Assembly (NCBI GenBank): GCA_028386065.3
Contig: JAKUCV010003299.1
Span: 1 to 64,000 of the forward strand
DNA: 64,000 nt
Source of the DNA: Turnera subulata
Taxonomy: Eukaryota; Streptophyta; Magnoliopsida; Malpighiales; Passifloraceae
Direction: 5' to 3'
In this document: positions 1 to 64,000 of the stretch, piece by piece
How positions within the stretch are numbered: position 1 is the stretch's first letter
Layout: each line of letters begins with the position of its first letter
The notes under the pieces: generated by a model
Told to the model about the DNA's origin: nothing
The model's database searches: none
The model's input: only the letters and a program-made list of their open reading frames with translations
Program-made: the position numbers and the translations under genes

Positions 1-240
1 CTCGGATCCATAGTTTGCATGTGTCGCATACAGTGTTAGTTATTTAAAGTCTTCCGCTGTGCATAGTTTTTCTATTATTTGGCCATTGGGCCGGTGTTAT
101 TATTATTGATATTTATTATTATGGGCTGTCGAGCCCGAGATATTGTGGTTCACACTGTATGCTGGTTTCATTTTGGGTTGGGTTGTCACAGTTCCGGCAT
201 GTGTTTACTGTGTACGGTAAATACGGGTCGGGGCGTCTCA
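1..240 (+). repeat. 3' end of a long LTR (family L1)
   Basis: This stretch matches the last ~240 bp of the solo LTR ending at 19903. Shared blocks in order are the GGATCCATAG segment, TGTCGCATACAGTGT, AAGTCTTCCGCTGTGCA, the GGGCCATTGGGCC-like segment and the terminal ACGGGTCGGGGCG block. It ends in CTCA at 240, where the other copies end in TTCA. The rest of this copy lies left of the window. No TSD can be tested. Family assignment is by shared sequence only; no coding domain is present. Confidence 0.8.
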
Positions 241-2725
241 GAATCTCTTCTTCTCCACTTAAATATTCCATGAAGAAAATTTCAGCCTAGCATCTCCTTT
301 CCAGCCTATATTATTGTCTAATCCTTAATCAAATTGTTGTAAAGAAAAGAAAAAGAAAAGAAAGAACAAAATTAACAAAAAAACACACACATACCACTGC
401 CGCAACCTCAAGCCCCACACAACCGGCCACCACCCAGTCACCATCACCGTCGACCGCGCGCCACCACCCGCATCTCTCGCGCGCGCGGCCCTCCCTTCTC
501 CTTCCTTTTCCAACCGCCGTCGACGTAGAGCAGCCCCGAGGAGCCGTCGTCTGCAAATCGCGTGACTGGAGCCACTCGCGACGACCCGCCGACGACGCCT
601 CTCCCTCGTTCACCTCCCCCCTCGCTCGTGACGGACCGCCCAGCCTTCCTCCCCGAGCTCGCTGCACGCCTCGCCCGTCGCCATCTCGCCGCCGCCGCCG
701 CCCTGCAACTCAGGTGAGCAGCAGGTTGAAGACAACCCCTCCCCGCCCGTTTCAGCAGCCGGGTCGTGGCCGGGCTGGGTTGACCCGACGGGTCCCTGGC
801 CTGGGCTCAAACCGGATTGCTCATTCGGACCTGGGCTTCCCTTTGGGTTTTGGGCTTAGACGTTGGGCTTAAGGTGAATTGGGTTGGATTTAATTTGGGG
901 CTAAGGATTGGGCTTTGAGTTTTAAGTGTTGGGTTAGGTTTGGGTTTAGACACTGGGCTTGGGCTTGGACCTTGGCCCAGTCCGAAATAATTAAAATATA
1001 TATATATAAAAATGATAATAAAAATAAAAATAGAGGTATATATAATTCTGGTCTTATTAAAAAAAACAACATATCACTAATACAATTTTTCTGAAAATAA
1101 TGGTAAGGGTAGTATATGGTTATAATTTTGTGGAGTAAAATAGAATAATTACCTTCATATGATAATTATAAGATAATTACTAAATTGTGATAAAATTTCT
1201 TAAGGATATATAGGATATAAATGTTTTACCGGAAATATTATATGATAAATACCTTTTAAATATGTTATAATAATTACTTTTAGGAAGAAATATATACATA
1301 CAATAGCATTCGAGAAAATATTTTATGATAAGTATATTTTTGGAAAATACGGCAGAAAAGTATATACAAGGTATATAATTGTATTTGTAAGCATAAATGA
1401 AATAAAACCTTTGACACAAATTATTTTAGGAATATGTATATGGTTAATAAAAATTATTTTAGGAAGTACAAACATATAAAATAAATATGGAAAGGGTATT
1501 ATCAAAGTAATACCGGAATAATAACTAGGTATAAATACAGTATAGAATTTTGACGCAGAAATAATAAATAGTGAATGATGATGATAACGGGGTTCACTGG
1601 GACGTAACGGATCAGTTTAGTTATATTTTTACGGTATAGCATCATTTACATTTATGTGCATCCTATGTGAATATGTGCTATTATTTGCAATATAGGAGCT
1701 GATAACGAACAGCATTCCGAGGAACCGGAGCCGGGACAATTTGAGGACTTTCAGGAGTAGGAAAATCGGCCAAGGTGAGGATGGATAACCTTTGATATGT
1801 TGCACATGATACTGTGTTTGTTCTTCTGTGATTATTTTGCCTGATTGAACTGCTGAGCCAATTGAGTTTGATTGTGATATTATTGCTGTTGTGGTTGATA
1901 TATTGATTGTGGAATTATTGTTTTGATGAGATAATTGGATAATTGGAAGTTGTGTTGACGACTTATTTGCCACTAGGAAAGTAGTGGTATGACTGATAGG
2001 TTAGAGACTGTTTTGTGGTGGCTATGATCTGGTTACTTATGTTAAGCATGTCTATGCTTGGGATGTCTATCCCGTTATTATATTTTTGGGATGTCTATCC
2101 CTGGGTTACTATTTTGGGATGTCGATCCCTGGATTGATCTAGCACCCAGAACATGTTAATAACCTGGTCTGACCCCTAGCTTGTCCAGTGACAGGGCCCC
2201 GAAAGATAAAACTTGATAATATTTAAGCATTCTTTTGGTCTTGGCTCAGTTATTTATCTGGTTGTATCTTGTTATGATTTTGCTGGAATAAATGAAGCTT
2301 TCATAACACAACGGACGTATAATGACAAATAGAAAGCAGCCACTCGTGAAGCCTGAGTGGGGAGGCCTGCGGGGTTTCATCCCGTAGGATGAGTTGTTCG
2401 TAGTACAGGTCCGTGGTTCGGCCAGCCGCTGTTTCTGCTTCACCAGTCCCCGGATCCATACCTCCGCTGCATCTCATTCTAAGTCTTCCGCTACTGTTAT
2501 CTTATTTGCTGTTGTATCACGTATTGTATGCTTGACGAGATCTCGTATTGTATGTTTCTGCTACTGCTGTTGTGGTTTGAATAATGGTCCCCGGGTTCGG
2601 GTGACGGATGTTGTATTTGGGATTACGTGTACTGTATGTTATTTGTATGTACTGTCTGCTACTGTAATAAGAACAGTTCCGGCACGTGTTTACTGTGTAC
2701 GGTAAATACGGGTCGGGGCGTTTCA
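241..2725 (+). repeat. Second, 5'-incomplete copy of the same long LTR
   Basis: From about 370 this follows the order of the 16731-19903 LTR: a GC-rich leader (about 370-710), a GTGAGC splice-donor-like site right after it (713), 'TTGACCCGACGGGTC', a long AT-rich middle, the conserved CCAAGGTGAGGATGGATAA block (about 1766), repeated GGGAT-loop-ATCCC hairpins (2058-2140), the TTGTCCAGTGACAGGGCCC block (about 2180) and the terminal ACGGGTCGGGGCG with TTTCA at 2725. The first ~400 bp of the complete LTR, including its TGTAACAGCCCGG start, are absent; 241-369 does not match it. An anomalous block at 2287-2364 is listed separately. Confidence 0.75.
2287..2364. other. Block matching its homologue only as unreversed complement
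   Basis: Read as written, this stretch has no counterpart in the other LTR copies, although both flanks align well. Complementing each base without reversing order gives a sequence about 90% identical over ~75 bp to 2970-3046, including an exact 26-base run from TTCGTCGG through the CTTCGGACTCACC core. It is also close to 19509-19581. The right edge is sharp (2364/2365, just before GCCTGCGGGG). The left edge lies between about 2285 and 2290. An inversion would give the reverse complement, which does not fit. Confidence 0.8.
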
Positions 2726-3421
2726 CTAGTTCTGTGGTGTCATGGCCGGTTTGGTTTGGATATTGGGATGTTGATCCCGAATTGGTTGTTGTTGGGATGT
2801 TGATCCCGGATTGTGTTTGGCTTGGCATCCGGAATTAGTTAATAACAAGGTACGACTCTAGCTTGTCCAGTGACAGGGGCCCGGAAGATAAAATTGGTAA
2901 TAATAATAAATACTCTTTTGGTCTTAGCTCAGTTGTGTTTTGGTAGAATCTTTGTGTTGTGTTTGTCTGTGTTTACTTTGAAAGTATTATGGTTGCTTGC
3001 ATATCTCTGTTTATCCTTCGTCGGTGAGCACTTCGGACTCACCCCTCGCCTGCGGGGTTTCATCCCGTAGGTTAAGTTGTTTCGTAGTTCAGGTACGACG
3101 TTCGATGGCTGCTGCTTTATTCTCCACCTGACTCCGGATCCATATCTCCGCTGCATGTGCATATAAGACTTCCGCTACTATGTATTATATGTGTTGCTGT
3201 GATGCTGCTTTCCTGTACTACCTTTGATGATGCTGTACCATATGTGCTCTGTTGTTGTTGTTGAGGATGTGGCTTGAATAAAGGTCCCCGAGTAAGGGTG
3301 ACGATTGTATTATATGGATTGCTATTGTAAATACTTGCGAGTTGTACTGTCTGTTCTATCAATAAGAATAGTTTCGGCACGTGTTTACTGAGACGTATAA
3401 ATACGGGTCGGGGCGCTTCAC
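2726..3421 (+). repeat. Third partial LTR copy (3' portion), tandem to the previous
   Basis: It starts abruptly at CTAGTTCTGTGGTG, which corresponds to 19079 inside the solo LTR, directly after the TTTCA terminus of the previous copy. It continues through GGGATGTTGATCCC hairpins, the TTGTCCAGTGACAGGGGCC block, TCGGTGAGCACTTCGGACTC, TGCGGGGTTTCATCCCGTAGG and the terminal ACGGGTCGGGGCGCTTCA, ending at 3421. The arrangement is a head-to-tail partial duplication of an LTR 3' half, most simply from unequal recombination between copies. No internal domain separates the two. Confidence 0.75.
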
Positions 3422-4189
3422 CCAAATTGGATTAATTGTGAACCTAATCTTAGATTTAATTATATTTGAAAAAATTCAACCATTTTTATTTTCTAAATAA
3501 TACACAATAGATTAGGAAAATAAATCATAGGAGAAAAAGAAGGCAATCCTTAATAGCTTGTTTGATATCAATTCCATATGTGAAATAAATTCTATTTCTA
3601 AAAATATTTTTGTCTATAGTTTTGTCATAACATTTTATTTTGATCTAGTAATATGTATATATGGACAAAAATATTATTAAAAATTAATTTCATTTCACAT
3701 ATAAGATTGATACCAAACAAAGAATAATATATATTGAAAAAATAAATAAACTCTTAACATGAAAAAATAACATAATCAGATTGATTCACAACTAAATAAA
3801 CTTGGAAATCTCACCATAAAATTTCTCGATAGATAAATCCGGTGTGTTGCGTCTGAGTACCGAATCCACGCGCTTGGAAGGACGGTGGGTTTTGTGGCTG
3901 CAGAAAAGTCCAGCTGGTTACTTGTAATTGGTGGAGTGTGGAATTTCAGACAAAAACAGGTGGGCCTGGGTGGTGACAAAGCCCAGAGAGAAATCGTCAA
4001 AAAAGGGATCAATGTTTTGCATTGACTTACACTGCCCCTTTGAATATAGACTATATGGTGAGGTAATAATTATCCTAACGAGAATGGTCCATCCTTTTCC
4101 TCCTCTCCCTCCCTATTGGGCTTTTGGTGGTGAGATTACCCATTTTAATCCCCTATTTTTAATAACTCATTCTTTCTTTTCTTTACCAT
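3422..4189. other. Intergenic; one small inverted-repeat element
   Basis: AT-rich sequence without a convincing gene. It contains the MITE at 3557-3722. 3830-4110 is less AT-rich and contains short open frames on both strands, but none shows a recognisable domain or splice pattern. Confidence 0.6.
3557..3722. mobile_element. Foldback MITE, ~65 bp arms
   Basis: The left arm begins CTTGTTTGATATCAAT and the right arm ends ATTGATACCAAACAAAG, which is its near-perfect inverse. Pairing continues inward through ATATGTGAAAT and TATTTTTGTC for about 65 bp, leaving a short loop. A length of 166 bp with no coding capacity fits a non-autonomous DNA transposon. I could not fix a target-site duplication (flanks TTAATAG and AATAATA), so the superfamily is unassigned. 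Confidence 0.6.
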
Positions 4190-4480
4190 TAAAAAAAGCA
4201 TTATTGCCACTTTGATCCAGGTCCAGGCATTCCCAGTTACATTCACTCCTCAAAACTTCTTCATAGAAAAGACCGTCCCTTAAGACACATCGAATATCTT
4301 AACTAGCCCCATATGTCATATAGATCGAGGATCAGTATGGCTCAATGGCCACCGCCGCCAGGGGGTGAAAGGCCATATTCGCACATATATGGGACTCAAC
4401 TGAAAGTATCATCAATCGGATCCGAAAAGAGATGACTAGGGAGCTAACCACCCGCGACCATGCGTGGAAGTATAACTCAT
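4190..4480 (-). mobile_element. Degenerate tRNA-derived SINE
   Basis: It is a diverged relative of the SINE at 4603-4912 in the same orientation. Shared landmarks in the same order are AAAAAAAGCATTA, GGTCCAGGC, GGTTACAT-like, a TATGGCTCAATGGCC-like segment, GGCCATATTCG, ATGGGACT(T/C)(G/A)ACTG and a remnant of the B box. Many substitutions and the lack of a clear target-site duplication indicate an old insertion. Confidence 0.6.
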
Positions 4481-4602
4481 TCTTTTAACCTTCAAATATT
4501 ATCTTGGATATAGACATTTAGATGCTTCCTAAGTCCACTTTTAATCCATCCATTTTGCATGTCAGGTCAATTTAATGCAGGATGTTTTGTTACTCCTTCC
4601 TT

Positions 4603-4912
4603 CTTTTTTTGTCGAAAAAAAAAGCATTAGTGGTGTCATCATCGCCCCGTCGGTCCAGGCCCCGGTTACATCCTGGCATTAGACCCTCCTCATAGGAGAG
4701 ACTGCCCAACCGAAGCACCGGCGGACACCCTTACCTGCTACGCGTCATAATACCAGGGAATCACCGGGCTCAACGGCCAGCACCCCACCGTGTGGAAGGC
4801 CATATTCGGCCGCATCACACTATGGGACTTGACTGGAAGCGCCGGGACTCGAACCCGAATCTTAGAGATGGCAGGTTGAAGGCTTTGCCACTGGGCCACC
4901 AACCACGGTGGT
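4603..4912 (-). mobile_element. tRNA-derived SINE with 18-bp TSD
   Basis: Perfect 18-bp direct repeats TTTTGTTACTCCTTCCTT flank the element (4585-4602 and 4913-4930). Read on the minus strand it opens with a tRNA-like head: an A box TGGCCCAGTGGC (4898-4887) and a B box GGTTCGAGTCC (4855-4845), spaced as in tRNA genes, so transcription by RNA polymerase III is expected for the family. The body ends in a T run, then CGAC and an A run (4603-4622). The same CGACAAAAAAA tail recurs in several micro-insertions in this window. A real tRNA gene is excluded because the 5' acceptor-stem half does not pair and a ~230 bp body follows. Confidence 0.9.
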
Positions 4913-5956
4913 TTTTGTTACTCCTTCCTTGTTTTATATTACCTCACAGCGATACATCTAACACGGCGGAGAACACATCAAGAATTTTAATTCTTTTTTA
5001 AGTCAAATAAACGACTCGGTGATTTTTGGAGTTAACCTATGAGTTAATCTTACTATGTTGACAAAGGAATATTTTAGTCTTTAAAATTTAGTCGTACAGT
5101 AGACTTTTTGAACACTTCATTGAAGTTGCTAAAATCTGATTCCTTTAATCACAAATCTAGATGTATAAGTCTTATCAAAATCAAACATTGAAGAAACACA
5201 ACCAAACAAATAAGTGTGTAAGATGGCAATTTTTTCTTATGAGAAATAAGATATAGTTTTTTTAGGTCTATGGATTAAGATTTAAGATTTCAGTGATTAT
5301 AATCTCTTAAGGTTTGTTATTGAGATTCATAAATTAAATTTTATATTTTGATCTATTTTTTTATTGCGTGTCTCGATGATATGATAAAATGATATACAGT
5401 ACTTATATGTGATAAAGGATGATTAGTAATACTATATATGATGATTTAGCCATTATTTAATTATAAAAAACATTATTGTTATAATTAACACACTAATAAT
5501 ATCATTTCCTTAGAAATGGTCAGTTTTACATTGATATTATTTAATTTCTAGTCCATCTTAATTGTTTATTGCCGATTGACACCCCATACAGTGATACAGA
5601 GTTGTATATCTACTAGAATATAAACCTCATCCATTATGTTAAGGTTTTGGTTGAAACTTAACTTTTTGGCTCATTCGTGAACAATTGAGATGCAAGAAGA
5701 AAATTTTCCGTGGCCAGCCTTTCTAATGCGCTCCAGTTTTTGTTTTATGAATGGGAAAATATGCCACATGAAGTGTGTAGTAGTTTTGGGATAGAGAAAA
5801 AACAAAAGTGTTCACCCAACTAAATAGAAAAAAAAAAAAAACTGTGCTTCCATGCGGATTAAGTCGCGTGCCCAATATCAACGTACTAATCAATAAAGAT
5901 TCTCTATTCTTCTTTTTAAGAAAATAATTCTTTTTTATTTTTAAAATCCTTATCAT

Positions 5957-5996
5957 ATATGATATTTTAATTTTTTTTGGGTGAAAATATGATATT
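5957..5996. repeat. Micro-insertion between 10-bp direct repeats
   Basis: ATATGATATT occurs at 5957-5966 and 5987-5996. Between them lie 20 bp rich in T ending GGGTGAAA. The repeat is short and AT-rich, so taken alone the case is weak. Confidence 0.35.
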
Positions 5997-6299
5997 ATTA
6001 GCGAGAACCACAGAATTTGTCCAATTATATTGTTAAGAGATGAAAATAAGAATCAATGATGTATTATGAAATCAAGATCCTTAACTATCATATCTTTGGG
6101 GTATACAAAATTAGTGCAAATTTTTTAGTGTATCGTCAAAATATAAAAAAGCGCCCTCTTACAAATCAATATGCCTAGATACTAATTTGAGCTGTGAAGC
6201 ATAACCTATTTGGTAGTATTCCTGCTGCAGGCCAAGTAGAAGATTTCAAATTAGGAAATATCACAGATAATATCTAGTTCTGTCACTTAGAGTGTGCAT

Positions 6300-6341
6300 A
6301 TTCTAGAAGTACAAAAAAAAAAAAAATTCTAGAAGTACAAA
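6300..6341. repeat. Poly(A)-only micro-insertion, 16-bp TSD
   Basis: ATTCTAGAAGTACAAA is repeated perfectly at 6300-6315 and 6326-6341, separated only by ten A residues. This is what target-primed reverse transcription would leave if only a poly(A) tail was copied. Confidence 0.65.
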
Positions 6342-6472
6342 TTGATTAATTAATCAGTCAGAGCCATTTGACCCCCAAAAGAATAAGTCATATCCTTAAT
6401 GAATTAGTGTCCCCACTCCATTGAGGCATATCAAAATTATGACTAGCTCCTCTGGTTAGCATTGTGTGAACC

Positions 6473-6518
6473 AACAAAAGATGATATTTTTTTTTTGATA
6501 AAAACAAAAGATGATATT
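6473..6518. repeat. Poly(T) micro-insertion, 16-bp TSD
   Basis: AACAAAAGATGATATT is perfectly repeated at 6473-6488 and 6503-6518. The 14 intervening bases are a T run followed by GATAAA, the complement-strand view of a short A-tailed insert. Confidence 0.65.
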
Positions 6519-9100
6519 GCTAGGTCAGAACAAATATAATTGTATTGTTGGACTACTGGATAAGGACAGCAAGAGGTTCTATTGGAAAATAATTGCTACC
6601 AAATTGATCATGTAAATTTCAAAACTGATATTAATGAGCATTAGAGGACCAACAATTGCCACCAGCCCACCACCACTCCCCTCCAGTTGACAAAGTACAT
6701 ACAAACTGCCTTAAGATCGTACACATTAGTGTCTTATAGTTTTTAGTATCTATTCAACTGGATCCTCCACAAAATTCATATTTTTGACATGTAATATTTA
6801 AATTTAGAAAATATTCAACGGGCTTATTTTCATTAAGTTACCGTATTCTCATTGTATATATTGAACTAAAAACTAATATTTCTAGGGCTATTTATTCATT
6901 TTGTGGTGTTTTTTAGCTAGCAAATTTTTTTATTTATTTTTATAACAATTTGGGATAATTAATATTTGCTAACACTAACACATTCTTTTTCTAAAAATCC
7001 CATGCTTCATGTACTATATTTATGCTACTGATCACAAGTGCTTTTAAAATGAGGAAAATTGTTAATATTTTTAGAATGTCTCTTATGATTCTATTTCGTA
7101 TTTTAGACTATTAATATTACTATAGACATAAATATGTAATCAGTGATATATTTCTGGTTAAATAAAATAATATTAATTTTTAAGGGAATAACAATAAAAA
7201 AATTGACAAAGTTAACAAGAATGTTTTAGCATTAACCCCTTCAAAAAGACCAAATTTTGTTGGGAAAAGTCCTAATTGTTTCATCAAAGTTCAATGTGCT
7301 TTTTCTCAAAGTCAAAGTAATCGGTCATCAAAGCTGATAATGATGTGCAACATCCTAATCAAGTTATGAAGGGAAAGGAATGGAAACGATACATACAATG
7401 CTTATTTGTTTTGTTGTCCAAAAAGCAATGTTCTTACATCTTAATTACTAAGTGGAGGGACCACCTATTAGTTTTTAGGGACATTATTTCTTATTTCACT
7501 TTAAAACATATTGATACCCCAAGGAAAGAGTGTAATGACCATTTGTTTGTGAAAGAAGATGAAGAAAAATAAACAAAGAATTGTTCGATTATGAATAGGA
7601 ATTAAATGCTAAATAAATCTAGTGAACATGATTACAAACAAATTTAGCTTAGCAGTAAACTGACATCTAGACATCTAAAAAAGTTGTTTAAGTTCATAGT
7701 GGCATTCATTGGATACTTTTTTTAAAAAATGTATATATACTTTTTTAAATATATATACACTATTTTACAATATATATATGACAAATGAAAAAAGAGCTAT
7801 TGATCATATCTTGAAATAGTAGTTTTGTTTTGTAAATTTGGAGCCAAGCAAAGAAAGGTATTATATCAAAGGCACCATTAAGTGGCAAACATTGAAAAAG
7901 GCTGGTTTTGCCTTCCTATCTAAGCCTGGTTGGTTTGACTGCAAAAATTAGGCCCTCTCAGGCTGGGAAAATTTAGCAAACACACCCAAATGAAGCTTTT
8001 TGACTGGGAGATTTCAACCATTGATAATTGAATACATCAACATTGAAAATATCTTTTCAGATTGATGATTAAAGCACATGGATAGCGAAGAAGAAAATGT
8101 GATAGGCTTGCTCATTTTTGGCAACAAAACTTACAACAAGTTGGCATACGTGAGTAGTTGAGCAACGCCCATGGCTCAAAATGAATAAATGCCCACAACT
8201 AATTTTTGTCAATTTGCTGGCGTTATAACAAAGACAATGTGCATGGCCTAACGGGGGGGTCTTGATCTCTATGTAGACATGTTGTGAGACCACATTTAGC
8301 TCTTATATGGGACAAGAAAATAAACATGAAGAAAAGCTAGAGAAACAAAAACACATTGCCAAGTCGTTTTTGGGATGTTGATGGATAGCTGAAACAATTT
8401 TCATTCACTCCCTTTATAATATATGATGGTACTTGAAGTCATTGCTTCCTCTACTTCCATTATTATATATGGTGAGTGATGATAGAAGATAACTGATTAG
8501 CATTCCTCGAAGAGCAAGAGAATTTGATTGTTTTTTTTTGCCCCTCTGAGGTCCACCCTAACTAATCTCGATCTGAATCATCTAAATCCTGTCACATAGA
8601 TAGCTATGTGAGTTTTCCAATAGAAATTTTCTATATACATTGAAAGTAAAACCGCTTAGCATATGGATTGTTGAGGGACAAGTTAGGCTTCAGCAATAGA
8701 AAAGATTTTGGTTTTGGCATCACTCTTGATATACATTTGTGTGCACTAATGACTATAATATAAATAAGCATGCACAACCACTTAGTAGATAACACACTAA
8801 TTTTCCAGTAAAAAAATAATCTTGAAATCATTATAGTTGTGAAAAGAAAAGAAAACTAGAATTATTTGGGTGTGAGATTATTTTTTGAACAGTATTTGGG
8901 GGTGAGATAAACTATACATTTAGGGGGATCATCATCAAGTTGCCTCCAACTTGGATCATGTCCCTGGTGTGGAAGGACTGTGGTTTGGGCCAAGCAACTG
9001 AAAGTATAGTAACTGGAAACCTGTTAGCCCATGCGTGGCTTTGGACCAAGAGTGGGCCTGAACCATCCAAGCAGGTTGCGCTTGGGCAAGGTGAGCTTTT

Positions 9101-9158
9101 CTTCTATTTCTTCTTTCTAAGAAATTACGTTCTTAGTTTTTATAATTTACAAATTAAA
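9101..9158 (+). repeat. 58-bp perfect direct repeat, copy 1
   Basis: The run starting CTTCTATTTCTTCTTTCTAA and ending AAATTAAA is identical to 9596-9653. The two copies are 437 bp apart. The spacer ends in a hAT-like terminus (TTGCCATCCCTA). Confidence 0.85.
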
Positions 9159-9399
9159 CTTATTATAAGATTCTTATTTTTATATTATTTAATAATATTA
9201 ACTTTTTTTAAAAAAATATATGTTGATCTTGGTAGAGAAGAGGATGGAGATTAAGAAATAAAAAAATTATTTGGATTTTAAGTTGAGAAAAGTTACACGC
9301 TACTTTAAATTTTTGGACTTCATGTTCTTTTAAAAATTTTTATGCTTGAATTTGGAACATATTTCATGAATGCTAATTTAATAATTGTAGGATTTTTTT

Positions 9400-9595
9400 T
9401 AATTAGAACCTGATTTTTAGTTAGCGGGTATTGCGGATATACCCTTACCTAGACCCGTATTACCCGTTGGGCAAAAAAATTAAACTTTACCCTACCCGGT
9501 TCATAATTAGTCAATTCTTACCTTACCCGATTTGATTAAGGGTCCGGGTCTGGGTTTTGCTTACCCTACCCGACCCTACCCAATTGCCATCCCTA
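9400..9595 (-). mobile_element. Probable hAT-type element terminus
   Basis: On the minus strand the segment begins TAGGGATGGCAATTGGGTAG and continues with repeated GGGTAGGGT/CGGGTA blocks. The TAGGGATGGCAA terminus is seen at ends of non-autonomous hAT elements in plants. The matching opposite terminus and an 8-bp TSD were not found, so it is probably truncated. Confidence 0.4.
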
Positions 9596-9653
9596 CTTCT
9601 ATTTCTTCTTTCTAAGAAATTACGTTCTTAGTTTTTATAATTTACAAATTAAA
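9596..9653 (+). repeat. 58-bp perfect direct repeat, copy 2
   Basis: Identical to 9101-9158. The right flank diverges immediately (ATAGCTAGCC versus CTTATTATAA). Confidence 0.85.
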
Positions 9654-10164
9654 ATAGCTAGCCTTTTTTTTCTGTCCAAAAATATGGAAAATAACTAGAC
9701 ATATTACTCACGATTTTTGGTTGTAGATATCAAAGAAAGGTACTTACAAGTTCAAAGTTCAAACTACTCAAGGAACCAAATGGAACCGTAAATCCTACGA
9801 GAAGTTTATGTGAAGTAATATGATCTAACTATACTTAGTATGTTCACAGAAAAAGGGTATACTATATCTATATATGAAAACCAAACTGTAAGTCTCCGTT
9901 TTTTCTCCTAATAATATGTAAATAAAAGATTTGAAATTATAAGCTGTCAGGTCTGTATCATTTAATAGTCCTAATTATTGTTTAATATTTCTAATATAAA
10001 TTATCGCCCCCATTATGAAGATATGCTTTCCATCTTATTCAATGGAATCATATAGCATTTGAATTTTCAACACAATAGTCACTATACATCATCCTTTTTG
10101 AGAATTGAAGTTGACTGTCATTCAAGTGGAAGAGGGTATTGTCTATTACATCTGCGTTTGCAAT

Positions 10165-10359
10165 TGTTAGCACAGTGTGTGTCTTTGATTCAAATACGTT
10201 GTAATATGAGATAGGAGTGAGTGTAGTATTGTAGTAGGGTTAGACTTCTGCACAGGTTAGTTTCCTGATGCTTTGTACTTGTTGTGATATGTCTATAAAA
10301 TACACCTGAGGCATCACGGTTGAGGTGTGCCTGATAAACCCTAAACATACTGTTCTTTA
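10165..10359 (+). repeat. 5' LTR of copia element 1
   Basis: 195 bp, identical to 14802-14996. It contains a TATAAAATA promoter-like box at about 10292-10300. Confidence 0.95.
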
Positions 10360-10442
10360 TGGTAGCGGAGCTGCAAGCTTAACCGCATACACCCAAAAAA
10401 AAAAAAGAAAGGAGAGATTACACTAGGTCCTTTTTTTTTTCC

Positions 10443-11048
10443 ATGGCAAGCACTGATGCCCATTCCACCGGCTCTGTCACCGGTTTCACTTCTAGTGCTC
10501 CATCCGCTTCAACTATGGCTGGGCATGTTATGTCCTCTGCGAATGCTGTCCTTGCTGCCGCCCCCGTTCAAACCCTCAGCAACTCTCATCACGCCGTTTC
10601 CATCCAGTTAACACATACCAACTATGTGTTTTGGCGGGCTCAAATGGAGCCCTTTCTTGCAGGACAGGGAGTCTTAGGCTATGTCAAGGGCACGGTGCCC
10701 TGCCCTCCTGCCACTCTCATATCGGCTGCTGGTGAGATTCAACCCAACCCAGCCTATGCTTCGTGGATTCAACAGGATCAAGCGATCCTTAGTTGCATCA
10801 ACTCCTCTATTTCTGTTGCTGTTTTCCCGAATATTGTTGGTAAACAGACGTCGAAGGCGGCTTGGGATGCTCTTGAGTCATCCCTTGCCTCTCCTAATCA
10901 AGCACGACGCATGGCTCTTCACTCGGCTCTCCAGCAAATCAGCGTTGAGGGCCTACTCGGACAGTACGTTATGTACTTAGCGCGGTTCGTTAATAGCCTA
11001 CTCAACCGACGCTCACCAGTTCGCCATAGACAACAACTAAAAGTCTAA
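10443..11048 (+). pseudogene. copia element 1 gag, N-terminal part, interrupted
   Basis: Starts at ATG 10443, 83 bp after the left LTR. The first ~170 residues are a normal copia Gag: a low-complexity Ser/Ala leader, then a retrotran_gag/UBN2-type region with the 'LTHTNYVFWRAQMEPFL' motif, and 'AAWDALESSLASPNQARRM' leading to 'LHSALQQISVEG'. From about 10953 the reading turns into unrelated residues and stops at TAA 11046. Further in-frame stops follow at 11052, 11055, 11091 and 11094. The pol frame starting at 11097 is in the same frame (difference 690 nt), so the ancestral frame was one gag-pol polyprotein. The break is not a frameshift or point mutation but the complemented block listed next. 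Confidence 0.85.
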
Positions 11049-11105
11049 ACATAATAAGCACCAAATAACGGACTAAATTTCTGTAAACGATGATGACAAT
11101 CGGCT
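10953..11105. other. Block of gag present as unreversed complement
   Basis: Complementing each base in place, without reversal, removes all five in-frame stops (11046, 11052, 11055, 11091, 11094). It keeps the frame with both flanks and yields a recognisable copia Gag helix region, with fragments such as RAKQLSDELAASG and an IIRGL motif, running directly into RPEPLDFAELQG. Neither the written strand nor the reverse complement does this. The edges are uncertain by a few bases (left 10951-10961, right 11102-11107). Length is about 150 bp. Confidence 0.85.
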
Positions 11106-14100
11106 AGGCCGGAACCTCTTGATTTTGCTGAGTTGCAGGGTGCCTTAATGAGCTATGAGTTTATGCACAATGATCCACTCACTGCTCTATCTCTTAAATC
11201 ACCCGCCTCTACTGATCCACCGAAGGAGACTATGCCTATGCATGCCCCGACGGCTAACATTGCTCAGCGTCAACAGTTCCCTCCACAGCAGCGTGGGGGA
11301 GGAGGCCGGGGTCGTCGTGGCCGGGGCCGAAACTCCAACACCTACAATCAGCCTCGACAGGCCTATGACAATCGCCAGTCTCGTGGGTTTGACTCAAATC
11401 GACCTCGGTGTCAAATTTGTAATAAGGTTGGCCATATTGCTACGACATGCTATCAACGTCATGCTTCTTCTCCAGCCGCAAACACAGTCTCTTCTCCTTC
11501 CTACTCACCATCCGCATGGCTTCCTGATACGGGGGCAAGTCACCATGTGACTCCTGATCAATATAGTCTCTCCAATTACTCAGAATATCCCAGCCATGAT
11601 TCTGTTCAAGTTGGCAACGGTCATGACTTGTCTGTCTCAGGTGTTGGTAATTCACGACTCTCTACTCCTACCCGACCTCTTTTCATTAAAAATGCATTAC
11701 ATGTCCCTGCTATCACTAGATCATTACTTTCTGTTCAACAGTTTGCAATTGATAACAACGTGTTCTTTGAGTTTCATCCTGATAATTTCTTTGTGAAGGA
11801 TCGAACTACCAAGAAAACACTCCTTACCGGCAGGAGTAGTGGCGGTTTGTATGTGTTTGAACCCGCAGCTCCTCAAGCTTTGTTCACCACTGCTGGCACC
11901 GAGGATCTGTGGCACCGTCGGCTCGGTCATCCCCATGCACAAGTCCAGAATCAAATTCTTTCCAGTATAGGCGTCTCTTCTTCGCGTCCGTCTATGTGTC
12001 TGTCATGTCCTCTTGGCAAGTCTAGTCGTTTGCATTTACCTGCTTCCTCTCATCGTTCCAAGAACCCTTTAGATTTATTGTTTAGTGATGTTTGGGGACC
12101 CTCTCCCTATCCTGGTATTGATGGGTCCAAATACTATGTTGTCTTTCTAGATGATTTTAGTAAACATATATGGTTTTATTCGATAAAACGAAAATCTGAT
12201 GTTTATGAGGTGTTTAAACAATTTCAAGTTGAGGTTGAACGTCAGTTTCAAACCAAAATAAAAGCTATCCAAACTGATTGGGGAGGTGAATATCGATCCC
12301 TACATAAGCTACTTCGTTCATGTGGTATAATTCATCGCTTGCAATGTCCTCACACTCATGAGCAGAATGGCTCCATTGAGAGACGTCATCGCCACATTGT
12401 GGAGACAGGTTTAACTCTCATGGCACTTGCCAAGCTTCCCTTTTCTTACTGGCATTATGCCTTTGATACTGCAGTCTTTCTTATTAACCATATGCCCACT
12501 CGCATTCTTGGAAATAAGTCTCCTTATGAAGTTGTTCACTCTCACCCCCCTGATTATCGCTTCTTGCGAGTCTTTGGTTCTTTATGTTATCCACATCTTC
12601 GTCCATACAATCGTCACAAATTAGACTTTAGGTCCTCACCATGTATTTTTCTTGGATACAGTATTTCTCACCATGGGTATAGGTGTATGGACCTTACAAC
12701 AAAACGGCTATATATCGCCCGTCATGTTAGGTTCTTTGAGCATATTTTTCCCTTCCAGGTCACGGCACCCGCGTTACCACAACCACCAAGACAAGCAGAT
12801 CAATGGGTCACGGTGCCTTTGACAGTATTTTTCCCCAACACGGGTTCAACACTGCCAGCTGCCACCACTTCTACGCCAACACCAACCTCCTCCAGGTTAG
12901 CACCAGATTCCAGTTTCTCTTCCTCTACCTCACCTATGACTCCATCTTCTACTACTCCTTTATCTTCTCCCCATCCCACGTCTTCTACTCCAATCTTATC
13001 CCAATCCGATCAGTCCTCACCTAGTTCGACTACACCAACTCGACTTGTTTCACGACGTGTTGTCTCTCCACTCCCTGGATTGAATATTGACTCTATCTCC
13101 TCTTTGCCCACAACTTCCTCCTCTTCCACGGTATCTGCCCACCCTGATTCTCCACCCGCTAATACTCCACCACGTAGAATGACTCTTAGACCTAATCCCA
13201 AACCTGTCACCCGATACTCACCTTCTAATTATCTTACTCATGTGACACCACCAACCACTGAGCCGACAAGTTTTACCGAAGCTAACAAGAGCAAAGTCTG
13301 GCGGGATGCTATGCAGGATGAGTTTAATGCTTTGCTTCGGAACAATACTTGGAAATTGGTTCCCTACGATAAGAACATGAACATTGTCGGGAACAAGTGG
13401 GTTTTTCGGATAAAGCGACACGCAAATGGAGAGATAGAGCGCTACAAGGCGCGCCTTGTCGCTAAGGGTTTTCATCAAAGAGAGGGAGTGGACTACTCTG
13501 AGATTTTCAGTCCTGTGGTAAAGCCAACAACAATTCGTGTTGTTCTTGGCCATGCAATCTCCAAACGATGGGTGGTTCATCAACTTGACGTTCGCAATGC
13601 TTTCTTGCATGGAGTTTTAGATGAGGAGGTGTACATGGCTCAGCCCCAGGGTTTTCTTGCTCGTGATAAACCTACTCATGTTTGTCGATTACTTAAATCT
13701 TTATATGGTTTAAAACAGGCTCCCAGGGCCTGGTATAAACGGCTGAGTGATTATCTTGTCTTGTGTGGCTTCACTATATCTCGGGCAGATTCTTCTCTAT
13801 TGATTTATAATCATGGGGCTGTCACGGCTTATATTCTTGTGTATGTCGATGACATTCTGATCACTGGTAACAACTCTCACTTTGTTCAGCAGCTAATGGC
13901 TCGTCTTGGTGCTGAATTCTCTCTTCGCAATCTCGGGCGGATGCAGTTTTTCTTGGGTTTGGAAGCTCATTATGTTGCAGACGGTGTTATACTCACTCAA
14001 ACAAAATACATCACAGATTTGCTTCGTAAAATGGGCATGTTGGATTGTAAGCCTGTCCAGACCCCAGCTTCCACTTCAAAGAAGCTACGCTCCTCGGATG

Positions 14101-14807
14101 ATGATGACTTCCCAGACCCCACACAATATCGACAAATCGTGGGTTCTCTGCAGTACTTGGCTCTTACGCGGCCGGATATAGTTCATGCAGTAGGGCGAGT
14201 AAGTCAGTTCATGCATCAACCTCAGAATGATCTTTATGTTGCGGTCAAAAGGATCTTGCGGTACTTGAAGCACACGCTGACTATGGGTCTTCATCTTCGA
14301 CATCACTCATCATCTTCATTGACTGTTTACACGGATGCCGATTGGGGTGGCAATCCGGATGATAGACGCTCAACAGGTGGTTATCTTGTTTTCCTAGGCC
14401 GCAATCTTGTCTCTTGGGCTTCGAGGAAACAAAGAACAGTTGCACGGTCCTCCACAGAAGCCGAATACAAGGCTCTTGCAGACGGAAGTGCAGAGCTGCT
14501 GTGGGTTACCTCTCTTCTTGCTGAGTTAGGAATTGGTCATGATGTTCCAGTGTTGTGGTGTGATAACATTGGTGCTACCTATCTTAGTCACAATCCGGTG
14601 CAACACCTGCGCACCAAGCATGTTGAACTTGATTACCATTTTGTGCAGGAGCAGGTGGCACGGAAAAAGCTACGCATTCAGTTTGTTCATAGTGAAGGGC
14701 AGCTTGCGGATGTGCTCACCAAACCACTCTCTTTAGCACAGTTTCAACGACTTCGAGACAAACTCAACCTCAGCTACACCCCGGTTTCGTTTGTGGGGGA
14801 GTGTTAG
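11097..14807 (+). CDS. copia element 1 pol polyprotein (with gag C-terminus)
   Basis: Open from 11097 to TAG 14805-14807; that stop falls inside the 3' LTR. Domains in order: the gag end with a Gly/Arg-rich stretch and CCHC knuckle (CQICNKVGHIATTCYQRH, about 11407-11460); aspartic protease (WLPDTGASHHV); GAG-pre-integrase (LWHRRLGHP); integrase core with D in FSDVWG and FLDDFS, and the E of HEQNGSIERRHR; reverse transcriptase (RYKARLVAKGFHQ, YGLKQAPRAWY, catalytic YVDDILITG); RNase H (VYTDADWGG, STEAEYKALADG). The order integrase before RT defines copia. A Ser/Thr/Pro-rich linker separates integrase and RT (about 12780-13200). One residue is odd: the integrase motif reads QTDWGGEY where N or G is usual after D. 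All catalytic motifs are otherwise intact. Confidence 0.93.
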   Translation, partial: QSARPEPLDFAELQGALMSYEFMHNDPLTALSLKSPASTDPPKETMPMHAPTANIAQRQQFPPQQRGGGGRGRRGRGRNSNTYNQPRQAYDNRQSRGFDSNRPRCQICNKVGHIATTCYQRHASSPAANTVSSPSYSPSAWLPDTGASHHVTPDQYSLSNYSEYPSHDSVQVGNGHDLSVSGVGNSRLSTPTRPLFIKNALHVPAITRSLLSVQQFAIDNNVFFEFHPDNFFVKDRTTKKTLLTGRSSGGLYVFEPAAPQALFTTAGTEDLWHRRLGHPHAQVQNQILSSIGVSSSRPSMCLSCPLGKSSRLHLPASSHRSKNPLDLLFSDVWGPSPYPGIDGSKYYVVFLDDFSKHIWFYSIKRKSDVYEVFKQFQVEVERQFQTKIKAIQTDWGGEYRSLHKLLRSCGIIHRLQCPHTHEQNGSIERRHRHIVETGLTLMALAKLPFSYWHYAFDTAVFLINHMPTRILGNKSPYEVVHSHPPDYRFLRVFGSLCYPHLRPYNRHKLDFRSSPCIFLGYSISHHGYRCMDLTTKRLYIARHVRFFEHIFPFQVTAPALPQPPRQADQWVTVPLTVFFPNTGSTLPAATTSTPTPTSSRLAPDSSFSSSTSPMTPSSTTPLSSPHPTSSTPILSQSDQSSPSSTTPTRLVSRRVVSPLPGLNIDSISSLPTTSSSSTVSAHPDSPPANTPPRRMTLRPNPKPVTRYSPSNYLTHVTPPTTEPTSFTEANKSKVWRDAMQDEFNALLRNNTWKLVPYDKNMNIVGNKWVFRIKRHANGEIERYKARLVAKGFHQREGVDYSEIFSPVVKPTTIRVVLGHAISKRWVVHQLDVRNAFLHGVLDEEVYMAQPQGFLARDKPTHVCRLLKSLYGLKQAPRAWYKRLSDYLVLCGFTISRADSSLLIYNHGAVTAYILVYVDDILITGNNSHFVQQLMARLGAEFSLRNLGRMQFFLGLEAHYVADGVILTQTKYITDLLRKMGMLDCKPVQTPASTSKKLRSSDDDDFPDPTQYRQIVGSLQYLALTRPDIVHAVGRVSQFMHQPQNDLYVAVKRILRYLKHTLTMGLHLRHHSSSSLTVYTDADWGGNPDDRRSTGGYLVFLGRNLVSWASRKQRTVARSSTEAEYKALADGSAELLWVTSLLAELGIGHDVPVLWCDNIGATYLSHNPVQHLRTKHVELDYHFVQEQVARKKLRIQFVHSEGQLADVLTKPLSLAQFQRLRDKLNLSYTPVSFVGEC

Positions 14808-14996
14808 CACAGTGTGTGTCTTTGATTCAAATACGTTGTAATATGAGATAGGAGTGAGTGTAGTATTGTAGTAGGGTTAGACTTCTGCACAGGTTAGTTT
14901 CCTGATGCTTTGTACTTGTTGTGATATGTCTATAAAATACACCTGAGGCATCACGGTTGAGGTGTGCCTGATAAACCCTAAACATACTGTTCTTTA
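14802..14996 (+). repeat. 3' LTR of copia element 1
   Basis: Identical to the 5' LTR. It is preceded by the polypurine tract and followed by the TSD GCAAT. Confidence 0.95.
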
Positions 14997-15001
14997 GCAA
15001 T

Positions 15002-15645
15002 CATCAAAACTGAAGAAGGAAAGTTATCTAGCTAGTAGCATTAGCAAGGCAGTTGCCATTCCTTGTGGTGTGAACAAAAGAAACCTTCCTCAATCCTCAA
15101 GTTCTGCAAATATAAATGGATCTCTGACAGGACACAACCCAGATAAGAGACTGATATATAGTTGTTGTTGTTGCACTTCATTATCAACTTGTAGACAGTC
15201 TGACTCAGCAATGAGGTTCATGAAGCCTGGAGAGGAAGCTTCAGTTTGTATGCCACCATCATTATATATATCACCTCTATGGTCGTCTCGAATAGCTGCT
15301 CCTAATCAGCATCCGCCATTACCAAAAGTTCCTGCATCCACATTAGGCTTAAAACAATCCAGCGAGTGATCCAGGATTGACCATACAGTTGAGAGGCACT
15401 GTGATGGATTTGAAGAGGCCAAAGTCGCAAGATTTGGATTCCAATAATTGTCCACAGAAGACCATAACTCTTTTAACCATTGGCATTGAAAAAATAAATG
15501 TTCACTGGTTTCCTCACAGCATTTGCATCGAGGACAAAGAGGATCTCAATGTTCATGCCACGGCTACATAGGTTGGTCTACAAGCTCCCGGTAGCATAAG
15601 ATTGAATCCATGTTTTATGAAGACATCGTTCCTACCTTAAAACCA
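15002..15645 (-). pseudogene. LINE remnant: zf-RVT and RNase H region
   Basis: The minus strand carries a zinc-binding reverse-transcriptase motif with LCPRCKCC...ET..HLFFQC at 15540-15485. It is followed by an RNase H (RVT_3) fold with KPNVDAGTF, LGAAIRDDHRGDI (15355-15280) and ESDCLQV (about 15205-15185). The order zf-RVT then RVT_3 is typical of plant L1-like LINE C-termini. Frameshifts and in-frame stops (for example within NGGC*LGAA) show decay. A plus-strand open frame at 15070-15369 is the shadow of this region. Copia element 1 inserted at its downstream end; the interrupted sequence appears to resume left of 10160. Confidence 0.75.
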
Positions 15646-15702
15646 TTTAACAATGTCTTTGTGTAAGATTATAATTCATAAGCTCTCTCCGTTACTGCTT
15701 AG

Positions 15703-15762
15703 TTATCATTCATCATTTTTTTATTTTTTATTTTTTTTTTTTGTCGAGGTTAGCATTCATCA
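15703..15762. repeat. Poly(T) micro-insertion with GTCGAGG tail, 13-bp TSD
   Basis: TTATCATTCATCA (15703-15715) and TTAGCATTCATCA (15750-15762) flank a 34-bp T-rich insert ending TTTTTGTCGAGG. The TTTTTTTGTCGA end is the same as the terminus of the SINE at 4603-4912, so this is probably an extremely 5'-truncated copy. Confidence 0.6.
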
Positions 15763-16730
15763 ACTGGATTGTTTCTGGCCCAAAATAACAATCCATAAGC
15801 TTATAAATATGACAGGGTAGTGAAATGTAATTCTACTTTATTTTATTTTTTTGACTTATCTTTTTTTTTTGGTAAGGGGCGTGGACTTGAGTAATTTGGT
15901 CCAATGCATGTAGGCTGGGCCTCTCTGTTGGGTTGTATCTCTTTCTTGAGTCTCTTCCTACACTCCATTTTCTTGATTGCAATTGATCAGGAAATACTCA
16001 TATTTTCATAAAATAAAAGCCATAACAGAAAATGTAAGTACAAGGAAATATTTATAAGTTATAACCAAAAAGTTGGTTGAAGGATCTTATATTTATACTT
16101 CTTCTAGGTGAAATGGATTTGCCAGACAATATGCAAATTGCAATAACAGTTTTCACACATCCAAAGGAACATAATGTTGGAGATTTCCTTGCCTTTATGT
16201 TTTTTTTTCTTACTCCCTCATGAATTAAAATTTTTAAATATGTGTTTTATTGAAATATTATAATATCATTCTCTTATTCTAACGGTAAAATAAGGTCATC
16301 TGTTAATATTTACTTTATGATTTTTCTATTTCAGGGCATCATTAGTAGGGGTTCATTTTTTTGATACTACATCAGTCAGGATTCTTATCACCGTCCTACT
16401 TTTTTTTTTTTACTACAGGCTCGCCATCTCTCTCCCTTTTTTTTTTGTTTCTGTAGGATTTAAAAAATAAGCTATATTTTTGTCAATATATGTGATTATG
16501 AAAGGATTTCATTTAATAATTGTTTGTGCACACAAAAGTGATACCAAAATTGTGCACCAAATACTTTTGGATTCAAAGTTTTTATTTATATTGAACCAAA
16601 ATATCGAAACACATGCGATAAGAATCCACAATTTTTGTATGAAATATGTGTTGTCACAATATTTTTGCTCGCTCTCCCCTCCTACGGAACTTCTAACCTG
16701 TCTCAAACACACATAGTTTATTTTATTTTT
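15763..16730. other. Intergenic, AT-rich
   Basis: No supported gene. It contains long T runs (about 15845-15870, 16200-16210, 16399-16412, 16437-16447). Short open frames near 16480-16716 on both strands show no recognisable domain. Confidence 0.5.
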
Positions 16731-19700
16731 TGTAACAGCCCGGGAAAAATTTGGATTTTTACCGAGACTGTAGAAATTGTTTTACCATGATTTACTATTG
16801 AATTAATCTCGGGTAATTAATTCGAAGTAAATCGGTAGTCGTTTTTCGAAACCGAGAGTTTTCCCGCGCTCGTGATTTTCCCGTTGATTTTTCGGGACTA
16901 AGTTGATATTTTTCGAGTTTCGGAATTTCTCGGAAAAACACACCGGGAAATAACTACGGGGTATCGATTAATTTCTGGCCCGATTCGGACACGGCCCTGC
17001 ATAATGGAGCCGCCTCAATTATGCAGGGCGGCGTCTTCTTTTTCTGTGCTACCCGTGTTCATTTCCTGTGTAACCCGTGATGCTCACCTGTGATTTTCTT
17101 AATTTCTGCCTGCAATCATTCTCTCAATCTTCACCTTCCAGCAAAAAAAAAAAAAAAAAACAAACAACAACACCAAGGCACAAACCAGAAACAAATAAAA
17201 CAACCGTTCCATCCCCTTCCTTCCTCCTCACAGCCAGCGCGTCGTCAGCTCCTCCCCTCCTCTCCCCTGCTTCCTTTTTCCCCGTGAGCACTGCCGCCGT
17301 GAACCACACAGCCGCGACACGGACCAACCTCGCAACGCTCCTTTCTCACCACCACGCGCGACCATTTTCTCGCGCCGTCACCTCCTTGCTCCTTCGAGAT
17401 CACCGCTGCATCTGCTAGGAGACGCTGCCGGTCGAGCGAACTCGATAGAGCAAGCCGTCACCGACTGCTGCTAGCGCCCGCCTGCACACCGAACACAACC
17501 GCCCTCGCTATCGCCGTCGACCATGACCACGCCACGCCATCGTCGTTCAGCTCGCTGCTCCCTGCAGTCACCGCCACGCCTCCACCGCCACGCAACGCCG
17601 AGGACGAGTTCGTCTCTGCCTCGAACTGTCCGCGCCGCCGGCAGCAAAAACCCGACGAGCCGCCTTCCTTCCTCGTCCTCCCCGCCTCGATGCAACTCTG
17701 CCACTGGCCTCGCTGCTCGCTTGTCTTGCCGCCGTCAGCCACTGCACCCGTGAAACACCGGGTTGAGGGTGAGTAACCCGATTAAGTGACCGGGTCATGG
17801 CCACGGGTCGGGTTGACCCAAGGGCTTGGATGGGTTTTTAGGGCTGTGATCATGGGCTGGATGCTTGAATGGGCTGGTGGTAATGTTGGCTAGGCTGTGG
17901 GCTTTGGTTTGGTCCAGACCTTAGTCCAAGCATGCACTATGACATGGCCCAGTCCAATTAAAAAAAAAAAACATAATTAATATCTGAAAAAAAATATATA
18001 ATTTACATAAATCATATTTTTGGAAAAAAATAATAAAATTATGTGAGTATATTCCCTAGGAAAAAAATAAATATATGTTATATGATTTTAAGGGAAATAA
18101 TGATCTTGGCATATTATTATTTTAGATAAATTAAGGTAATTATGTTATGGATATATTAATAATAATGTGGTGATTATGAGTTATAGTATTTTGGAAAATA
18201 TATATATGAAATATATGAACATGTTTTACTTGAAAAAAATAAATAAATAAAAAGATAACACTAATATAATTTTGAGAAAATGTAATTATAATATGATTTT
18301 CCTTTGAAAAATTATTATAAGAGTAAATAATTTTAGGAAATGGGTATAAATACTATGAAAATGTTTGGAAATAAATATGGTATTGTATATTCTGAGGAAT
18401 ATTTCACTAAGTATATATAATAATATATTTTTGAAAAAAAATAAAATAAATAATAATATTTGGTAATTATATTTTGGCAAGTATAATAATTTTATGGAGA
18501 AGATAACGTATAACCGAGGGGGGTTTAATTTATACTTTATGGCATCATAGTATACCGATTATGTGCATTTATGTGAGTACATGTTAGTTGTGGTATAGGT
18601 TTGGATATCGGGCAGTTTCCCGAGGAGCCGGCGTCGGACCGGGCATTGTTTCCGGAGTTGAGTAATCGGCCAAGGTGAGGATGGATAAACCCTGATATGT
18701 GCCCGTAATGCTGTGTGTGTCTTCTTGTTGTTTGTGTACTTTTACTGTTGTTTGATCTGCTGGAATGTTTGTTGGCTGTTACTTGATTGATATGAAATTG
18801 TTAATGCTGTTGTAGAACGTGCTAGTCCTGTGTATGTTGTGTTGGAAATATTATTGAACGGTTTGATATTGTTGAATTGTTTGATGTGAAAGTTTGGTGA
18901 TATGAAATTGTTGGCTGGATTGTGATATTGGTTCTTGGATGATGTGTTGAGAATGATATTGGATTATTGATTGTGGATAATTGGGAAAAGGATAACGAAA
19001 ATTGGAATGGAAATTGGAATTGAATTGAGATGATGTAATTGTCACTTGGAAAGTAGTGGTACGACTAGATGGTTAGAGACTAGTTCTGTGGTGCCTTGCC
19101 AGAGGGTTTGTTGGTTGGGGGTGTTGACCCCGGATTTGTGATATTGGGATGTTGATCCCGGATTTGAGATATTGGGATGTTGATCCCGGATTTGTGATAT
19201 GGGGATGTTGATCCCGGATTGTGGTGGGGCCTGGCATCCAGAATTAGTTAATAACCAGGTACGACCCTAGCTTGTCCAGTGACGGGGCCCGGAAGATAAA
19301 AATTGGTAATAAAAACTAATAAGTAATCTTTGGGTCTTGGTTCAGTATTGAATATGACGTGCTTGATATGACTTAGTAGATTCCTCTGTCGTGTTGCTTG
19401 TGTTGGTTTCTTCTGTTGTGTTGTTTGAGTTGTATTCCACTGTTATGCTGTTTGTGATAGTTACCTTGTGATGTGAGGGTTTGCTTATTGTTGTGATGGT
19501 TGTTTTACTTCGAAAGTGTTATGGTTGAATATATCACTGTTTATCTTTCGTCGGTGAGCGCTTCGGACTCACCCCTCGCCTGCGGGGTTTCATCCCGTAG
19601 GATGAGTTGTTTTAGTGCAGGAACGTACCGGGCGAGCTGATGCGTACCCTTGGACAGGCTTGGATCCATAGATTGCTTGTGTCGCATACAGTGTCTATGT

Positions 19701-19903
19701 GAGTTTTGTTAAGTCTTCCGCTGTGCAATGTTTCCGCTGTTATTGGGCCAATGGGCCAGTATTGTATTCACGATGTTCACTATTTTGGGCCGTTGGGCCG
19801 AGTTTATGTTGTCCACACTGTATGCTTGGGCTATGTCGGGTCGGGTAGTCACAGTTCCGGCCTGTGTTTACTGTGTACGATAAATACGGGTCGGGGCGCT
19901 TCA
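16731..19903 (+). mobile_element. Complete solo LTR, ~3.2 kb, probable Ty3/gypsy
   Basis: Begins TGTAACAGCCCGGGAAAA and ends CGGGTCGGGGCGCTTCA (TG...CA). It is flanked by a 5-bp TTTTT duplication (16726-16730, 19904-19908), which is low-complexity and so only mildly supportive. There is no primer-binding site, polypurine tract or coding domain, hence a solo LTR. It contains a GC-rich leader (17160-17760), a GTGAGTAA splice-donor-like site (17770), an AT-rich middle (17950-18530), CCAAGGTGAGGATGGATAA (18671), four GGGATGTTGATCCC-type hairpins (19118-19218), TTGTCCAGTGACGGGGCCC (19272) and the conserved CTTCGGACTCACC to CATCCCGTAGG block (19562-19600). The TGTAACAGCCCGG start and 3-kb length fit gypsy chromoviruses such as Tekay (inference). 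Partial copies lie at 1-3421. Confidence 0.8.
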
Positions 19904-19908
19904 TTTTT

Positions 19909-22691
19909 GTTATCGTTTCTGTTCTTCAAAAGCATTAGTAAATATATGGATACATAAGAGATGTGCCCATTTATAACGAACAGCAGAGAAAGATGATGAC
20001 AGTCACATCGATCTCTTCTCTAGGTTTTTAACATCTAACATATATAATCTATAATCATGGAATCATGGTAGTTAGTTTTTTATATTGCATTGGATATATG
20101 ATGGCAGAGTTCATTAGTTAATATTATTTTGCTAGGATGAGAGGTTTTTTGGAAACATATACATCTACTACTCTTATATACAATATATTAGTATCTCATA
20201 ATGGAAAAATTTAGTATCAAATGCAATTGAATGGGGAGGTGCCCAAAATTGAGGAATAGAGATGGTTGTAGTAAAATAATTTAATAGGAAATAAAAAATT
20301 ATGTTTATAGCTTGATGGTAAGACTAAAGAATTGTTATATTCCATATTAGCATTAAAATTGTAACTATTCGTATATATGGATACAAATTGTCACCAGTGC
20401 TTCTACTTATCTAGTAACAATCCTCTCTATTATCCCCCAATGTTATTGACTGTTTGTTTTTCTATCTTTATGTAATATAACTCTATTTTATGTTTTTCTA
20501 CCTTTATATAATACAACTAATTTATTTTCAAGTTGACAATGTTTTATATGCAATAGGTTCAATATATGCCTAATTCCCCTATATAAAAAAGCTTAAATAA
20601 TGGCCATGTTATGTTAATGTTATAACTCAACCCAATTAATAACACTAACATTCAATAGTTCTCATTCCATTAAGTATTTAACCTAAAAAAAAAATAATTA
20701 CGACCAACAATCTCCACGTTTCTCTCATAAACTGACAGTCTACCGCTGTCACAGTGAATATTATTGAGGTGCATATCTATTTTTTTTCAAGGATTGGCTA
20801 CACGATGTGGAACTTTTTTGGTGAAAGCTTCACTGTTATTGTGAGGCATGAAAGCTATTTTTTAGTTATTTTTTCAACCTTTGGGTGCAAATTGGAACCA
20901 GGAGAAAATTCTACTTTTTCAGCAAAGAAAATACTCTGTAAAAAAATAAAGAAAAATCGGAAAAGCCAAATTGGAGTGTTGCTTCATCAGCCGTGTTAGT
21001 ATCTCAGATTGATAAAAAATGGTGGTGCAGAATAATTTTTGGTTGGGTCTAACCCATATCCTTGGAGTCGTAAATTTCCTTGCCTATTTAGGATCTCCTG
21101 CTTTGAGCGATTTGTTGGATTGATTCATTTGCAATCAAAGACTGGACTGGTTCATTATATATATAAAAAACAAAAAAAAAAAACAAAAAGACTGGGCTGG
21201 TTAGGCCCGATTCACACTTGTTCAACCAAGGGAATAGTTACACTAAAAAACTAGTTTCACATTGTGTTTTGTTTTCGGGACAAAGATAGCTTCATAAATA
21301 TGCAATATGCAACACATGCAACGCAGGCTTGATGTGCCCATCAGTCCTATCTCTCCCAAACTATGCTATACAAAACGTATTACCCAAATGCAATATAGTA
21401 ATCTTGAAGGTTGGTTCCCAAAGTCAGAAATTTTATTCTAGATCAGCTAACTATATATATATTTTTTCGGTGGTAAAAAATAGGGCATGAGAGTGCATGG
21501 TGTCAAGATATGTCCTTAATAATAGGCCTTTCATTTCAGAGGAATATCAACACAAAACCATTCAAACCAGTGAACGAACAGTAGAAGCCTAACGTTGGAC
21601 TGTTTGGGTCATGCTAGGGGCGCATTGCCCACAACCAAAGCACATAATTTCTAATTATTGCAACCCAACTAGCTGAGCACTGAAATTGCTTGATTGATTG
21701 AGACTTTCCAATTTTTTCAATATGGATTTTTTTATGACAAAGGCCTATATTGATTAGTACTACTACAATGTTCAAAACTAGATACAAAAGGATCCGAGGG
21801 ATGTAAAATGAACCGAATCCCAAGTTGATCACACTCACCCTTTTACTTGCTTGTAGTCTCTTCCCAAGTGCCGCGTCCAAGCCGATCTTTAATCATTTAT
21901 TACTTTTGAGGACAATCTGGGGAACATTTAATTAAACCAAAACAGATAAAAACTCTCATCTTCACAATTGTGTGTCTCAAAAGTAACACCTGTCTCCCTT
22001 GTGGCAGACCGAATAATTTCTTTTGTTTTCTTTTCTTTTTCCTGATAGTAGACTACAAATAAGACACAAGTACTGCCTCGAGCGACAAGATGCCCCCATC
22101 AAAGAAAATTTTAATTGTGATCAGCCTAAAACAATGCATTTAGAATTGAGCTCCTCCAATAATAATAGAAAATGAATTGAGTTCTTCCTGAAACTTAGTT
22201 TTAAAAAAGAAGAAGAGTTCTTCAAAGTTCAAACGGGGTATGGCAAAGCTGGTCCCATTGGCCCAATGAACTTGTCCCATGTTGACCCAATTCTACTTAA
22301 AAAATTTCACGCTTGCATGGTTATCCTCACTCTAGAGCATTTTTGGCCGATAGGAGAGGAAGAAGTAATACCTATTTGATTAAATATTGAAGTACCTTTT
22401 TTCCAATTTTTTTTAAAAATTATCAATGCCATAAGTAGTAATAAGTACGGTAAATTAAATAAGAGCCATGCAATTAAAGTTATAATTTTTTTTTGGTGAA
22501 AACAATTAAAAGTTATAATGGTGCAACAATCACAAACTGGCCATTACACACTTTCTTTTTTCTCAACTTGAAACATTAAAGACGAAACACTGCAAATTAA
22601 CAACCCTCAAATGTAGAACGAAACAATACTATAAACTAGTGACCCCCATTATAGTAGTAGTAAGCACGTAGAGCTACGAACAAGAGGGCAA
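19909..22691. other. Intergenic
   Basis: AT-rich, with no supported gene. It contains the micro-insertion at 22471-22519. Confidence 0.5.
22471..22519. repeat. Poly(T) micro-insertion, 16-17 bp TSD
   Basis: CAATTAAAGTTATAAT (22471-22486) and CAATTAAAAGTTATAAT (22503-22519) flank a T run plus GGTGAAAA (16 bp). Confidence 0.6.
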
Positions 22692-24198
22692 TTAACGTGG
22701 GCACTTGGGGTTAAAAGCAAAAGGGCCAACTGTGAAGAGAACATATTCTGTCTTGTGGGAATCAGAAAATTTCTTCTCTGGCCTGAGTTCTCCGCCAGTG
22801 ATTCCACCATGGAGATTGGTTGGTTTGCTGCAGGTTGCGTTGGTTGATGAGAGCAGGGAGACCTTGCACTTGTGGTATGCATAGTTGGTCACTGTCTTTG
22901 GTGCTTGGATGTAGAAGTAACCATTCTTGTCAGTTGTTCCCTTAACTTGTAGTGGGTACTTTGTATTATTGCACTGAAGCTTGACTGTGGCCCCTGTAGA
23001 AAAAAACAGTGCCCAATGAGGCAATACTCAGTGGCTCAGTGGTCAAAAATTGTACTAAGTTACTTTGAAATTTAAATTTTACTCCTGCATAGAGTAATGA
23101 GACATGGGAAAAAGTAAAAGCTGCATCAGCCCCATAAAGAAACAAGTAATTGATGCGACATCCAATACTAGCGCTCCCTCACTCTCTCTCTCTCTCTGCC
23201 TCTGAATTCGAAACTCAAATCCATTAATTTCCAGAATGATTAAACAACGTCTCTCTTCAACGGACGAGAAAAAAAAAATTCATGCAAAAGGAAATTATTA
23301 AAAAAAGCTCATTAATCATACTATTTCTTGAACGTGACGTTAATGTTCTAGCTGGCACTTAAGATAAAATGGTTTCTTACCAAAAAAATGGTTTTGACAA
23401 TTTTTTTTTCAGAAGATAAATTTTGATAATATGGTAAACGTGTATTTTAATTAGATCCAAGTATAATGGACAATTAATTTCCTACAGGAAAAAGCATCTT
23501 AGAGTAGCAAACTTAGTTGTAAAAGCAAAAACTTCATCAATAAAAGAAAAGAATTCCAAAGCATTAAAAAGAGAAAATGCTCAAAGTGAAAAAGATGCAG
23601 TAAATGCAAGTAAGAAAAACATAAAAATGTTGATATACTCAAACGATCTGTATAAGTAATGCAGCTATCTACCAAAGCCATGAATGAGGGTTCAAGAAGT
23701 TGAAAACAAACCAGAGAGCGGTGAAGCTCCCACGAGAGTATCAACGGCACCGTATTTGCATGACTTGCAATAAACCACACCCTGCACGGCCACCAAAGTC
23801 CTGTCAAAGTGGGGACGCGGTGGGTGAGCCGGCGGGTGAGGGTGCACCACAGGTGGAGCGTGGACGGGTGCCTTAGCCGGCGGGTGTGAGTAGGGCATTG
23901 GAGGGTGCACCGGTGCGTGCACCGGAGCATGAGCTGGTGGGTGGGCGTGGTGGTGGTGGTGGTGGTGGGCTGGTGAAGGAGCAGTTGCATGGATCGGTGG
24001 CTGGCCGTGGTGGCGGTGGTGGTGGTGGTGGGGTGCTGGTGCGGGAGCAGTTGCAGGGTGGAGATTGTAGCCGTGGCCGCCGTGGTGGGAGGTTGTTGGC
24101 CCAGGAGCCACTGCCATGAACTCTTCTGCACCGAAAACGGTGAAGCAGAGCAAGGAGAGGTGCAGTAGCAGGAGGCATTTGGCTATGGCAAAACCCAT
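22692..24198 (-). CDS. AGP31-like His/Pro-rich cell-wall protein (Ole e 1 family)
   Basis: Two exons: 24198-23712 and 22993-22692, with stop TAA at 22694-22692. The intron runs from GT at 23711 to AG at 22994 (acceptor TTTTTTTCTACAG) and the exons join in phase to give 262 residues. The protein starts with a signal peptide (MGFAIAKCLLLLHLSLLCF...FGA). A His- and Pro-rich region of HHHHHH runs and repeated AP/HPP/PVHAP motifs (about residues 35-140) follows, typical of hydroxyproline-O-glycosylated arabinogalactan proteins. The C-terminal Ole e 1-like (PAC) domain has Cys in VVYCKSCKYG, LQCNN, HKCKVS, ATCSKP and PKCPR. This layout matches non-classical AGP30/AGP31 and DcAGP1, secreted wall proteins whose His stretch and PAC domain bind pectin and other wall polymers. 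The start was chosen at 24198 because it opens the signal peptide; the frame extends upstream to 24396 but lacks sense there. Confidence 0.9.
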
Positions 24199-24302
24199 TT
24201 TTGTGTTCTGTAGTTTTCCTTTAGAGGAAGTAAGAAAAGAAGAGAGAAATATAGAGAGACTACTAGAGATGGGTGTGAAGTAGGGGTTTTCAAGGAGGTG
24301 GG

Positions 24303-24309
24303 TTTTATA
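24303..24309 (-). promoter_or_regulatory. TATA box of the AGP31-like gene
   Basis: TATAAAA on the minus strand, 105 bp upstream of the chosen ATG, placing transcription start near 24275 and giving a ~75-bp leader. Confidence 0.6.
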
Positions 24310-24653
24310 GCACTTTAGCCCCGTGATTCGTTGCGGTTTTGTTGATAAAAATCTTGGTTTTTTAATTACTAGTAGCCCCCATTCTAAGGCCTCCAACTGG
24401 CCAGATAATTTTTTTTAGGCCATAACTGGACAGATAATTATGGCATATCTCGTTTTGTTGGTAATTGTAGTATAGAGATTCTGGTAATTTCCTCATAGAG
24501 AAAAATAGATTAGGGGAAGTTTTAAATTCGGTCCACTTTGGAGTTGGGAAACACTAATGGCCAACTAATAATTGAATTTTTTTCCGCCGGTTTATCGCCT
24601 ACTTATTTATGCATAATTGAAGATTAGTCCCATAATTAAGGAAGTGTATGTAA

Positions 24654-24692
24654 AGCAATTAGTGTTTTTTTTTTGACAGAGCAATTAATGTT
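24654..24692. repeat. Poly(T) micro-insertion, 13-bp TSD
   Basis: AGCAATTAGTGTT (24654-24666) and AGCAATTAATGTT (24680-24692) flank a T run plus GACAG. The repeats differ at one position. Confidence 0.5.
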
Positions 24693-26060
24693 GGTGGGGT
24701 AGAAAAATGTAACGAAGACACACATAAACGGAAACTTGTACTGTTCTGCATCTTTTACGCAGTGAAATAGCCCCCCATTCTAAGGCCTCCCAGTTCAAAA
24801 ATGAAAAGCCTCCACAATCCGCACGGTTATATGAATATCATATATGTGGGCAATTTTTTTTGAATCTTCATATTGTATGCTCAATTTTATTTTTTAATTG
24901 AAATGTCTTTTTTCAAAAATTAAAGATTTCTTTTATAAAAAAAGATTATTATATGTTTTTTTTGAGAAAAATTATTATGAGTTCTTAATGAGGGCATACT
25001 TGCTAGGAACAAGAAGCTACTGAAGTATTAAATTCAAGAAAAATTGGTATAAAGACAAATTTAATAATTAGGCCGAAAGGGTGTAGATGATAAAAAGAAT
25101 TAAAAGATGCGTAGGAAATGTCAATTCAACTGTTCGAACTCGGGATAGTAGAAATAAACGGGGAATGCAAAGGCACAGAACCACGATATAATTAACGACC
25201 TAATTATATAGTGTGCTAAATATAATTAAGTTATTAAATATCATACAAGTTAAGAAAAAGTATGAGATTATGGAAAAAATTATATACAATATTAAGAATT
25301 TAAGAAAAAATATTAAAAATCTAAATACCATATTACTAAATTTAAAAGGAGCTATATGCTTAATTTAAAAAATTAGAGGGCCATGGCCACCTGCAGCCCT
25401 CATGAGGATTAGCCACTGCCTGACCATAATTAAGTTCGTTACTGGGGACGGAAAAAGGTCTTTTAAGGGGAATATGCTTACAAATATAATGGACGAGATA
25501 TTCACTCCCCCAAAAAACATGGATGCATTTTTTTTTTTTTCTATTCTCTTATCCATTAATTTTCTTCATGTCCCTGAAGCTGGGGATCAGGGCATACGTA
25601 TGGTATAAATTAAAGCTGCCTTACTTTATTCTATATGTATTTTATTAAGCAAAGATAGGGTGAACTGTGAAGTAGAATGAAGTTCAAATCACATAATAAC
25701 CATTATTTTTTCTTTTGCTTTGTTGAAAAAAAAAATCCCATGGTTTGAAATTTGATAAGACTCCACGTCGGCAAGATGCTTTCTGGCCAAAGGGTCATTA
25801 ACTAATTATGTAAAACTACTGATCATGCTTGCCAGATTGCGTCCCCAGATGCTTCGATTTTCATTATGGCAGAGAAAAGTACAAGGAGTCCTTTAATCGA
25901 TGGCATTGCAGATAACATAAAAAAAGAGTTTGGTGGTTTTGCGCATAACTTACTAGTTTAGTTTGTTTTTATGGTCTTAGGCTTTTTAAATACCATTACT
26001 TATAGTCTGTATGACCTAATTATACTATACTATATATCATGCTTTGACCTTGACAAGTTT

Positions 26061-26107
26061 AAAAAGTATCAATAAATATGTTCAAAAAAAAAAAAGTATC
26101 AATAAAT
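26061..26107. repeat. Poly(A) micro-insertion, 17-bp perfect TSD
   Basis: AAAAAGTATCAATAAAT occurs at 26061-26077 and 26091-26107. The insert is ATGTTC followed by A residues (13 bp). This is the longest perfect duplication with a minimal insert apart from 46729-46795. Confidence 0.65.
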
Positions 26108-27995
26108 GTCTATAGGATAAATAATTCAACTACGCCAAACCGATATGTACCAAGTTATCCATACACAGCCAATATAATCCATGTGCCTTTGTTACAGGAG
26201 AAGTCAAGGGCCTCAGTACTCAGTAGGTGCCCTGCTTCAAAAAAAAAAAATTATACTACATAGTTCATAGGTAATTAGTGACAAAAGAAATAGTTCTTAG
26301 GTCCCGGGCGGTAATGCATAGGAGTTTTGGATCCTGAACCTCACTAATTATGCAAGCCACTTGAAGCAAAGTATAATGCTCCATATTTACTCCTTTCTTT
26401 GGAATGAAAAGAAATAGTAATATGTTCACTACTATCTAGTTGGGTTTACGTTTAATAATGTGCACTTTCTCTCTAACAAGCTGCAATCTCTAGATTACTT
26501 AATGGACTATATTAGTATATTAATGGCTACTATTAATGCAATGCCTGTGATAGGCATGCAGTAGCATTAGCAGCTGCCCCTTGGATTGCTCTCTGTAGCC
26601 TCCATGGGCACAGAGACGACCCGCTGCAGCAGGTGCCAGACTGAGCTGAACCATTTTTCCAGTTGGTGGTTACCTTATTCGGATTAGATTCTATACTTGC
26701 TTTCTTTTTTTTATTTGAGAACAATTGTTAATCTATATTAGTAATCTGCCTCTGGGGCAGGAAACAAGTATTATGGAGGGGAGCCCCCATGTTATGGAGT
26801 TTTCTTATAGACAAAAAAAAAAAAACATTAGCTGCTGCAGATCATGACATCATGGCAGTTGTCATCAAAACTTACAATTTCAAAAGACGAGGCACAAGGA
26901 GCGAATATACAAACTTATATTAGCAACACATCCAATTAAAATTAAACACCAGAAGAAAATAACCTTCTTCCCAATTATTATCTTTCGGCATTACATCACT
27001 AGTCCAAAAATGTTGCTCTCAATACTCATAATCAAATTAATCTAGCTATGACACTTGACTATTGAAAAAAAATGCTGTCCAATATACAACAATTGAACAC
27101 TTTGCGTTGTAGTTTGTGGGTCAACTTAGAATATATAGTATTACGGACCGGTACCGGTAATCCCTTGGAGCTTCTCAACTTATAATATAGAGTATTATTG
27201 ACCGGACAGGAAATCCCCTTCGAGCTATTCTCCCGCAAAGCATATTGTGTAATATAATAAGAGAAATGGTTTACAGGCGGGCCTCCATATCATATTATAA
27301 ATTGGATAAAGAAAATATCATATTATAAATTTAATGAATGATCAGCAGCAGATGCATGTGGATATGCGGTGAAGGTAGTGTTTCTTTCTTTCCTTTTTTT
27401 TTTTTCTTTTGAATCTGAAGAAAGTGTTTGTTTTGCTGTGTTCCATCAATGGCTGCATACGTGTTCTGTGAATAGAAGAGTTTAGGTACTGGAGTCCCAT
27501 AATAAAATTTCCTCTGGAGTAGTATCTAAATGTTCTGATTTGATCCTTTTAAACTACTCCCATTTTTTGAGTAACTTAACATTAATATTGCCAAACAACA
27601 TTAATTTCACATTGACTTCTGTGAGGGTTCACGCATCCTCATGTACATAGAGTACCTATGGCTATGTGCCGTCAATTTGTTTGCTGTAGAATCTCCAGTT
27701 CGTTAAAAAATTTACAAATTGATCACAATCGGCCAATTAAAGCAAATTTGTTAGTAATTTGCTGGAACTGGACTAAACCAGTGTCTAAATAAAAATAAAT
27801 AAATAAATAAATAAAAGAAAGTGGGATGAGAATTGGGCCAAGTAAAGCAAAATCTAGCTTCGATCCAAGCAGAAAATGATTGGTCCACAGCTACTTAGAG
27901 GGATTTGTTTGTGTGAATCAAAAGGTCTTAAAAGGAGTTTCCTGTTATTGTAAAACAAAAATAATATATGATAGGCCCGTCATAGAGTCACAAAC

Positions 27996-28065
27996 ATGTT
28001 CGTATTATTCTATATAGCATATATGGGCTTATGTTCGTATTATTCTATATAGCATATATGGGCTT
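27996..28065 (+). repeat. Tandem 35-bp duplication
   Basis: A unit starting ATGTTCGTATTATTC and ending ATATGGGCTT is present twice without a spacer (27996-28030 and 28031-28065), with no mismatches. Confidence 0.9.
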
Positions 28066-29339
28066 CTCTTGTACGCGTGTAGTGGACGAGTTTGGGACAG
28101 GGGTGTGGGCTTAACTTTTTCATTGATTGATTTATCTTAAGCGAATCTCCTGGCCCAAACAGAGGAGACATAATTAAACTGTTGCTCCGTTTTTTCAATT
28201 GGTAACTAACCAATTAGTGTTCGTAATGAGACCAACACGAGCCGCCTCGACCATTAACTCTTTTGGTTAGGGTGGTCAGTTCACATGATAACGGAGCCAT
28301 CACTCACCATATATATGTAATCTCTAATTACTCCGGTTTTAACTGAAATCAGGGCGGAGAGAAGATTTTCAGTGTATTTTGCACATATTACTTTTTGACA
28401 TGCATCAACTTGTTATTTGTCTGGCGTAAGGGGTACATTTTCTTTACTTTCATATCTTAACTTAATAGAGTGTTTAGAGTTTAAAATTGAAACTCACTCA
28501 AAAACAGGTAAAACAAAGAGACTACAGGTATCACAGAAAACATGTCTTTTTTCAGTTTCTCAGTGCAAACCTTCTCCCCATTATTTCTCTTCAAACTGGA
28601 TTCGGTATTACCATGGTTTTGAACCCTCAAGATCAATGAATGGCCTTTGTCTAAAAATGACTCTTTCATTGGCCAAATTAACGTCATCCATTTCTTCTCT
28701 TGTTGATAATTAATGGTTGGCATAGGCGTTGTGCTTAGATACAGTAACCAACCGTATAGGTTCTAGTTTCTTATCAGTAGAAATTCATATTTACATAGTG
28801 ATCACACACAAAAAAAGGTGAGACATGAGATAAATTTGTAAAGAAAACTTACACCCCTAAATTTGGTATAGAATAAGTGGTTTATTTTGTGGTTTTATTA
28901 CTTGACCAACCAAATTTTTGATAGATTAAGCAATTTTTCAATTTGTAATTATACGTACATTTTAGGTAGGTGTGAAACTGAAAGTACCCACAAATGTGAA
29001 TAATAACACCATTCTTTTTCCGAACCGAGTGAAAAAAGAAAAGTGATCTTAGCTATTCGTGAAGGAAAGCAAAAAAAAACAGACTATTGACCTTTACCGG
29101 GTTAATTTGACTATTCCACACACACCTCGTCATCCTCATGACGTCAGGCATATTGCCATATTGGCTACCTCACTTAAGAGAGCCAAGCTCGTAGGAAATG
29201 TTTTCCAGCAGTTCTTCTAAGGAAAAAAAACTGATTAAAAAACTCCTAAAGATGTAACCTAATCAAATATTATATTTGCAAAATCCACAGCCCTCGTGGA
29301 TATATATGCATTGTTCTTTTGAGAACAAAAAAAAAAAAA

Positions 29340-30590
29340 AGAAGAGAATCCTTGTAAGGAACTTTTTGGATTGTCCAAGAAAATCAAAAGACGGCTTGAA
29401 AATTGCTCTCATTGGCTGCACCTACAGATTCTTGCATTGAATAATCATTACCTTCTATTCAAATGGCTATGGAAGTTTACACAATCTCAGGGAAGTTGCT
29501 GGAAAACTCTCATTACAAACGAGTGTGCTAGAAGTTCAAATGATCTAAACCCACAATTTATTGGCTAAGGCTTCCACCATCGTGCTTCAACACAAGTACC
29601 CACAGCTTTTTTTTTTTTTTAATCTCAAATTGCAAGGACTGGTCTGTTTACGACTGTCTTCAAACTGTCCAATCTAATCCCAGGTGGACTACTATGTGGA
29701 GAAGGCCTTTGCGGGAATGGGAACGATTAGAGACGAACTCTTTGTGGCAGGAGCTGTCATGGTGAATTTTCAAAGTCGGGTTGATGATCACTGGAGATGG
29801 ATGGGTGGATCAAACGGGAATATTTACTTTGTCAAAGGTGCAAATGAGGTCATTTACAAGATGAGGGGTGCTTGTAGAGTTAAACCCTTTGTGTACGTAG
29901 TTGGGATTAACTCCATATAAAGTCGAATGTTGGCTTTGTCTTGCAGTTAACAATAGTATCTCCCCCAGAGACACACTGCGGCAAAGAGATATTATTACTT
30001 TGGCTGATTCTCTGTGTGCTCTCAACTTGAGTCTAGGGACCATTTGTTATTTTTGTGTCCTTGCTCTTGGAATGTTTGGTGCAAGTTATGCAAGTGGTGG
30101 GGTATCTAATGGGTGTGCACCTGAAACTTTGGAAGATTTGCTATATCAATAGGCCTTCTTACCCCATGATAGTTGCAGCCGATCCCTATGGGTCATTATT
30201 AGTTTTGTAACACTTTGGACACCGTGGTTGGAGAGAAATAGAAGAATTTTGAATGATAAACAAGGCGATGTGGATAGAGTTGTTGATCTTATTCTTGTGC
30301 ACCGTACAATTTGGATAAAGGTTCTCTCGCAGGATTCCCCCCTTAGCTTCATGTGTTATTTCAAGTGCAGTTCAAGAATTGGAAGGGACATAAGCGTAAC
30401 TTTCATGCTCTTCAAAGTGGCTCTTGATACTGTGTTGTTTCAGCTAGGTTAATCTGCTGTGTAGTGCTCCCTATCTGTCTTTTGATTTCCTACATGTCTT
30501 TACTGGCCAGGCTGGTGGCTACAACAAACACCACGCCTTCTTTGTAAATATTGGCATTATATTATCAATAAAATTATCGTTAGCATAAAA
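29340..30590 (+). pseudogene. LINE 3' remnant (RT thumb to zf-RVT region)
   Basis: The plus strand preserves broken segments of a LINE polyprotein. LALNNHYLLFKWLWKF (29425-29474) matches the 'ALLxKWLW' segment after the RT palm. PYKVECWLCLAVNNSIS.RDTLR (about 29905-29980) and the ALNLS...CPETLEDLLYQ region (to 30152) match zf-RVT, and WLERNRRILNDKQ (about 30220-30250) matches the post-zf-RVT segment. Frameshifts lie between all blocks, and a T run with unrelated sequence interrupts at about 29600-29680. The 3' end is an A tail after ATTATCGTTAGCAT (30583-30590). The 5' boundary is uncertain. Confidence 0.7.
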
Positions 30591-31038
30591 AAAACATATA
30601 TAGTTTGGAAGAGAGTGGAGACGACCCAGCTAGCTGCTTCTCATGTAATTTTACGCTTCAGAGGATCAGTGTGGTTGTTTAAGTTGAACAGGTATAATGT
30701 ATGGAAGCCAACGCAAACGGAAACACTGCTTAATTAGCCACTTCTCCCATTATGTTTTTTCTGGTTTCCCAACTATTGTAGTAGGATTAATTAGTGAATA
30801 GGACTCCCTTAATTCCCACGCCAATGCATGGATAGCTAATTAACTTGGGTTAATTACTAATAAAATCTTGTAAAGAACAAAGCTAACTTGAGCAAAATTT
30901 AGGCATATACTACATCTTGCTTGAGTCATGCTGTTCATTATATATATATCCAAGCAAACAAACATATATAGAAAGGTAAGTGATCATCACATGCAACCTA
31001 TCCATTTCAGCAGCAGATCGTGATAATGCTATAGTACT
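30591..31038. other. Intergenic / 3' flank of the bHLH gene
   Basis: No gene seen. It would contain the bHLH 3' UTR and poly(A) site on the minus strand. Confidence 0.5.
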
Positions 31039-31942
31039 TCAATTAGCACTAACATCTTGAACAAACTTGTTTAGCCTTGCAGATATCCTTGCAGCTGCAT
31101 CATTACCGCCTGCAGATGAGTCTTGAACCTACACCAAATTAAATTAAAACGGACACGATATTCTGAAACAATATTCTTACAATTTAATTAATTCTTTTCT
31201 TACTGAAATTTGCCAAATATAACGAGATCTCTCAGTAAAACTGTAAAAGGAGCAAGTAAACAATAAAAGAACATCTACGGTTGATAAGCTTGCAAAAAGC
31301 AAGAAGGGTGAGGTTTGGGATTCGAGTCCTATCTTCAAATAAGAAAAAAAGGAACATCTACGTACCTCTGCGTGTATTGAATGGAACACAATGTCCTGAA
31401 CAGCAGAGAAACTGGCGTTGGCAATCTCCACTCCATCTTCATGGAGGAGACGAATGATCTCGTTGAAAATGAACTGGCTGTCGTCCAACCCAGTTATCAA
31501 AACGATCTGTACAGTAGAACCCGTATCGTGGACTTGAATCTGCGGGAATCTTAACCCCATTGTCGTTCCACTATCCATACATGGATTTGACATCTCAACC
31601 CCCATCAAGCTGCCTTTCTTTTCTTTCATTTTCTCCAAGTTTGTCTGCAACTTTTTTATGTAGTTTGTTGCCTCGTGTAGTTGATCGGGCAGGGACACAG
31701 ATTCCTGCAACAAAACAAGAACCAAATCAGAGTAAAACTGAGAGACATTGTTGCCATAGTTAGCTAGCTGCTATACTGTATTCAAGAATGTAGAGATATT
31801 GAGTGAGAGGAGAAAGCTAGACCCTTGAACTCTGATGAGGTACAAGAGAATTCAGCTTGGAGTAAAGCGCCTTCATTTGATTTCTTCTGTTTTTCTCTAT
31901 GGTTTTTCTATCAGCTCTTGATGAGCTAGGGTTTTGCTCCAT
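31039..31942 (-). CDS. bHLH transcription factor, bHLH162-like
   Basis: Three exons: 31942-31823, 31704-31366 and 31128-31039, all in phase 0, giving 182 residues. Donors and acceptors are GT-AG (acceptor TTGTTGCAG; donor GAG/GTACGT; last acceptor TTTGGTGTAG). Exon 1 carries the basic region and helix 1 (TIEKNRRNQMKALYSKLNSL). The loop and helix 2 follow in exon 2 (LPDQLHEATNYIKKLQTNLEKM). A conserved ACT-like C-terminal half (VQIVLITGLDDSQFIFNEII, EDGVEIANASFS) follows. The NRR basic region with upstream E suggests E-box binding. Length, start (MEQNPSSSRADRK) and intron positions match Arabidopsis bHLH162 and its relatives. Alternative: another member of the bHLH118/120/126 group. A small SINE sits in intron 2. 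Confidence 0.92.
31269..31362 (+). mobile_element. Short SINE in bHLH intron 2
   Basis: GAACATCTACG occurs at 31269-31279 and 31352-31362. The ~70-bp insert contains a B-box match GGATTCGAGTCCT (31318-31330) and ends in an A run (31344-31350), so it is a tRNA-derived SINE fragment, opposite in orientation to the gene. It ends 3 bp before the exon 2 splice donor on the gene strand, so the downstream TSD copy overlaps the intron's donor consensus (GTACGTAG). Confidence 0.7.
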
Positions 31943-32140
31943 AAATAGTTCCCTGGAGTTGATTAACCCAAAACCAACACAGCCAGCTCCTCCAAGAAAT
32001 AATGAATAGGTCGCTGGTCACTTAATTTGGTTGCAGGCTTTTATTATTGTCAAAGAAAGAAAAGGCAAAAGCAAATAATATGACTACATACTGGTACAAA
32101 AGCTATCTGATATGAGAGGAGAGTGGGGCTGATGATTGGT

Positions 32141-32148
32141 TTTATATA
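32141..32148 (-). promoter_or_regulatory. TATA box of the bHLH gene
   Basis: TATATAAA on the minus strand, 199 bp upstream of the ATG at 31942, predicting a transcription start near 32110. Confidence 0.6.
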
Positions 32149-32998
32149 CCGTGGGCCTATATAGGAACCGATTTTCACACTGTATCTATTCCGGCTCTAC
32201 TACACTTGGAAATATGCAATGGGAAGAATTTAATTACACTCATCTTTCAACAATTTTTCTAGGTTTTTTATCTGGTATCTAGAGCTTAGCCCCGATTAAT
32301 CCGAATTCGATCCGGATCGCGCACCTCCTGATTATGGTGGATGACGCTCCTAATAAGAATTTTCTACTTATTTTTCAACATTGACCAGAGTTGTAGATGT
32401 GAAACCAAAGCAGAACTTGAAGAAATTCTGCCACTTTGCCATTTGGGGCTGATAGTTTGACCAATTGCCTTGGTTGAAGTATTTTTGCATATATATATAT
32501 ACACTCCCACGATTCAGTAACTTGATTAATTGTAACTACATCTAGTACCAGTGAAGAAAGTTAAATATACAGTTCCGTTTAAAGAACAGTATATGATGAT
32601 CACAACCCCACATTGTTTCATATTCTCAATACACTGTGATGTTCTGAATCAGATAAAGACCGGAAGCATGGAATCAGTGAGATATGCTGATGTATATGAT
32701 CTTGGATTAGTGTAAATATTGTGTTTCTTTTTTGATAAGCTGCAAATACTCTATTACTTCTAAAGTTTTGTAACTTCACGCCTCTACCTAGAATACGATG
32801 CTTTTGATGGTTTAAAGTATATTTGTTTTGTTCGTATTAAAAGAAAACAAAATTCTAGCATCAAAAAAAAGAAAACAAAATTCTAGCATCAAAAAAAAGA
32901 AAACAAAATTCCCTACACGGGTAAAAACTATAGGAATAAAACGAAGAAACGACATATATAATGCTATTATGGCAGTATTACTGTTAACTCACCATATG
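32149..32998. other. Promoter side of the bHLH gene
   Basis: No gene. It contains a 28-bp unit (AGAAAACAAAATTC...CATCAAAAAAA) repeated 2.5 times at 32842-32911. At about 32240-32345 there is a segment with 'AGAGCTTAGCCCCGATTAAT' and ATTCGATCC, reminiscent of a tRNA-derived fragment but not provable. Confidence 0.45.
32842..32911 (+). repeat. A-tailed 28-bp tandem unit, 2.5 copies
   Basis: Copies at 32842-32869, 32870-32897 and a partial at 32898-32911. Each unit is AGAAAACAAAATTC plus TAGCATC plus an A run. This can be read as two successive TAGCATC-A(n) insertions sharing one target, or as tandem slippage. Confidence 0.7.
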
Positions 32999-33675
32999 TG
33001 TTAGAATATAACTGTGAGTGGTGTATCCCACATCGGAGAGAAAGAGGTCAAGTGAGTAACATAAGTGGACCCATGTACCCAATACCTTGAGGTTTTGGGT
33101 TACAGAGTGGTATCCTGGTCACGCGTATGGAACTCACTTGGGCCTCGCGTAGTGTCCCCCCGGTTTTCGGGCGACTCCCGGTTCTCAACACGTGGTAGCG
33201 GAGCCCCGATGGTTCGGCTGGGACTGAATGGTTTGCGACATGGTGATGCTCCCGTGGTTGCTGCCCCCATGTGGAACGAAGAGCGGTTAGGCTCTTGGAC
33301 CAAGCTCGGTTGGAGTTGTAAGGCGTGGCTCCGGATAAGAGTGGTATTGGCAGACTCAAACTTCTGAGAGGCTTTCCGGTCTGGGCCTAAGTGAAGTTTA
33401 CCTCTTGGAGCATCGACAGACGTGTGCTCCTAGAACGGGCTTGATGGCAGAGTGGGCTCTTGGTGATGTTGCGAAAAGTTTCCGAAATGTTTCCGTTGAA
33501 AGGGGAGTAGGCCCGTGGTCCGATATGGAAGAGTCTCACACTTGAGGGGGAGATTGTTAGAATATAACTGTGAATGGTGTATCCCACATCGGAGAGAAAG
33601 GGTTACAGAGTATGGAACTCACTTGGGCCTCGCGTAGTGTCTCCCCGGTTTTCGGGCGATTCCCGGTTCTCAGCA
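32999..33675 (+). mobile_element. TRIM (terminal-repeat retrotransposon in miniature)
   Basis: 677 bp flanked by the 5-bp TSD ATATG (32994-32998 and 33676-33680). The 5' LTR 32999-33190 and 3' LTR 33555-33675 both begin TGTTAGAATATAACTGTGA and end in CTCA(A/G)CA. The 5' LTR is followed by a tRNA-Met-type primer-binding site (GTGGTAGCGGAGCC, 33192-33205), and the 3' LTR is preceded by the polypurine tract TTGAGGGGGAGA. There is no coding capacity in the 364-bp interior. The 3' LTR (121 bp) lacks two internal segments present in the 5' LTR (192 bp). Confidence 0.92.
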
Positions 33676-33680
33676 ATATG

Positions 33681-36307
33681 AATTATACAAAAAAGAAAAA
33701 AAAATAAAGGCATCACTGTGTTAGTGTATGAATCACCCATCCAATTATTTGGTATATATGCAAACACTATTCTATTGCAATGATGTGGGGAAAAAATTAT
33801 TGGTACTCTCAGCAAATGTTCTGTAACCTCTTCCTTATTTTACATAAACATGAAAGCAATGGTAGATATATATATGTAGGTAGAATGGATCAGTGATGAC
33901 ATTTAACAACAAAGACTTATCAATTTTGATATGGAGCTAGCAATATCATGTTAAGGAAAAGTATATTTGTGCTCGAACTTAAACCAAATATCTAGAGGCC
34001 ACCACATCTGATCACAGTTGGTGAAGTCCGTCTCCCTTGGATTTGTTCATAATTTTAGCCTTGACGGCCAGGATTACAAGGCAGGTTGATAAGGTTACAC
34101 CATTCGTTCTAAATTCTAATTAGTTGGGCATGTGCTAGATGATAATTATATCTTTTTAGGAGGATGTGAGAAAGGAGGAATGTTAGTCCCTCTCCAAAGG
34201 TGCTAATCCTATCACTTAAAGTGATGATGATCACATTGATTAAATCTCCAGTACTTCCTGACAATATTTGACGTGACAATAACATATATGAATATTATTG
34301 GGATGGAATAAATATCTTTAATATATATATGAAAAAAACTATCCAAATCTGTAATCTAAAAACTCAAAATGAACATACATGAAAGAACACCGTTGATCTA
34401 TCAGCAAAAAAGAGTAACACCATCATCAATGGAAAATGTTAATTTTATTTGAGAAATGATATAAAGCAATAATTTCTGTTGGTACGTAGGAGGTGAGGTG
34501 CCGTAAACATAAAAAAAAATCAAAGATCTAGTGAATTTGACATTTTTTAGAACAAATATATAGTTTAATTAGTTTAGAGTGTTCTAAAGAAAACTAGAAG
34601 AATTTATATATAGTCGTGTAATGGAGATGGCTGGATTGATATTGAAAAGTTATTGGCGAACCCGACATGAAAGGGATTATGAGATTTGAGAGTGACTGGT
34701 CTTCTCACCTTGTAGGGGATTCAACAGGTCACATGTCACTTTGGATATCACAGTGCAGACCACATTTTGTGGAGAAGATAGAAACACACACACTCATTAA
34801 TTTTGCTTGCTTTCGAATATTATGTATGGATAGGATCTGGCTGTTGTCGCTTTCTTGTATCTGAGGGACACAGACGAATCTTTTGCTGGATGCTATCCAT
34901 TCAGGCAAAGTGCGATATTATTTCTTCAGGTGATAAAAGTGTAACTTATTGGTCTTTGTTTTTCTTGGGTTTGGTTTTTCTACTTTGCTAATCAATGTCC
35001 ATCTTCTTTTCAGTTCTTTTTTGCCTTAATTGGATCATATAATTGGTTCTTTAGATACTGTTGATGATCTTTTCCAGGGCCAGAATGCTTCAGAGATAAG
35101 ATATCAATTTTGTTTCTCAAACAAAACAAAAACATTTGAGTATGAGCTTTGTAGTGAAATATTGAGGAACTCCTATATATTGCTGTAACTATTACACGCG
35201 GTGCCTTTCGAGTGCCTTCTATTTGAAGCTGGTATTGTGCACCATGTGAACAAAATCTTACCACTTGGGTAATGCATTGATTAAAGTTTTGTACTTACTA
35301 GTGGCAGGATAGCTAGGGAATCTCTGGGAGGCAGATATTCAGTCTTTGGAAACCAATCACTGTCCTTGAAAATGGCAGTGACTGTGATCAACTTTCGTAT
35401 ATATAATCTGCAGGACAATATATATGCTGATATTCCATCAAAAAAAAAAAAATATACGCTGATATGCACGGACTCCTAGTACTCGTTTGAGCAACATATG
35501 ATTAGCCCTTTTGGTAAGCAATCTCTACGGTGGGGATTAATGCACTCACTGTTCATGATCTTTTGTGGTTATGGCGAAATGTATCCACACATGCATATAG
35601 TTGCGCAGTTGCTCACAGCAGGTATATGCTTTATACGTCAAAGTCTCCAAAGGTTGATATGGTCGTCGCTAAAGAGCCTTTGCCTTTTGTAAAGAAAAAG
35701 ATTTCTATTTGCTATAAAAATGTGGTCCGTGTTTGTTTTCGAATTTCTGGTTGACGTAGCTGATAAAATTCGAATAGTACAGGGGAGGACTTATCTGTGG
35801 ATACTTGTTTCCTCTTCGGTAGACAATTATTTAACCTAGGGCCTTAAAAATTGAGTTAGACGTCTTTTGAGGAGATTTACTATGCATCCATCAATTATAG
35901 CAAGGTCTCCCATTCAGTATAAGAAAAAGAAAAACAACAAAAACCTTCCTCATATTCTTTGTGTTTCTGCAAGTTTTGCTACAATATAATACCACACAAG
36001 ATCTTCAGTGGGAGCTTGTGTATTGTTTACAGTACCTATATATCCAAGTCTTTAACACGCTCCTAATTGTGTCGTCTATATGCTTCTTAATTTTTCAGTG
36101 CAAAATTTCCGGGAGTTATTTTCACAAAACCCGGACAAAATTGATTAGTATAAGTTACACTATTAATTATAGGTTGATGTTTTTTAGCTTAATCTAATCA
36201 ATTAGGTAGGCCAAATTAACAATATGGGTTAGCGCAAGATTTCCTTGGTCTAAATTAGTGTACTGCGTCCTTACTCTCAAATAAGAAAATGTGATTCTGA
36301 GCCAGCA
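33681..36307. other. Intergenic
   Basis: No recognisable gene. Fragmentary open frames at 34667-34991, 35010-35469 and 35498-35754 show no identifiable domain and could be decayed transposon or captured sequence. A micro-insertion lies at 35420-35465. Confidence 0.45.
35420..35465. repeat. Poly(A) micro-insertion, 14-bp TSD
   Basis: ATATATGCTGATAT (35420-35433) and ATATACGCTGATAT (35452-35465) flank TCCATC plus an A run (18 bp). Confidence 0.5.
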
Positions 36308-36321
36308 GCAGACTTTAGACC

Positions 36322-36947
36322 AGGGATGTCCTTTGTGAAAGAGGTATTTTAACGCTAGCTGATTCCTATACGCTCCCTGTGCTCTTTCCTTTTAAGAGTC
36401 CAGAGACCAGCTCCTACTGCATTGCGATTTCTGTTGGCATCTTTGGGGAAAATATGTAGATGGTGTGGAGTACAAGGGTGCCTCCCCAGCTCTCTTGCAG
36501 ACTTGTTAGTGCAATGGGCATTCTTCTCTCCTTTCACATCAAGTAGATCATCTTGGGTTATCATAGCTTTTGCTACGTTTGTGGGCGATATGGCTTGAAC
36601 GTAACTGGAGAATTTTCAACAATAAGCGCATTGAGTGTGACAGGTTGTTTGACATCATTATTGATTTATTGTACATGCCGTTTCTTGGATCAAGGCTCCT
36701 CATATGTCATTTCTTATGCAGAGTTTGTTAGGAGTTGGGCTGGTGCACGCAAGAATTTTAATAATCTTGCTTAGCGATTAGTGTGTTTTGGTCTGTACTG
36801 TTGTTATGTATTCTCAGTGAGCTCTTTGTTAGTTGAGTTCGGGTCTTACAAGGAGAGACATAATAGAGTATAGCTTTAGTCCTGCACACTTTTCGTTGGT
36901 TTCTTGTAATGTTAATGTTTATAAATAAAAAGCATAAAAAAAAAGCT
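36322..36947 (+). mobile_element. 5'-truncated LINE with A tail and TSD
   Basis: Bounded by GCAGACTTTAGACC (36308-36321) and GCAAACTTTAGACC (36948-36961), a 14-bp target duplication with one difference. The interior decodes in broken frames to the LINE segment after zf-RVT (IWLERNWRIFNNKRIECDRLFDII spread over 36590-36660) and ends with AATAAAAAGCAT plus an A run. Length 626 bp. It is a dead-on-arrival copy from target-primed reverse transcription. Confidence 0.75.
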
Positions 36948-37059
36948 GCAAACTTTAGACCGTCGTTTAGTCCATTGTAGTCAGTTCGACTAGCCAGCTT
37001 CTAGACCTCATAATTCATACCCCTACCGTTCAACTAAAATTTGTGAGTTTGATACCATT

Positions 37060-37486
37060 GGGTTAATGGTATAAATGGTACCCCAAGTTGTTTAAATTCG
37101 TCAATTGTATACCCCGACTTTTTTTTCCGTCAATTATATACCTGTATTTTTAAAATTTGGTCAATTATGTACCCCGGGCAGCATTTTGATGATGTGGCAT
37201 GCTGCCCGCAAATAACTTGTGTTAGTTTGCTCCTTAGATTTCGAATTTAATCATGTAGGTCCATTAGAATTTCTACAATTAAGTCCTAAAACTTTATCTA
37301 TACTTATTCAAATCCTTTTTTAGAACGATAATACTATAATGTAAATTTTTAGTGTTATATATAATTATTACTTGTGAAATATTTAATATTGTATTTTTTA
37401 CATATAATTAAATTAATTATATTACTAAATTATAATTAATCACAAAAGAAATTAAAAAATTCAATACTCTTATAAAATGGTCTCCT

Positions 37487-37551
<65 letters not shown>

Positions 37552-38187
37552 TTATTATATATAGTTGGCCATGAATTCATTCTTCAAAAGTCATATTATT
37601 ATGATACATGGTAAGTGGGTCTCCTTTTATATTATTTTCTGAATTTAAATTCTTATATTGTTAAAATTAATAAAGTAAAACATGTCTTTTATGTATTGAA
37701 TCATTCAATTAAAATTTATTTGATAAATTATTACAATTAGTTAATTTAATTGAATGATTCTTATGACTAGGTAATATATACACATTAATTTATAAATATA
37801 ACTAGTTGTGCATTACAAAACTTATTGTAAAAAAATAATTATATGCTTATTACTTTAATAAAAATATTATTATACACTAAAAATAATTTAGGAATCAAAT
37901 ATTGTGTAAATAGTAATTACATATAATAGTAAGGATTAACTCTAAATAATAAAAAATATATGGACTAAATTATATACTAATAAAAGACTTATATGATTAA
38001 TTTAAAAACTCAGGGACTAAATTGCTATCCACCATTAATGGGCAGCACGCCACGTCATCAAAGGGTTGCCCGAGGTATACAATTGACGCAAACTCACAAA
38101 GTACGGGTACATAATTGACGAAAAAAAAAGTCGGGGTATACAATTGACGAATTTAAACAACTCGGGTACCATTTATACCATTAACCC
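37060..38187. mobile_element. MULE-type non-autonomous element, ~150-bp TIRs
   Basis: Perfect 9-bp TSD GATACCATT (37051-37059 and 38188-38196). Terminal inverted repeats start GGGTTAATGGTATAAATGGT and extend about 150 bp at each end, with few mismatches. Each TIR contains the motif CGTCAATTRTATACC about three times. Long TIRs with a 9-bp duplication are the signature of Mutator-like elements. The 1128-bp element has no transposase, and its interior is AT-rich with a TAA microsatellite. Confidence 0.9.
37488..37550 (+). repeat. (TAA)21 microsatellite
   Basis: Twenty-one uninterrupted TAA units inside the MULE-type element. Confidence 0.95.
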
Positions 38188-38382
38188 GATACCATTAGAA
38201 AGCTCCTGTAACAAACCCTCAATGATATGTCGCCCAACATAAATTTTGAAAACCTTGCTAGCCTTCCTCAAATGGCTCAATCATTAATCATCAGACTTTT
38301 TAGTTCATTGACCAAAACAGAATAATTTATTATTGGAACTTTTGAGCTGAATTAAATAGGTATAACAATTATTTTGTCAAGA

Positions 38383-38477
38383 AAAAAAAAAAGCTTTGCT
38401 GATGTCATCATTGCGCCTTTGGTCCAGGCTCCGGATTTCCGGTTACATGCTGACATTAGACACTCCTCATAAGCAGT
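38383..38477 (-). mobile_element. Truncated SINE 3' part
   Basis: Starts with an A run, then GCTTTGCTGATGTCATCATT, GGTCCAGGCTCCGG, GGTTACAT and CATTAGACACTCCTCATA, collinear with 4615-4700 of the complete SINE. It stops abruptly where a hAT-like terminus begins. Confidence 0.7.
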
Positions 38478-38640
38478 GTTATTAAACCCGGACTGGGGTT
38501 GAACCGGTCGGGCTTCCGAGTCACGATTTTCCCGAGTAAATACTAGTCAAATCGCGATTCAACCGAAAATTAACAAAGGATTTATTAACCTGTGGACCCA
38601 GCCGGGTCATGGTTAACCTTAATTGACCGCACGTGTCATT
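38478..38640 (+). mobile_element. hAT-like element end, truncated
   Basis: CAGTGTTATTAAACCCGGAC followed by GGTTGAACCGGTCGGG-type segments is the form of plant hAT MITE ends. It begins exactly where the SINE alignment stops, suggesting insertion into the SINE. No opposite terminus or 8-bp TSD was found. Confidence 0.45.
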
Positions 38641-41496
38641 GACTAAGGATCAACACTATGTGAAATAGTTGACCAATTCATACATAAATAGGGCTTCACT
38701 ACGAGCAGTAAAAATTGAACTCTGATTCTAGAAACAACTAATGAAGCATTTACTAGGGCTACCATATAATAAGCCTAACAATTTAGTACATATGAATTTT
38801 TTTTTAAAAAAAACTATAATAAGCAAGCCTTATGCTTGGTAGAGATATGAAACATATCAACCAAAAGTTTGCAGTTTTTATCTAATGCGATGCATTAACT
38901 TGGTTGGGGAAGGAACTAACCTGGCACAGGTAGGTTGCAGGTAAGGTTGATCCCCTCTTAAAAGAAGGGCATGTTGCACGAAACATGCAGCCTTATTTTC
39001 TGTACTTGTTCTTCTCGTGGTGGTACGAAAAGCATGAAACACGAGCACCATTAATCAAGGAGCTGCGCAACACGAAATGAATGAGGGGCGCCAAATTTTT
39101 TTGGACAATTCTGGTGTACTGGATCCCATCCTCACGTTTTGGAGACTCGTAAAAAGGAGGAACTGATTTTTCTGCGGTCAGTCTGCCCACGGGAAAGAAA
39201 AAGGAGTGACATATCAGCTCCAAAACTATTCTTTGCTTTCTCACTGCAAATTTTATTTTTTTTCTTTAATTTTAAACAACTATCGGTCCTCCTCTAATCA
39301 TAGTCCGGTCACACTCACATCATTAAGACTTAAATTTCTCTAAACATTTATTTTTTCAATTTATAAAACTTAAACCAGAAAACGTTTTTAAAACCCTATT
39401 AACCCTATTTTTTACTTTTATAAAACTCAAACCTGAAAATGTTTTTAAGGACGCCGAGCAACTTCAGCGAACCATGTATGTGAATTCTATGCTTGGCGAT
39501 GCATAAAGTTTTAATTTGAAATACGTGTTTCCACAAGATTCGTTAATTCATACAATACGGAAACTGAGCAAGAAAAAATGGGCTGGGCCTTAAAGAGAAA
39601 TTCCCAACTCCAGTGCCCAACCCAGTCCAACCTGGTGGGTCTTGGGCTCTAGGTTATCCAGGTTGAAGGCTTAATCCTTTGCTTAAACGGAACGTAACTG
39701 TTAATCCAGCTGGAAAATGTCAACTAACATTGTACGTTACTTGATATTGACATAATCTAATTAGAAGAAAAAAAAAACACAACTTAATCTGGACCACAAT
39801 TTCCAATTCTCATTGCATCTGCACAAGTTAATAGCATGCTTGACCCTTCTCGTACTCAGGTAAAAGAGGAAAAACAAAAGGAGCAGCTAACCATGTCCAC
39901 ATCAACTTGACCATTAAAATTGCACGAGGACAGTTTAGTCTTCTATAGTCTATTCTACACAGACAGCTACTGGCCTCATGCACTGCACTGTCCCCTTTTA
40001 TTCAAGTTGGGTGGGTGAGCACCATAAAGTTGCCCGTAGAGGAGAAGGCTATTTTTGCCATTGCAGATATGGTCACATGTCTTTGCGTCAACAAAATTAG
40101 TATTAGGAGAGTTAATGGCGAAAGCAAAAAATGGACTAGCAACTGCTAAAAAGTTCCATTCCACGCCAACCATGTCAAACAGTAGAAGACACTTCATTGT
40201 CTTTGGCCTTTTCTTTCTTTTTCTTTTGTTCAGGTCTTTGGCTTTTTCCATATCCCAAAGGTGATGAAGTTATTGTATCCTTTTAAGAGATATTTGATGA
40301 GCCAACTAGGCCCCCCCCCCCCTTCAATAATTGACGACCTTTTACAAGGGGTCACAGACAAAAGATAATGTGAGAATTAACAGGGGCATCCCCTCCCCAC
40401 CTTGAGGACCCTTGTACCCTATAGTTCCATGCAAGGCCAACAATGGAGGAACAAGAAACAGAAAGGTACAAGCGAGTCCACTTGGGTACACATGTTTCTA
40501 CAAAGAAACAAATGAAATAAAACCACATAATATGGAATTCCCTACGCAACGAGCAGTGAGAGCTACCAGAAAGAAGAGATATGATTGGAACGCAAACAGT
40601 GCAGCCAAGATATTGTTGAAACAGGGGCCAAAGGACACGATTGCATATTGATATATAAAATAACAAAAAACGAAAAAAAAAATCTGAAATGTATAGTTCA
40701 TGGTTGTAGAGAAAATAAAAGAACCAGCCTTGTGACTTTGAGCCATCCCTAGTTTCTGACCTTAATTTTTGAATCCTTAATGATAATGTCATAGCCAGCT
40801 TCTGCTCATCATGTGATGCAATAAAGATAAAATTCAAGACCGTTTCCAAATTTGCAGGCAAATCTTAAATCAAACTGAACTTGCTGGATATAAACCGTAT
40901 CACATGTGCCATCGAACCCATGCGAATCATGGGTTATTAAGTTCTTTTTGGTTGCAATATATTCCCTACAAGCTTGATCAAAATCACTAAATACAAAATA
41001 TTTCAACCACAACCACATACTTGGGTCATCTTTCTCTTGTACACGAGAGCCAACAATATTTGAGATGAGAATACCAAGTATAAGATGAAAAACATACAGA
41101 GATATGTAGCAAAATGACAAAGGTGACAAGAAAAAATGTAGAATGGATCATCAATGTTTTGAACCACAACAAAGAACAGTGTATAATGATATATAGAAAA
41201 AAGATTTAAGAAAAAGAAAAGAAGAGAGAATCAACCCCAAGGGGCCACTCCGGGTTATAGCCTAATAAAAACCGCTATTTTGTCTTCTATCAATGCTTAC
41301 ATTGTTCACAACCCCCTAAAACACAGTTGCTGTATGTATGTATATAAGTAGATGAACTCATTTTCACCTCAATGATGCCCATCTCTATTCTCAATTCGCA
41401 CTGGTATAAATGTGACACAGAGTACAAGAAGCTCAGAAAACAAACCTTAATTACAAGTGACCCAGTGCACTACAAAAGCCAGGTCATAAGAAAGAT
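38641..41496. other. Intergenic / 3' flank of the kinase gene
   Basis: No supported gene. Short open frames (38993-39244, 39976-40264, 40352-41129) overlap on both strands without domains. A 12-base C run lies at about 40310-40321. Confidence 0.5.
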
Positions 41497-44192
41497 TCAC
41501 GAGAATTTAGGTTTAGGCATGGGTGTACTACTTGGATGCACAGGGCCAAGCTTATGAATCCAATGAAGAAAGCCTTTCTTATGATCTTGACAAATTGGAT
41601 TCTGCACAAGATTGAGGGTTCCATCGCGAGCAAGGGATGATGAAAATTCTTCCAATACCTTCACAATCTGCCAAAACTCAAGCCTCTTCTCTGGTTGCCA
41701 GGCCCAACACTGCTCAATTAAAGCTGACATGGCAGTAGGGCAGTTCTTTGGGATGATAGGCCTCAAATTCTAGAAATTCAACCAGAAATTTCAATTATTA
41801 AAACAGATTTGTAAATAAACATCGAACAAAGTCCCGCAATTTTCAAAAGAATAGGAAAATAAGGCACAAAGGAAAATGATACGAAAATAAAAATTGAACC
41901 AATTAACTGTTGTTTAGACCGTGCTTTGTTGTTAGCATCATTTGCACCCAGAAATTGATGTTTCACATTCCCATTTCCCAGTGTAAGAACATCAAACTTC
42001 TGATTATATAGCAAGTAGCCTATCCCTTTCTGGTCCCAGGTTGCAGAAACATAAGAAAAAAGACCCTCAGAGATACTCCTCCACTGAAGCAAACAGGATT
42101 TTTCATCACATGAGATAGAAGGGGAAGATCCTTATTCCAATGAGTATTTGAATCAGCTTCCTTTCATGACATTTAGGAGTTCAATCAGAGGCAAATTTCT
42201 GCAGTGACTTCTAAGGTAACTTTCCTCTTTAAAAGAAAAATTTGAACTAAAGTCTAAATTGGCATTGTGACACAATTACCTCAATACCATACCTAAACAC
42301 CACTGTAATGCTCATTTGCTACGCATTCAAGGGACAAAGGAAATAACAAGAAAGGAACAGTCATAAAATTTAGGCAGACTTAGCATCATCCACATATTTA
42401 TGCCAACCAAACTGCATAACCTGGATGAAAACAGCTTCCATAAACATTCCCACACAAACAACCACTAGATTAAGAGGATGAAGGACGAAGGATTAAACGC
42501 AGATGATAATTTCTCTCACCAGAATATTTACATGGACAGTTTTTTTAAAAAATGAATAGAAACCAAGTTTTTGTGGCATGTAGGAATTGAGATATGTGAA
42601 TTAGACTTTCAAGCAACTCTACTACTAAAGATGGAATGAACAGAAGGGGGAAAGGAAAAGGCACCTTGTGTGCTACTGCAAAAGCAGCTTGGAAGGGAGT
42701 CAAATCCTCATAGGGAATTCTACCAGCTACCAATTCCCATAAGATCAGCCCAAAACTGTACACATCAGCCTTTCTCCCATAAGACCCCTTTTTTATCATC
42801 TCAGGTGCCATCCACCTGAAAGTGCCTGGATCATCAGCCAAAGAATCGCAGTATGCCTCACGACAGGCTATTCCAAAATCCGCTATCTTTAAGTGAAAGT
42901 CTTCATCAATGAGAACATTCTCAGGTTTAAGATCCCTATGAATGAGGCCTTGAGAGTGTATGTATTCCATCCCATGAGCAATGTCCAGAGCCATTTCAAC
43001 AAGCTTCTGTAAAGGCAGAAGCTTATGCTCCAGCTTGTGCAAGTATGCCCTCAAAGAACCCTCAGATAAATATTCAGTAATTAATAAGTAAACCGGTGGC
43101 TTTCTACAGGCTGCTACAAACTGCATTGACAGATCAAAGTATTCTAGATTAGACAGGTTTAGAAGAACTATTACTCCAAAATTGTAGCAGACACCACAAT
43201 TCGGGCGACTATTAAAAGAAAGCACACATCTGCAGTTCACAAGTTAATTGACTCTAATCTAGTCAACTGATAAGGAATGACACCCAAATTTGCAGTATAA
43301 ATCTGAACAGCACAAAGCCAAGGAAAAGTTGCGGTATCTCTGTTATTCAATACTATGATTCAATATGCCGTGGATTATATCGAGGGAAAGAAAAAAAAAA
43401 AAAACATATGCGATAGAAAAAAATTATCACCTTTATGACATTAGGATGGTGAAGCCGGGATAAAAAAGTGACTTCTCGTTCGTATTGGTTCGATAACTTA
43501 ACTGCTAAATCTCCGTTTTCGTCATCATCTGGTACTGTGATAATCTTAACCGCCACAGGCTCATCCTTATAGAAACCATGATAAAGCCTGCTATGTGCTC
43601 CATGAGCAAATCGGACCCCAAGAAACAGCTGAGACATATCGACAGTGAATTCATCAGCAGCACCAACAGCACTAACCTTCCCTCCTCCGTGGTCAAAGTA
43701 CCTTGTCCAAGCAGAATCCTTCTTGGACTTCGATTTGTCATGACCCTTCGAGAAGTGCTGGAGGGGGCTTGCGTTTGATGCCGCCGAATCTGATTGCTTG
43801 GACTCCCGGGCTGCTGTCCCTCTGTTTACAAGCTTCTCCGCAACACCCATCTCTCGTTCTCGTTCTTTCCTGCGAGGGTGTGGGGTGGAGAACCTCTTCT
43901 TGGAGGACCTTGCCTCCTTAAAAGTGTCCGGGAGGTTTGTTTGAGGGATAGGAGACAAAGATCTTTGCTTGCTGTAAGGAGTCCTGGGTGACTTCTGATA
44001 GGAAGAAGAGGTTTTCTGGGTGGGGAAGGAAAGGGAATCCTGATAGGAAGCAATCATCTCAGGCCTGGTTTTCAGGCCCGAATTTCCCTCAGGAATGCAC
44101 AAGGGATAAAGGGCCAATTTTGAATCCAATCTGTGACAAACCGTGTGTGAGAATTTTGTCCTCCTAATCCAAGAAGTAGCCTCCTCCTCCAT
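41497..44192 (-). CDS. Raf-like MAPKKK, plant group C (HT1/Raf43-like)
   Basis: Three coding exons, 44192-43431, 43120-42665 and 41769-41497, all in phase 0 with GT-AG introns, encoding 496 residues. The N-terminus MEEEATSWIRRTKFSHTVCH is characteristic of this plant subfamily. A Ser/Lys-rich linker runs to about residue 180. The kinase domain shows an atypical Gly loop (GVRFAHGAHSRLYHG), catalytic Lys in VAVKII, HRDLKPEN, a DFGIA activation-loop start (IADFGIACREAYCDS), GTFRWMAPEM and the final helix FWQIVKVLEE. The HRDLKPEN and GTFRWMAPE combination marks Raf/TKL-type Ser/Thr (or dual) kinases. It is probably cytosolic; relatives act in CO2, light and blue-light signalling, but the specific role is not visible here. 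The start Met opens the conserved N-terminus. Confidence 0.92.
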
Positions 44193-45446
44193 CTCTACTT
44201 CCCCTCTTCAAACTCAAATAAAGGAATTCAAACCCTAATAGAATTTGTTATACCCACAAAACTCCTTAATCTCCACCACCTCCTTCTTCTTCTTCTCCAG
44301 ATAATAATTTGCACAGCTCAAGTAAGTAAATTTCTCCCAACCCATTAACAAACGAGGACTAATTATTCAAACTCCAGGGCTCAGTAAAATCAAGAAACCA
44401 TTCAAACCCATAAAAGGATTTCAACCTCTTATCCCCCTCCAAGCAGAAGTCAAAACACCATGAAACCACCACAACCCATCAAATTACGGATCATCTCAAA
44501 ACAGTCAAAAAACCTAGATTGACACCACCAAACCAAAACGAAACTGCCTCATGAAACTGACAACCCCCCCTTCCCTTCCCTTCTCCCTTTTGTTGTGACC
44601 TTCAAAGTCAAATGGCACCTTCCGTATTAGCCTGGAAAATCCCACATAGGGTACCCCAGTTCCCCCAATAAACAAATGCCAAATGATTAAAATATTATCC
44701 CACTGTTCAAAGATATAATTGTTTGGAAATTAAAAAAAAAAACACCCATGATTATACAACCCACCAATCGATCACCCGCAACATATCATCACTCTTTCTT
44801 TCTCTCTCAAAAGAAAATCACAGCCCCAATTCCAATATCACAAAATAAGAATGACCCTAATCAACAATGTCAAACCCACAAAAAAAATAGGGGAAAAAAA
44901 AGGGAAACAACGTTGAAACACAAGCAAAGAGAGGAATTTAGAAAAGTATTTACCTTTTGAAGAGGGCACGTAGCTATCTATCATGACATAATACACCACA
45001 AGAGCAAATAATCATATTTTTCAATAAAGATCTGCCATCTTGAGTGTTTTTTTTTTTTCCTTTCTCCAATTCCTAAAAACATAATTGATTTTTTTTCTTT
45101 TTCCGCACCTTATGTGGAGGCCGAAAATCCTTAGAATGTAATTTCCAAAATTTATTTCAATATTAAAGAGTGAAAAAAAATGAAAAGATCGTATAAAATA
45201 GGGAGACACCGTGTATTTCTCCATGGACCCACAATCGTTAGGCGTGGGGCCCAGTGGAGTAAGTGGAAAGAAACGGGCCAATGGGGAGACAAAGTCAAAA
45301 GGAGACGGTGGTGGCCTGAGAGGGAAAGAGAGAATCGATTCATTAGGTGGTGTATTAATTAATTAATTAAATGTAGTGGTAGTAGTATTATTTAAATATG
45401 GTTTTGTTAAAAGGGAATATAGTAGAAAAATAAAAAGGGAATCCAA
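44193..45446. other. 5' leader and promoter side of the kinase gene
   Basis: 44193-44560 is CT-rich on the plus strand and purine-rich on the gene strand, as expected of a leader with a (GAA)n tract at 44283-44300. A 5' UTR intron is possible but not fixed. No TATA box stands out. 45180-45350 is less AT-rich. Confidence 0.4.
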
Positions 45447-46728
45447 GTGTCGTTATCGGAGAGAATGAGGTTAAAGAAGAGAGTTAATGGGGTTGGGTGG
45501 TATGGTACGGTTCGCACGGATACGGTTTTTATGGGTGTTTGGTGGAATATGGGGGTGGCTCGTGGTGTGGGGATGGTGGTGGTGGTGGCTCCTATACCTT
45601 GTTGGTTGGAAGGAGGATTTCAATCATTTATAGGCATCAATGTTTCATTTTATGTTGGGGAAGGTAAATAAATACCCCAAATTAGTGTACTTTAATAATA
45701 AGATTTTTTCCAGAAAAAAAGGTAATTTAATATTTTTCTTCTTTTACTAATAAAATATGTTAAACGAGTAACCCAAGTTTTGTAATAATCAAAAAAATCA
45801 CTCTCAGATTCTTTTTAAAAGAGTCATTCACCATATCCAGACCCGATCGTATCCTGATTAGTCAAGGCAAAGTTCCGAATATCGAATGAGAAACCAAAAA
45901 TAATCATTCACAAGCAGATAAATTTTTAACTCAAGCACACTTGAATCCCAATAAAACTAGGGTTAGTTTAATATATGCCAACAATTTTAGATTTTTTATA
46001 AATCATAAGTGAGATTCAAACTGAATATTAGTAAAATCTCAATCAACTAAACATTAGCGAGTATTTTTTTTAACTAAGAAAAAGTTTTGAATTTTCGTTT
46101 AGTAGATGAAAAATATGTATATTATGAAAAATATATGTTCAAATTAATTACCTAGGGGATCCAGTAAACATTAATCGGTATAGTTTTTCCTTTCCAAAAG
46201 AAAAAGAAAATGTGTAAACATGAAAAAGAAATATGCATATACATTCTACTCGGTATAGCCTTTTAGCTTAAATGGCACCTCTATGGATCTAAAGATTCAA
46301 ATGGGTTTTGCGATGTTTCGAGTTCATGCTAGCTAGCTAAAAAAGCATGAACAGAGATTTGTTTGGATTTTGGAGATTTAATTCAGTGCCATCGTAGTTG
46401 AAACGTCATATAATTGATGTTACTTGTATTTCAGATTAATTATTTGCCTAATTAAATTGGCTGTGGAACGTATATGCTGTATTACGTTATTTATTTTTCA
46501 ATTCTCTATATATTTTTGTATTGCAAGTACGATACTTGTTGAGCTTGTTATCGGACATGCATAAACTTTGCATGTGTAGATTAAATTTGTGGACTCCTTT
46601 CCTTTGGAGTTTACCGTATGTTTTTGTATTGGTTTATATTGGCAGTTTTCAATGAAAGGCATCTTTATTTATTTATATGTTGAATAAAGGCTTTTTTTTG
46701 CGGTACAAGTGTAAGACTTTACTGGCTT

Positions 46729-46795
46729 TCCACGTAACATCAAGTTCTTTCTTTTCTTTTCTTTTGTTTTTTAAGAATCCACGTAACATCAAGTT
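46729..46795. repeat. Pyrimidine-rich micro-insertion, 18-bp perfect TSD
   Basis: TCCACGTAACATCAAGTT occurs at 46729-46746 and 46778-46795. The 31-bp insert is CTTTCTTTTC-type sequence ending TTTTTTAAGAA. With an 18-bp perfect duplication of non-repetitive sequence this is the best supported micro-insertion. Confidence 0.75.
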
Positions 46796-48310
46796 TCTGT
46801 ATTCACTAGTGTTTTTGTTGGGTGTCTTCTAACTAAAATAAACTGTGGCGGTGACGTTATTTTTTTATTCATGTAATGATCACCAGTTCACCGTAATATT
46901 AGAATCCAAGTTATTTAAGAACTTTATCTTTTTCATTTTTTTTTTGTAGAACTTTCTCAACTAATTTGATCTTACCTAACATCTCACGTCAAATAGCGTT
47001 CCATAAAAAATTATCATCCTATAAATTTTGGTTTTAAACAACAAGTTGAGTTATGTAGTGATATAGAGGATAACCAAATAATTTAATTATGTCATAATTT
47101 TTTATTTTACAACCTTTAAGTGCAGCAAACAGGGATAAAAACAAAATACGTCCCTCAAAAATCAGTGAGATGTGAGATGTCCCTCAAACTTGTATTTCTT
47201 TAATTTGAATTCGAGAAGTATTATTTTAATTAATAGTGTATTTTCTCACTCTGAATCTACTTCGCACCATTTCATTTTCCATTTCGTATGGTTAAGTATA
47301 GTTGTTACTAAGGCATAATTAATTTCACAACGATCACTCCTATTGATTTTTTTTTTTAATTTCAGAACGTAGGTATAAAGAGAAATTTGCTAATTTTTAG
47401 CCATCCAATGATAAATATTCACCCTCCACGCAACACACCATCGAGTCCCGAACTAAAATCTAAAAGGTGATTAACCAGAAGATGAAATTACAATGAAATA
47501 ACAATTCGGGTGTCAATTAAAATCAAAAGTTAAAAAATTCCAAGTTACTTTGATCAATGGTGTAAAGGGTATTTGGTATTTATCCCAACAAAGATTTGAG
47601 AACTTTTTTAAATGTCCAGATAAGTAGAATGAATTAGATGTCTAGCTCATGTTCATGTGTGCAGGTAATGTGTTGATCCTCTAGATAAACTTCCAATTAC
47701 GTGGTATTGTCTCTTTGATTAGTTCACTAAACGTAAGTTACGATCAGGACAAGAGAACTTGGACAATATCTTTCACGTCTGTTTTTTTCTTTCAAGAATC
47801 TTGTAGCGGTAGTCACATCACGATCACACTATGATATGCTTTATGATTCTCTAATTTTTTTAATCCTGATTTTAACGATACATAGCCCCATGTTTGATTG
47901 TCTTTGAATCCATACCTACTAGTACTTGCAAGTGTACAACTTGTACTTCGAAACTGTGTGATTCCTGTTACAGGTGCAGCATATCAAACCCAATTATTTT
48001 ATGTCTTTGCACAAATTTGAACCCATAGAAGAACAATTAACATGAGACCCTAATATAAATTACTCCGGGGAAAGGGATTTGATGTCGGAATCAAGCAAAA
48101 TCCCAACGTTTTAGTATTAATCCCACTCCAAAAAAAAAAAAAAGCGGTTGGTTTAAATTAACGGAAATATAAATTTAAACTTTTAAAGGCTCAAGGAATA
48201 TAGATTTATCACTATTCAATAGCATCCGGCTGTTAGAGAATAAATCACTTTCTCGGAGTTAAGAAGCAATTTTTGACCCGCATTGCTTTTAAAAGGAAAA
48301 TAAAGTAAAC

Positions 48311-48355
48311 ATCAATGAGTTTTTTTTTTTGGATGGAATAAGTATCAATAAGTTT
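48311..48355. repeat. Poly(T) micro-insertion, 12-bp TSD
   Basis: ATCAATGAGTTT (48311-48322) and ATCAATAAGTTT (48344-48355) flank a T run plus GGATGGAATAAGT. The repeats differ at one position. Confidence 0.5.
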
Positions 48356-49553
48356 GAATCTCACAAAAGGAGTTTAGTGGGCTCTTTTTTTCAAGAATTG
48401 ACTTGAATTTATAACGTGCAAAATACAATTCTAGCTGAGGGCAATTATGCATAGATCATAAATGGCAAAAAAACTGGAGAATTTTCATATTCTGGCAAGA
48501 TTGGGCCTAGATGCATAAAGTGAGCCAATTCCTTCATGTGGGCTACGAAAGGCCACATCGACACTTATAAACGCCTTCTTGATGCTGCCAATGCCTAGGA
48601 ACTTTGCCAGTTCTAGAGTCTTGCCATTTTTGTGCTTTCAGTTACATCCCCATGATTTGCCTTCTACTGTGAATGGATTGTGGAGTTGGAAGAAAGTAAA
48701 CGTGATTCAATTGCATAGTTTAGATAGATTAACATGAGGATCATGAGTTGTCATCTCTCAGGAGCACGGGAACATCATGTTCATATATCACTTCAAGAAT
48801 GAAAAGTCATGGTCACCCCAATAGTGGAAGATGGAAGAAGACTTTGTATAGATAGAAAAAGAAGATAACAATTAGCAATTCCATAAGCGTGTTGATAAAT
48901 TTCCATCCATACAGCACAACTGTAAATGAGGGCAAAAAGACATAAAATCAACACTGATAATAAAGAAGAGAAAAAAAAAAAGACCCCTTCCCTAGTGCAT
49001 GCATTCATTTCGACGCAGTACCCTAACCGAGAAGCATCCCATCAGCACAGATAGGCAGCGAGTCTTATATGATGCGTCACAACCAAGCCTCAAGGATTAT
49101 AGGTTCTCTTCACCAAACCACCTGCTAGCAAGTTAAAAGGTCTATCTAGATGCTAAAAATCACGGCAGTCATCGCTTCCCGGAAAGTCAAAAGGTCTGTA
49201 TCTAGATGTAGATGCTAAACATAAACGCAGACAAAGCTTCCCAACCAAGAGAAGAAGAAAAAGGTTCAAGTAACTCGGTTCTGCAATCATGCTGTGTTTG
49301 AAAGACCGCGTACTTTACAAGACCACAGAAAGGAAAAGACCAGGAAAGATGGATTAGTCTAAGCCGCATAGCAACAACAACGTTAACAATAGCAATAACA
49401 ATGACACGGCCAATTAACTTAAACGTGACTCTTTAGACACCGAGTGATAAGCATACAGAACTACACATTCTCATCTGCAGGTTGATGTTACTTGCATCAC
49501 AAAGTTCTCAAGTGCGCAAATGAATGGATAAGCAATACCTAGCCAACCACACC

Positions 49554-50033
49554 TTAAAATTCAAGACCATGTTCCCGTGCAGCATCAGCCAGGGCTTGCA
49601 CACGTCCATGGTAAAGGTATCCGCCTCGGTCAAATGCCACCTTAGTTATACCTTTTTCCAAACATGTTTTTGCAATGATTTCGCCAATCTTCTTAGCTAC
49701 TTCTATGGTTGGACCAGAAGTGTAGTCAAACTCCTCACACATAGGTTTCTGCATGGTTGAAGCTGAAGCAAGCGTGTGCATCTGTGTGTCATCAATCACC
49801 TGGACATAAAGATGCTTGTTGGACCGAAAGACAGACAACCTTGGTCTCTCTGGCGTACCTTGAATCTTCTTTCTGATTCGAACATGGCGGGCAGTCCTAT
49901 TTTCTTGCCTAGTTTTGGCTTTGGCTTCAATTATCATAATATTTGGCCTTGGCCTAGGCATTGCTGGTGCCGGTGCCCATGTTTGCTGCCCACATCCAAA
50001 AAACCCACTCCAAAGTGAAGTAGCACTTGCCAT
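49554..50033 (-). CDS. 50S ribosomal protein L18, plastid (uL18c)
   Basis: A single coding exon of 159 residues. The first ~35 residues are Ser/Ala/Pro-rich with few acidic residues, consistent with a chloroplast transit peptide. The mature part is bacterial-type uL18: [37 protein letters not shown], then [52 protein letters not shown]18 binds 5S rRNA in the large subunit; here it would act in the plastid ribosome. The start codon lies 6 bp inside an exon that begins right after an acceptor (TTTTTGACAG at 50040-50049), so there is a 5' UTR intron. The donor CTGAG/GTAGGT at 50950/50949 gives an intron of 910 bp. Confidence 0.95.
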
Positions 50034-50039
50034 TCTCTC

Positions 50040-50949
50040 CTGTCAAAAAGGTAACATTTGCTATTCCAAGTCAAGGCCTACCTTATCACCAAAATGAAAA
50101 ATGAATGAGAAGAATTACCAAAAGACAGGCCTTACCAAGCCGTATCTTATTAGAATTCAACAAAATTAATGTGAAGAGATTTTCCAAAGAAAGGGTTGCT
50201 TCCGTGACCTCTTCTTCCTGCCCCAGATTTTTCTAATTTTTGACAAATGCATCCACTATAAGGTTTTCAATTCTATTCAAACACTTCCACAGATTGAAAC
50301 TGATATTTTTCCAACACATCCAATTAGAGTACCTCTCCCATAACAAAACAGCCATTATAACAATTCGTGCAGTAATAACAACAGCCATTACAAACAACAC
50401 AGCTACATTGTACCATTACAGTTTAGGAGCGAGCAAGGCCGTCATTTTAAGCACACAACAAATGTTCTGGGAACGGTGATCTGGGTTTCCTCAAGCTTTT
50501 ATGAATATCAAAACTTGAAGAAATAAAACTCAAAACTTTCCCGATTCCCAAGTCCAGTACCAAACACAAAATTCAACAAGCCCGCGAATCACCAAAGCAA
50601 CAAGAGGAAGCCCACGACTTCAAAACAAGAACACAGTAAACTAATCCAAGTAACACATGAGCTTCCAATAGACAAAACAAACATATGAATTTTACATAGG
50701 GTTAAACATTCACAGCATTCAAGCATTAATCCTTTTAGTAGTAGAACAAAATTCCCGGATAAGATAAGAATAATATTACGGCGTGACACACTGGGTCGGC
50801 AGATTCTTTTACAGATAACACAAACTAACATTAAAAAAATTAGAGAATGGAAGCAGAAACAGAATACAAAACGAAGAAGTTGTTAAATGAACAGAAAGAA
50901 AAAAGCAGGACATGAATACCAATGTAAGCGCAATTCTTGGGTTACCTAC
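50040..50949 (-). other. 5' UTR intron of plastid RPL18
   Basis: The acceptor TTTTTGACAG ends at 50040 and the candidate donor GTAGGTAAC begins at 50949 on the minus strand. The non-coding first exon would extend to about 51110. The interior has no domain-bearing frame. Boundaries are inferred from splice consensus only. Confidence 0.55.
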
Positions 50950-51110
50950 CTCAGTTCAAGTCTGCAAGTAAGCAATGCTGTGATAAGAAACAAGATGTGA
51001 ATGCGAGAATTCCGACAAGAACCTTAACCCAACACAAACCCAGTAATGCTTCGCCAGTCCGGGAAGTCTCCCCGCTTTTTCCTTATCTGCGACTGTGACT
51101 GTGTCTAAGA

Positions 51111-52576
51111 AGACATCGGAGTTTTAAAGATAACGAGGATAAGGATGGGCTGGCTAGAAGCGAGGGAATCGGCCCAAAGACAGAACTGAAACCTTCCAGA
51201 ATTCGGCCCAAGTTTGCAATATAAGGCCATTTCTTAACTTGGCCCATATGGTGTCATCACATGAATATGCACCTATCGGCCCAAAAGAAAGAACTGAAAC
51301 TTCTAGAATTCGGCCCAATCTTGCAAAACCCATCCTGTTTTCAAACTAAGGCCATTATGTAACACGTAAAACTCTCTTCTTAGTGACACTAAAACTATAT
51401 TTTTTAGGGTTTTGAAAATTTCAAGGTTGTTTCTTAAATTATGACCTTTGAGAAAATAACCACAAATATGGGTGACCATAAATCAAATTCAACAAATTAA
51501 TTAGTTTAAGCCAATCCTTCATGAAAGAAAAAAACAAAGTCAGGATTATCTGCTTGGGGAAACAAGAAAACAAAAACTCTGCATGTTTAGGCCTTGACTT
51601 GGACTGCTTGTTTAGTGGGACCTTTTGTTAACATCTAACCTACCATGAAGTGTGCTTAAAACGAATGATACCAAATTGCTTTCTGGTGCCAGTACTTATC
51701 AAAATATAACACCTAAAGAGATATTGTCTTGCGTTGCTTAATGAAAATCAAAACTGACTGCTAGTAGTTCAAGTTAGGTCCACTCAAAAAAAAATCCAGT
51801 TGGGTAAACTTTCTGTTAAAGCTAGTGAAATATCAGGTTTAACATGTCACATTTGGTCTAACTCGCCTTGAATTCGAGGTTGAAATAATTAAACAGAAAG
51901 CAGTCAAAATTAGTTCAGAATTTGAAGCCATATCGTCTAGTTTCCTCTTCGCCATCAACAATATATACTCCAAAACACAGAAAGTAAGTCTATTACACTT
52001 GATTTGCCAACTTAGCCCAGATGCATTGGATTATCCCCAATCAAAAACATTGATATCCATAAATCTAATCCTGTGAACCATAATAATGGAACCAAGTGAC
52101 TACCAATCTTTAATTAGTTAAAACTACGACTTTCATTGTGTCTTCTAATGCTTGATGACGGAAATATCTTACATTCTTTATTCGATAACACAATTATCTT
52201 TTGGACGTTCAGATTTGCTTCAAGATTGTGTCAGATGAGCATAAAGCACGCATATTAGCGATGTTAATTAAAATGTCAGTAAGGTAAAGGAGCACAAAGC
52301 TAAACAAGGGGCCTAGACTCATGTGCCAAATGAGGTTAAACGCTATTTTAATTTTATGTTCATCTTTTATTTAAAATACCACCTTACCTTAGTTTAAACC
52401 ATGGTAACTGTCTTATCGTTTTGTGCACCAATTTTGTGCATCCATTTTCTCTATGTTCTAAACAGTACAATGTACACTTGTTCTTTGATTGAGTTTCCGG
52501 TTTGTTGGAAAATATGCATGTCACCAACATAAAGGTTTGTACCTCATTGATGATGAGTTACTAACTGAAACAAGGG
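51111..52576. other. Intergenic / RPL18 promoter side
   Basis: No gene seen. 51140-51320 has two similar segments (GGCCCAAAGACAGAACTGAAAC and GGCCCAAAAGAAAGAACTGAAAC, each followed by TTCYAGAATTCGGCCCAA), a local ~45-bp direct duplication in the presumed promoter. Confidence 0.5.
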
Positions 52577-52584
52577 GCAGGAAG

Positions 52585-52949
52585 CAAGGTTTTGAAAACG
52601 GGACCGGGCAGCGAACCGGCGAAGGTAGTCGATCAATAAAACCGGGGTTCAACCGGGTTCAACCGAGGTTCAACTATTTTCCTATTTTTACATTTAAAGG
52701 CTGACAAATAACATAAAAAAAATAACAACCTTCTTTAAAAAAAATAAATTGATCCAACCGGCTGCCAACCGGAATAACCGGGCAAAAACCTTAAAAAACC
52801 GACCGGATGCCCAAAAAACCTTAAAAACCGGCCGGTTCAAAGCGGTTATATAACCAAGGGGTTTTTTCCAGTGAATCGGACCGGGACTTTACTAAAAAGG
52901 CGGTTAAACCCGGTTAACCGGTCGAACCGGTCCGGTTTTGATAACCTTG
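52585..52949. mobile_element. hAT-type MITE
   Basis: A perfect 8-bp TSD GCAGGAAG (52577-52584 and 52950-52957) flanks termini CAAGGTTTTGAAAAC and GGTTTTGATAACCTTG, which are imperfect inverted repeats. The ends are rich in CCGGTC/AACCGG motifs, typical of plant hAT MITEs. 365 bp, no coding capacity. Confidence 0.85.
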
Positions 52950-52957
52950 GCAGGAAG

Positions 52958-53398
52958 TCTTCCCAATTAATTTTTTGTCCAATATTTAGTTTTTTTACCA
53001 AAAACACTCCAGCCTCCAGGCCACCTAGGTTGAAAACAAGACAGGAGTCCAAGGAAACAACATCACGTCTTATTTTTTAGAAGAAAAAGGTCACAAGTCA
53101 GAGGAGTTATGTGCATTTCTGTATCAGTTAAAAATTTCAGGTATCTTGTAGCCAATTTGAATGTAATAATCGTCCACTGAAAATGTGAAACTATCCGAAT
53201 AATCATTACTGGGTTATTAATCGGAGATGACAAGAAGGGAAGGAGTACAAATCTATTATTCACAGCATCCATCTATTATCTATAAAAATATGTACCACTG
53301 CCATATGCTGAGAGTATACATACATAGAATTAAATTCAACTCTATGTAAGATCATAGGGCAAAAGGATTTTATAAGAGGCAAAAATTTCATGTCTACT
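52958..53398. other. Intergenic / 3' flank of the DUF506 gene
   Basis: No gene seen. It should hold the 3' UTR of the DUF506 gene on the minus strand. Confidence 0.5.
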
Positions 53399-54625
53399 TC
53401 ACACAACGGCAACTGCAGTACAATGCATATTAGGAACCATGTCTAGCAAATCCACCGTTAGCATGGAGGCCTTTGGCTTCTGCAATCTCCGGGAATATTC
53501 CATTGTCAAGTCTGTCATGGATGTTGAGTACCTTTCACAGGGACCAAGCCATTTTGCTTGCATGTACCTGTGCTTTCTCCATGGTCCCAGGTGCATTTTC
53601 TTCTGTTGCATGCACTTCTTTGCAGCCAAGCACAGGGTCTTGATTACGCTGCTTAATCTTTCTACTTTCCCGACGAACACTTCCGGCAGCCGGCGGACTA
53701 ATTGGTTGTATTCTTCACTGGCTTTGGCCATCTCAAACTCTGCCCTGAAATTTAGCTCAATTATCACCCTTATCTCTCCCTTTTTAGGACTTGAGTTGTC
53801 TATAACATCCAAGAAACTGTGTTCTCCTGCAATTGCATTGGAAACAATGGCATCACATGTCAGCTAATGATGAAACCTTTTATAAAAATATCAAGGGATC
53901 ATACCATCATGATCTATTAGTAAATGCACATCTAGTATAGCATCTGCTGTACCTGATGGGATGTCAGGGGAGCTTCTCCATTTAGTCTTGCAAACAGCAC
54001 TATTATAGCCAGCGTTACGGAGGCGGCCGGAGATTTCTCTCATCAAGCAATTCCGGCAACCACCCACCATTGGTCTCCCGCAGCCACAAATTGTTCCCTC
54101 CGTCTGTAAGTCTTTGAGTGCTTCTTTGGTTATGTTTCTTATACTTGATTCGAAGGGAGTAGTCCTGCATAAGGTAGCCTGAAACATCACAGAATAATCA
54201 AAGAAATGTAAGTCCACATACCAATCCATTAATCTTTTCATTTTGTAAATGAAATTACAATGTGTACTGTACTTAGGCTTCCAAATTTATTTCCAAAGGA
54301 GAAAAATAAAAGGGATGATCAAAATTAAGAAACTTACATGCAGAAGCTGGTGCTGGTTCTCCCAAAAACGTTTGACCTCCTCAACACCACCACCGCTACT
54401 TTGCTCTTCCTCTTCATCGTTTTGTTCTAACAACGCTTCATTTTTGTGATTACCCTCCTCGCTGGAGGACGACGACCATTGATCGCCGTCTTCCAAGAAC
54501 TGGAAAACCATATGTGACAAACCCGGAACCGGCTGGTCATCAAGAAACTCATGAAACCCTCCACCACCACCATTGTACATCAAATCCTCCTGCCTAATTG
54601 GCATCCTCATTCTTGCACTAGGCAT
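53399..54625 (-). CDS. DUF506 (PDDEXK-like) family protein
   Basis: Three exons: 54625-54338, 54178-53905 and 53826-53399. The introns are GT-AG (donors CAT/GTAAGT and GATG/GTATGA; acceptors TGTTTCAG and ATTGCAG), in phases 0 and 1, encoding 329 residues. The N-terminus (MPSARMRMPIRQ) leads into a Gly/Ser and acidic low-complexity region. The conserved part has CGCGRPMVGGCRNCLMREISGRLR, a Cys-rich segment, then AGYNSAVCKTKWRSSPDIPSG, DVIDN, a strand-acidic VIIELNFRAEFEMAK, LPEVFVGKVERL and the C-terminal signature PWRKHRYMQAKWLGP. This matches plant DUF506 (PF04720), predicted to have a PDDEXK nuclease-like fold; members respond to Ca2+, hormones and stress, and the molecular role is poorly known. 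ATG 54625 opens the family-typical N-terminus. Confidence 0.92.
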
Positions 54626-54732
54626 GGTAAAAATCAAAACTTGCTAGCTTCAGCCTGTTATTAGCCAGGCAGGTAATAAACTAACAAAAAATGTGTATTG
54701 ACTGGCAATTGATGGATCATGGAAGAGGGTTC

Positions 54733-54740
54733 TTTATATA
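54733..54740 (-). promoter_or_regulatory. TATA box of the DUF506 gene
   Basis: TATATAAA on the minus strand, 108 bp upstream of the ATG, predicting a transcription start near 54700. Confidence 0.65.
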
Positions 54741-57205
54741 TGCCACCAAGATTTGGATGAGAAAAAGAAGACCCACTAGGCCAACTGGACCAACGAGCCG
54801 CCGCGCACATGTGTGTTTTAAATCTGGCCAACGTGGCCTAATGTCACTGGAGATGAACAGTAGCTTAGAACTAGAGGTAGTACATATTTATTACATGACC
54901 AGACCAGACAGCACGGATCCACGTCAGTTTCAGGTCCAATAATGTTATGGGTGGGTGAGTAATCTGGATATACTCGAATATTCACGAGTGTATTTTCCTC
55001 TTCTTGTTTCTTAATTTTCTCATATAAAAATCGGTATTTCCAATTAAAAAATAAAAACCAAAAAGCAGGTAAACAAAAGCGATGTTTCCTATCCGGATCT
55101 TGTCGTTTTCGTAGGACCAACGTGGGACCCAAGAAAACACATCACTACCCTTGATGGTGATAGGGGATGGTACTACATTTGATAGGTGGGTTGATCTGGG
55201 CCGTTGATTGCTGTAGGTTTTATCCGTGGAGTGGGGCCTTATTGTTTTTTTTTTTTGGCTTTTAACATGTTTTGATTTTTAGTGGTTTTAGTGGGTAATG
55301 ATTCTTATCATTTTATCATGTAGAAGGAGAACGCGGCGTCTAGGCAATGGTTTTGCAAAATCCTGCCACGAGGGACAATGATTCTTCTTCGTGGGATGTC
55401 TGGAGGAGGGAAGTAGTCAAAAGTTTTGAGGGGGTATTTTGGTCATTTCGTTGCGCCAATAATGTTGGAATGAGTCAGTTCTATGTTGTTAATGATAAGA
55501 GGCCAAGCTGTACAGATTAGAATATGTCCCTTTGTTTATTGTCTTCTTTCCAATTCTCTTCATTGTTTATTGTCAACAGATTAGGACTACCTCACTGATT
55601 GTGATGTTTTTAAAATAAAAGGGTTTACCATGAGAAAAGGAAAAAAAAAAAAAGATGAACGCGGATTGTGCTTTGCTCTTGTTGAAGGTTACAACTTACA
55701 AGGCTTAATTTGTTTGAAGGAAAATTAATACTAAATACAAGAAAGGGTTTACCAACCAAAAGAAATGAATTTTTTCAAGTGATTGATTTGCTGTTGTTGC
55801 AGGTAATATATGTTTTAAGGAAAGTGCTTAACGAAGAAAATTTATGTCTTGTTCTAACAAAGAAGAAAGCATATTCTGCTAGGTGATTAACTAGACATTC
55901 AAATAGATGGTAATGAACCCAACATAAACAAACAAGAAAAAAAAACTATTCGTAATCATAAGTTAAATTCGTTGTTATATTATTATTTTTTACAAGGTTT
56001 TCTGTACATTCATGTAACAAATCCATATTTTAATAATAATGTTTGGTTCAAGATGACCAATAGCAGTAATCTACTCACTAGATGAAAGTACTACCGACAT
56101 GTTTTTATATGAAAATACTACTGGCATTTAGAGGATTCTACAAGTTTATGCATTTGTGTTTGACGCATTGGATTTGGAGCTAAAGGAATAGTGCTACTGA
56201 CCTCTTACTATGTTTCGACAAAAAGGAGAAAGAAAGAACTCGAGAAGTGCTACTGACTTCCAGAGATTTCTACAATTTTTAGTATTTCTGTTGGTGGTGT
56301 TGGACAAGGAATGGAATACTCGATTTCTCGAGGAGCTTCTAGAGCCGAATATAAATAGTAGTTTTGTAAAATATTCCTAATTGTTAGACATCATCATCAG
56401 GGAATTGAAAAAAGGGTTAATCTTGTGTATATATTAGTAGCAAAGCTATCATTACGTTTAGGCCTGATATGATGACACTTTTGATGCTTTTATGAGATGC
56501 AATATATCTTTTTTGATGCCTACCTTATCCTCTTTGTACCTTAAAATTATCTCCTCTACCTCTTTCAATATTACTCGATCCTTTTTCCATGCCATTTGAT
56601 TAAGTTCATATAGATATTCTATGTATTCATATAGATATTACTCGATCCATTCTATGCCATTTGATTAAGTTCATACAGATATTCTATGTATTAATTTGCT
56701 TTTGGTTGATCTTTCCATTAATTTGTACGTATAATTTGTTGGGAAAACCTATCAATAATTGTGACTCCAATGTTTGACAAGCTTAATCGATTAACCACCT
56801 TCCTAATAGATTGAGCACTAACAAGAAATAAGTTCGAATCCAGTTTAACCTATTAGACTGGGTGTCTTTGTCAGTATCATGTGCGCATACATATTGGCCA
56901 TTGTCTTAGGGCAGATGCTTGGTTGGATGATAGAAGTCTCTTCATTTTTTGTATTTTGATTCACACATGTTTGCCTGCCCATAAAAACTTTCTGTATTTT
57001 TTTTTGTCGAATCTTAAAAACTTTCTGTGACTCAGCAACTAAGGTATTTAAGAAGCTCTTCTTTGGATAAAAAGTTTCAACCCCAAATTAAGAAGGGCTT
57101 CTTACAATACCTTGCTATCTTCTTATTTAGAATTCAAATTAATTTCTTTAAGGCTTTGCAGGACATATTCAGCCTCTGGATTCTCAGAAAAAAAAAAAAG
57201 AAGAA
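54741..57205. other. Intergenic / promoter side of the DUF506 gene
   Basis: No supported gene. A near-direct repeat (CATATAGATATTCTATGTATT and CATACAGATATTCTATGTATT) lies at about 56607-56695. A GTTCGAATCC B-box-like sequence lies at 56832-56841 without a convincing A box. A micro-insertion lies at 56982-57028. Confidence 0.5.
56982..57028. repeat. Poly(T)-GTCGA micro-insertion, 14-bp TSD
   Basis: TAAAAACTTTCTGT is perfectly repeated at 56982-56995 and 57015-57028. The 19-bp insert is a T run followed by GTCGAATCT, the same TTTTTTTGTCGA end as the complete SINE at 4603-4912. Confidence 0.7.
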
Positions 57206-57210
57206 AAAAG

Positions 57211-57690
57211 TATTATAAAATTGGGGGAGATTTTCACTATTTGATAGAATAATACAAACTTGATCAAGGTAATAATACAACTTTGTGGAAAATAATAAAA
57301 CTTTAATAATAATGGAAATGGAGAATAATTATATTAATGATGGAGGGAGGAAAGAAGAGATGTGTATGGAAATTTAGAGAGAGTGAGTTTATGGTGATTA
57401 AAGGTCTAAGTGTGTATGGAAATGAAGGGGGTATTTATAGGTAAAAATAGAAGGATAAAAACAAATGAGTATGATTAATTTAATAAGATAAAATCAAAAG
57501 GACATTAGGTAAAGGAAGATGGTATTAAGATTAGGACAAAGGGAATTATGGAGAGTAAATGGCCAAAGGGATGAATCCAATTGGATGTTAGGTTGAGGGG
57601 TAAAATATTTACCGGGAGTAAATTCGGGTATGGTAAAAATGAGTTTTACTGGATGGTAACAATGACATTCACAATAATTTATTTATAACA
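57211..57690 (-). repeat. 3' LTR of copia element 2
   Basis: 480 bp; see the element entry for the comparison with 62693-63182. Confidence 0.95.
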
Positions 57691-57807
57691 CTCCCCCTTG
57701 AATGTCAGTAGGATACGCTTTAGAAGAATTGCCTTGTTAAAAACCTTACCAAGAAAAACCCAGTGGGATAAAAACTTGGTGAAGGAAAAAAGAGTGCAGT
57801 GCGTATT

Positions 57808-60800
57808 CTACTCCCCCTCATTTTGACCTCCCTTGATGTCACGAAGTCGTCGCATGCCAATCTTCCTTATCAACTTCTCAAAAATTAAAGTAGGCAGTGA
57901 TTTTGTAAATAGGTCTGCCAAATTGTCACTTGAGCGAATCTATTGAACACAAATATCACCATTCTTCTGGAGATCATGAGTGAAAAAGAATTTTGGTGAT
58001 ATGTGCTTTGTCCGGTCGCCTTTGATGTATCCTTCCTTTAATTGGGCAATGCAGGCAGCATTATCTTCATAAATGATTATTGGAACATCTTTCCCACTAT
58101 CCAATCCACAAGAATCTCGAATATGTTGTGTCATTGATCTTAGCCAAACACACTCTCGACTAGCTTCATGTATGGCTACAATTTCTGCATTATTTGAAGA
58201 GGTGGCAACAATACTTTGCTTTGTGGATCGCCACGATATAGCTGTTCCTCCATAAGTAAACAAGTAGCCTGTTTGTGACCGAGCCTTATGTGGATCAGAC
58301 AAATAACCTGCATCTGCATAACCAATTAGATCGGGTTTGGACCCGGATGAATAAAATAATCCCATATCTATTGTACCCCGAAGATATCGAAAAATTTGTT
58401 TTATCCCATTCCAATGTCTGCGAGTTGGGGCAGAACTATATCTTGCGAGTAAACTGACAGCAAAAGAAATATCAGGTCTTGTATTAGTAGCAAGATACAT
58501 TAAAGCTCCAATCGCACTGAGATATGGTACTTCCGGACCAAGAATCTCTTCAATATCTTCTCGAGGTCTGAAAATATCTTTCTTTTGATCAAGCGACCTC
58601 ACAACCATCGGGGTACTTATTGGATGCGCTTTGTCCATATAAAATCTTTTCAGTACCTTCTCGGTATAATGTGTCTGATGGACAAAGATTCCATTTTCTA
58701 AATGTGCAATTTGAAGACCTAGACAGAGTTTTGTCTTTCCAAGGTCTTTCATCTCAAATTCTTTCTTTAAACAATGCACGGCTTTGGAAACTTCTTCAGG
58801 AGTTCCAATAATATTTAAATCATCAACATAAACAGCAATGATGACATATTCATGCATGGACCTTTTAATAAAAACACATGGACATATGGAAATTCAGGGA
58901 CTCTCATGTATATATCATGGCTTATAGGTCCATAGAGATAGGCTGTAACAACATCCATTAGACGCATTTCTAATTTTTCATGTACTGCCAGACTAATTAG
59001 ATACCGAAAAGTTGTTGCATCCACCACAGGGGAGTATGTCTCCTCATAATCAATACCAGGTCGTTGGGTAAAACCTTGTGCGACAAACCGTACTTTATAT
59101 CTCACTATTTCATTTTTCTCATTTCTTTTCCGCACAAATACCCATTTGTAACCGACCGGTTTTACACCATCAGGTGTTGGGACTACAGGCCCAAAAACTT
59201 CTCGCTTCATGAGCGAGTCTAACTCAGCCTTAATTGTGTCTCTCCATTTTGGCCAATCATTTCTGTGCCGGCATTCATCAATTGATTTAGGCTCATGATC
59301 CTCATTTCCTTCCATAATATTTAGCGCTACATTATATGCAAAAATTCTGTCGACGGTTATTTCACGTCGGTTCCATCTTGTTCCTGACATAATATAGTTG
59401 ATTGAGATCTCATCGTTTTGACTTATTTCAGGTACCTGAGTTACTTCTGGAACATTACAATTTATGTCAGGATCCTCTTCTAGAGGATTATCAATTTGAA
59501 CCTCTGCAGGAGGTTTTATTACCTTGTTGGGGCCATCTTGTATCTTTACTCCTTTTCTCTGTCGAGGATTTTTATCTTTGAAACCGAGTGGTCTGCCACG
59601 CTTCTGGCGTGCTTTAGATTCATTTGCAATCTTTAGTTGTCCTTCGGGGACATCAATTCTAGCAGGAGCATTTGCAGCTGGTACATGAGATTTGGTCACT
59701 CTATTGATATCAGTAAAAGCGTCTGGCAATTGATTTGCTATATTTTGCAAATGAATTATCTTTTGAACTTCAAGTTCACACTGATTTGTTCGAGGATCAA
59801 GACTTGATAATGACATAGCATTCCATTTAATTTCTTTATCCAGCTGCTTATTTTCTCCCCCTAATGTTGGATAAATATTTTCATCAAAATGACAATCAGC
59901 AAATCTTGCTGTAAATAAATCTCCAGTTGTTGCTTCCAAATATTTTATAATTAATGGAGATTCATATCCAACATATATTCCCAATCTTCTTTGAGGACCC
60001 ATTTTAGTTCGCTGTGGTGGAGCAATTGGCACATATACTGCACAACCAAAGGTCCGAAGATGGGAGATATTAGGTTCGTGACCATGAACCAATTGAATGG
60101 GAGAGAGCTTATGATAGCTTGTTGGCCTGATGCGTACAAGTGCTGCTGCATGCAAAATAGCATGTCCCCAAGCAGTAACGGGGAGTTTGCATCTCATCAG
60201 TAATGGCCTCGCAATCAACTGAAGGCGTTTAATCAACGATTCTGCTAGACCGTTTTGGGTATGAACATGAGCTACAGGATGTTCAACCATAATTCCAATT
60301 GACATACAATAGTCATTAAACGTCTTAGAGGTGAATTCAGCAGCATTATCAAGACGTATAGTCTTAATTGCATGATCAGGGAAGTGTGCCCGCAATTTGA
60401 TAAATTGTGATAATAAACGTGCAAATGTCAAATTGCGTGAGGACAACAGGCACACATGGGACCATCTAGTTGATGCATCAATTAAAACCATAAAATATCT
60501 AAATGGTCCATACGGTGGATGTATAGGTCGACAAATATCTCCCTGAATTCTTTCTAAAAATGCTGGTGATTCAGAACCAACCTTATCATATGAAGGCCGG
60601 ATAATTAATTTTTCTTGTGAACAAGCAGCACATGAAAATTCATTAGATTGAAAAATCTTCTGGATTTTCAATGGATGACCAAATGAATTTTCAATAATTC
60701 GGCGCATCATTATTGATCCGGGATGGCCCAACCGGTCATGCCAAATTTTTAACTCATTAGTCAGCTTCAGGCTGGTGCCAGCTTCTGGCTGGGTATAATA

Positions 60801-61226
60801 ATTTTCAATGACTCGAATATTTGTGTAGTACAATCCAGAAGATAATACATGTAATTTTTCCAGAACTTGTTTGTTACCTGTAGTGGTAATTTTTGTAATA
60901 TAGAGATATTCAGCATCTCTTTCATTCATTGTCTCAATATGATATCCATTTAAACGGATATCCTTAAAACTCAACAGATTTCTTTGAGACTTTGAAGAGA
61001 ACAAAGCATTTTCAATGATTATCTTTGTTCCCTTTGGTAGTAGAATTTGAGCTCTTCCGGAGCCTTCAATTATTTTTGTACTACCAGAGATTGTACTAAC
61101 ATATGTCTTTTCAAATTTCAAAGTAAAGAAATATTTCCGTTCATTAAATACGGAATGAGTAGTTGCACTGTCTGCTAGACAGATATCTGAGTCATTGTTC
61201 TTGGAACCGTATAGTTGAATGTCCAT
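57808..61226 (-). pseudogene. copia element 2 pol, broken
   Basis: Protease ICLADSATTHSVF (about 61175-61130), GAG-pre-integrase IWHDRLGHP, integrase with D residues in IQGDIC and RLDNAAEF and E in HTQNGLAESLIKR, then RT up to DVVTAYLYGPISHDIYMRVPE (about 58905). Here a deletion has removed roughly 55-60 residues, including the expected YGLKQ-type segment, and shifted the frame. The remainder resumes about 58875 with CPCVFIKRS leading to YVDDLNIIG (catalytic). RNase H follows (GYADAGYLSDP, TSSNNAEIVA). TAG at 57942-57940 interrupts just before the C-terminal IRSSDNLADLFTKSLP motif; the ancestral stop is at 57810-57808. Without the deleted RT palm segment the enzyme cannot be functional. Confidence 0.9.
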
Positions 61227-61371
61227 ATCTTCATAAAAGAAAATAAAAGATGCATAAGAAAGTAATACTGAACTGAAATTTATTCCAAATTAAAAGAACA
61301 TTAAGAACATTAATATAAATAAACAACAGATAAGAACATAAATGTAAAATACAAAGAAATAGACAATAAGA

Positions 61372-62427
61372 TTATTCTTGCTTCATTTTCTTGCTTGCTT
61401 CTTCTGGATCAGCAAGATAATCATCAATATCAAGATATGAGTCGGACTGGAAGGCAGCATCTTGGTCATCATTTTGAACAAAATTTGTTTCAACAGCCTT
61501 ATTTTTGGCTTTCAAAGATGATTGATAAAGTTCCACCAAATGCTTTGCTGTACGACATACCCGTGACCAATGACCTGTCATGCCACACCGATAGCAGACT
61601 GTCTCGTGATTTTTCTTATCATGATCTTTGGCATCATTCGTATATTTTCCTTTAGCCTTGCCAATATTGCGGTCACGGGAATTAAAATTGTTCCTTCCAC
61701 GTCCACGCCCACGTCCCCGGCCACGACCTTTTCCACGACCACGACCAGAATTATCATGCACTGCTGCATTCGCTTCTGGGAATGGAGCAGAAGCAGTGGG
61801 ACGAGACTCATGATTTTTCATCAATAGCTCGTTATTTTGTTCGGCCACCAGAAGGCAAGAAATTAAATCAGAATATCTGGTGAAACCTTTTTCACGATAC
61901 TACTGCTGCAGGAGCACATTGGATGCATGAAAAGTAGAGAATGTTTTCTCTAACATATCCATATCAGTAATATTTTCTCCACATAGTTTCAGCTGAGAGC
62001 TGATTCGAAACACAACTGAATTATATTCATGCACAGAATTGAAATCTTGTAACCTCAGGTGCATCCACTCATAACGAGCTTTTGGGAGTATGACCATCTT
62101 CAGGTGATCATACCTTTCTTTCAAATTATTCCAAAGATCTGCTGGATCTTTGACAGTAAGATATTCCGTCTTTAGACTATCGTGAAGATGGTGACGAAGA
62201 AAAATTATGGGTTTTGCCTTATCTTGACTAGATGCATCTTTTGCTTTTTCTTGACTAGTCCCTTCTTTATTTTGAATAGATACGGCTTTTCCCTTATCTT
62301 GAGGGGATTTTATGGTATGCCCCAGGCCCTGAGCATCTAAATGCATTTCTGCATCTAGTCTCCATGATAGATAATTTCTTCCGGAAATATCTAGGGCCTC
62401 AAACTCAAGCTTTGCAAGGTTTGCCAT
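61372..62427 (-). pseudogene. copia element 2 gag, one nonsense codon
   Basis: ATG at 62427 (MANLAKLEFEALDISGRNYLSW) begins a Gag with the UBN2-like segment DPADLWNNLKERYDHLK. TAG at 61902-61900 interrupts after VLLQQ. The same frame continues YREKGF...LLVAEQNNELL, an RGRGKGRGRGRGRGR nucleic-acid-binding stretch and a CCHC knuckle CYRCGMTGHWSRVC (about 61600-61560), ending at 61372. CAG to TAG is the simplest origin of the stop. Upstream residues in frame before 62427 are not Gag-like, so this start was chosen. A 145-nt gap separates gag from pol, which lies in another frame. Confidence 0.88.
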
Positions 62428-62692
62428 TATAACAGTAAAGAAATAATAACAAAATATAAAACAAATATAAAGAGAAATAATAATAGAAATTATATAGTAT
62501 ATACGCTTACTCGATAAATCTTTCAGCAATATTAATAGGATAATAATATAGAATAGAATATATATATGCTTACTCGATAAATCTTTCAGCTATATTAATA
62601 CTATATATGTGTAATAGAAAATGATTAAAGTAGTAATAAGAAAAGGTTTAGAAATGATTACCTTGATAAGGTAGAGACTAGTGCTGATAACG

Positions 62693-63182
62693 TATTATAA
62701 AATTGGGAGAGATTTTCACTATTTGATAGAATAATACAAACTTGATCAAACTTGATCAAGGTAATAATACAACTTTGTGGGAAATAATAAAACTTTAATA
62801 ATAATGGAAATGGAGAATAATTATATTAATGATGGAGGGAGGAAAGAAGAGATGTGTATGGAAATTTAGAGAGAGTGAGTTTATAGTGATCAAAGGTGTA
62901 AGTGTGCATGGAAATGAATGGGGTATTTATAGGTAAAAATGGAAGGATAAAAACAAATGAGTATGATTAATTTAATAAGATAAAATCAAAAGGACATTAG
63001 GTAAAGGAAGATGGTATTAAGATTAGGACAAAGGGAATTATGGAGAGTAAATGGCCAAAGGGATGAATCCAATTGGATGTTAGGTTGAGGGGTAAAATAT
63101 TTACCGGGAGTAAATTCGGGTATGGTAAAAACGAGTTTTACTAGATGGTAACAATGACATTCACCATAATTTATTTATAACA
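62693..63182 (-). repeat. 5' LTR of copia element 2
   Basis: 490 bp, with TSD AAAAG on its outer side. Confidence 0.95.
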
Positions 63183-63187
63183 AAAAG

Positions 63188-64000
63188 TACATATTGAGAA
63201 TGAGCCTCTTATTTCTTAGTCTTGCGTTAACAACGTGAGGTGCGGTTATGATTAAAAATTTTGACGAATTGAACATTTCATCCACGATCTGGTCCGAGTT
63301 GGGATATGATTTATATGAATCACAATATTAATTAGGGCAGGTGCCTATTCCCTTCTGTTTCTACTAATTAATTTTTTTTAACAAAATTTTGGCAATTGAT
63401 ATATTTTTACGCCTAACTGTTCCATTCGTGGTTGTGTTTTGATGTCGTCTATGATTGAAACTTAGTCTATAATGAACTGCATATTTTGTGGCCCTTTATC
63501 GTATTTATGTCGACCAGTCAAATGAACTGAGATATTGTGCTACACGACATTACTTATTTGTTTTTTTGGTAATGCAGGCGGCCAACTATAAACAAATTAA
63601 ATTCATGAAGCAACTAGAAACCAAAATCAAGAGATAAGAATAATTATCAGCAATTGGTGGACTCTAGATCGAAGTTTTTCTTATGTAGACCACAAAAATC
63701 TTGAGGTCGCCAACTTGGTCATGATCATCCACACACTAATTCTTGCGGCGATAGTTCTTTTGGCACGTTATTGTATGCCATGTTAATTACACCAATGGGA
63801 GTAGTAAACGAAAGGTTAAACGTCAAAACCAATAAGACGTGCATGCCTTGCATATCCAAGGCAGTCTTCCAAAATGACATGAAGATAATGCTATTTTTTC
63901 CTATATTGAAGAGTTTAGGTTGAGAGGAAAATGTGGTTTGTGTGTAGGTCATGATAAGCCAAACAATAATGCTAGTGTTACTAAGGTTTTTCTACTAAGA
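63188..64000. other. Intergenic to window end
   Basis: No supported gene. A minus-strand open frame at 63725-63952 shows no recognisable domain. Confidence 0.45.

What the first reader, a model, noticed from the sequence alone, without database searches (positions are those of the whole stretch)
10953..11105. ~150 bp of a young copia gag is base-complemented without reversal
Seen: five in-frame stops cluster here while both flanks stay in the same frame and read as normal Gag. Replacing each base by its complement, keeping left-to-right order, removes every stop, preserves the frame and yields typical Gag residues (for example RAKQLSDELAASG) joining into RPEPLDFAELQG. Known: DNA inversion produces the reverse complement. 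No described mutational or recombination process gives a parallel complement. The element's LTRs are identical, so natural decay is also unlikely. Inference: assembly or data artefact, or deliberate edit; if real, it would be an unprecedented rearrangement.
Basis: partly seen in the sequence, partly recalled or inferred. Interest (0 to 1): 0.97.

Follow-up and report, generated by a model that had tools for sequence, protein, structure and literature searches.

The report
Complemented patches in a plant assembly
A 158-base stretch inside a plant jumping gene is written letter for letter as its complement without being turned round, and because the same genome assembly holds at least two more such patches it is most likely an assembly error rather than real DNA.

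Summary
After complementing it matches 158 of 158 bases in C6776 and C4409 and 154 of 158 in C5478. Of 48 base-exchange and reversal combinations tried against C4409, only A<->T plus C<->G without reversal fits (158; next 92). Searching the 518.7-Mb assembly with the stretch as written found the window alone.

It is not the only one. Of 7 answered searches of the same assembly with complemented copia pieces, 2 found further patches, in other elements and scaffolds: C1023:321341-321495 (155 bases) and C3248:306683-306780 (98 bases); both have sharp edges and normal flanks. In C4409 an N run ends exactly at the base where the window patch begins. Best explanation: an assembly step, likely gap filling, that complemented a repeat fragment without reversing it. 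An edit of this window alone is disfavoured; real "swinger" polymerisation is not excluded but very unlikely. No reads were available; they would settle it.

The parts
10942..11099 (.). 158-base parallel-complement patch (complemented, not reversed) inside gag
   Evidence: 158/158 against C6776 and C4409, 154/158 against C5478 after complementing; edges sharp to one base; rule unique among 48 combinations; as written found only here
10443..10941 (+). normal 5' part of gag (copia type), left of the patch
   Evidence: PF14223 and PF14244 above cut-off for 10443-10940; 14 differences in 499 to C5478
11100..11400 (+). normal gag sequence right of the patch
   Evidence: of 301 bases, 7 differ from C5478, 5 from C6776, 4 from C4409
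11133..14807 (+). open frame from 3' gag through integrase towards reverse transcriptase
   Evidence: ORF of 1224 aa; Pol_BBD, rve and SH3_retrovirus above cut-off in pieces of it; protease and reverse transcriptase seen by eye only, not scanned
10165..10359 (+). 5' LTR, 195 bp
   Evidence: identical to 14802-14996
14802..14996 (+). 3' LTR, 195 bp
   Evidence: identical to 10165-10359
10160..10164 (+). target-site duplication GCAAT, left
   Evidence: read
14997..15001 (+). target-site duplication GCAAT, right
   Evidence: read

Best explanation
Window 10942-11099 is a 158-base patch of a copia gag gene written as its same-direction complement, most likely put there by an assembly step (gap filling or contig joining) that complemented a repeat fragment without also reversing it. 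Shown: the patch, its exact edges, that a whole-assembly search finds it as written only here, and two more patches of the same kind (155 and 98 bases) in other scaffolds of the same assembly. Inferred: that the plant's DNA carries the ordinary sequence here; that the patch came from a repeat fragment used to close a gap; and that only half of a reverse-complement operation was carried out. A known way to get this is calling a string-reverse in the wrong context in a script (recalled, from no call).
For: Exact rule and sharp edges: 158/158 with one of 48 exchange/reversal combinations, next best 92. Recurrence in the same assembly. C1023:321341-321495: of 155 bases, after complementing, 140, 136, 127, 127 and 94 agree with five siblings (the 94 case is shifted by an indel), against 6, 5, 7, 7 and 25 as is. 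C3248:306683-306780: 93/98 after complementing, flanks 98/100 and 78/80 as is. 2 of 7 complemented decoys that were answered found such a place (hits; none: 41, 77, 89, 98, 109). Assembly signs: the N run C4409:1-2902 ends exactly where the patch begins in that copy; a 32-base C run lies 92 bases from the C1023 patch. Source hint, weak: the patch has 0 differences from C6776 where the flanks have 23 mismatches in 1071 aligned bases, a chance of about 0.03. Outside control: a complemented 1000-base piece of 16S rRNA has no match in the collection of 5426 complete E. coli genomes, where the same piece as is has 37580 places in 5375 genomes. Chemistry (established knowledge, no call): recombination and inversion keep 5'-3' polarity and give a reverse complement, never a parallel complement.
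Against: No reads and no assembly description were available, so no program or step is shown to be at fault. The window holds no N, so a filled gap there is inferred. The N-run coincidence is seen for one patch only: the near-identical sibling of the C1023 patch (C4838) runs into Ns at query 344|345, about 100 bases before the patch edge 445|446, and siblings of the C3248 patch were never returned. Long C or G runs are a weak sign: the one in the C3248 locus (24 bases) is about 1.4 kb from the patch, and L065, in which I looked for no patch beyond one search's matches, has a 17-base G run. The source hint weakens to about 0.12 (hand estimate) if C4409's right flank alone, 4 differences in 301, is the yardstick. 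Five of seven answered decoys found nothing. Among the papers listed I recognised none that reports such an artefact.
Confidence: 0.87

Rival explanations
1. A deliberate or accidental edit of this one record after assembly, for example a planted test or a copy-paste through a sequence editor set to 'complement'.
For: A clean, exact, single-block change with one-base edges is just what an edit leaves. The window and the stretches of C2999 returned by the genome tools are the same letters (L001, L034 overlap), so an edit upstream of both would look like this.
Against: Two more patches of different length lie in scaffolds C1023 and C3248, in other elements and with scattered substitutions relative to siblings; an editor would have had to alter other places that nobody was pointed to.
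Confidence: 0.08
2. Real DNA made by a polymerase that exchanged A<->T and C<->G over 158 bases ('swinger' polymerisation in Seligmann's sense), perhaps during reverse transcription of the retrotransposon, then inserted.
For: The rule, the length above 100 bases and the abrupt switch to regular sequence agree with what that author describes (PMC4942731). All three patches lie in copia-like elements, and the host element looks young.
Against: All seven answered decoys were copia pieces, so finding the patches in copia is built in. No accepted enzymology copies DNA in parallel (established knowledge). No such sequence was found in 5426 complete E. coli genomes that hold 37580 copies of the piece as is (this gene is under strong selection). 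The N-run coincidence points to assembly.
Confidence: 0.02
3. An ordinary inversion, a diverged segment or decay read too hopefully.
For: Five stops in a coding frame are what decay or inversion would also give.
Against: The reverse complement agrees at 30 of 153 bases in register with C5478 and with C4409, and at its best placement either strand of the stretch as written reaches 65 of 158 in the 29 other loci, while the parallel complement is exact at 158 of 158 in two copies.
Confidence: 0.005

Closest known systems
'Swinger DNA', rule A<->T + C<->G (Seligmann; PMC4942731, PMC7027195)
   Same: Same base rule, no reversal, more than 100 bases for two of three patches, abrupt switches to regular sequence; reported from public records (passages; section 1.1)
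   Different: Claimed there as a product of polymerases; here the recurrence within one draft assembly, the N-run coincidence and the repeat setting point to software. Half of a reverse complement would give exactly this one rule out of 23, the only one that author had reported for DNA by 2016
Gap-filling and contig-orientation errors of draft assemblies
   Same: Wrong sequence placed inside repeats with sharp ends
   Different: Usual orientation errors give reverse complements (recalled); these patches are complemented only
'Parallel PCR' (Bhardwaj and Sharma, PMC4304224)
   Same: Claims copying in parallel direction (abstract and outline only)
   Different: An in-vitro claim with parallel-binding primers; nothing in the abstract on genomes
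Ty1/copia LTR retrotransposon
   Same: The host element has identical LTRs, a 5-bp target duplication, copia gag and integrase domains
   Different: Its gag is interrupted by the patch

Membership tests
Swinger DNA (A<->T + C<->G) | Whole stretch follows one base-exchange rule without reversal | tested here: met
   158/158; next best of 48 combinations 92; 140/155 and 93/98 for the other two patches against their nearest tested relatives
Swinger DNA (A<->T + C<->G) | Abrupt switch to regular sequence at the ends | tested here: met
   One-base-sharp edges at 10941|10942 and 11099|11100
Swinger DNA (A<->T + C<->G) | Made by a polymerase, so present in the DNA molecules themselves | not testable with these tools
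   No reads at hand
Assembly artefact | Recurs in the same assembly at unrelated places | tested here: met
   C1023 155 bases and C3248 98 bases; 2 of 7 answered decoys
Assembly artefact | Ends coincide with assembly breaks | tested here: inconclusive
   Met for the left edge of the window patch in sibling C4409; not met for the C1023 patch in its sibling C4838; not tested for C3248
Assembly artefact | Absent from raw reads | not testable with these tools
   No reads at hand
DNA inversion | Segment equals the reverse complement of the ancestral form | tested here: not met
   30 of 153 in register with C5478 and with C4409; at most 65 of 158 at any placement in the 29 other loci
Ty1/copia LTR retrotransposon (host element) | LTR pair with target-site duplication | tested here: met
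   195 bp identical, GCAAT
Ty1/copia LTR retrotransposon (host element) | copia gag and integrase upstream of reverse transcriptase | tested here: inconclusive
   PF14223, PF22936, PF00665 and PF25597 above cut-off, in that order; the reverse transcriptase region was not scanned

The most novel reading that the evidence does not exclude
The patches are in the plant's DNA: retrotransposon copying now and then lays down 100-160 bases in parallel complement, giving recurrent A<->T / C<->G blocks with sharp ends in copia elements, a form of template copying outside known enzymology.
Probability: 0.02. Interest if true: 0.98.

Novelty: not a real feature. Interest (0 to 1): 0.33.

Why it matters
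It shows that a draft assembly can carry complement-only patches that break genes and escape ordinary similarity searches, since neither strand matches (skips the patch in every copy listed). It also offers a plain account for the 'swinger DNA' reports: skipping half of a reverse complement yields exactly the one rule, A<->T plus C<->G, that had been reported for DNA by 2016. Searching assemblies with complemented repeats is a cheap test for both.

Tried and rejected
The patch as written has no homologue in the assembly beyond the window. A first look suggested that the C1023 copy had its own patch at the same gag position as the window; base-level alignment showed that copy is normal there and the match was the window's own patch seen in mirror, so it was dropped. 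Naming the plant: chloroplast L18 in the window is at best 77% identical to Jatropha among the 120 of 7995 hits listed, and of 17 papers listed by assembly size none is recognisably this plant by title. Literature on complement-only assembly errors: searches (10 of 74137 listed; 0 papers; 25 of 80 listed; 8 of 8; 4 of 4) showed none that reports it by title or abstract start; none of these was opened for that question. A k-mer scan of the window and the loci held by then for other parallel-complement matches gave the known patch and two short self-matches of 31 and 24 bases in the window that I did not examine; a protein-level scan of 8 window frames against 236,526 complemented bases gave nothing.

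Full report
Observation. The window holds a copia-type LTR retrotransposon at 10165-14996: two identical 195-bp LTRs, a 5-bp target duplication GCAAT on both sides, gag and integrase domains. Its gag frame has five stops at 11046, 11052, 11055, 11091 and 11094. For the isolated stretch 10953-11105 only one of 12 readings, the complement without reversal in the gag frame, is free of stops.

Exact extent. The window's own assembly (G000, 518.7 Mb, 7125 contigs; the window is C2999:1-64000) holds many relatives of this element; one search scored 40 of 289 candidates and listed 71 matches. Aligned base by base to C5478, the window agrees (but for scattered differences) up to 10941, is the complement from 10942 to 11099, and agrees again from 11100. 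After complementing, the 158 bases agree 158/158 with C6776 and C4409 and 154/158 with C5478. One search gave 30 loci; leaving out the window and three second loci of the same copies (L005, L006, L029), 26 distinct copies remain, of which 25 hold the stretch in the ordinary form (106 to 158 of 158), none as written, and one, L025, in neither form. Searching the whole assembly with the stretch as written found the window alone. Of all 24 base exchanges with and without reversal, only A<->T + C<->G without reversal fits (158; next 92). A sibling Gag protein from C5478 matches the complemented window across the patch, E 2e-29.

Is it unique? I searched the same assembly with complemented pieces of copia elements. 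Seven such decoys were answered. Five found nothing (the tool notes that an empty answer without a known positive shows nothing). Two found new places. C1023, at the start of the integrase core by its position; with siblings the patch is C1023:321341-321495, 155 bases. After complementing it agrees at 140, 136, 127, 127 and 94 bases with five siblings (C2361, C3882, C3380, C5046 and C6501, the last shifted by an indel), and at 6, 5, 7, 7 and 25 as is; its flanks are ordinary. C3248:306683-306780, 98 bases, 93/98 to the window's second copia element after complementing, flanks 98/100 and 78/80; it lies in the pol frame of that element, in what I read by eye as integrase. Thus the same assembly has at least three parallel-complement patches, of 158, 155 and 98 bases, in three different elements and scaffolds.

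Signs of assembly. In C4409, one of the two copies identical to the complemented patch, an N run (1-2902) ends at exactly the base before the one that corresponds to the patch's first base. For a copy of about 1.4 kb (the length of the C6776 copy) a chance hit on one of two edges would be of the order of 0.1% (my estimate, made after the fact). Ns can also mark stretches that the operators withhold (tool text), so this run need not be an assembly gap. Of 19 other scaffold starts sampled, 5 begin with at least 400 Ns. A 32-base C run lies 92 bases from the C1023 patch; a 24-base C run in the C3248 locus is about 1.4 kb from its patch, and a 17-base G run occurs in L065 as well, so such runs are weak evidence. 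The patch has no difference from C6776 although the flanks have 23 mismatches in 1071 aligned bases; the chance of none in 158 is about 0.03, or about 0.12 by hand from C4409's right flank alone (4 in 301): a weak hint that the fragment came from another copy. Against: the nearest sibling of the C1023 patch, C4838, runs into Ns about 100 bases before the patch edge, not at it, and the window has no N.

Outside control. A complemented 1000-base piece of E. coli 16S rRNA has no megablast match in the collection of 5426 complete E. coli genomes; the piece as is has 37580 places in 5375 of them. The gene is under strong selection and megablast needs 28 identical bases, so this speaks only to finished sequence in general.

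How it most likely arose. Polynucleotide strands keep 5'-3' polarity in every known recombination, inversion or template switch, so the product is the same strand or its reverse complement (established knowledge). A parallel complement is what a program writes when it complements a string and fails to reverse it, or, seen from the other strand, reverses it and fails to complement. I therefore think that a gap-filling or contig-joining step placed repeat fragments of 98 to 158 bases with half of the reverse-complement done. Shown: the patches, their rule, their edges, their recurrence. Inferred: the step and the ordinary state of the plant's DNA.

Compared with what is known. Seligmann describes 'swinger' sequences made by systematic base exchange; for DNA he reports only the rule A<->T + C<->G, in nuclear and mitochondrial genes, and says only he describes them so (PMC4942731: passages, section 1.1). 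Warthi, Fournier and Seligmann apply the idea to ESTs and name artefact as a possibility (PMC7027195, passages). I know of no independent acceptance of it (recalled). The present patches resemble that class in form, but the assembly evidence argues for software. That DNA shows only this one of 23 rules is itself what half-done reverse complementing predicts (inference). A claim of parallel PCR exists (PMC4304224, abstract and outline). Among the papers listed I recognised no report of complement-only assembly patches.

Verdict. The finding is real as a sequence observation and very probably not a feature of the genome. It is worth reporting to the assembly's owners and is a useful test case for the swinger claims.

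Noticed in passing
L031 (C4409:1-9000), base 2902/2903: A scaffold that begins with 2902 Ns, whose end falls exactly at the position of the window patch's left edge in that element copy.
   Followed up: partly
L041, L043, L045, L052, L057 (scaffold starts): 5 of 19 sampled scaffolds begin with at least 400 Ns, odd for a deposited assembly; Ns may also mark stretches withheld by the operators.
   Followed up: no
L059:1378-1409 and L071:102-125: C runs of 32 and 24 bases, 92 bases and about 1.4 kb from the second and third patches, looking like sequencing or assembly faults.
   Followed up: no
L032 and L031 (C6776, C4409): Short copies in which gag runs straight into an LTR, lacking most of pol, joined at nearly the same place; likely a non-autonomous lineage of this element.
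   Followed up: no
window 57940-62529, - strand: A second copia-type element in several open frames; a relative of it in C3248 carries the third patch.
   Followed up: partly
window 9101-9158 and 9596-9653: A 58-bp exact direct repeat, start-to-start spacing 495 bases.
   Followed up: no
window 2334-2364 with 3017-3047, and 2323-2346 with 19536-19559: Short parallel-complement self-matches within the window, possibly simple sequence (ranges as seeded).
   Followed up: no
window 49554-50033, - strand: Chloroplast ribosomal protein L18 gene, best match 77% to Jatropha curcas, then other Euphorbiaceae; no listed hit is close enough to name the species.
   Followed up: partly
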